From NCBI GenBank assembly GCA_030595785.1, contig JAUVCG010000005.1, forward strand, positions 1-34,733: a stretch of DNA of 34,733 nt. The letters run 5' to 3'. A program made the translations under genes and the position numbers. Under the pieces are notes generated by a model, which saw only the letters and a list, made by a program, of their open reading frames with translations, did not search any database and had not been told where the DNA came from. Positions 1 through 34,733 of the stretch are shown here, one piece after another; within the stretch, counting starts at the first letter, position 1, and each line of letters begins with the position of its first letter. The stretch comes from Kiritimatiellales bacterium (GTDB taxonomy: Bacteria > Verrucomicrobiota > Kiritimatiellia > Kiritimatiellales > Pontiellaceae).

Positions 1-1125
1 AAATTTATCGCGATCCTGTTCGGATGGGCGGATCACATCGTTCAACTTGTCCGCATACTGGGGATATAAAGGGCAGGGGTAGCGCTGGTAGGGCATGTCA
101 TCCATGCCTAACTTGTACTTCGCTAAATATTCATAGCTCCGGCCGATCGAACGGCCTTCCATTTCGAACAGGTCGATGCCCTGGTTCCACGCCACCTGTG
201 CGCACAGGGCCATAAAATACATGCCCATTTGTGCGTGCGTTTGGTCGCGACCGGTTTCCGCATTCTGACCGCTTGGCAGGAGGTAGTTGTAAATACTGCC
301 ATTGGTGATATTGAAGGATTTTAAGCGGTTGATATTCCAGTCGAACAGCGCGCGGTCATCGAGGAAAACGGCGATAGCCATGCTGGACCATGTTGCGCCC
401 AGATCCCAGTTCCCGTTGTAAAAGTTAGGGCGGGTTCCGTCAATCATAGGCAAATAGATCCGGCGCAGTGCGGCTTTGAATTTGTCCTGATCCGCTTTGC
501 TCCAGGAACTGTTGCTGTGGCTGAGCAAATCCGCAGCGTAGGCGAGGTAGCCGAATTTAATGCCTCCGAATAAGCGTTCATGGCGGAAGCTGTCGTTCAG
601 ATCCAGTTCAAAGGAGTCGACCTCCGCCCATGTGTTCAGCATTTCAATAGCGCGAGCTTCCGCTACTTTATCATTTTCCATGATCCAGCGTAGTGCATCC
701 AGGATAATGGTGGTGTGATACCGTCCGGGATTGGCCCACTCATAGCCCTCCCAGTTTTTTCCGGGATCCCATGTGCCCTCTTTCGGGTTGCTGTATTCCG
801 AATCGATCATGTGCTGCCACAAAGCAAGATTTACTGGCGTACCGCTTCGCAGTTCTGTGGATAGCGCATGGAGTTCGTGGCTGTTGCTTAAGATGCCCGG
901 ATGAGCAAATCCCGAAGCGGGGTCGATCGTTGGCTTCAGGTTGAATTCAACAAACTGCGAGGCTTTTACCGATACCGGTTGCTCCATCAGAGTACTATAG
1001 GCGCGTTGCTGAGGAGTCGTGTTAACTCCTTCTTCCAATGATTGGGCACCAGCGGGGGGTTGGGCTCCCAGCGTTAACCATGGAGTAAGTAAGGCTATCG
1101 CCAGCATAGAGAACTTATTCATCAT
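1..1125 (-). CDS. Alginate-lyase-family polysaccharide lyase (PF05426-like), C-terminus off window
   Basis: Open minus frame to window edge (not in ORF track). Starts MMNKFSMLAIALLTPWLTLGAQPPAGAQSLEEG (signal peptide); contains RPNFYNGNWDLGATWSSMAIAVFLDDRALFDWNI and YLLPSGQNAETGRDQTHAQMGM, typical of alginate-lyase-like alpha-barrel proteins. Confidence 0.8.
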   Translation of the reverse strand, partial: MMNKFSMLAIALLTPWLTLGAQPPAGAQSLEEGVNTTPQQRAYSTLMEQPVSVKASQFVEFNLKPTIDPASGFAHPGILSNSHELHALSTELRSGTPVNLALWQHMIDSEYSNPKEGTWDPGKNWEGYEWANPGRYHTTIILDALRWIMENDKVAEARAIEMLNTWAEVDSFELDLNDSFRHERLFGGIKFGYLAYAADLLSHSNSSWSKADQDKFKAALRRIYLPMIDGTRPNFYNGNWDLGATWSSMAIAVFLDDRALFDWNINRLKSFNITNGSIYNYLLPSGQNAETGRDQTHAQMGMYFMALCAQVAWNQGIDLFEMEGRSIGRSYEYLAKYKLGMDDMPYQRYPCPLYPQYADKLNDVIRPSEQDRDKF

Positions 1126-1356
1126 ATTTCTTTCGTTAATCCGTTAGTACCTAACCGCGAAATCAGGCAGATTAACCAAAACGCTGTTAAAATGTAAATG
1201 CCTGCTGATTTTAAACCACTTAATCTACGTTGATTTTCTCTTAAAATAAAATATATTATCCTGATTTGTTGTCGGTAGAGGAATCGGGGTTCGCAGGAGG
1301 GTCGATTACCTGTTTTCCATCTATCGTTTTTAACTATGTTTAACCTGAGGTTTGAG

Positions 1357-3003
1357 ATGAAAAATAACACACTGAAAAACAAGCGTATGACTCTGCTAAC
1401 CTGCGTTCTCGCACTGGCAGCAACCGGCCGTGCGACCGCGATGGCATCTTCAAAGCCTGCAGCTCCGCCGAATGTTCTTTTCATCCCCATCGATGACCTG
1501 AAGCCGATGTTGGGATGCTATGGCGACAACACGATAAAAACGCCCAACATTGATCGCCTAGCCGAACGCGGCATGGTGTTCCTAAACAACCATTGTCAGC
1601 AGGCGGTTTGTGGGCCGTCGCGCGCCAGCCTGATGACCGGTCTTTATCCGGACACCACCCGCATCTACGACCTGGCCACCAAAATGCGCGACATGAACCC
1701 GGATATCCTGACCCTGCCGCAATATTTCAAGCAGATGGGCTACGAAACCACCGGCCTCGGAAAAACCTATGACACGCGTTGTGTCGATAAGCAGATCGAC
1801 GGCCCTTCCTGGTCGATCCCTTATTCCAAGGGCGGCCAAAACATGATCTATGCGAAGGGCTATGGAGAGCCGGTCTATGGCTTCCAGAATCCGGAAACCA
1901 AAAAGCGCAACCTTGCCGCATCCAAACTCTATCAGCAGGAAAAGAAGAAAAAGGATGGCCGTAGCGAAAAGGAAATCATCAAGAGCACCCCCGGCGCACG
2001 TCCTGCGTTTGAATGCTATGATGTGCCGGACGATGCATACTACGATGGTGCCCGGACCGCTGGCGCCATAAAGTTGCTCGAAAAACTGGCAGCCAGCGAC
2101 AAGCCGTTCTTTCTGTCCGTCGGCTACCAGAAACCACACCTGCCATTTGTCGCGCCTAAAAAATATTGGGATCTGTATGATCGCGAAAAGATCGAGTTGG
2201 CAGAATATATTGAGATGCCCAAGGGTGCTCCCTCGATCGGCTACCAGCCGGGCTGGGAGCTGCGCGGCATGTATTCCGACGTTCCGGTCGACGAGGTGCT
2301 GCCCGAGGACTACCAGCGCACCCTCATCCACGGCTATAAAGCCTGCGTCAGCTATATTGATGCGCAGGTCGGTCGCCTGCTTGACCAACTTGATGAGCTA
2401 GGGATTGCCGACAACACCATCATTTGCCTGTGGGGCGACCACGGCTGGCATCTGGGTGATCACAACATGTGGTGCAAGCATACCAACTTTGAGCAGGGCA
2501 CCCGGTCGCCGCTGATCATGGCCGCTCCGTGGACCAAGAGCAAAGGCAGGAAAACCAAGGCCCCGAGTGAATTCGTGGACATTTTTCCTACGCTATGTGA
2601 TCTGTCCGGCCTGGAAATTCCTTCCCACCTGCCGGGCAAAAGCCTCGTCCCGCTGATGGATGGTAAAGCGGAGAAGGTGAAGGATTTTGCATTCAGCCAG
2701 TATCCCCGCACACCGTCAGGAAAAGTCTATATGGGCTATGCGCTGCGCGACGAACGCTATCGCTACATCGCCTGGTACAAAGTCAAAGACGAAAAGGTGT
2801 ACAAGGATAAGAAGCCCGGTTTTGGTATGGAATCAGAACCCGCCTTTACCGAGCTGTATGACTACCAGACCGACCCGCTTGAAACCCGCAGCCTGGCCGG
2901 AAATCCTGAGCAGTCCGAGCGCATCGCCGCCTACGAAAGGCAACTGCAGAAAAAGATCGCCGAAATCGCCGCTTGCGCGGTGAACGAACACAGGGAGATA
3001 TAA
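1357..3003 (+). CDS. S1 family sulfatase, iduronate-2-sulfatase-like
   Basis: ORF track 1336..3003; ATG at 1357 has a better SD (gagg) and gives a signal peptide. NVLFIPIDDLKPMLGCYGD, CGPSR motif, GDHGWHLGDHNMWCKH. Confidence 0.93.
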   Translation: MKNNTLKNKRMTLLTCVLALAATGRATAMASSKPAAPPNVLFIPIDDLKPMLGCYGDNTIKTPNIDRLAERGMVFLNNHCQQAVCGPSRASLMTGLYPDTTRIYDLATKMRDMNPDILTLPQYFKQMGYETTGLGKTYDTRCVDKQIDGPSWSIPYSKGGQNMIYAKGYGEPVYGFQNPETKKRNLAASKLYQQEKKKKDGRSEKEIIKSTPGARPAFECYDVPDDAYYDGARTAGAIKLLEKLAASDKPFFLSVGYQKPHLPFVAPKKYWDLYDREKIELAEYIEMPKGAPSIGYQPGWELRGMYSDVPVDEVLPEDYQRTLIHGYKACVSYIDAQVGRLLDQLDELGIADNTIICLWGDHGWHLGDHNMWCKHTNFEQGTRSPLIMAAPWTKSKGRKTKAPSEFVDIFPTLCDLSGLEIPSHLPGKSLVPLMDGKAEKVKDFAFSQYPRTPSGKVYMGYALRDERYRYIAWYKVKDEKVYKDKKPGFGMESEPAFTELYDYQTDPLETRSLAGNPEQSERIAAYERQLQKKIAEIAACAVNEHREI

Positions 3004-5210
3004 TGAGATTAAAGTTTATAATTGCCGGAAGTCTGCTCGCGGGAGGCTACCTGCTTTCCCAAACCGCCGGAGCCGCCCAATTTGTTGCGAGTTCAGGCGA
3101 GAAACTTTGGATTTCCGATGCCTCGCTCGCCGCGAAATCCTGCAAAGGAGTCATTGTTGCCAACACCTATGGCACGGGCGAAAGGGTCTATAATTCAACG
3201 GACTACCGTGCGCTGGCGGCCAAATGGGATTTCGCGCTGTGCCAGCTCAATACGACCAGCGGGCTTACCACAATTCATACCAGCGGAAACCTCCTGTTCA
3301 GCGAGGCGTCCACCCAATGGAGCTGGACTCAGCTCGCCGACTTCTCAACGGATGTCCTGAATGATGGACCGAGTCCCTATCCCTTCATCTTTACCGGAGT
3401 GTCTCTCGCGGGACAAAATGCCTGCTCATCCCTCATAATTGACGGAAGCGCTCGGAAGCCCTACTGCATTGCCGCCGTCAATTATCGCGGCAGGTTTTAC
3501 TACGTTGGCGATGCTCCAGTGGACCCCATCGAAGTGCCCGCCCGCCCCGGCCTGCCGGTGCTCAGCGTGATGTCGTACAACGACGACAAGGACGTAGATC
3601 GAACCGGAACGTGCGAAACCAACCTGCGAGATGGGGCGCGGGATTATTGGCACGCACCCTGGACGGGAGTCATACAGCAAACCGCGAACCACAATGATAT
3701 CGGAGACAGCTTTTTCGCGACGGAGTGGCTGGATGCTGTGATTGCCCAGCGCCTTCCCGCCGGCGCGTTCGATGTCGTCACCAATCCGCTGAACGCTCCG
3801 GAGTCGGGAGCCGGCGCGCGTGGTGGCGACTATGCCTTGGGTCGATCCGGGGCGGTGGGATCGCAGACCTACGCCTTTGACAACCCCGCGATCCTAACTA
3901 CCTATGTTGCGAACAGCACCGATATCTGGCTACCGAATCAAACCATCGCCGATCTCTGGCTAGCCTCGTGCAGCAACTTCACGATTTCGGCGTCCGTGTC
4001 AGGGCAGGGCACAACAACCCCGCCCGTCCAGCAGGTTTGGGGCACCGAGGATGCGGCGGCCATCACGGCCTCTCCATCGGCGGGTCATGTATTTGTCAAG
4101 TGGATGTGGACCAACTCGGTCGACGGTGCTCAGGAATCGACCAGTGCAACCCTCTCGCTGGAGAATGTGGTGGAAGACACCGCGGCAACGGCGGTGTTCG
4201 CCGAGGGAGAAGGTTCGAATATCGAAGAGCTCAGCATCATCGGTGGATCGGATTCCATCAACTACACCGGAAGCACCGACGTGCAACTCGAAAACCTTTC
4301 CGGCGGCGACATGCTCTGGGACGTGGGAGAAACCTTCTCGATGGAATTCGATATCATCGTCACCAACCCCGTCTATATATCAAACAGCGCTGGACTCAGC
4401 TTTGGCATTGGTGATAACGCCGACGGCTTGGGATTCGGCATCCGGTACTCAACGGCCAGCGCATCGTATTGGAACGTCAGCGTGGACGCATCCGCCGCGA
4501 GCGGGGGTACGTTGGGCATTGCGGTGAACAGTTCTAGCGACCGAACCCAGGTCAGTGCCATCGAAGGAACGGCTTACGACTTACGTTCAACCGGCGAGCA
4601 AGCCCATTTTTCCCTAACCTCGGAACGAACAACCGCCACGGATTATGACATTACCGTGATTTGGGCCGATAGCGGCTCCTCGCCCACGGTTTCCGATTCA
4701 ATCAGCCGGATTCGAACCACGGGAGTGGGCGATACGATCGACAGTTTTACCGAACTCCTGCTCCGGGTGAACACCTCGGGAAATTTTCTCATTGAAAACC
4801 TGGTGATGAAAGTCAGCAGACCGGTCGAAGATCCTTACGCGGACTGGACCGCGCTCTATCCCTCCCTCTCGTCGACCAACCTGGACTATGACGCGGAACC
4901 CGATGGCATGGATAACTTTCTCGAATACGCGCTCGGCGGAAACCCAACCAACCACGACGCCGTAAGCATGCTCCCCACGGAATCGATTACCGCAGAAAAT
5001 GGGACCAACTGGCTGAACTATATCTACCGCCGACGGCGCGACACCGATCTGAATTATGTGATTCTAGAAAACACGGGACTGACGGACTCGTGGGCGACCA
5101 ATAACACGGAGCTCGGCAGCGGCATCATCGATACCGAATTCGAAATCGTGACCAACCGGATGCCCATCACCAGTCCGACGGGATTTTTACACCTGAAAGT
5201 CTATCAATAA
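3003..5210 (+). CDS. Secreted alpha/beta-hydrolase-like protein with InlB B-repeat-like domain and an uncharacterised C-terminal region
   Basis: Start at 3003 overlaps upstream stop (TAATG). Signal peptide MRLKFIIAGSLLAGGYLLSQTAGA; GVSLAGQNACSS nucleophile-elbow-like segment; SGQGTTTPPVQQVWGTEDAAAITASPSAGHVFVKWMW is bacterial-repeat-like. Confidence 0.65.
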   Translation: MRLKFIIAGSLLAGGYLLSQTAGAAQFVASSGEKLWISDASLAAKSCKGVIVANTYGTGERVYNSTDYRALAAKWDFALCQLNTTSGLTTIHTSGNLLFSEASTQWSWTQLADFSTDVLNDGPSPYPFIFTGVSLAGQNACSSLIIDGSARKPYCIAAVNYRGRFYYVGDAPVDPIEVPARPGLPVLSVMSYNDDKDVDRTGTCETNLRDGARDYWHAPWTGVIQQTANHNDIGDSFFATEWLDAVIAQRLPAGAFDVVTNPLNAPESGAGARGGDYALGRSGAVGSQTYAFDNPAILTTYVANSTDIWLPNQTIADLWLASCSNFTISASVSGQGTTTPPVQQVWGTEDAAAITASPSAGHVFVKWMWTNSVDGAQESTSATLSLENVVEDTAATAVFAEGEGSNIEELSIIGGSDSINYTGSTDVQLENLSGGDMLWDVGETFSMEFDIIVTNPVYISNSAGLSFGIGDNADGLGFGIRYSTASASYWNVSVDASAASGGTLGIAVNSSSDRTQVSAIEGTAYDLRSTGEQAHFSLTSERTTATDYDITVIWADSGSSPTVSDSISRIRTTGVGDTIDSFTELLLRVNTSGNFLIENLVMKVSRPVEDPYADWTALYPSLSSTNLDYDAEPDGMDNFLEYALGGNPTNHDAVSMLPTESITAENGTNWLNYIYRRRRDTDLNYVILENTGLTDSWATNNTELGSGIIDTEFEIVTNRMPITSPTGFLHLKVYQ

Positions 5211-5258
5211 CGCGCGGGAAATCCGCCTTGGACCAAGGCTAACCCTTCGAAGGATTCT

Positions 5259-6296
5259 ATGAAGAATAGACATACACATTCCATTCTCATCGCAACAACT
5301 TTTCTTGCATCGCTCATCGCATCGAACGCGGACGTTCAAACCCTCCGCATCAGCGGTGGGGGTGATGCCGTCAGCTATATGGGCAGCAGCACCTTTGTTC
5401 TAGCCTACTCCGCCGGCCCAAATGGATCGATCAGCGGCAATGCCTTCCAGCAGGTTAGCGACGGCACCGACGGCGCAGTGGTCACGGCCGTTCCGGCCAA
5501 CGGCTGCCAGTTTATAAACTGGAGCGACGGCCACACCTCCGCCACGCGTTTTCACGCCAACGTCCTGTCGAACATGGCTGTGCGGGCCCTCTTCGCCTCC
5601 ACCACCCCGCCTGTCGCACCACCGCCTATATCGTTTCGTTTCAGCACCCCTCAAAACTTCGCCATTCTAGATAATCTGCATGCGCCGCGCGCGGTCGGGG
5701 ACATCCATATTCTGGACACCACGGACAGCCTGACCAACGCGTGGGACTCGCGCTTCGCCATCGACGGCCGCGACAGTGTCACGCCCTATTGGATCGGCGC
5801 CGGCCCGCAATCTTTTTACCGCATCAGGAAGCTGAGTCAGGCGAATCAACTCGCGACGAACGGCCCACCAACCGTGGAAGAGCGGCAGATCATCATTCTC
5901 GACGGCAACACCGTCCGGATCATCGATTACATGAATCCAACCGAATCCCTATGGGAATGGACTGCACCCGCCGGAAGCATAACCGATTACGCCCTATTCG
6001 CCGCCGACACGCAGGGCGCGCACGACGCGGAGCTCCTGCCGGGAGGTCAGGTGGCTTCCTTCCCCGACAACAGCGCAATTAAGATTTATCGCATCAGCGA
6101 CTACACCGGAACCGTGCTCACCACACCGTTCCAGCAGATTAGCCAAACCAGCGGTCACGGCCTCTATTGGGACGAAGATCGGCAGATTCTCTGGGCGGGC
6201 GCGGGGAACGAGATCATGAAACTCTCACAGAATCCCGCTGGGCCCACCCCCATCTGGTTCCATAAAAGTCTCGGATCTTTTCCTTTTCGAGGATAA
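5259..6296 (+). CDS. Secreted protein with InlB B-repeat-like domain and beta-propeller-like region; probably C-terminally truncated
   Basis: Signal peptide MKNRHTHSILIATTFLASLIASNA; NGSISGNAFQQVSDGTDGAVVTAVPANGCQFINWSDG repeat; IIILDGNTVRIIDYMNPTESLWEW propeller-like. Abrupt end IWFHKSLGSFPFRG. Confidence 0.55.
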   Translation: MKNRHTHSILIATTFLASLIASNADVQTLRISGGGDAVSYMGSSTFVLAYSAGPNGSISGNAFQQVSDGTDGAVVTAVPANGCQFINWSDGHTSATRFHANVLSNMAVRALFASTTPPVAPPPISFRFSTPQNFAILDNLHAPRAVGDIHILDTTDSLTNAWDSRFAIDGRDSVTPYWIGAGPQSFYRIRKLSQANQLATNGPPTVEERQIIILDGNTVRIIDYMNPTESLWEWTAPAGSITDYALFAADTQGAHDAELLPGGQVASFPDNSAIKIYRISDYTGTVLTTPFQQISQTSGHGLYWDEDRQILWAGAGNEIMKLSQNPAGPTPIWFHKSLGSFPFRG

Positions 6297-6410
6297 CACC
6301 CCGCCTGTCCCGCATAACATAAGAAAGCTTTTGAGGCCTCGCCGATCCCGAATCGCGCAACGGCGTGGTCTGCGGAAGGCTGACCCCGCGGCGCGGCCTC
6401 GGGCTCATGC

Positions 6411-6425
6411 TTCCAACCTTTGGAA
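6411..6425. repeat. TTCCA-N5-TGGAA palindrome (TTCCAACCTTTGGAA)
   Basis: Exact arms read in sequence. Confidence 0.9.
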
Positions 6426-6507
6426 ACGGGATCCACCAACTGGAACCCCAGCTCGACGACGGGAGTCCATTCCTGCCCGAAACCAAGTCCGAGTTTGTTG
6501 GTGAGGA

Positions 6508-8721
6508 TCAGCGGGATATTAGGCTGGTTTGGGGTTTTTCATCGCGCGGCCAGACCTTGCGGTGCCGGGAGGCGGGGACTTCAAAGGGGCCTGGGGCTGG
6601 GTTTCCTGTGTTTCGTTTGTTTCCGAAATAATCGGTGTCGAGGTGGTAAGGCGTTCCATCGGTTTGCACAAAAGGCTGATCGGATACGATCGTGCGCCCC
6701 AGCAAGTCACTCGTCACCAGCACGCGTTGTTCGCGGTTCAGCGTTGGTTTATCGAGTTCTACCTCGAGATGGAACCCCCCGTCTTGCAAGATCAACTTGG
6801 GACTGGTCTTGAGAAAGGCATTGCCAGCCAGGACTACGGAATTGGAAAATGCTTCATATCCATCCAGATTGATGCCGTTCATAAAGACATTGTTGATGAA
6901 GCGATGGTCGCCGCCGGCGATGGGGCTTAATTTTACAATTTCGGTCGAGTGCGCCTTGTGGAACGGGGTCTTCCGTTTTTCAGAACGACTCCCCGACGTT
7001 GAACCGGCTACGAGGTTGTGCACGAAAGCGCCTCCCTGCGACCAGTTGCGCAGGAAGCTCGAAGACAGGAAAATATTATTATCAACGAGAAACGGACCGT
7101 GATTGACCTCTAAAAAGAGGTCGATGGAATTATCGTGCATCAGGTTGCCAGTCACGCGCGTGCCCTGCGCCATCCAGTCGAGCCAGATGCCTCCGCCCGG
7201 GCCGAGGCACCGGTAGATATGATTTTGACTGATCACGCAGTCGATGGACCCATGAAATTTGATACCCGCGATTTCCCAACCCGCGAAATTCTTGTTAACA
7301 TAAATATCGTGGATCTCGTTGTTGTGAATGGTGCTGAAAACCGCGCCGAGGCTTCCAACAATACCGGCCTGATCGCAATGAGAGATATCGTTATTTCGCA
7401 CCACATGGGAACCGATGGTCGCTTTGTTCCAACCATTGGAAATTGCGCGTTTAATGGTTCCGTTATATCCATCTGCCGATCCGGCTTTGTTATCCCGCTC
7501 GTCGCCATACTTGCCGAGAGTGATGCCCACGCAGGCCGAATCGCTAATTTCATTGTCCTCAATGATCCAACCTTTGCTCCAGTGAGTGCCAATCAAACCA
7601 ATCTGCTCCGCCGTGGGTGGTGCCCACGGCGTGGCCGCGTGACGCATTTTGAAGCCGCGCACCGTAATATAGTTCATCCCCGGATTTTCCGGATAGAAGA
7701 CCGATTGCCGGGCATTGACCTCGGTTAATTCCTGATTCGGATCAATCCCGATGAACTGTGCCCAAATGGAAGTGTTATTTCCGTCCACTTCAGCGAACCA
7801 CATCGGCGCAGCGCTGACCGCTACCGATTTCCCCTTAAACACTAAACAGACCGTATTTTGACCCGAGGTCGGGACGATGATTGTTTTGATGGTGCGCCAT
7901 TTTTGCCAACCGCCGGTACTCGGAATAGCTACGGTGCCCAATAGATCGCCTTGCGGGGAATCGAGATGAATTTCAACAAGGCCGCCCCGCGTTGAAGATG
8001 CAATATTGAACTCCATATGTTCGGTGGTCGTTCCGAAATCAACCTTGGCGTAAACCGCCCAATCCCCATCGTTGATGAAACCGATGCACTCGCCTCCTTC
8101 GCTGGAAGAAGCCTTTTTAATGCCCTGCTGCTTGGTCAGTTCTGCGGCAAATATTTTATTTTCCTCGGCACCGATCAGACGCATCCACGCGACATTAAAC
8201 AGAAAACCAGTGTCTGGTTGTTGTTTTGCCGAATGATTAAGATCTTCCTTTTCCGCAGCCTCGCCCAACCAGTTGCCGTTCAGATAAACCGCTCCCGTAT
8301 GGTGATCGCGGCCTTTATTCTTAAACCAGTCACCCGAAATCAGATCGTCGAAGGGATTGAAATCCCCGAAAAATGAATTCGGCAGCACAGCCTTCCAAAC
8401 ATCATCCTTCACTCGCTCCCAACTAGTCACGATCTCCGAGCCCTTGATGACGACGGATTCGCCGGGTGCGGCCTGATAGACAATGCGTTGCGCATCGGAT
8501 GTGCCCCCGTGCGGCGGGTTGACCCGTTCGCGATACGTTCCCTTATGCACGGTGATCACATCACCCGGTTGCGCAAGATCCGCCGCGTGTTGGATCGTCA
8601 GAAACGGCTTCGCGGCGGAACCCGCATGGGTGTCGTTGCCGTGTTTGGCCACATGATATTCCCCGGCCAGAGAAGAGCCCGCAGTCAATAGGAGTGTACT
8701 AATAATGCTTTTCATTTTCAT
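6508..8721 (-). CDS. Secreted right-handed parallel beta-helix protein (DUF1565/GH120-like) with embedded CBM6
   Basis: Signal peptide; EYHVAKHGNDTHAGSAAKPFLTIQHAADLAQPGDVITVHKGTYRERVNPP; CBM6-like IGFINDGDWAVYAKVDFG...LDSPQGDLLGTVAIPSTGGWQKWRT...CLVFKG; beta-helix repeats downstream. Confidence 0.85.
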   Translation of the reverse strand: MKMKSIISTLLLTAGSSLAGEYHVAKHGNDTHAGSAAKPFLTIQHAADLAQPGDVITVHKGTYRERVNPPHGGTSDAQRIVYQAAPGESVVIKGSEIVTSWERVKDDVWKAVLPNSFFGDFNPFDDLISGDWFKNKGRDHHTGAVYLNGNWLGEAAEKEDLNHSAKQQPDTGFLFNVAWMRLIGAEENKIFAAELTKQQGIKKASSSEGGECIGFINDGDWAVYAKVDFGTTTEHMEFNIASSTRGGLVEIHLDSPQGDLLGTVAIPSTGGWQKWRTIKTIIVPTSGQNTVCLVFKGKSVAVSAAPMWFAEVDGNNTSIWAQFIGIDPNQELTEVNARQSVFYPENPGMNYITVRGFKMRHAATPWAPPTAEQIGLIGTHWSKGWIIEDNEISDSACVGITLGKYGDERDNKAGSADGYNGTIKRAISNGWNKATIGSHVVRNNDISHCDQAGIVGSLGAVFSTIHNNEIHDIYVNKNFAGWEIAGIKFHGSIDCVISQNHIYRCLGPGGGIWLDWMAQGTRVTGNLMHDNSIDLFLEVNHGPFLVDNNIFLSSSFLRNWSQGGAFVHNLVAGSTSGSRSEKRKTPFHKAHSTEIVKLSPIAGGDHRFINNVFMNGINLDGYEAFSNSVVLAGNAFLKTSPKLILQDGGFHLEVELDKPTLNREQRVLVTSDLLGRTIVSDQPFVQTDGTPYHLDTDYFGNKRNTGNPAPGPFEVPASRHRKVWPRDEKPQTSLISR
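7427..7441. repeat. TTCCA-N5-TGGAA palindrome (TTCCAACCATTGGAA)
   Basis: Exact arms; within beta-helix CDS, read as SNGWNK. Confidence 0.9.
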
Positions 8722-8784
8722 CGATTAATTTCCTTTTGTGATCAGTTCGCAATTTGTTGGATGACTTTTAAACAAGTTCGGCAT

Positions 8785-9084
8785 TCACTCCACCTCATTA
8801 TCCTGAAGAAGCTTCACTTCCTGGAGGGTCATTGCATAAGCACCGCCCGGAGGATTGATCCGTTCCCGGTAGGTGCCTTCATGCACCGTAATCACATCGC
8901 CCGGTTGCGCGAGGTCCGCCGCGCGCTGAATTGTCAATAACGGAAAATCCTTCGAGCCGTCGTTGCTATCGTTTCCGGTGGTCGAAACGTGGTAACCCTT
9001 CGCCATTGCGGTGCTTGCGAGCGCACAGAGTAGTGTCCAGGAAGCTCGTATGAATAGTTGATTAAGTGGGCGGTTCTTTTTCAT
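8785..9084 (-). pseudogene. Remnant of a second beta-helix protein: N-terminal ~80 aa plus unrelated or C-terminal tail
   Basis: KGYHVSTTGNDSNDGSKDFPLLTIQRAADLAQPGDVITVHEGTYRERINPPGG matches the N-terminus of the 6508..8721 product, then ends after AYAMTLQEVKLLQDNEVE. Confidence 0.8.
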
Positions 9085-9113
9085 GGCGATTCCTGTTTCT
9101 GTTTTGGGAAGTG

Positions 9114-9686
9114 CTATTGCGATGGAATCGGTTGGGGTTGGTATTCAAACCAGTCGAACGCGGCGGAGCGAACGGAGTTGGTGTCGGGGCCGATGTAGTA
9201 GACCTTGCCATCGTCGTCGAAAAACAGCTGGGGATCGATTCCGGGCGCGGAGTTCTCGTGTGGTTCGGACCATGGGCCGGCGGGGTTTGTTGCGGTGACC
9301 ACGAAATTGCCGGTGGTGGAGGTGGAGAGATAGTTTCCCTTTCCGCGAACCACGGTGCAGGAAATGTAGAAGGTTCCTTCGTGGTGGCGGATGGCGGGGG
9401 CGAAAAGCCCTTTGTTATCGACCAGCCCATCGAGGTCGAGGTGTTCCGGATCCGACATCGCATGGCCGATTAATCGCCAGTTGACTAAATCCTTGCTGTG
9501 GTAGATCGGCAGGCCGGGAAAATACTCAAAGGTGGAGGTAACCAGATAATAATCCTCCCCGACCCGGCAGATGCTGGGGTCGGGGTTGAATCCGGGCAGG
9601 ATCGGGTTTCGATAGGTTGCGGATTCCCCCGCGAGGACTGCGCCCGCGAAGAGGGCGATTAGAAAGAATGAGAAGGGGCGGCTCAT
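9114..9686 (-). pseudogene. GH43 family glycosidase, internally deleted
   Basis: Signal peptide; YRNPILPGFNPDPSICRVGEDYYLVTSTFEYFPGLPIYHSKDLVNW is a GH43 N-terminus. Protein is only 190 aa and ends AFDWFEYQPQPIPSQ, resembling the extreme C-terminus of GH43 beta-xylosidases. Confidence 0.75.
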
Positions 9687-9695
9687 GTGGACTCC

Positions 9696-10748
9696 TTAGT
9701 TGTAGTAAGGCTCGATCAACTGAATGGTGCCGTCGGCGTTGTAGTTGAGTTCGGCCATTTTAATGTTCCGTAGGTGGGTTTCGCCGCCGGAGAGCTGGCA
9801 GTCGTGATAGAACAGATACCATTTGCCTTTGAATTCGGCGATGGAGTGGTGCGTGGTCCAGCCCAGAACCGGTGTCAGGATCGGCCCCTGATAAGTGAAC
9901 GGGCCGTATGGCGAGTCCCCGGTAGCGTAGCAAATGTTGTGTGTTTCGCCCGTTGAGTAGGAGAAGTAATACGTTCCGTTATGCTTGTGCATCCACGGAC
10001 CTTCGAAATAGCGGCGCTCCAGATCGCCAGCCAGAATCGGCGTGCCGTCCTTGTCGAGAATTTCAATTTCACGTAGCGGCTCAGCCAGGGCAACCATGTT
10101 GTCGCTGAGTTTGGCAACACGCGGAGCGATGGCCGGTTCATCATCAGCCGGGTATGCGTCTTCGCCGAATTCGCCGGTGCTCCAGCGCTGAAGCTGTCCG
10201 CCCCAGAGGCCGCCGATATAGATGTAGTATTCATTGTTGTCGTCCTGAAAAACGGCCGGATCGATACTGTAGGTACCTTTAATCCCGGTCTCTTCTGCAA
10301 CAAACGGACCTTCCGGGGAATCCCCGACCGCAACACCGACATGGAAAACACCGTCGTGACCGCGGGCCGGGAAATAGAGGTAGTATTTACCGTCTTTTTC
10401 AGCGGCATCCGGAGCCCACATCTGTTTGCCGGCCCATTTTACATCGTCGATGTCCAGGGCGCATCCGTGGTCGTTCACTTTGCCGAACGGACGGTCCAGC
10501 GAGAAGACATGGTAGTCACGCATGGCGAAATGGTCGCCGTCGTCGTTCATCGGCATGTCGGTTACAATATCGTGCGACGGATAGATATAAATTTTATCGT
10601 TAAAGACATGGGCCGACGGATCGGCGGTGTACATGTGGGTTACGAGAGGGGAGTTTTTTGGTTGCATGGATGCGGCGCGCGCTATATCGCGTGCGGTCAC
10701 GATTTCAGCATCGCTGAGGCCTTCTGTGTTCATGGTTTCTTCAGACAT
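9696..10748 (-). CDS. GH43 family glycosidase, apparently cytoplasmic
   Basis: PLVTHMYTADPSAHVFNDKIYIYPSHDI, WAPDAAEKDGKYYLYFPA, SIDPAVFQDDNNEYYIYIGG; ggaagg SD upstream of start; no signal peptide. Confidence 0.9.
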   Translation of the reverse strand: MSEETMNTEGLSDAEIVTARDIARAASMQPKNSPLVTHMYTADPSAHVFNDKIYIYPSHDIVTDMPMNDDGDHFAMRDYHVFSLDRPFGKVNDHGCALDIDDVKWAGKQMWAPDAAEKDGKYYLYFPARGHDGVFHVGVAVGDSPEGPFVAEETGIKGTYSIDPAVFQDDNNEYYIYIGGLWGGQLQRWSTGEFGEDAYPADDEPAIAPRVAKLSDNMVALAEPLREIEILDKDGTPILAGDLERRYFEGPWMHKHNGTYYFSYSTGETHNICYATGDSPYGPFTYQGPILTPVLGWTTHHSIAEFKGKWYLFYHDCQLSGGETHLRNIKMAELNYNADGTIQLIEPYYN

Positions 10749-10937
10749 GATGTACCTTCCTTCTTCGGTTGAACAGGTGTGTTTCGGATGGACGAAAGTC
10801 CGTTATACTCATCGTAACAGGTTCTATTCCACCATTAATTAATTGTCTTCACGTTTCAGTCAATTCTGTTTCTTTTATGCCTTACGCTCAAATGAACCTG
10901 CCTCCATGTTCTGGCGTTCTATGAGTTGGGCGGCGGG

Positions 10938-11655
10938 CTACGCTTCGTCGAGCCACAGGACGGAGGTCACGCCGCGGGGGTAATATTTGGAGCCGATGGC
11001 CTTGAAGTCGATCATCTGGTCCGACCAGGCGAAGTAGCCACTTTCGTCGTCGAGCAACCAATCGACGTGCGCGGCATCGGAGCGGATGCCTTGCTCGTCC
11101 CATTCATAGCCGAGGATGTGCCGGATAATATGCTGGCTGAGGTAGATCTTCGAAAGCCATGAGTTCCTGCACATGTTTCCGGTAGCCAAACACAACCGGC
11201 CGGTCGCACGCGGAATCGGTGTTATCGATAGTCAGCTCGGCGAGCACGGCAGGGCATGTGGCGAATTGGAGTGCGTCGTGGTCATTTATATCCGGGTCCG
11301 GAAGGGGCATGACGGGGCTGATGATGGAAAAGGTCAGTCGCCCGGCAGTCCATGTGTCGGTTGCGACGTTGAAATTCCGCGAGATTTCCGATGATTGGAA
11401 AAGGCGGGTGCCTATTTCGTCCGCTTCCTCTTCAAGAATAGCGAAATCACTAAGGGTATCGCTTTCGTCTTCCTGAAAGGGGAGAAAGACATATTTGCCT
11501 GGTTGTTCCTCGTAGCCGATCACGACGCTCTGGTCAGCGGGCTGGCGCAACTCCAGGCCAAGGCCGCCGGTCGCTCCCTCCATGCCGAGCGTAAAGGTTG
11601 AAAAGGCACCGATCGGGGCGTGGTGTGCATTAAAAAATAATTTCTTAGGTTTCAC
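10938..11655 (-). pseudogene. GH52 beta-xylosidase remnant: N- and C-termini retained in different frames, middle missing
   Basis: MKPKKLFFNAHHAPIGAFSTFTLGMEGATGGLGLEL is a GH52 N-terminus; frame-shifted RNSWLSKIYLSQHIIRHILGYEWDEQGIRSDAAHVDWL...GSKYYPRGVTSVLWLDEA is a GH52 C-terminus. Confidence 0.85.
11385..11401. repeat. Near-perfect palindrome TTTCCGATGATTGGAAA
   Basis: One mismatch from TTTCCAATGATTGGAAA. Confidence 0.75.
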
Positions 11656-11970
11656 TAGATAGCTCCTGTTCAGTGGGTAATCACATTATCCGTATATAGA
11701 ATAAAACGGTATATGTCAGTTTGTTCGGAAAGCTTCAAGCACAAATATAGTTTATTGAATTAGAGTACAACAAGTCCGTAGATTGGGGGAATCATGAGTA
11801 TCGTTAGTCCGGATGATATCTCAAGAATTCTACTCAACGCCATTATATCCCTGAAATTATTCGCTTGCATGCCAGTGGGTTTTTTTATAAACAGGAAATA
11901 AATCGCTTTATGCTGGGTTCGGTGCGACCGGTGAACTCGGCTGATTACGGGGTAAAACGAAGGCAATGAT

Positions 11971-13117
11971 ATGGCCAGACCTAAAAACTTTGATAAAGGG
12001 ATTCACGACGAGGCCTATCTTGATCCGTTTCAGGAGGGTCTCCTCACGAGTGAATCCTTGGTGAATGATTTTGGTCGGCCGATCGAGTTGCTGAATGGCC
12101 GCTGGAGTTTTACGGTGGATCCCTACGACACCTGCCTGCGCGGGGATTGGTGGACGGAGCGGGATCGCGATGCCCGCGGCGCTTTCTTCCCGCTGGATTA
12201 TTGCTTCGATAGCTGGGAGCTTGCGGATGTTCCTTCCTGCTTCAACCTACAAAAGCCGGAATATTTCTGGTATGAAGGCCCGGCGGTCTACACCCGCGAG
12301 TTTATCTGCTACGAAGAGGCTGGCAGGGAGCGCGTCTACCTGAAGGTGGGTGCGGTGAACTATGAAGCGTTCATCTTTATCAACCGCCGGTTTGTCGGCC
12401 GCCATCTGGGTGGATCCACCCCCATGTTCGTGGATGTGACCGACTTCCTCAACCAGGAGCTCGGCAACGAAACCAACCGTGTTCTGATTGTGGCCAACAA
12501 CGACCGCAAGCCGACCCAGCTGCCGATGCACAACACGGACTGGTTCAACTATGGCGGCCTCTACCGCGACGTCGGCCTGATCCGCCTGCCGAAAACCTTC
12601 ATCGACGACACGTTTCTCGGCCTGCAAAAGGGCTCGGACTTCAAGAAGATCGATGTGGAGGTGTCGGTCGACGGGCCGGAGCAAAACGGAACGGCGACGG
12701 TCAAAATTCCAGAGCTTGGAATTTTCCAATCATTGGAAATCAAGGAAGGGGAGCATCGCGCTCGATGCCGAGCCGGAGCTGTGGAGCCCGGACAACCCGA
12801 AGCTCTACGAGGTGGCCATCTCCTATGGAAGCGACACGCTGACCGAAAAGATCGGGTTCCGCGAAATTTCCACCTGCGGCACCGATATCCTGCTCAACGG
12901 CAAGCCCGTCAAGCTCAAGGGAATCTCTTGCCACGAGGAGAGCGCCGTCGGCGGCAAGACCATGACCGAGGCGGAAATCCCTCCGCTGTCCGCGCAGAAC
13001 CAATACGCATCAGCACCACTTTTACAATCGGAAAGGATTGCTGGACGAGACGAAAACGCACAGGAAGCTGGCCTTCAATGTATTGAAGGACTTCTATGCC
13101 GAGTGGGAATAGAGTGA
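11971..13117 (+). pseudogene. GH2 (beta-glucuronidase/beta-galactosidase-like) remnant: frameshift plus internal deletion
   Basis: GH2 N-terminal domain in frame of 11971 ORF (VYTREFICYEEAGRERVYLKVGAVNYEAFIFINRRFVG); continues in frame of 12653 ORF after the G-run at 12748-12751 (KEGSIALDAEPELWSPDNPKLYEV); C-terminus [32 protein letters not shown] in the third frame. Confidence 0.85.
12723..12739. repeat. Palindrome TTTCCAATCATTGGAAA (8-bp arms, 1-nt centre)
   Basis: Perfect arms; 9 nt upstream of the GH2 frameshift G-run. Confidence 0.93.
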
Positions 13118-13175
13118 ATTTACGCCGGTCAAGGCGGAATATTAATTGAAAACGCAGTTACAAAAGGAAAAAACC

Positions 13176-14975
13176 ATGAGTGAAATAGACAAGCGTAATG
13201 AATTTATCGAAGGCCTTCTCGGCAAAATGTCGTTGGAGGAAAAAGTGGGGCAGTGCTTCACGTTTTCCTGGCGCGGCTCCATCATCACCCCGTCGGTCAA
13301 GGCCCTGATCGAAAAGCTGCATGTCGGTGGCCTGCGCATCGAGCCCTACACGGCCGAGTCGGCCCGTTCGACCTACTATGGCAAGACCCTGGCGGATGAC
13401 GACTATGAAAAGCCGGAAGGTTATTTCGACACCCCGAAGACCTACTTCACGGCGAAGACCCCCTCCAACTATGTTCAGCCGAACGAATACGCGGAGTGCA
13501 TCAACGAGCTGCAGGACATCGCGGCCAAGAGTTCGGGCGGAATTCCGCTGAACATCTGCACCGACAACGAAGGCGCCTGCACCAACGATTTCCAGTTCGG
13601 CGGCATGCCCGGCTACCCGGCCCTGATGGGACTGGCCGCCAGCGGCGACCTGAAGCTGACCGAGGAAGTCGGCAAGTCCATTGCGAAACAGCTGCGCGCG
13701 GTCGGCATCACCATGCTGCACTCGCCGGTTTGCGACATCAACGTGAACGCCGCCAACCCGGAAATCCGCTTCCGCGGCTTCTCCGACGATCCGGAAAAGG
13801 TTTCCGAGTTCGTTGCGGCCTTTTCGACGGGACTGATCGAAGGCGGAATCATTCCGATGGCCAAGCACTACCCGGGCCGCGGCGACTCCTCCACCGACGC
13901 CCACTACGAACTCGAACAGATCAACGTGGACAAGGATCGCCTGCTCGACGTCGAGCTGCGCCCGTACAAGCGCATGATCGAGAAGGGCTGCCTCAAGGGC
14001 GTCATGACCTGCCACAGCGCCTATCCGCTGGTGGTGGGCGAAGATCTTCCGGCGACGCTCTCCAAGGTGCTCGTCACCGACATCCTGCGCAAGGAGCTTG
14101 GCTTCGACGGCGTCATCACCTCCGATGCCATGGGCATGGGCGCGATCGTCAATCGTTACGGCCTGCCGAACGCCTGCGTGATGGCGCTTAAGGCCGGGGT
14201 CAACCTGATGCTGGTCAAGTCCGACGACAGCACCCGCGAGCAGGTCTACTACCGCATGCTCGAAGCCGCCCGCACCGGCGAGGTTTCCACGAAGCTGCTC
14301 GAAGGTTCCATCCGCAAGGTGCTTGAAGCCAAGTATGACCAAGGGCTCTTCGACAATGCCCAGGTCGATGCTCCGGCCGCCCCGTCGATCGTCCGTTCCA
14401 AGGAAATCCTCGACGCCGCCCAGCAGTCCGCCGAAAAATCGCTGACGCTGATGCGCGACGAAGCCGGCCTGCTGCCGCTCAAGCAGGATCAGAAGGTTCT
14501 GGTTATCGAACAGCTCAAGATGGCCGAGTTCACCCCGAACGACACGTATCAGGGTCACTGGCGTTTGAACGCCGCGATTCTGAAGCAGTCCGACAATGTC
14601 ATCAATGCCGACTGCTCGTTTGTTGCGACCGACGAAGAGTCCGACTTCCTCTGCGCCGTTGCGAAGAACGAAGCTGACGTCGTGGTGGTCACTAACTTCT
14701 TCTGGCGCCACGCCGGCGGAGCCAACACCAAGTTTGTCCAGCGTCTGATTGACGAAGGCAATAAGGTGGTGGTCGTCACCAATGATCCGTATGCAGAAGG
14801 CGCTCCGGCCACCGCCGGCACGGTGCTCAACTGCTGGAGCCTGATGGGCGAGTCCTCGAAGGAAGTTGCCGAGGTTCTTTACGGCAAGAAGGAAGCCACC
14901 GGCACCTTGCCGGTAAACAACTACCAAGAATACATTGGGCAGGCCGAGGAAGCCGCCGAACTGGTTTCTGCATAA
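13176..14975 (+). CDS. GH3 family glycosidase, cytoplasmic
   Basis: ATG at 13176 after aaaaggaaa. EKVGQCFTF, MAKHYPGRGDSSTDAHYEL, GFDGVITSDAMGMGAIV are GH3 signatures. Confidence 0.93.
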   Translation: MSEIDKRNEFIEGLLGKMSLEEKVGQCFTFSWRGSIITPSVKALIEKLHVGGLRIEPYTAESARSTYYGKTLADDDYEKPEGYFDTPKTYFTAKTPSNYVQPNEYAECINELQDIAAKSSGGIPLNICTDNEGACTNDFQFGGMPGYPALMGLAASGDLKLTEEVGKSIAKQLRAVGITMLHSPVCDINVNAANPEIRFRGFSDDPEKVSEFVAAFSTGLIEGGIIPMAKHYPGRGDSSTDAHYELEQINVDKDRLLDVELRPYKRMIEKGCLKGVMTCHSAYPLVVGEDLPATLSKVLVTDILRKELGFDGVITSDAMGMGAIVNRYGLPNACVMALKAGVNLMLVKSDDSTREQVYYRMLEAARTGEVSTKLLEGSIRKVLEAKYDQGLFDNAQVDAPAAPSIVRSKEILDAAQQSAEKSLTLMRDEAGLLPLKQDQKVLVIEQLKMAEFTPNDTYQGHWRLNAAILKQSDNVINADCSFVATDEESDFLCAVAKNEADVVVVTNFFWRHAGGANTKFVQRLIDEGNKVVVVTNDPYAEGAPATAGTVLNCWSLMGESSKEVAEVLYGKKEATGTLPVNNYQEYIGQAEEAAELVSA

Positions 14976-14990
14976 ACAGAACGACATGTA

Positions 14991-15021
14991 CACAAGGGAA
15001 TCTATGGCGGATTCCCTTGTG
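14991..15021 (+). terminator. Hairpin terminator (12-bp perfect stem) between GH3 and DUF2264 genes
   Basis: cacaagggaatc-tatggcg-gattcccttgtg followed by cgctttt. Confidence 0.75.
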
Positions 15022-15046
15022 CGCTTTTAAGGAAGGAAGGTTAACG

Positions 15047-17050
15047 ATGGCTTTTAAGATTCAGAATCCCGACTACACCCTGAGCCCCGAAACGGGTATG
15101 ACCCGCCAGCATTGGATTGAGGCCGGCACGTTTATCCTGAACGGCGTCTTCAAGCATGTTCCATCGTTCGATGCTCCGATCATCCTGCCGAAGCAGAGCG
15201 ATGTGATCTACCCGAAAGAGGGCGATCCCGCGTGGCGCTTCAAGTCGGAGGAATACGAGGGGCTCTCGCGCACTTTCCTGATGGCCGCGCCGCTGATCAA
15301 TGCGGTGCCGGATCTCGAATGCGGCGGATACAAATTGGCCGACTACTATGCCAACCAGATCCTGCTGGCCACCGATCCGGAGTCCGAGCGATATCTCGGC
15401 ACCATCAGCGAGTTGCTGGCGGAATACGGCCCCGGCTGGTACCAGCACACCGTCGAAGGCGCCGCGCTCACGATCAGCCTGATGAACTCCCGCGAGCAGA
15501 TCTGGGATAAATATACGCAGGAGCAAAAAGACCAGGTGGCCGCCTTCATCAGCGACTATGCCCACAGCAAGACGCTCTCGCACAACTGGCGCTTCTTCAA
15601 CGTCCTGATGCTGACCTTCCTGAAGGTCAACGGCTACGACCACGACGAAGGCCTGCTGCAGGACCACCTCCAGCACATCATGGCGCTCTATGCCGGCGAC
15701 GGCTGGTACCGCGATCTCGGCTTCGACTACTACACCCCTTGGGGCTTCCATTTCTACGGCCCGATCTGGTGCGAGTGGTACGGCAACGAGCACGAGCCGG
15801 AGCTGGCGAAGATTATCGAGCAGCGCCACGCCGAATTCATGCAGACCTACCCGCTCATGTTCAGCCGCGAAGGCCACCAGCTCATGTATGGCCGCAGCAT
15901 CATCTACCGCTTCGCCGCCAGCGCCCCGCTCTCCACCGCGTTCATGCTCAAGCAATCGCCGGCCGACCCGGGCTGGATGCGCCGCATTGCCTCGGCCAAC
16001 ATCATGCAGTTCATCGGCCGCGACGATTTCTACACCGACGATGGGGTTCCCTGCCTCGGCTACTACGGTCCGTGGGATCCCATGGTCCAGTTCTACAGCT
16101 GCGCCACCAGCCCGTTCTGGATGGCGAAAGCATTTGTCTGCCTGACGCTGCCGGAAGACAGTCCCTTCTGGACCGCCACCGAAAATAACGGCGAGTGGGA
16201 CGCCATCGGCGACGGCTTCAAGACCGTGACCCTGCCGGGGCCGGGCCTGACCATCACCGCCGATGGCAAAACCGGCACCAGCAGCGTCCAGATGGGCAAG
16301 ATTAAGTCATCGGAAGGCTATAACAACCTGCCGCCATACTACAGCCGTCTGGCGTTCAACTCCGACTTCCCGTGGGAAGACGACAACACCGATGGTGCCG
16401 TGCCCATGCAGTACTGCGCCACCGAGCTCGACTATCCCGAAGACCGCCTGCTGCCCTACAGCGTCGGCTTCGCCGGCGAGCGCGACGGCGTGGTCTACCG
16501 CCACGTGGAAGTGAAAGCGCACCACGACGTGCCGGGCCGTTTCGATCTGGCCGATATCGTTGTGCCGGGGGGACTGCTGCGCGTTGACCGTCAGCGTCTC
16601 TCCACCCGTCACGAAGTGTCGCTCGGCCATTACGGCCTGCCGCACATCGACGGTGTTGCCGCTAAGGTTGAGAAGCGTGATGTGAACGGAAACGACTGTT
16701 TGATCGCCTCCATCCCGGGCCGTCAGGTTGCCATGGTTGCACTGAATGGCTGGGACGGGCTCGACAGCCTGGTTCACACCGGCAAACATCCGGAAGCCGC
16801 CGATAGCACCGTGATTTTTGCCAAGCGTCGCCGTGAAGAGCACTATCAGGGCATGCCCCTGCTGGTTGCCTTGATGCTGCAGAAGACCGACGACGCTCCA
16901 TTCACGGACGAAGAGCTTTCGGTCGTGAAGACATTCGAACCAGTCGCGTGGTTGAAGGGCGGACAGCCCATGGGCGCGAAGATTGAGCTGTCGGACGGCC
17001 GCACTTTCAAGGTCGACTACGGTCATATCGAAGGCAACGTTTCATACTAA
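15047..17050 (+). CDS. DUF2264 domain protein
   Basis: ATG at 15047 after ggaaggaagg. MTRQHWIEAGTFILNGVFKHV, EGLSRTFLMAAPLI, FFNVLMLTFLKVNGYDHDEGLLQDHLQHIMALYAGDGWYRDL. Confidence 0.88.
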   Translation: MAFKIQNPDYTLSPETGMTRQHWIEAGTFILNGVFKHVPSFDAPIILPKQSDVIYPKEGDPAWRFKSEEYEGLSRTFLMAAPLINAVPDLECGGYKLADYYANQILLATDPESERYLGTISELLAEYGPGWYQHTVEGAALTISLMNSREQIWDKYTQEQKDQVAAFISDYAHSKTLSHNWRFFNVLMLTFLKVNGYDHDEGLLQDHLQHIMALYAGDGWYRDLGFDYYTPWGFHFYGPIWCEWYGNEHEPELAKIIEQRHAEFMQTYPLMFSREGHQLMYGRSIIYRFAASAPLSTAFMLKQSPADPGWMRRIASANIMQFIGRDDFYTDDGVPCLGYYGPWDPMVQFYSCATSPFWMAKAFVCLTLPEDSPFWTATENNGEWDAIGDGFKTVTLPGPGLTITADGKTGTSSVQMGKIKSSEGYNNLPPYYSRLAFNSDFPWEDDNTDGAVPMQYCATELDYPEDRLLPYSVGFAGERDGVVYRHVEVKAHHDVPGRFDLADIVVPGGLLRVDRQRLSTRHEVSLGHYGLPHIDGVAAKVEKRDVNGNDCLIASIPGRQVAMVALNGWDGLDSLVHTGKHPEAADSTVIFAKRRREEHYQGMPLLVALMLQKTDDAPFTDEELSVVKTFEPVAWLKGGQPMGAKIELSDGRTFKVDYGHIEGNVSY

Positions 17051-17064
17051 GAAAGGGAGTTCCG

Positions 17065-18591
17065 ATGTCTGGAAAGCGTACGGCACTGATGGCGTTGCTG
17101 ACCCTTGTTTCTGTTTCGGCCCATGCCGGCGGGACGCCGAATATTATTTTCCTGCTAACGGATGACCAGCGGGACAATTCATTCGGCATCATGGGGCATG
17201 AATTCGTTAAAACGCCCAACGTTGACAAACTCATTCAAAACGGGGTTCGTTTCAGCAATGCCTATATTGCCGAACCGACCTGTGCGCCGAGCAGGGTGTC
17301 GTTTTTTACGGGGATGCATGAACGTGTCCATGGCGTTGGCTTCACCTCAAGCTATAGGCTTAACGACGAGCAATGGGAGCAGACCTATCCCGCCGTATTG
17401 AAGCGCATCGGATATTATACGGGATTTATCGGAAAGTTTGGAGTCGAGTACTACACGTTCAAGAGGCAGGCGGATAAGCGTTTCGATTTCTGGCGAGGCC
17501 ATGACGGCTGGGCAAATTTTTTCCCGAAGAAAAACGATACAAACTGTAAGATCTACCACGATTCCGGCGAGGAGATCATTACCCCGGTAATGGGCGAGAG
17601 CATCGCCCGGTTTCTCGACAAGGCACCCGCCGACAAGCCGTTCTGCCTTTCGGTGAGTTTCTCCATCCCGCACGGATCTCAAATGGTGTCGATGCACGAC
17701 TGGAAGACTCGGGCGTGCGAGAACCCCATGCTGAAAGGCCATCCGGTCTACGGCTACCTGTATCGAGATCAAGGCATTGGAATTCCTGCCGAGACGGCAA
17801 CGGATCCATACCAGTATATTCCGAAGGCGTTGATGGATCAGGAGCAGGGCCGCAAAAACGATATCTATCCCTACGATTACACGCTCGAAGCCTGCCGGGA
17901 GCACCACATCCGGTATTACCAGCAGATCACTGGGCTGGATTTGGTGATCGGCGGCATGCTTGAAACCCTGAAGGCAAAAGGGCTGGATGAAAATACGGTG
18001 ATCATTTTTGCCAGCGACCACGGCCTGCTGATGGGGGAATACGGCATGGGTGGAAAGGCGCTGCTCTACGACCTCACCGCAAAATTTCCGTGTTTCATAT
18101 ACGACCCTCGTATGCCGAATGGGAAACGCGGCCGGAACATCGAAGCGCTAATCTCAAGCCTGGACATCACCAGCACCATTCTCGATTATGCCGGCGTGGA
18201 CCAGCCGTCCGAAATGACCGGCCAAAGCCTGCGCCCGTTGCTGGCCGACGAGAAGGCACCCTGGCGCGATGCCATCTTTCTTGAAAACCTCTACACGGGC
18301 CGCGACACCCCGTTTTCCGAAGGGATTCGAAAAGGGAAATGGAAATATATCCGGATGTACGACGGTATTGAACCCTACTCGGAAAAGGACACGGATTTCA
18401 GGGAAAGAACCCCGGATTTTGAACAGCTGTTTGATTTGGAGAACGATCCGGAAGAGAGGGTCAATCGGATTGCCGAATATGAAGGCAAGGAGATCCTCTC
18501 CGATCTAAGGGCAGTGTGCCAAAGAAGGTCGGACGACCTGAACAACCAGCGAGCCGAATACAAAAAAACGCATGCCGTCACGCCTAGGTGA
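17065..18591 (+). CDS. S1 family sulfatase
   Basis: Signal peptide; NIIFLLTDDQRDNSFGIMGHE, CAPSR motif, FASDHGLLMGEYGMGGK. Confidence 0.93.
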   Translation: MSGKRTALMALLTLVSVSAHAGGTPNIIFLLTDDQRDNSFGIMGHEFVKTPNVDKLIQNGVRFSNAYIAEPTCAPSRVSFFTGMHERVHGVGFTSSYRLNDEQWEQTYPAVLKRIGYYTGFIGKFGVEYYTFKRQADKRFDFWRGHDGWANFFPKKNDTNCKIYHDSGEEIITPVMGESIARFLDKAPADKPFCLSVSFSIPHGSQMVSMHDWKTRACENPMLKGHPVYGYLYRDQGIGIPAETATDPYQYIPKALMDQEQGRKNDIYPYDYTLEACREHHIRYYQQITGLDLVIGGMLETLKAKGLDENTVIIFASDHGLLMGEYGMGGKALLYDLTAKFPCFIYDPRMPNGKRGRNIEALISSLDITSTILDYAGVDQPSEMTGQSLRPLLADEKAPWRDAIFLENLYTGRDTPFSEGIRKGKWKYIRMYDGIEPYSEKDTDFRERTPDFEQLFDLENDPEERVNRIAEYEGKEILSDLRAVCQRRSDDLNNQRAEYKKTHAVTPR

Positions 18592-18609
18592 CCGGGCTTG
18601 GAAAAGGAG

Positions 18610-20022
18610 ATGACTATGACAAAGACTAAACAGTTTTCCATGACGACGCTTGTCGCCATATTGCTCTGCAACATCGCTATTGCAGATCTGAAGCCGAATA
18701 TCCTTTTCATTTCGGTCGACGATCTGCGTCCCGAACTGGGGTGCTACGGGCAGGACTACATGATCACGCCCAACATCGACCGCTTGGCCGAGGAGGGGGT
18801 GCTGTTCGGAAAGGCCTACTGCAACTATCCCGTCTGCGGCGCGTCGCGTGCCAGCCTGATGTCCGGCCTGCGCCCGACGCCGACGCGTTTTACCAGCTAT
18901 ATGAGCCGAGCCGATGAGGATGCCGCCGGCATTCCCGACCTGGCGGCCACGCTGAAGGTGGCGGGCTACCGCACGATCAACAACGGCAAGATCTACCACC
19001 ACGAGACCGACAATGCCGCTTCGTGGGACGAGATTTTCCGGCCCAAGGAGTTCTGCCAGTATTTCAATGCGGAAAACCTCAAGCTTCTGGAGGGCGAAGC
19101 CCGGTATGGATCGAGCCCCAAAGGACTGCCGTACGAGGCGGCGGACGAGCCGGACGAGTCGTACCAGGGCGCGAAGGTGGCGGCCAAGGCCATTGCGGAG
19201 CTCAAGCGCGCGAAGGAGACCGGCGAGCCGGTCTTCATCACCGCCGGTTTCACCAAGCCGCACCTGCCGTTTAACTGCCCCAAAAAATACTGGGACATGT
19301 ATCCGGCCGACACCATCGCCATGCCCGATAATTTTTTCGTGCCCACCAACGCGCCGGCCGAAGCCCTCCACGATTTCAATGAACTACGTAGCTACCACGG
19401 CATACCGGAAGCCGGGCCGGTGCCGGAGGAGATGGCGCTTAACATGATTCGCGGCTATCGCGCCTGCACCACCTTTTCCGATGCGATGATCGGGCGCATT
19501 TTCCAAGCCTTGGAAGAACTCGAAATGTGGGACGACACGATTGTGATCCTGTGGGGCGACCACGGATGGCAGCTCGGTGAACATACGCTCTGGTGCAAGC
19601 ACGCCAATTTCAACACGTCGCTGCAGGTGCCGCTGATCGTCCGCGTGCCGGGCAAGTCGACCCAAAACACCGTCGCGCTGGTCGAGTTTATCGATCTCTA
19701 TCCGACGATCTGCGACCTGGCCGGAATCGAAAAGCCTGCGCACCTTGAGGGAACCAGTTTTGTTCCGCTGTTGGACAACCCTTCCAAGGATTGGAAAAAG
19801 GCGGTGTTCGGCCGCTACCGTGCCGGCGACTCGATCCGCACCGCCCGCTATCTCTATACCGAGTGGACGAACGCCGATGGCGAGATGGTCGCCCGCATGC
19901 TCTACGACCACAAGGTCGATCCCGACGAAAACAACAATGTTGCAGGCCATCCGGAATACAAGGATGTGGTGAAAAAGTTATCTCAGGAACTCAAGGCCGG
20001 CTGGCCCCATCTGCAAAAATAA
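18610..20022 (+). CDS. S1 family sulfatase, iduronate-2-sulfatase-like, with CGASR motif
   Basis: ORF track starts at a TTG (18598); ATG 18610 follows aaaagg. NILFISVDDLRPELGCYGQ, CGASRASLMSG, WGDHGWQLGEHTLWCKH. Confidence 0.92.
   Translation: MTMTKTKQFSMTTLVAILLCNIAIADLKPNILFISVDDLRPELGCYGQDYMITPNIDRLAEEGVLFGKAYCNYPVCGASRASLMSGLRPTPTRFTSYMSRADEDAAGIPDLAATLKVAGYRTINNGKIYHHETDNAASWDEIFRPKEFCQYFNAENLKLLEGEARYGSSPKGLPYEAADEPDESYQGAKVAAKAIAELKRAKETGEPVFITAGFTKPHLPFNCPKKYWDMYPADTIAMPDNFFVPTNAPAEALHDFNELRSYHGIPEAGPVPEEMALNMIRGYRACTTFSDAMIGRIFQALEELEMWDDTIVILWGDHGWQLGEHTLWCKHANFNTSLQVPLIVRVPGKSTQNTVALVEFIDLYPTICDLAGIEKPAHLEGTSFVPLLDNPSKDWKKAVFGRYRAGDSIRTARYLYTEWTNADGEMVARMLYDHKVDPDENNNVAGHPEYKDVVKKLSQELKAGWPHLQK
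19501..19515. repeat. Palindrome TTCCAAGCCTTGGAA (7-bp arms)
   Basis: Exact; encodes FQALE in sulfatase. Confidence 0.9.
19782..19796. repeat. Palindrome TTCCAAGGATTGGAA
   Basis: Exact arms; read in another frame as PSKDWK. Confidence 0.9.
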
Positions 20023-20044
20023 ACGGAATTTAGCAAAAGGAACC

Positions 20045-20935
20045 ATGACTATGGATTATGTGGCTCAATTAAAGGATATCCCGAAACAGAACGACTTCTT
20101 CATCGGATTCGACAGCGATGGCTGCGTATTCGACACCATGGAACTCAAGCACAAGGAGTGCTTCTGTCCGGCGGTGATCAAACACATGGAATGCCAGCCG
20201 GTCAGCAAGGCCGCCCGCGAGGTTTGGGATTTCGTGAACCTCTACAGCAAGACGCGCGGCTGCAACCGCTTCCTCGCCATCCAGCATTTCCGCGACCTGC
20301 TGCGCGAGCGCAAGGATGTCCAGGCGCGCAACTTCCAGGTATCGGAACTCAAGGAGCTTGATGCATGGATCAAGCGCGAAACCAAGCTCGGCAATCCCTC
20401 GCTGAAGATCGAGGTCGAAAAAACCGGCAACGAGGAACTCAAGCGCATGCTCGACTGGAGCCTTGAGGTCAATGCCCGCGTTGCCGACATGGTTTCCGGC
20501 GTGGCGCCGTTTCCGGGCGTGATGGACGTGCTCGGGCAGGGCAGCGAAAAGGCCGACATGATCGTGGTCTCCCAGACCCCGCTCGAAGCGCTCGAACGCG
20601 AGTGGGAAGAAAACGGCATGACCCCCTTCGTCAACCTGATCGCCGGCCAGGAGCACGGCACCAAATCGGAGCACATCCACTATGCCACCGAGGGTAAGGG
20701 CTATGATTCCGACAAGATCCTGAAAGTGGGCGATGCCCCCGGCGACTACAAGGCCGCCATGGACAACCATGCCTTCTTCTATCCGATTGTCCCCGGCAAC
20801 GAGGAAATGTCGTGGAACCGCCTGGCCACCGAAGGCCTGGCCAAGTTCTTCGAAGGGTCCTTCGCCGGCGCATACCAGCAGATGCTGATCGAGGAATTCG
20901 ATGCCGCACTGCCGGAGCACCCGCATTGGGACTAG
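20045..20935 (+). CDS. HAD superfamily hydrolase
   Basis: FIGFDSDGCVFDTMELKHKECF (DxDG), SQTPLEALEREW, KILKVGDAPGDYKAAMDN. Confidence 0.85.
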   Translation: MTMDYVAQLKDIPKQNDFFIGFDSDGCVFDTMELKHKECFCPAVIKHMECQPVSKAAREVWDFVNLYSKTRGCNRFLAIQHFRDLLRERKDVQARNFQVSELKELDAWIKRETKLGNPSLKIEVEKTGNEELKRMLDWSLEVNARVADMVSGVAPFPGVMDVLGQGSEKADMIVVSQTPLEALEREWEENGMTPFVNLIAGQEHGTKSEHIHYATEGKGYDSDKILKVGDAPGDYKAAMDNHAFFYPIVPGNEEMSWNRLATEGLAKFFEGSFAGAYQQMLIEEFDAALPEHPHWD

Positions 20936-21158
20936 CCAACGGGTTGCCGCTTCCGGGTATCTCCTGCACTAAGAACGCTGGACGGGAAATGGATTATGCC
21001 GACCGCAGGGACCGTCTTGGACAGCTTCTCCATCTCGGCGGGCAAGTTCTTTGCTTGTCGGATTATTTCAAAGTAATGCGAAGTCGAGTCAGTTAAATGG
21101 AATGATTTCGTTCACACGTTGCGTGTACTTATTATCATCTAAAAAGGGGAGGTGTTGA

Positions 21159-22018
21159 ATGAATTTTAAAATGGTGAGTGCAGTCGTGATCGTTTCCGCA
21201 GTGGGTATGTTTACAGCCTGTGCCGAAGCGAAATCCAGTCGGCCGCAGTCGGACGATCCGTATCTTCATACACGCCTGATCATGGGGATTCACAGCGGCT
21301 ACTGGGCGCAGGCCGCAGAGCTGTTGCGCTGTTCCGGAGCCCCTTGGCCGGAAGACGAGCAACAACAGTTTGAGGAATGGTTGCGCGAGGTGATTCTGCC
21401 TTCGATGGAACCGCGGCCCTATTTCTACAATGGCAACTGGGATGCGGCGGTCACCTGGAGCACGATGGCCATCGCGGTGTTTCTTGATGATAGAGAACTG
21501 TTTGATGAAAATATCGAGCGGCTGAAAACCGGAAATACAAACACGCGGCTTACCCATTACCTGCTGCCCAGCGGCCAGTGCCAGGAAACCGGACGGGATC
21601 AGGATCATGCCCAGATGGGGCTCGATTTCCTAGCTCGTTCCTGCGAGATCGCCTGGAACCAGGGCATTGATCTCTACGATTTTGAAAACGTATCGATCGG
21701 TAAATGCTTTGAATATTGCGCACGCTATAATCTAGGCGACGACGATGTGCCCTTCGAGGTTTACTCTTCTCCCGTCGGGAATGGGAATAGCCACGACCAG
21801 GCGGTTAAGCCCTCGGACATTAAACGCGGTGAGTTTCGTCCCATGTACGAACTGGTGTATCATCACTATCACAACCGCAAGAAGAAGCCGATGCCGTACA
21901 CGAAAAAGGCGCTGGAGCACACGCGGACTGAACACCCGGGATGGATGGTCGCGGCGGGTTTGACGACGGAGAAAACACTTGGAATATCGTCATCCCCCTT
22001 GAGGATGCCAATGAATAA
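21159..22018 (+). pseudogene. Alginate-lyase-family remnant fused to the last ~25 codons of an unrelated glycosidase
   Basis: Signal peptide joins directly to a mid-domain segment (FYNGNWDAAVTWSTMAIAVFLDDRELFDENIERL) paralogous to the gene at 1..1125. In another frame 21941-22018 reads DGRGGFDDGENTWNIVIPLEDANE*, matching the end of the 32735 ORF. Confidence 0.75.
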
Positions 22019-22227
22019 AATTGGAGCATGCGAAAGATGTTGAGACTACTGAGTTTGTTGGTAATGGGCCTGATGGCTTCCAATGTTGTGTCCGGAGCCC
22101 GGGAGGAGGCGCTGGACAACGGTTTGCGGGAGTTTGATGCCTCGGAACCGGCGCATCGAAAAATCACCAAGGACTTCAAGGCGTATCAATATTATGGTTC
22201 GCCCAACCTGATGATTAGCACTGACGG

Positions 22228-22242
22228 TTCCAGCCATTGGAA
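22228..22242. repeat. TTCCA-N5-TGGAA palindrome (TTCCAGCCATTGGAA)
   Basis: Exact 5-bp arms. Confidence 0.8.
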
Positions 22243-22647
22243 CGACCACGACGGATGGGGCTATATGACCAAGGGCCGCATGACCTATCGCGCGGGCCAC
22301 GACACCGAATGCTGTGCCGGAAACATCCACCGCATGTTCACCGATTTCCTGAAACGCGCCTGGTTGCAGAAGGGTCGCCAGATTACGGCGGCGCTCTATG
22401 CCCCCGGAACGGTTGACCTGCAGTTGAAAAACGGTGCCAAACTCGCGATCAAGCAGACCACCGACTATCCCTTTGTTCACTCCATCCGTTTCGACTTTTC
22501 GATGAATCAATCCGAAGCCCTCGAATTCCGCATGCGCATTCCGGCCTGGAGCCAGCGGTACACCGTGAACCTGAATGGCAAAGAGGTGTTGGCAAATGTT
22601 CGGAGGAATATCCTTCCATCCAGCTCCATCCAGCTCCAGCCTGCGCA

Positions 22648-22669
22648 GGGCAGACAGGAATGTCTGCCC
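22648..22669. repeat. Inverted repeat GGGCAGACA-ggaa-TGTCTGCCC
   Basis: Perfect 9-bp arms, 4-nt loop, between convergent genes; could act as a bidirectional terminator or REP-like repeat. Confidence 0.85.
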
Positions 22670-22673
22670 CACT

Positions 22674-24503
22674 TTAGGACGCGTTGAACTTCTGGAGCAG
22701 ATGCTCCTGCATCCGCTCTTCATCGTTGGTGTACTTCATCGCCTTTACGGTCGGAATGAGGGGCGAGGCATCGTCGCCCATCCAGTCTAGGATATTCAGC
22801 ACCGCCAGCGTGGCATAGGATTTTTCCTTCAGCAGAGATTCGAGACAATCAAGTCCTTCTTTTTTATGGCCGTTGCGGACGAGCAGCCATGCGGCCATGG
22901 CACGTACCTCGTGCGAGGAATCTTCCAGGCCTTGGAACCCCGCTTCGGTGTGGTTGAGAAGGAAACAGCCGACGATGCCCCAGTAGCGTAAGCCGCAGTC
23001 GGGGCTCTTGAGTAAATTTACAAAGGGTGGAAGATTTTCGGGGTTTTTCTCCAGTGCCAGATCGGCGGCATCGAGCAGGGCGGGCAGGTTGTATAGCGTT
23101 GGATCGCGCACCATGTCGTGGATCGTCAGGTTGTGGTCGGCGGCGCGTTTAACCATTTCGGATTCGGGCAGCAGGCCGGTATCGTGAATTTGTTCCTGCC
23201 AAGCGCGCAGGGTGGTGCGCATCCGGCTGGTGATTTCGGCATATTCTGGATTCTCTACCAGGTTGTTGACATTGTCCGGATCCTGCTGCATGTCGTAGAG
23301 CTCTTCCGTCCAACCCTTGGGCGCAAAGAAGCGCGCCTGCACCTCAGAGGTCTTGCCGGCCTTGACGTGCGCGTCCCACGCCTGCGCGGCTTTCATTTTC
23401 CAGAGATATTGCAGGTGTTGCATCCACGGGGCATAAGGCATGTAGTTGCGGATGTAGAGGAAGCGCTTGTCGCAAACTGCACGGGCGTTATCGAGCCGCT
23501 CATCCATTCGTCCGCGGAATGCAAAATGAAATTCCTGCTCCGGTTCGGTTGCGGCACCGAGAAAGGTGTGGCCCTGCATGTGGCCGGGAACCTTCGATCC
23601 GGTAATGCTGAGCCATGTTTGCGGCATGTCAACAAAGCTGACGAGCCGATCAATTTTACTGCCGGTTTTTTCCGCCGGCCAGAGGTGTTTGTATTTTTCC
23701 GGGATTCGGATGATGAGCGGGCAGTGCAGGCCGTTTTGGAAGAGATAGCGTTTGCTGCGCGGCAGCACACCGCCGTGGTCCGAGCAATAGATCACGATGG
23801 TGTTGTCGGCCAGTCCCTGTTCTTCCAATGTTTGGAGCCATTGGCCCATTTCGGCATCCATTCGCGTCATGGCATCGTGGTACTTTGCATAGTTTTTGCG
23901 GATATCCGGCAGGTCGGGGTGGTAGGCGCGCAGTTGGGTGTTTTTCGGGTCGTGCAGTGTGTTTTCCACGTCGCCCTGTGCGCGGCTTTCGTGCGAGGTA
24001 TAACTGTTGTAGATCTGGAAGAACGGCTGTTTTTGCTTCAGCGCCTCCCAGTCGACCTTGCCTTGGTTGTCCCAGCAGTCGGAATCATCACGCCCACCAA
24101 TGTTGTAGTCGGTCTTGTTGTCGTTGCCGGTGTAGTAGCCATTTTCCTGCAGATAGTCGGGATAATATTTGATCCGGTCGTGCGGAACCGCATTGCGGCT
24201 GCGCATCGGGTGAGTGCCGTTCGAAATGGCCAGCATGCCCGTGATCCATGTGCTGCGTGAAGGGGCGCAGACCGGTGCGTTGGCATAGCAGTGCATATAC
24301 TGAAATCCTTCGGCGGCCAGTCGATCAATGTTGGGCGTTTGGGCCCGTGGATTTCCATAGCAGCCCACCCAGTCGACGCTGTTGTCCTCGGAGGTCAGCC
24401 ATAGAATGTTCGGGCGTGCTTCGGGCTGGGCCGACACCATGTAGGTGGCGCCTGAAAGAAGGGTTGCGGCGGTGGCGATTTTGATAAAACTGCGTCTCAG
24501 CAT
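22674..24503 (-). CDS. S1 family sulfatase (N-sulfoglucosamine sulfohydrolase-like) with C-terminal HEAT-like region
   Basis: MLRRSFIKIATAATLLSGATYMVSA signal; NILWLTSEDNSVDWVGCYGNPRAQTPNIDRLAAEG, CAPSR, YCSDHGG. Confidence 0.93.
   Translation of the reverse strand: MLRRSFIKIATAATLLSGATYMVSAQPEARPNILWLTSEDNSVDWVGCYGNPRAQTPNIDRLAAEGFQYMHCYANAPVCAPSRSTWITGMLAISNGTHPMRSRNAVPHDRIKYYPDYLQENGYYTGNDNKTDYNIGGRDDSDCWDNQGKVDWEALKQKQPFFQIYNSYTSHESRAQGDVENTLHDPKNTQLRAYHPDLPDIRKNYAKYHDAMTRMDAEMGQWLQTLEEQGLADNTIVIYCSDHGGVLPRSKRYLFQNGLHCPLIIRIPEKYKHLWPAEKTGSKIDRLVSFVDMPQTWLSITGSKVPGHMQGHTFLGAATEPEQEFHFAFRGRMDERLDNARAVCDKRFLYIRNYMPYAPWMQHLQYLWKMKAAQAWDAHVKAGKTSEVQARFFAPKGWTEELYDMQQDPDNVNNLVENPEYAEITSRMRTTLRAWQEQIHDTGLLPESEMVKRAADHNLTIHDMVRDPTLYNLPALLDAADLALEKNPENLPPFVNLLKSPDCGLRYWGIVGCFLLNHTEAGFQGLEDSSHEVRAMAAWLLVRNGHKKEGLDCLESLLKEKSYATLAVLNILDWMGDDASPLIPTVKAMKYTNDEERMQEHLLQKFNAS
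22923..22937. repeat. TTCCA-N5-TGGAA palindrome (TTCCAGGCCTTGGAA)
   Basis: Exact 5-bp arms; read FQGLED on minus strand. Confidence 0.8.
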
Positions 24504-24589
24504 GGACTTTCTCCTTCGTTTTATGAGGCGCAGAATATAGCTGATTTCGGCAGGAAGGATCAATCGGGATCATCTTTTTCCGTAAAATA

Positions 24590-24623
24590 ATTCCAGGGAT
24601 TGGACCTGTCCAATCCCTGGAAT
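24590..24623 (-). terminator. Compound hairpin ATTCCAGGGATTGGA-cctg-TCCAATCCCTGGAAT
   Basis: 15-bp perfect stem; on the minus strand followed by ttatttt. Each arm is itself a near copy of the palindrome. Confidence 0.85.
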
Positions 24624-24648
24624 ATGCGCGGTTGATTTCGGCGGAGAA

Positions 24649-25948
24649 TTATTGGCGGCCGGTTACGACGGCGGCGCCGGTGTTGGTGTTGGCGAGCGCG
24701 GCGCGCAGGCGGGCCGAGGTGGAGGATCCAACGAGCTGCCGCAGTGTCACAGACTCAAGCTTCTTTTTCTTCAGCGCCTGGAGCTGCTTTTCCAGGTGCA
24801 GGAGGTTTTCTACCTCGATAATTGCGCCGGGAGCGAGGTCGGCGGCGGGCGTGACCGGAATTAGCCCTTCATAGGTGAGGACGGGCCAGACCAGTGCGTC
24901 GTACGCATCGCCGGGGGCGCGGTAGAATTTCGGGGTTTGGATGGTGTGGACGTTTTTGCGGATGTTGTTGAACTGCTCCAGCACCTTGCGTCCGTCTTGG
25001 AGTCCGGTGACAGGAGTGTCATCGTGGGAGCCGTTGCCGAGCTCGTGGCCGGCGGCAACCAGTTTGCGCAGGGCTTCTTTTTGCGCTTTGGCAGTGGCCT
25101 CGTTCACGAAGAAAGTGCCTTTGGTTCCGCCGGTTTTCAGCAGGTCAGCCGCGGCCTCCAGGTCGGCAGCCTTCCAGTCTGCTGGAAAGATGATGGCCAC
25201 CTGTTTTTCAGTGGTTGGAACGTTGCTGAGCGCTTCGCGCTGGATGTCGTAGAGCTCGCTGTCGGCCTGCGAGGCTTCGGCGGGATCCCACATCGCGCCG
25301 ATTTTTTTCAGCATGGCCACGGTTTCTTCGTGCAGCAGTCTGCGGTTATTGGTCAGCAGTTCGGTGAAGTGGGTCTTGATCATTGCGAGTGCGTCAACGG
25401 TCCCGTCGGCATAGTTTTCTGCAGGGAGCGTCATGTAGTCCGCCCAAACGTCACCCCAGAGCGGGAAGCAATAGTAGAGGCCGACTTTCAGGTCGCGGGC
25501 GCGGAAGGCAGCGACGAATTCGCGCACGATATCGCCTTTGCCGTCCTTGTAGTTTTTGAACATGGAGATGTCGTGATCGGTGGTGGCGCTGTCCCACAGA
25601 CAATATCCGCCGGTGTGCTTGGTCGTGAGAATTCCATGGCTTTGCCGAAAAAAACGTCGGGCGCCCAGCCATCGTGCTGTTCCCATTCGCCGTTGTGGAT
25701 ATACATGTCGTCGACGCGATCATTGGTGAACCAGTCGGCGGTGGTGCCCGTTCCTCCGTCGCCCTGGCCAAGCCATTCCTCGAAGCCGCGATCCATCGCA
25801 GGTGTCTGTAGCACCGGGTTGCCGTGGCACGACAGATCGCCGTAACCCTGATCATCGGTGTGATGACCACGATCACGTTGGGCTGTGATGCCGCCGAGGC
25901 AACGGCAGTGCTCAGCAGTAGCGCTCCGGTCAGGATTGATTTGACCAT
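24649..25948 (-). pseudogene. Composite remnant: sulfatase N-terminus / sulfatase middle / GH29 pieces / NodB-like deacetylase
   Basis: MVKSILTGALLLSTAVASAASQPNVIVVIT then (2-bp shift) DDQGYGDLSCHGNPVLQTPAMD|RGFEEWLGQGDGGTGTTADWFTNDRVDDMYIHNGEWEQ, then GH29 LTTKHTGGYCLWDSATTDHDIS...HFTELLTN|NRRLLHEETVAMLKKIGAMWDP, then GTKGTFFVNEATAKAQ...LVAAGHELGNGSHDD. Confidence 0.8.
25172..25187. repeat. Palindrome variant TTCCAG-TCTG-CTGGAA
   Basis: 6-bp arms, 16 bp. Confidence 0.65.
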
Positions 25949-25950
25949 TT

Positions 25951-27192
25951 CTATTTCCCGTTGAATTCTTTTACGGCATCGAAGCAAGCCACAATGTTTT
26001 CGGCCGGAACCTCCGGCAGGATGTTGTGGATGGTGTTGAAGATGAAGCCGCCATCTTTCGAGAAGAGTTCACAGCGCTCCAGCACATGTTTGCGGACTTC
26101 TTCGGGCGTAGCCTTGTTCAGGATCGCGGCGGTATCGCATCCGCCACCCCAGAAGGTGATGTCTTTGCCGAACTCTTCCTTCAGCTTTTCCGGTTCCATT
26201 TCAAAGCAGTTGGTCTGAACCGGGTTGATGATGTCGTAGCCGGCTTCGATGAGATCCGGCATAACGCGGTAGATCGAGCCGCAGGAGTGCAGGAAGGTTT
26301 TCATCTGGCTGTTCTTGTGGACGAAGTCGTTCAGCATGGCGTGCCGCGGCTTGAACAGCTCGCGGTAGGTGTCCGGCGGCATGAAGAGTCCGCCGGTGGT
26401 GCCGAGGTCGTCGCCGAAGCGCAGGATGTCGACAATGTCGCCAACGGTGTTGCAGACTTTTTCCAGACCCTGGAGATGAATTTCCATCAGGGCATCGAGC
26501 AGGCCTTCCACCTCCTCGGGTTCAGTCAGCAGATCCATCAGAAAGTTATCGAGCTTGCGCAGGAAGGTGCCCCACTCAAACAGGTTGCAGCCGCAGGTGA
26601 TCATCAGCGCCTTGTCGGTGCTTTCGCGCAGTTTTAGGGTGCGCTCGCGCAACTCAACCCAGAAGTTGTCATCGGCGGCGTGGTCCCACGGGCTGTGGGC
26701 CATGTTTTGCCACAGCACCATATTCATGGCTTCGGGCAGGTTGCTGTAGTCGGAGGGGTAGTCGGCTTCGTAGGGAAAATGGGTCTGGTCGTAGAATGCG
26801 CCGTCGGCCGGCCGGCGGGCAATGACGATGCCGTCTACCTCAACTTCGTTGGAGCTGTCTCCGCGTTCCAAGGGTTGGAACCATTTCGGATATTGGGCGG
26901 TGGAACCGTCAAGCATGGTGATGTCGTACCAGTCGTCGTCGGCAGTGTTGAAGACGCGGCCGATGTCGATGATGTCGAGGCCGAGGGCGTCGATCACTTC
27001 GTCCTCCACCTGCGCAAGCTGCTGCACCACATCGAAAATGCGGGTGTGGCCGCTTTCTATACCGAGCGCCTTTTTAAGTTTGGTGTAGCCCATGGCCGAA
27101 ATTCCGGAGCTGGGGTTCGATCCCATATCGACCGGGATCTGATGGGTTTGCTGATGATTGATTGCTGCGAGTACGCGTTCTCTTGAAGTCAT
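25951..27192 (-). CDS. Uroporphyrinogen-decarboxylase (URO-D) family protein
   Basis: MTSRERVLAAINHQQTHQIPVDMGSNPSSGI, VFDVVQQLAQVEDEVIDALGLDIIDIG-type region, FLHSCGSIYRVMPDLIEAGYDIINPVQ. Confidence 0.9.
   Translation of the reverse strand: MTSRERVLAAINHQQTHQIPVDMGSNPSSGISAMGYTKLKKALGIESGHTRIFDVVQQLAQVEDEVIDALGLDIIDIGRVFNTADDDWYDITMLDGSTAQYPKWFQPLERGDSSNEVEVDGIVIARRPADGAFYDQTHFPYEADYPSDYSNLPEAMNMVLWQNMAHSPWDHAADDNFWVELRERTLKLRESTDKALMITCGCNLFEWGTFLRKLDNFLMDLLTEPEEVEGLLDALMEIHLQGLEKVCNTVGDIVDILRFGDDLGTTGGLFMPPDTYRELFKPRHAMLNDFVHKNSQMKTFLHSCGSIYRVMPDLIEAGYDIINPVQTNCFEMEPEKLKEEFGKDITFWGGGCDTAAILNKATPEEVRKHVLERCELFSKDGGFIFNTIHNILPEVPAENIVACFDAVKEFNGK
26865..26881. repeat. Palindrome GTTCCAAGGGTTGGAAC (7-bp arms)
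   Basis: Exact; encodes FQPLER on minus strand. Confidence 0.92.
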
Positions 27193-27216
27193 TTTAATCC
27201 TTCTTCACTTATAGGG

Positions 27217-27657
27217 TTAATACTTCCGTTTGGGGCGAGGTGGAAACGCCCTGGTTATTGTCTTGTCGAAATGACATCGGGTCGGGAGTTTCTTGAGTTT
27301 TCCGAGGTTTTCGAACAGCCATTTGTGCGAGGTGCCGTGCGCGATGATTTTCCTGCGGGAATCGGTTACGGTGATCAAGTATCCACCCTATTTTTTGCCG
27401 CGGCGGTCACTATAAAAATCATTGTAGGCATAGCATAAAACCGGATTTCCAGAGAATGCGTGGGATCGTTTGTTTTCATGGGTAGGTGTGAAAACATCCC
27501 TTTGCCGATCCAGCAGAATATAGTTGTCGCCATCCACCTCCTCGCCGATGGCGAAGTATTCAACCTTGAGTTCATGGTTGTATGAACCCGCCGAGGTCTG
27601 CTTGATCTTGGCGGTGAACACATAGTCGATCATGTTGGGCGGAATCCATTGGATCAA
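27217..27657 (-). pseudogene. N-terminally truncated protein fragment with in-frame amber codon
   Basis: ORF ends YNDFYSDRRGKK* (TAG at 27388-27390) but the same frame continues GGYLITVTDSRRKIIAHGTSHKWLFENLGKLKKLPTRCHFDKTITRAFPPRPKRKY*. Confidence 0.6.
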
Positions 27658-27694
27658 GGTGCCTGGAAAGAAAAATTATTCTGCCTATTTGTTT

Positions 27695-28570
27695 CTATTT
27701 TTTCTGTTCGGGGATTTTATCCATCATCAGCCACGGGCCGCTGGCGCCGGGCAGGGGATCCTGACAGGGATCGGTAAGTTTCCACCAGCGCTGGTTGCAG
27801 GGGTCGGCCTTGTTCATTTCGCCGTCTTTCTCGGCGTCGGTTCCGACATAGTCCACGTGGAAAAACTCATAGAGCTCGTCACCAATCTCGACGAAGAAGA
27901 CGGAGAAGTTGCGGTAGTTACCGCGCACCATTTGGTCGACGACACCGGGCCAGACGGTTTGGTGGAGCGAGCGGTATTCAGCCTCTTTTTCCGGCTTGAT
28001 GCGGGTGACCATGGCGAAGCGGTCGGCGGGTTCGCCCTTTTTCTGCGAGGCGCGGATATAATTGATCCACTCCATCTGAAGCCACTTGGTTCCGTAACGC
28101 GCGGCACGCGGGTGCGGCTCGATCAGTCTTTCCAATGCCTGGATGCCCTCGGCGCTTTCAAAGTCGGCGGCGGCTTGTAAATATTCGATTCCTTCATAGT
28201 CGAAGTAGATCATGATCCAGGTCTTTCCGGCAAACGTCTGCTTGTAGGTGGCGAGGTTGGTGATCTTTTTCTTTTTCAGCGCTTTGACCGCTTTTTTAGA
28301 GGAGAGCGTCTGCAGCGTTTCAGCCAGTGCGTCCTCCGCGCCGGCTTTGGCGGCGGCGATCAGGCCGACGCGGGTCGGTCCGCCGCTCATCAGACGGTTT
28401 TCGTAGGGCGAAAAGCCGAATGCGGACAGGCTAGAGAGGGCGAGCAGGATGATGAATAAACCACGAAATACACTAAGCACACGAAATCCGTGCGCTGAAT
28501 TTCTTTCGTGTGGTTCGTGTTTTTCGTGGGTCCCTCTTCCGATGCAAAGTTGTAGGCGTGTCAGCTTCAT
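27695..28570 (-). CDS. Secreted protein with two L-rhamnose-mutarotase-like (RhaM) domains
   Basis: VGLIAAAKAGAEDALAETLQTL...ITNLATYKQTFAGKTWIMIYFDYEG and FAMVTRIKPEKEAEYRSLHQTVWPGVVDQMVRGNYRNFSVFFVEIGDELYEFFHVDY. ATG 28570 preferred over the track start at 28642. Confidence 0.75.
   Translation of the reverse strand: MKLTRLQLCIGRGTHEKHEPHERNSAHGFRVLSVFRGLFIILLALSSLSAFGFSPYENRLMSGGPTRVGLIAAAKAGAEDALAETLQTLSSKKAVKALKKKKITNLATYKQTFAGKTWIMIYFDYEGIEYLQAAADFESAEGIQALERLIEPHPRAARYGTKWLQMEWINYIRASQKKGEPADRFAMVTRIKPEKEAEYRSLHQTVWPGVVDQMVRGNYRNFSVFFVEIGDELYEFFHVDYVGTDAEKDGEMNKADPCNQRWWKLTDPCQDPLPGASGPWLMMDKIPEQKK
28461..28530. repeat. Large imperfect inverted repeat of ccacgaaa/cacacgaaa units
   Basis: Left ccacgaaatacactaagcacacgaaat; right arm reverse complement ccacgaaaaacacgaaccacacgaaagaaat. 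In frame reads THEKHEPHERNSAHGFRVLSVFRG. Confidence 0.85.
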
Positions 28571-28584
28571 GGTTGGTCTCCTTG

Positions 28585-30294
28585 TTATGGATTGCAGTGC
28601 GCTTCGATCTTGGCGGCGTTTTCCGGGTTGGCGGTTTTCCAAGCATCCATTTTTTCTTCGGACGGGGCGCGGAAGAGGAAGTAGATGGTGGAGGCGGCCA
28701 GCAGCACAATGATGGAGAGGACTTTATAGTTCATCAGACCCTTGGCTCCGGGAATCCGCAACGGCGTTAACGGGGAGTCCCAGGCCATGGATCGGTTCTC
28801 TTCCGTATTGGTGTCTTCGCCCATTTTTGAAACGATAATCATGATCAGGATGCAGATTCCGCAGAGAATGCCGGAGGCGTGCATTGAGCCCAGCGGCCAG
28901 CCCGTGTGCTTCTTGGCCAACTCAAGGCCGAAAACAATCATGCCCATGGTAAACCCGGACCACAGAGTGATGACGGCGGCCTTGGCGGTGGCCCGCTTCC
29001 AGAAGATGCCGACCATGAAGACGGCGGTGATCGGCGGGGCGACGTAGCAGATCATGGCGACGATCGCCTGGAAAATGGTGTCGAATTGACCGATGATCGG
29101 CGACCAGAGGATGGCCAGCACTACACTGGTAACCGTGGCGATACGACCGATGCGTACCAGCTTCTTGTTGGAGGTTTCGGGTCTGAAGCGTTTGTAGAGG
29201 TCGAAGGAGAACAGCGTGGCGATGGAGTTGAGGGCGCCGGCAATGGTGCCCATCAGTGCCGCCATCAAGGCCGCCACGATTAAGCCGCGCAGGCCGGATG
29301 GTAGTAGGTTTACAACCATGTGGGCGAAGGCCTCCTTGGAGTCGGCCAGTTCCGGGAGCAATCCCTTGTTGATCAGGGCCAGGCAAAGCAGGCCGGGCAA
29401 GACAAAGAGGAACATGGGCAACAGCTTGAGGAAGGCCGCAAACAGGGCGCCCGCCTTGCCATGTTCCTCGTTCTTGGCTCCGAGAACGCGTTGCACAATG
29501 GTCTGGTCGGTACACCAGTACCAAATGCCGATGACGGGATAGCCCACGAGCACGGCGTGCCAGGGCAGTCCGCTAAAATCATTTCCGTCGCGGATCACCG
29601 AGAGCATGTTGGGGCCGACCGTGGCTTGCAGGGTTTGCCAGTCGCCCAGCTTGTTGAAGGCGAAGATGGTGATGATGGTCGATCCAATCAGCAGCGTGGT
29701 GGTCTGGATGGCATCGGTCAGGGTGACGGCCAGAAGCCCGCCAACCACCACGTAGAGGCCGGTGGCCAGGGCGATCACAATCATGGTCGGGAATAGGGCG
29801 CTCAGCGCCGTGCTCCAGCCCATGAGGGCATTGATTACGGCTCCGCCTGCATAAAGGGAGACCCCAATATGGATGAAGATGGCGGAAATGATGGAGATGA
29901 AGGCCAGAAAGTCGCGGCTCTTTCGGCAGAATCGCTTCTCCAGGAAGTCCGGCAGGGTGGTGACGTGCGAGCGCAGGTAGAAGGGGACGAAGAAGACGGC
30001 CAACATGACCAGCGTGAAAATGGCGGCCAGCTCGAAGTTGGCATAGGCCATGCCCGTTTTGTAGCCCTGTTCGGCCAGCCCGACAATGTGAACGGTCGAA
30101 ATGTTGGTGGAAAAAAGCGATAGCCCGATGATCGGCCACTTCAGGGTGCGCGCCGCCAGAAAGTAGGCGCCCTCGTCTTGTTCTCCGCCTGATCGAGCGG
30201 CCTTGCGTTTTTGGAAATATGCCGAGCCGCAGCCGACCGTGATGATCATCAGCATGTAGCCGATCAAAATTGAAAAATCGAGTATGTTAAGCAT
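28585..30294 (-). CDS. Sodium:solute symporter (SSS family)
   Basis: WPIIGLSLFSTNISTVHIVGLAEQGYKTGMAYANFE, LPDFLEKRF, multiple TM segments, WYWCTDQTIVQRVLGAKNEEHGKAGALFAAFLK. Confidence 0.95.
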   Translation of the reverse strand: MLNILDFSILIGYMLMIITVGCGSAYFQKRKAARSGGEQDEGAYFLAARTLKWPIIGLSLFSTNISTVHIVGLAEQGYKTGMAYANFELAAIFTLVMLAVFFVPFYLRSHVTTLPDFLEKRFCRKSRDFLAFISIISAIFIHIGVSLYAGGAVINALMGWSTALSALFPTMIVIALATGLYVVVGGLLAVTLTDAIQTTTLLIGSTIITIFAFNKLGDWQTLQATVGPNMLSVIRDGNDFSGLPWHAVLVGYPVIGIWYWCTDQTIVQRVLGAKNEEHGKAGALFAAFLKLLPMFLFVLPGLLCLALINKGLLPELADSKEAFAHMVVNLLPSGLRGLIVAALMAALMGTIAGALNSIATLFSFDLYKRFRPETSNKKLVRIGRIATVTSVVLAILWSPIIGQFDTIFQAIVAMICYVAPPITAVFMVGIFWKRATAKAAVITLWSGFTMGMIVFGLELAKKHTGWPLGSMHASGILCGICILIMIIVSKMGEDTNTEENRSMAWDSPLTPLRIPGAKGLMNYKVLSIIVLLAASTIYFLFRAPSEEKMDAWKTANPENAAKIEAHCNP

Positions 30295-30433
30295 TAGGCA
30301 GTTATCTCCTTATTTTAAATATTTCCTTAATGTACTTATATAATGCCCCCGTTTAGGCAAAAAAACTTCCAAGATTGATGTTGGTAAAATTCCGACATCG
30401 TTCTCTTTGTGCTCACGAGCAAAGCAGTTCACG

Positions 30434-31249
30434 TTATGGGGCCATTCTTTTTTTTAGCACATCCAGCATATGAAGGTTAAGCTCCCATTGATCGGATACC
30501 GGCTCCTGTGTATGCGGAATCACCGGTGTGTAGGGCGGCGGTCCGAATTCGGTGGTAATGGTGAATGCCGACGATCCCTTCTCGTCATGCGCCGCAATGA
30601 TTTGATCCCACCATCCGAGATAGAGATCGACTGCTTCCCGCCATTCCGGCGCGCGCGGGTCGTTGACCTGCGGCCCCTGGTCATGCCCGATCCGGGCATG
30701 GATGTGATCAGCTCGTTCAATCGCCGCGTCAACCGATGCTTTTTGATCCTGTAGGAACGATTCCGAGACACAGCACCAGTGGGAAAAGTCGGCCGTAAGC
30801 CGAAGGCCGGGGCGTTGTTCCAGATAGCGACGTGTCAGGGCTGCGGAAAACGGAAAGCGCCCGCGATGCGTTTCATGCACCACCGGGACATTGAAGGCTT
30901 CGCCGATTTCTGCCGCGATATCAATCAACTCCAGGTTTTGCTCGAAGGTGAACCAGTCGCGCCCGGTATGGGAATTGATGAGCCGGGGTTTGAACGCTGC
31001 GATGCGCTCCAGACTGGCGCGGTAGTGCGCCCGGTGCGTTTCGAAGTCGGCCATTCGCGTGCCGGAATGCTGAGCAACATAATCCAATCCGTTCGCCGCC
31101 AGCAGCTCAATCTGCTTCTTTGCATCGTCCGGATCTTCCGCCAGATTAAGTTCCATGCCATTGAAGCCGGCCGCGGTAAGCCGCGCACAGTAGTGCTCGA
31201 ATTCTTCATGTTCATAGCCCCATTGGGGAGAGTAAAATTTGATCTCCAT
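30434..31249 (-). CDS. Sugar phosphate isomerase/epimerase (xylose-isomerase-like TIM barrel)
   Basis: Start MEIKFYSPQWGYEHEEFEHYCARLTAAGFNGMELNLAED at 31249; VPVVHETHRGRFPFS, LTADFSHWCC, HIHARIGHDQGPQVNDP. Confidence 0.87.
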   Translation of the reverse strand: MEIKFYSPQWGYEHEEFEHYCARLTAAGFNGMELNLAEDPDDAKKQIELLAANGLDYVAQHSGTRMADFETHRAHYRASLERIAAFKPRLINSHTGRDWFTFEQNLELIDIAAEIGEAFNVPVVHETHRGRFPFSAALTRRYLEQRPGLRLTADFSHWCCVSESFLQDQKASVDAAIERADHIHARIGHDQGPQVNDPRAPEWREAVDLYLGWWDQIIAAHDEKGSSAFTITTEFGPPPYTPVIPHTQEPVSDQWELNLHMLDVLKKRMAP

Positions 31250-31259
31250 AAAATCCTTT

Positions 31260-32648
31260 TCAATCGGGAAGACCCAGTTGAACCTCTCCGTTTTCAATCC
31301 GAACCGGGAATATCCGCATCTTATTGCAGGCCGGGGAGAGTGTAGCCTCTCCGGTGCGGATGTCGAAGCGTCCGTTGTGCGCCGGGCATTCGATCTGTCC
31401 GTCGATGACAAAACCGCGAGAAAGTTTGGCGCCGGCGTGCGAGCATTTGTTCGACATGGCGTGGTAGCCGTCGCTGAGGCGGTAGACGGCGTACTGCTCT
31501 CCATTATGCTGGAACTCCAGTACATCATCCGTCGGCATATCTTTTGCATCCGGTACGTCGATCCAGACCGATGGGCTGGATGCTTCTACAACCACGGTTT
31601 CACTCGCTTCTGTTTCAGGAACCGTTTCGGGTTTTCCAAGGTCTGGAAGATGGGTGCTCTGCGGCGTGGCGGGATATTCGGCCGGGAGCTGCGGCGTGAC
31701 GTGATAGTCATAGTCTTTCTGCTGCCGCAGAATCGTCGGGATAATTTCGCGGTAGGCGTGCCATACGCTTGGGTACATCGGCGGAAGCTGGTGCTTTATT
31801 TTTTTGTTCAGCTTGCGCAGCGCGTGGAATGGCACGGTCGGGAACATGTGGTGTTCGGTGTGGTACTGCATATTCCAATAGAGGAAACTGGTGATCGGAT
31901 CGACCCAAACATTGCGGCAGATCAGGCGGTGATCGTAGACGTTCTGCTCAAGACCGACATGCTGCGTGTCGTTGAGCAGGGTCGGGATGAAGGCTCCGTA
32001 GAAGCGGGCAAACAGGGTGTATACCAGCGGAAGAATGGTTCCGAAAACAAAGCAGGAGGCAATGATGAGGGCGTAGCCCAGCAGCCAAAGACGGGAGCTC
32101 CAGATCATGGCCTTCCAGTCGCTCTCAGGAACCAGTTCCTTGTCGGCAGGGGGAATGATACCGAAGGCATGGTTGATGATCGGGCCGGGTTTGAAAATGC
32201 CGATTCCGAAAAACTGGCCGACCAGGGTCGGGATGTCGGCCGGACGCGGGGTAATCACCTCGGGGTCATCGCCGATCAGGTAGGTGTAGGTATGGTGCTG
32301 GGCATGTCCCCAGCGATCATAGATCGGTTCCGCTCCATGGGCGAACCCGGAAATCCAGTGCACCAACTCATTCAGCCAGACGGATTTGAACACGGTCCGG
32401 TGATGGGTTTCGTGCATGAGATGGTTCAGGAAGCAATAGACGGTTCCATAGGCAAAAAATGCTGGAATCATCCACGGCGTGCCTATCGCGCGATAGGCGA
32501 GAATTCCGAGGCCGATGAGTACGGCGAAGAAGGCAACGGTGTGAGCCAGTCCTTTCAGGTCGCTTCGCTGCATAAGTGCCTTTATTTCCTCTCGGGAAAT
32601 ATCGCACCTATACCAACGATCGAGGGTGTCGATGTCGTCTGCTTTCAT
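31260..32648 (-). CDS. Membrane fatty-acid-desaturase-like di-iron oxygenase fused to a C-terminal Rieske [2Fe-2S] domain
   Basis: Histidine boxes HETHH, HAQHH, HTEHH with TM segments; C-terminal CSHAGAKLSRGFVIDGQIECPAHNGRFD (C-x-H / C-x2-H). Confidence 0.92.
   Translation of the reverse strand: MKADDIDTLDRWYRCDISREEIKALMQRSDLKGLAHTVAFFAVLIGLGILAYRAIGTPWMIPAFFAYGTVYCFLNHLMHETHHRTVFKSVWLNELVHWISGFAHGAEPIYDRWGHAQHHTYTYLIGDDPEVITPRPADIPTLVGQFFGIGIFKPGPIINHAFGIIPPADKELVPESDWKAMIWSSRLWLLGYALIIASCFVFGTILPLVYTLFARFYGAFIPTLLNDTQHVGLEQNVYDHRLICRNVWVDPITSFLYWNMQYHTEHHMFPTVPFHALRKLNKKIKHQLPPMYPSVWHAYREIIPTILRQQKDYDYHVTPQLPAEYPATPQSTHLPDLGKPETVPETEASETVVVEASSPSVWIDVPDAKDMPTDDVLEFQHNGEQYAVYRLSDGYHAMSNKCSHAGAKLSRGFVIDGQIECPAHNGRFDIRTGEATLSPACNKMRIFPVRIENGEVQLGLPD
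31634..31648. repeat. TTCCA-N5-TGGAA palindrome (TTCCAAGGTCTGGAA)
   Basis: Exact arms; in the linker between desaturase and Rieske domains. Confidence 0.8.
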
Positions 32649-32734
32649 GGTTGGTTCGCCTTGTGATTTCCCCCGAAAACACCCCGACTAAATCCTATTT
32701 ACTTCAGTACTATCGAGCTAAATATGGCACCGCT

Positions 32735-33063
32735 CTATTGGTCGGCATCGAGCGGAACAACGATGTTCCAGGCGTTCCCTCCGTCATCAAAACCGCCGCG
32801 TCCATCCAGAACCGCAAAACTCAGGTGGGTGAGCCGGCCGTCCTGCATTAAACCCTGTACGCGTTCGATCTGGCCCATTTGACGTTCGGAGCCATCGTCC
32901 CATTTGACCGCTTTGGTATAGGCCACCGGCTTTTCGTCCAGCTTCCAGTCGAGTCCATCTTTGGAATGGGCAAGGATGCCTCTTCCATGGCAATTGCGGC
33001 CCAGTTCCAAAGTCTTCGGGGGTCATGGCGCACGGTGGAGATGTCTTTCATGATAAATTCCAT
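32735..33063 (-). pseudogene. Glycosidase remnant (GH43/GH117-like C-terminus) with frameshift
   Basis: HSKDGLDWKLDEKPVAYTKAVKWDDGSERQMGQIERVQGLMQDGRLTHLSFAVLDGRGGFDDGGNAWNIVVPLDADQ preceded, in another frame, by MEFIMKDISTVRHDPRRLWNWAAIAMEEAS. Confidence 0.7.
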
Positions 33064-33184
33064 GTGGGCTCCTGTCCGCCGCCGCCGATGTCCAGCGTGC
33101 AGGCAACTTATACCTGCGTTAGGATGCGTCATATGTGTTCTGTCCTTGCTTCAATTCGAGTTAACTCTTTCAACCGCGTGCGGG

Positions 33185-34651
33185 CTAATCTGCCGGTTGC
33201 GGATCTGCCGACCAAGCTCCGATGTCAATCTCTCCGACTTGGGCAAAATCGCCATTGGCTCCGAGAACCTCCAATTTAACATAGCGCGCCACGCAGTTGT
33301 CAAACAGGGCAGTGTGGACGCGTGCATCGGCTTCCCATTCACCTTCGGAAACTATTTTAAAGGAGACGTTATCCTGACTGATTGAAACACGGTATTGAGT
33401 GACATTCCCTTCTTTAATGGAGCGTTCCGGTTTCATCCGGTGGGCTGGAACGCAGGTAAGCGCCTCCAGTCCTGACCAGCTTTTGCCGAGGTCGATCGTG
33501 ATGTGCTGGGGGAACTCCCTGTCGGTAGTCCATTCGGTATATTTCACGCCATTCATTCGACCATCAATTGCAAGGCTGGCATCGCCGCTGGACGCTTCGG
33601 CGTTGACGGGCATGACCGAATAGCTGATGTGCTTTGGTTGCGGGGGGAGCGGCGGACGTTCCATGTCGGGTTCCCACAGCTTACCTATATCCGCTAAAAG
33701 GTTCAGTTGGTTTTCTTCCAGCAAGCCATTGCGGTTCGGCAGGCACGCCAGCATATAGGTGCAGTAGCGCTCTTCGAGTTCTTTCAACATTTTAACAGCT
33801 TTTTGTGGATCGAGTCCTTTCTGAGCGGGGGTGTGTTCTCCCCAAAACCAACCGTTTCCTCCAACGAGTTTGTCGCAAATTGCAGAGCACAATTGATTAT
33901 CCGCCGGAGGATAAGCCCCCATGGGATATTCGAACATTACGTAGTCGTTGCGATAATACCCTTGGATATGTGTATTGTCACTCACCAAGCAGGCGGGTTG
34001 AAGCTCCCGGATCAACTCCCTGATTTCCCGAAAAGAGACCTGGTTATGCCCCGTATTCCAGTACCACCCGTCAAAAAACAGAAAATCGATCTTCCCGTAG
34101 TTGGTCAACAGTTCGGTAAGCTGGGTTTTGATAAACTCTATACGGTCTGGGGCAAGGGCTTTTCTCCCAATATGGTGGGTGCTGTCACAGATCGAATAAT
34201 AGAGCCCGACTCCAAGCCCTTTCTTACGGAATGCATCCACAAATTTTTTGACCACATCCTGTTTATACGGAGCACCGGCCACGTCGTATTCGGTGGTGGC
34301 ACTGTCCCACAGGCAAAATCCTTCATGGTGCTTGGTGGTCAGCAGACCGTAGGTCATGCCGGCTGATATCGCCGCATCGGCCCACTGATCACAATCAAGC
34401 GGTTGCGGATTGATTTCCTCAATCGAATGATTGGCTTCACCCCATCTAGCTCCATACGACATGATGTTATAGCAAATAAACATGCCGAACCGATGCTCAC
34501 TAAACTCGCGCTGTAGGTTCTCAAGCGGATCGATTATATTCTGTTGCGAGACCAACCGCGGAACGTCGGCCATACCGCAGCCGACCACCAGGAAGACAAG
34601 CAATAGCGACCGGACGATAAGGGTTTGAAACAAGGTTGTGTGTACATTCAT
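33185..34651 (-). CDS. GH29 alpha-L-fucosidase-like lipoprotein with C-terminal F5/8-type (discoidin-like) domain
   Basis: Lipobox-like VVGC; HRFGMFICYNIMSYGARWGE, GLLTTKHHEGFCLWDSATTEYDV, KIDFLFFDGWYW; C-terminal AIDGRMNGVKYTEW...YVKLEVLG. Confidence 0.9.
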   Translation of the reverse strand: MNVHTTLFQTLIVRSLLLVFLVVGCGMADVPRLVSQQNIIDPLENLQREFSEHRFGMFICYNIMSYGARWGEANHSIEEINPQPLDCDQWADAAISAGMTYGLLTTKHHEGFCLWDSATTEYDVAGAPYKQDVVKKFVDAFRKKGLGVGLYYSICDSTHHIGRKALAPDRIEFIKTQLTELLTNYGKIDFLFFDGWYWNTGHNQVSFREIRELIRELQPACLVSDNTHIQGYYRNDYVMFEYPMGAYPPADNQLCSAICDKLVGGNGWFWGEHTPAQKGLDPQKAVKMLKELEERYCTYMLACLPNRNGLLEENQLNLLADIGKLWEPDMERPPLPPQPKHISYSVMPVNAEASSGDASLAIDGRMNGVKYTEWTTDREFPQHITIDLGKSWSGLEALTCVPAHRMKPERSIKEGNVTQYRVSISQDNVSFKIVSEGEWEADARVHTALFDNCVARYVKLEVLGANGDFAQVGEIDIGAWSADPQPAD

Positions 34652-34733
34652 TATAGGTATTCCTTTTTATTTTAACGGGTTACTTCTTCCATTGCGATCG
34701 CGGCCCAGTCCCATAAGCGCTGTGGGTGATGGC

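Follow-up and report, generated by a model that had tools for sequence, protein, structure and literature searches.

The locus and its genes

The window, which is the whole analysed stretch of 34,733 nucleotides, carries on the minus strand (31260..32648, ATG start) a gene for a single-chain MocD-MocE-like candidate oxygenase of 462 aa. The FA_desaturase (MocD-like) domain covers residues 59-298 (31755..32474, minus strand; Pfam E 1.4e-26) and the C-terminal Rieske (MocE-like) [2Fe-2S] domain residues 362-458 (31275..31565, minus strand; Pfam match at 362-448, E 5.4e-18). The initial annotation had described three HxxHH boxes and a Rieske domain in one protein, and both were recovered: the boxes lie at residues 79-83, 115-119 and 263-267, and the motif CSHAG...CPAH, with the ligands C402, H404, C421 and H424, at residues 402-424. 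Membrane-type helices were also present. The Rieske domain is the C-terminal end of the protein, and no Pfam domain of the mononuclear-iron catalytic type follows it. The AlphaFold model, built on 5 sequences, had a mean pLDDT of 49, too low for interpretation.

Homologues in one chain were found in Pontiellaceae bacterium B12227 (89%) and another Kiritimatiellales MAG (86%), and outside Kiritimatiellales in a Spirochaetales MAG (55%) and a partial Spirochaetaceae contig (58%). These assemblies are independent, which excludes an artefact of assembly as the source of the fusion. The dN/dS determined against the relative locus L032 was 0.087, indicating purifying selection, and the overlapping plus-strand ORF of 475 aa (31239-32666) was therefore ruled out as the coding frame. 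The fusion is the sole FA_desaturase match in the source genome (1.78 Mb, 59% complete).

A xylose-isomerase-like TIM-barrel protein (271 aa; 30434..31249, minus strand) starts 10 bp past the stop codon of the fusion; a 371-aa ORF reaching 31549 was rejected as a spurious upstream extension, the true start being 31249. The model of this protein (pLDDT 71) resembles IolE, UlaE, YcjR and Art22 in its fold, the closest being an IolE-like structure. It is followed on the same strand by an SSS (sodium:solute) symporter assigned by Pfam (28585..30294), a RhaM (L-rhamnose mutarotase) domain protein with a signal-like segment at its N-terminus (27695..28570), and a URO-D superfamily protein (PF01208; 25951..27192) with the motif H302-x-C304...H389, a candidate methyltransferase I. 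The adjacent isomerase and the nearby symporter and URO-D protein of the initial annotation were thus all in place, the URO-D gene being non-adjacent, at a distance of 4 kb from the fusion. No reductase gene was found beside the fusion.

Upstream of the fusion, the nearest complete gene encodes an alpha-L-fucosidase-family protein (Pfam Alpha_L_fucos) with an F5/8 C domain (33185..34651, minus strand). This gene is flanked by two 3' ends of a 431-aa family termed c8: a remnant of the last 32 codons (32974..33069, or 32974-33084 as the duplicated 3' end, minus strand) and, upstream of the fucosidase at the contig edge, a second copy of the 3' end (34678..34731, minus strand). L032 has an intact c8 gene immediately upstream of its fusion. 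An insertion of the fucosidase gene, accompanied by partial duplication of c8, may account for this arrangement. The c8-family proteins (431 aa, without a Pfam match) adjoin RACo and URO-D genes in L172 (12197-13456), L173 (4729-6015) and L174 (6614-7885), and an uncharacterised methyltransferase family is possible. Membership of c8 in URO-D was dropped as the hhalign and PDB profile matches were too weak, its tie to URO-D being solely the position in these three loci.

Two other ORFs of the window were observed. At 24649-25686 (minus strand), a polysaccharide deacetylase-domain ORF has an N-terminus that matches residues 19-79 of alpha-L-fucosidase, and is perhaps a gene fusion or a remnant. 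The short ORF at 22028-22687 (plus strand), overlapped by an opposite-strand ORF, contains only the middle domain of GH127 and is possibly a degraded gene.

Relationship of the fusion to MocD, MocE and other oxygenases

The desaturase half of the fusion shares 39-46% identity with rhizobial MocD (34% with one divergent copy) and 26-31% with two other plasmid-borne desaturases, and the Rieske half shares 41-43% with MocE. The best NCBIfam match of the Rieske half was the MocE family TIGR02377, with a score of 92.3 bits that is under the family cut-off of 136.15. MocD is described as the oxygenase for rhizopine that turns 3-O-MSI into SI (PMC2593844), and PMC10107442 assigns mocDEF to rhizopine catabolism. 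In the MocD references with a moc-like layout, Rhizobium indicum (L059) and Phyllobacterium zundukense (L060), MocD is accompanied by MocA-, MocB-, MocR-, MocE- and MocF-like genes; by type, the neighbours are a PLP-dependent regulator, Gfo/Idh/MocA, SBP, MocE and an FAD-reductase. The fusion resembles the MocD/MocE/MocF system in combining a desaturase-type di-iron enzyme with a Rieske ferredoxin in a sugar-like catabolic context. It differs in being one chain from a marine Kiritimatiellota host, and a separate MocF and the moc genes A, B, C and R, present in L059 and L060, were not found in the window cluster.

The rhizobial MocDEF operons (plasmids L056-L060) have a PanB-like hydroxymethyltransferase alongside, and in two cases PurU, which would fit the release of a C1 unit after demethylation. 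The TIM barrel next to rhizobial MocD and the isomerase of the window showed no significant similarity and were not accepted as orthologues.

In the tree, three MocD-like groups came together: the window clade of fusions and 322-aa stand-alone forms, a second fusion clade, and the rhizobial MocD group, which also holds 760-aa MocD-Rieske-NqrF-like triple fusions present in other families. The triple fusion of L048 has 763 aa and includes a reductase part of its own. The support for the branch uniting the three groups was moderate (81/89) and that for the window clade firm (100/99). Acyl-lipid desaturases from this genus sat apart on long branches of their own. The phylogenetic check proposed by the initial annotation thus grouped the fusion with the MocD-type proteins, apart from the acyl-lipid desaturases that these genomes also encode, and judged by sequence the fusion is of the MocD type and not an acyl-lipid desaturase. 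A more distant clade contains single chains of a desaturase, rubredoxin and a rubredoxin reductase-like part with 772-819 aa (L101 6850-9309, L102 6735-9053, L105 8075-10474; domains read by eye).

With acyl-lipid desaturases (PF00487) the fusion shares the superfamily and the histidine-box pattern, but it is deeply separated in the tree and its neighbours differ. Rieske non-haem iron oxygenases of the VanA and NdmA type are alike in the Rieske [2Fe-2S] cluster and in possible O-demethylation, whereas the catalytic part of the fusion has a membrane di-iron desaturase fold instead of a mononuclear-iron domain. The P450 O-demethylase acts on 6-O-methyl-D-galactose in porphyran degradation (PMC10033563). 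Its net reaction, the oxidative removal of an O-methyl group from an algal sugar giving formaldehyde, is the one proposed here; however, the fusion is a non-haem protein of membrane di-iron/Rieske architecture and unrelated sequence, in agreement with the earlier suggestion of a route distinct from P450.

Neighbourhoods in related genomes and the corrinoid core

For 25 MocD-like loci, the closest three genes on either side (131 proteins) were surveyed with Pfam, with 121 proteins from elsewhere in these genomes as the comparison. The survey counts were 19 for AraC-type HTH, 15 for URO-D, 6 for SSF, and 5 each for RhaM, PocR and AP_endonuc_2, and all six were absent from the 25 commonest background families. 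Sulfatases amounted to 4/131 near MocD-like genes versus 11/121 in the background; being commoner in random regions of these sulfatase-rich genomes, they were dropped as evidence. The ORFs of the relatives were called with a simple script that missed some neighbours, for example the URO-D at G016:C77.

The link to sugar genes, whose absence elsewhere the initial annotation had named as grounds for refutation, recurred in other genomes. The recurrent neighbours in Pontiellaceae were the isomerase, SSF, RhaM and AraC/PocR regulators, and in other families of the phylum aldose 1-epimerase, Gfo/Idh/MocA and AP_endonuc_2. The TIM-barrel isomerase adjoins MocD-like genes in L032, L033, L037, L041, L043 and L048, and the window-type SSS occurs together with RhaM and URO-D again in L032, L096/L132, L099 and L136. 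In the MocD-bearing genomes without RACo, the neighbours included Aldose_epim (7/79), AraC (7), Gfo/Idh/MocA (5) and AP_endonuc_2 (5). The recurrence of mutarotases in both the RACo-positive and the RACo-negative groups points to a free reducing sugar. The candidate role as an O-demethylase in a sugar cluster is therefore supported by the MocD-type placement together with the recurrent sugar neighbours.

The gene order in L042 is URO-D, MocD, MocE, GH120, GH120 and GH67. GH67 enzymes release 4-O-methyl-glucuronate from glucuronoxylan; as this was the one adjacent case, GH67 was not accepted as a general MocD partner. The Spirochaetales homologue (L034) has the fusion with no sugar genes around it. 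In L037 (12335-15686) and L043 (4171-7403), genes for a glycyl-radical enzyme (PFL-like) and a radical SAM activase were observed near the MocD-like gene and the TIM-barrel isomerase.

The initial annotation had mentioned that the URO-D family includes corrinoid methyltransferases, and this hint proved far stronger than first thought. A URO-D gene was located within 500 bp of 13/31 MocD-like genes of the genus, where 0.23 were expected under uniform placement, and within 2 kb of 16/31. In the genus, the copy number of MocD correlated with that of URO-D (Spearman 0.94, against 0.43 for MocD and genome size). The two genes are adjacent also in five other families (L048/G139, L110/G056, G080:C6, G092:C6, G300:C163) and in the Spirochaetaceae contig L035.

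The corrinoid core encoded by these genomes consists of FTHFS, a 208-aa corrinoid protein, RACo, DUF1638, URO-D+thioredoxin and CobW. The source genome has it too (G000:C35 / L137 3124-10755, 66-88% identity to L134), including both the corrinoid protein and the RACo-type activator. In L136 (G018), one strand carries FocA, FTHFS, the corrinoid protein, RACo and DUF1638, followed by SSS, RhaM, a window-type URO-D (77%), URO-D+Trx and CobW. About 13 kb of L096/L132 (G021) hold URO-D+Trx, a MocD-like gene, a window-type URO-D (85%), RhaM, SSS, DUF1638, RACo and the corrinoid protein, and in G300 the MocD triple fusion adjoins URO-D genes, the corrinoid protein and RACo. The fusion of URO-D to a thioredoxin-like domain (L134 6545-7906, L137 4046-5428) is conserved throughout the genus and in related families.

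Among the 46 MocD-bearing genomes, at least 3 URO-D copies were present in 24/24 with RACo and in 1/22 without it; the copy numbers were 3-42 in all 24 of the former and 0-2 in 21/22 of the latter. The one outlier, G017, has a genome completeness of 76% and encodes corrinoid proteins that stand alone. The split also runs within the families f19 and f54, which indicates that these counts, uncorrected for phylogeny, do not reflect only shared ancestry. That the URO-D paralogues track RACo across the phylum points to methyl transfer. In a comparison with the PDB, the profile of 13 MocD-neighbouring URO-D proteins matched methylcobalamin:CoM methyltransferase with E 5e-13, and uroporphyrinogen decarboxylase more weakly, with E 1.4e-5. 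Residues H302, C304 and H389 are nearly invariant among the MocD-neighbouring proteins. The UroD superfamily includes O-demethylase methyltransferases (PMC10418091, PMC13222342). The paralogues look like corrinoid methyltransferases, and for the URO-D protein of the window the most likely role is that of methyltransferase I in a corrinoid O-demethylase.

Acetogens and methanogens have corrinoid O-demethylases of the URO-D superfamily (MtvB, OdmB, VdmB, MtoB). As with these and the MtaA-type methyltransferases, a putative URO-D-superfamily methyltransferase, a corrinoid protein and RACo are found in the genome. The present system differs in its link to genes for sugar import and a mutarotase in place of aromatic ethers, and in the pairing with a candidate O2-dependent oxygenase.

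Proposed function and its alternatives

We consider it probable that the fusion removes an O-methyl group from a methylated sugar with the help of O2 and forms a pair with a corrinoid demethylase for anoxic conditions. This assignment draws on the architecture, the homology, the purifying selection, the conserved association and the presence of the corrinoid core, from which we infer the catalysis, the substrate, the electron donor and the division of labour with respect to O2. The substrate would probably be a methylated 6-deoxyhexose because of the RhaM and fucosidase neighbours. It would be imported by the SSS, and under oxic or micro-oxic conditions the Rieske domain would pass electrons from a putative NAD(P)H reductase to the membrane di-iron centre, which would hydroxylate the O-methyl carbon. 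The hemiacetal would then collapse to the free sugar and formaldehyde. The RhaM-domain protein would interconvert the sugar anomers, and the TIM-barrel isomerase would pass the sugar onward. Under anoxic conditions, the URO-D protein would move the methyl group of the same or a similar ether to the shared corrinoid protein of the genome, kept active by RACo, and the C1 unit may exit as formate via FTHFS and a formate channel.

The host lineage is marine and largely anaerobic. The cultured Pontiella are described as obligate anaerobes or oxygen-intolerant (PMC7356697, PMC10880615), and an O2-dependent step would thus need micro-oxic conditions. Despite their oxygen intolerance, Pontiella encode cydAB and ccoNOP (PMC7356697), and five 2-O-methyl-fucosidase (GH139) genes were reported in P. 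sulfatireligans (PMC7356697). Cytochrome bd is encoded in the source genome, and a COX1-family gene was found in 38/38 MocD-bearing genomes of at least 90% completeness. Present almost everywhere, COX1 was rejected as a marker splitting the genomes with and without RACo; its near-universal occurrence fits the use of O2.

Another substrate is conceivable for the demethylation, or for a hydroxylation, namely an O-methyl cyclitol of the inositol or inosamine type as in the case of rhizopine MocD, instead of an algal monosaccharide. The closest characterised relative acts on 3-O-methyl-scyllo-inosamine, the adjacent TIM barrel is modelled nearest to an IolE-like structure, and SSS symporters can transport cyclitols. 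However, the RhaM and Aldose_epim mutarotases recurring near MocD-like genes are sensible only for reducing sugars, the neighbours include GH67, GH120 and fucosidase, and no inositol catabolic genes were noticed in the window, making a cyclitol unlikely. It is likewise improbable that the enzyme of the sugar cluster performs another reaction, such as C-H hydroxylation or desaturation of a deoxysugar or uronate, with a non-methyl link to URO-D: the PF00487 superfamily does have hydroxylases for other substrates (the arginine hydroxylase GntB and carotenoid enzymes, with weak scores against the fusion), but the strongest homologue is a methyl-ether oxygenase, and the tracking of RACo by the URO-D paralogues speaks for methyl transfer.

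The URO-D protein could also capture or process the formaldehyde from the MocD-type enzyme, in a PanB-like slot, instead of being a methyltransferase. PanB-like genes follow the rhizobial MocDEF and one triple fusion (L049), and the H-x-C...H motif could bind a metal and a thiol; against this, the copy number follows RACo, window-type URO-D genes lie inside corrinoid cores, and the best match among solved structures is the methylcobalamin:CoM methyltransferase, so that we give this role little credence. The tree placement, the separate genes for lipid-type desaturases in sister genomes and the recurrence of the sugar and URO-D neighbours make it highly improbable that the fusion is a membrane-lipid desaturase or hydroxylase located near sugar genes by chance, in spite of the Pfam name FA_desaturase and the membrane-type helices.

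The probable pairing of an oxygenase with a corrinoid demethylase leads to a broader and more tentative proposal, namely that Kiritimatiellota and other Verrucomicrobiota-type lineages may hold two side-by-side routes for the methylated sugars of polysaccharides, with each cluster having its own MocD-Rieske and URO-D pair and sharing a core of corrinoid protein, RACo and FTHFS. In many polysaccharides of algae and plants, methylated sugars serve as caps. The searched literature contained no sugar O-demethylation route other than the P450 one for 6-O-methyl-galactose, and neither of the two routes was reported for these bacteria in that literature, which covered few subscription journals. MocD-like genes were present in 39/388 sampled genomes of the phylum. 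An oxidative route that needs no P450 and is widespread among marine bacteria of the Verrucomicrobiota type would supply a missing step in the breakdown of polysaccharides. The URO-D pairing and the tracking of RACo make anaerobic sugar demethylation directly testable, as genes and partners are named together with hosts that can be cultured (Pontiella). If the two-route proposal is true, the searched papers would contain no earlier anaerobic system for sugar O-demethylation, and this one would come with an oxic counterpart.
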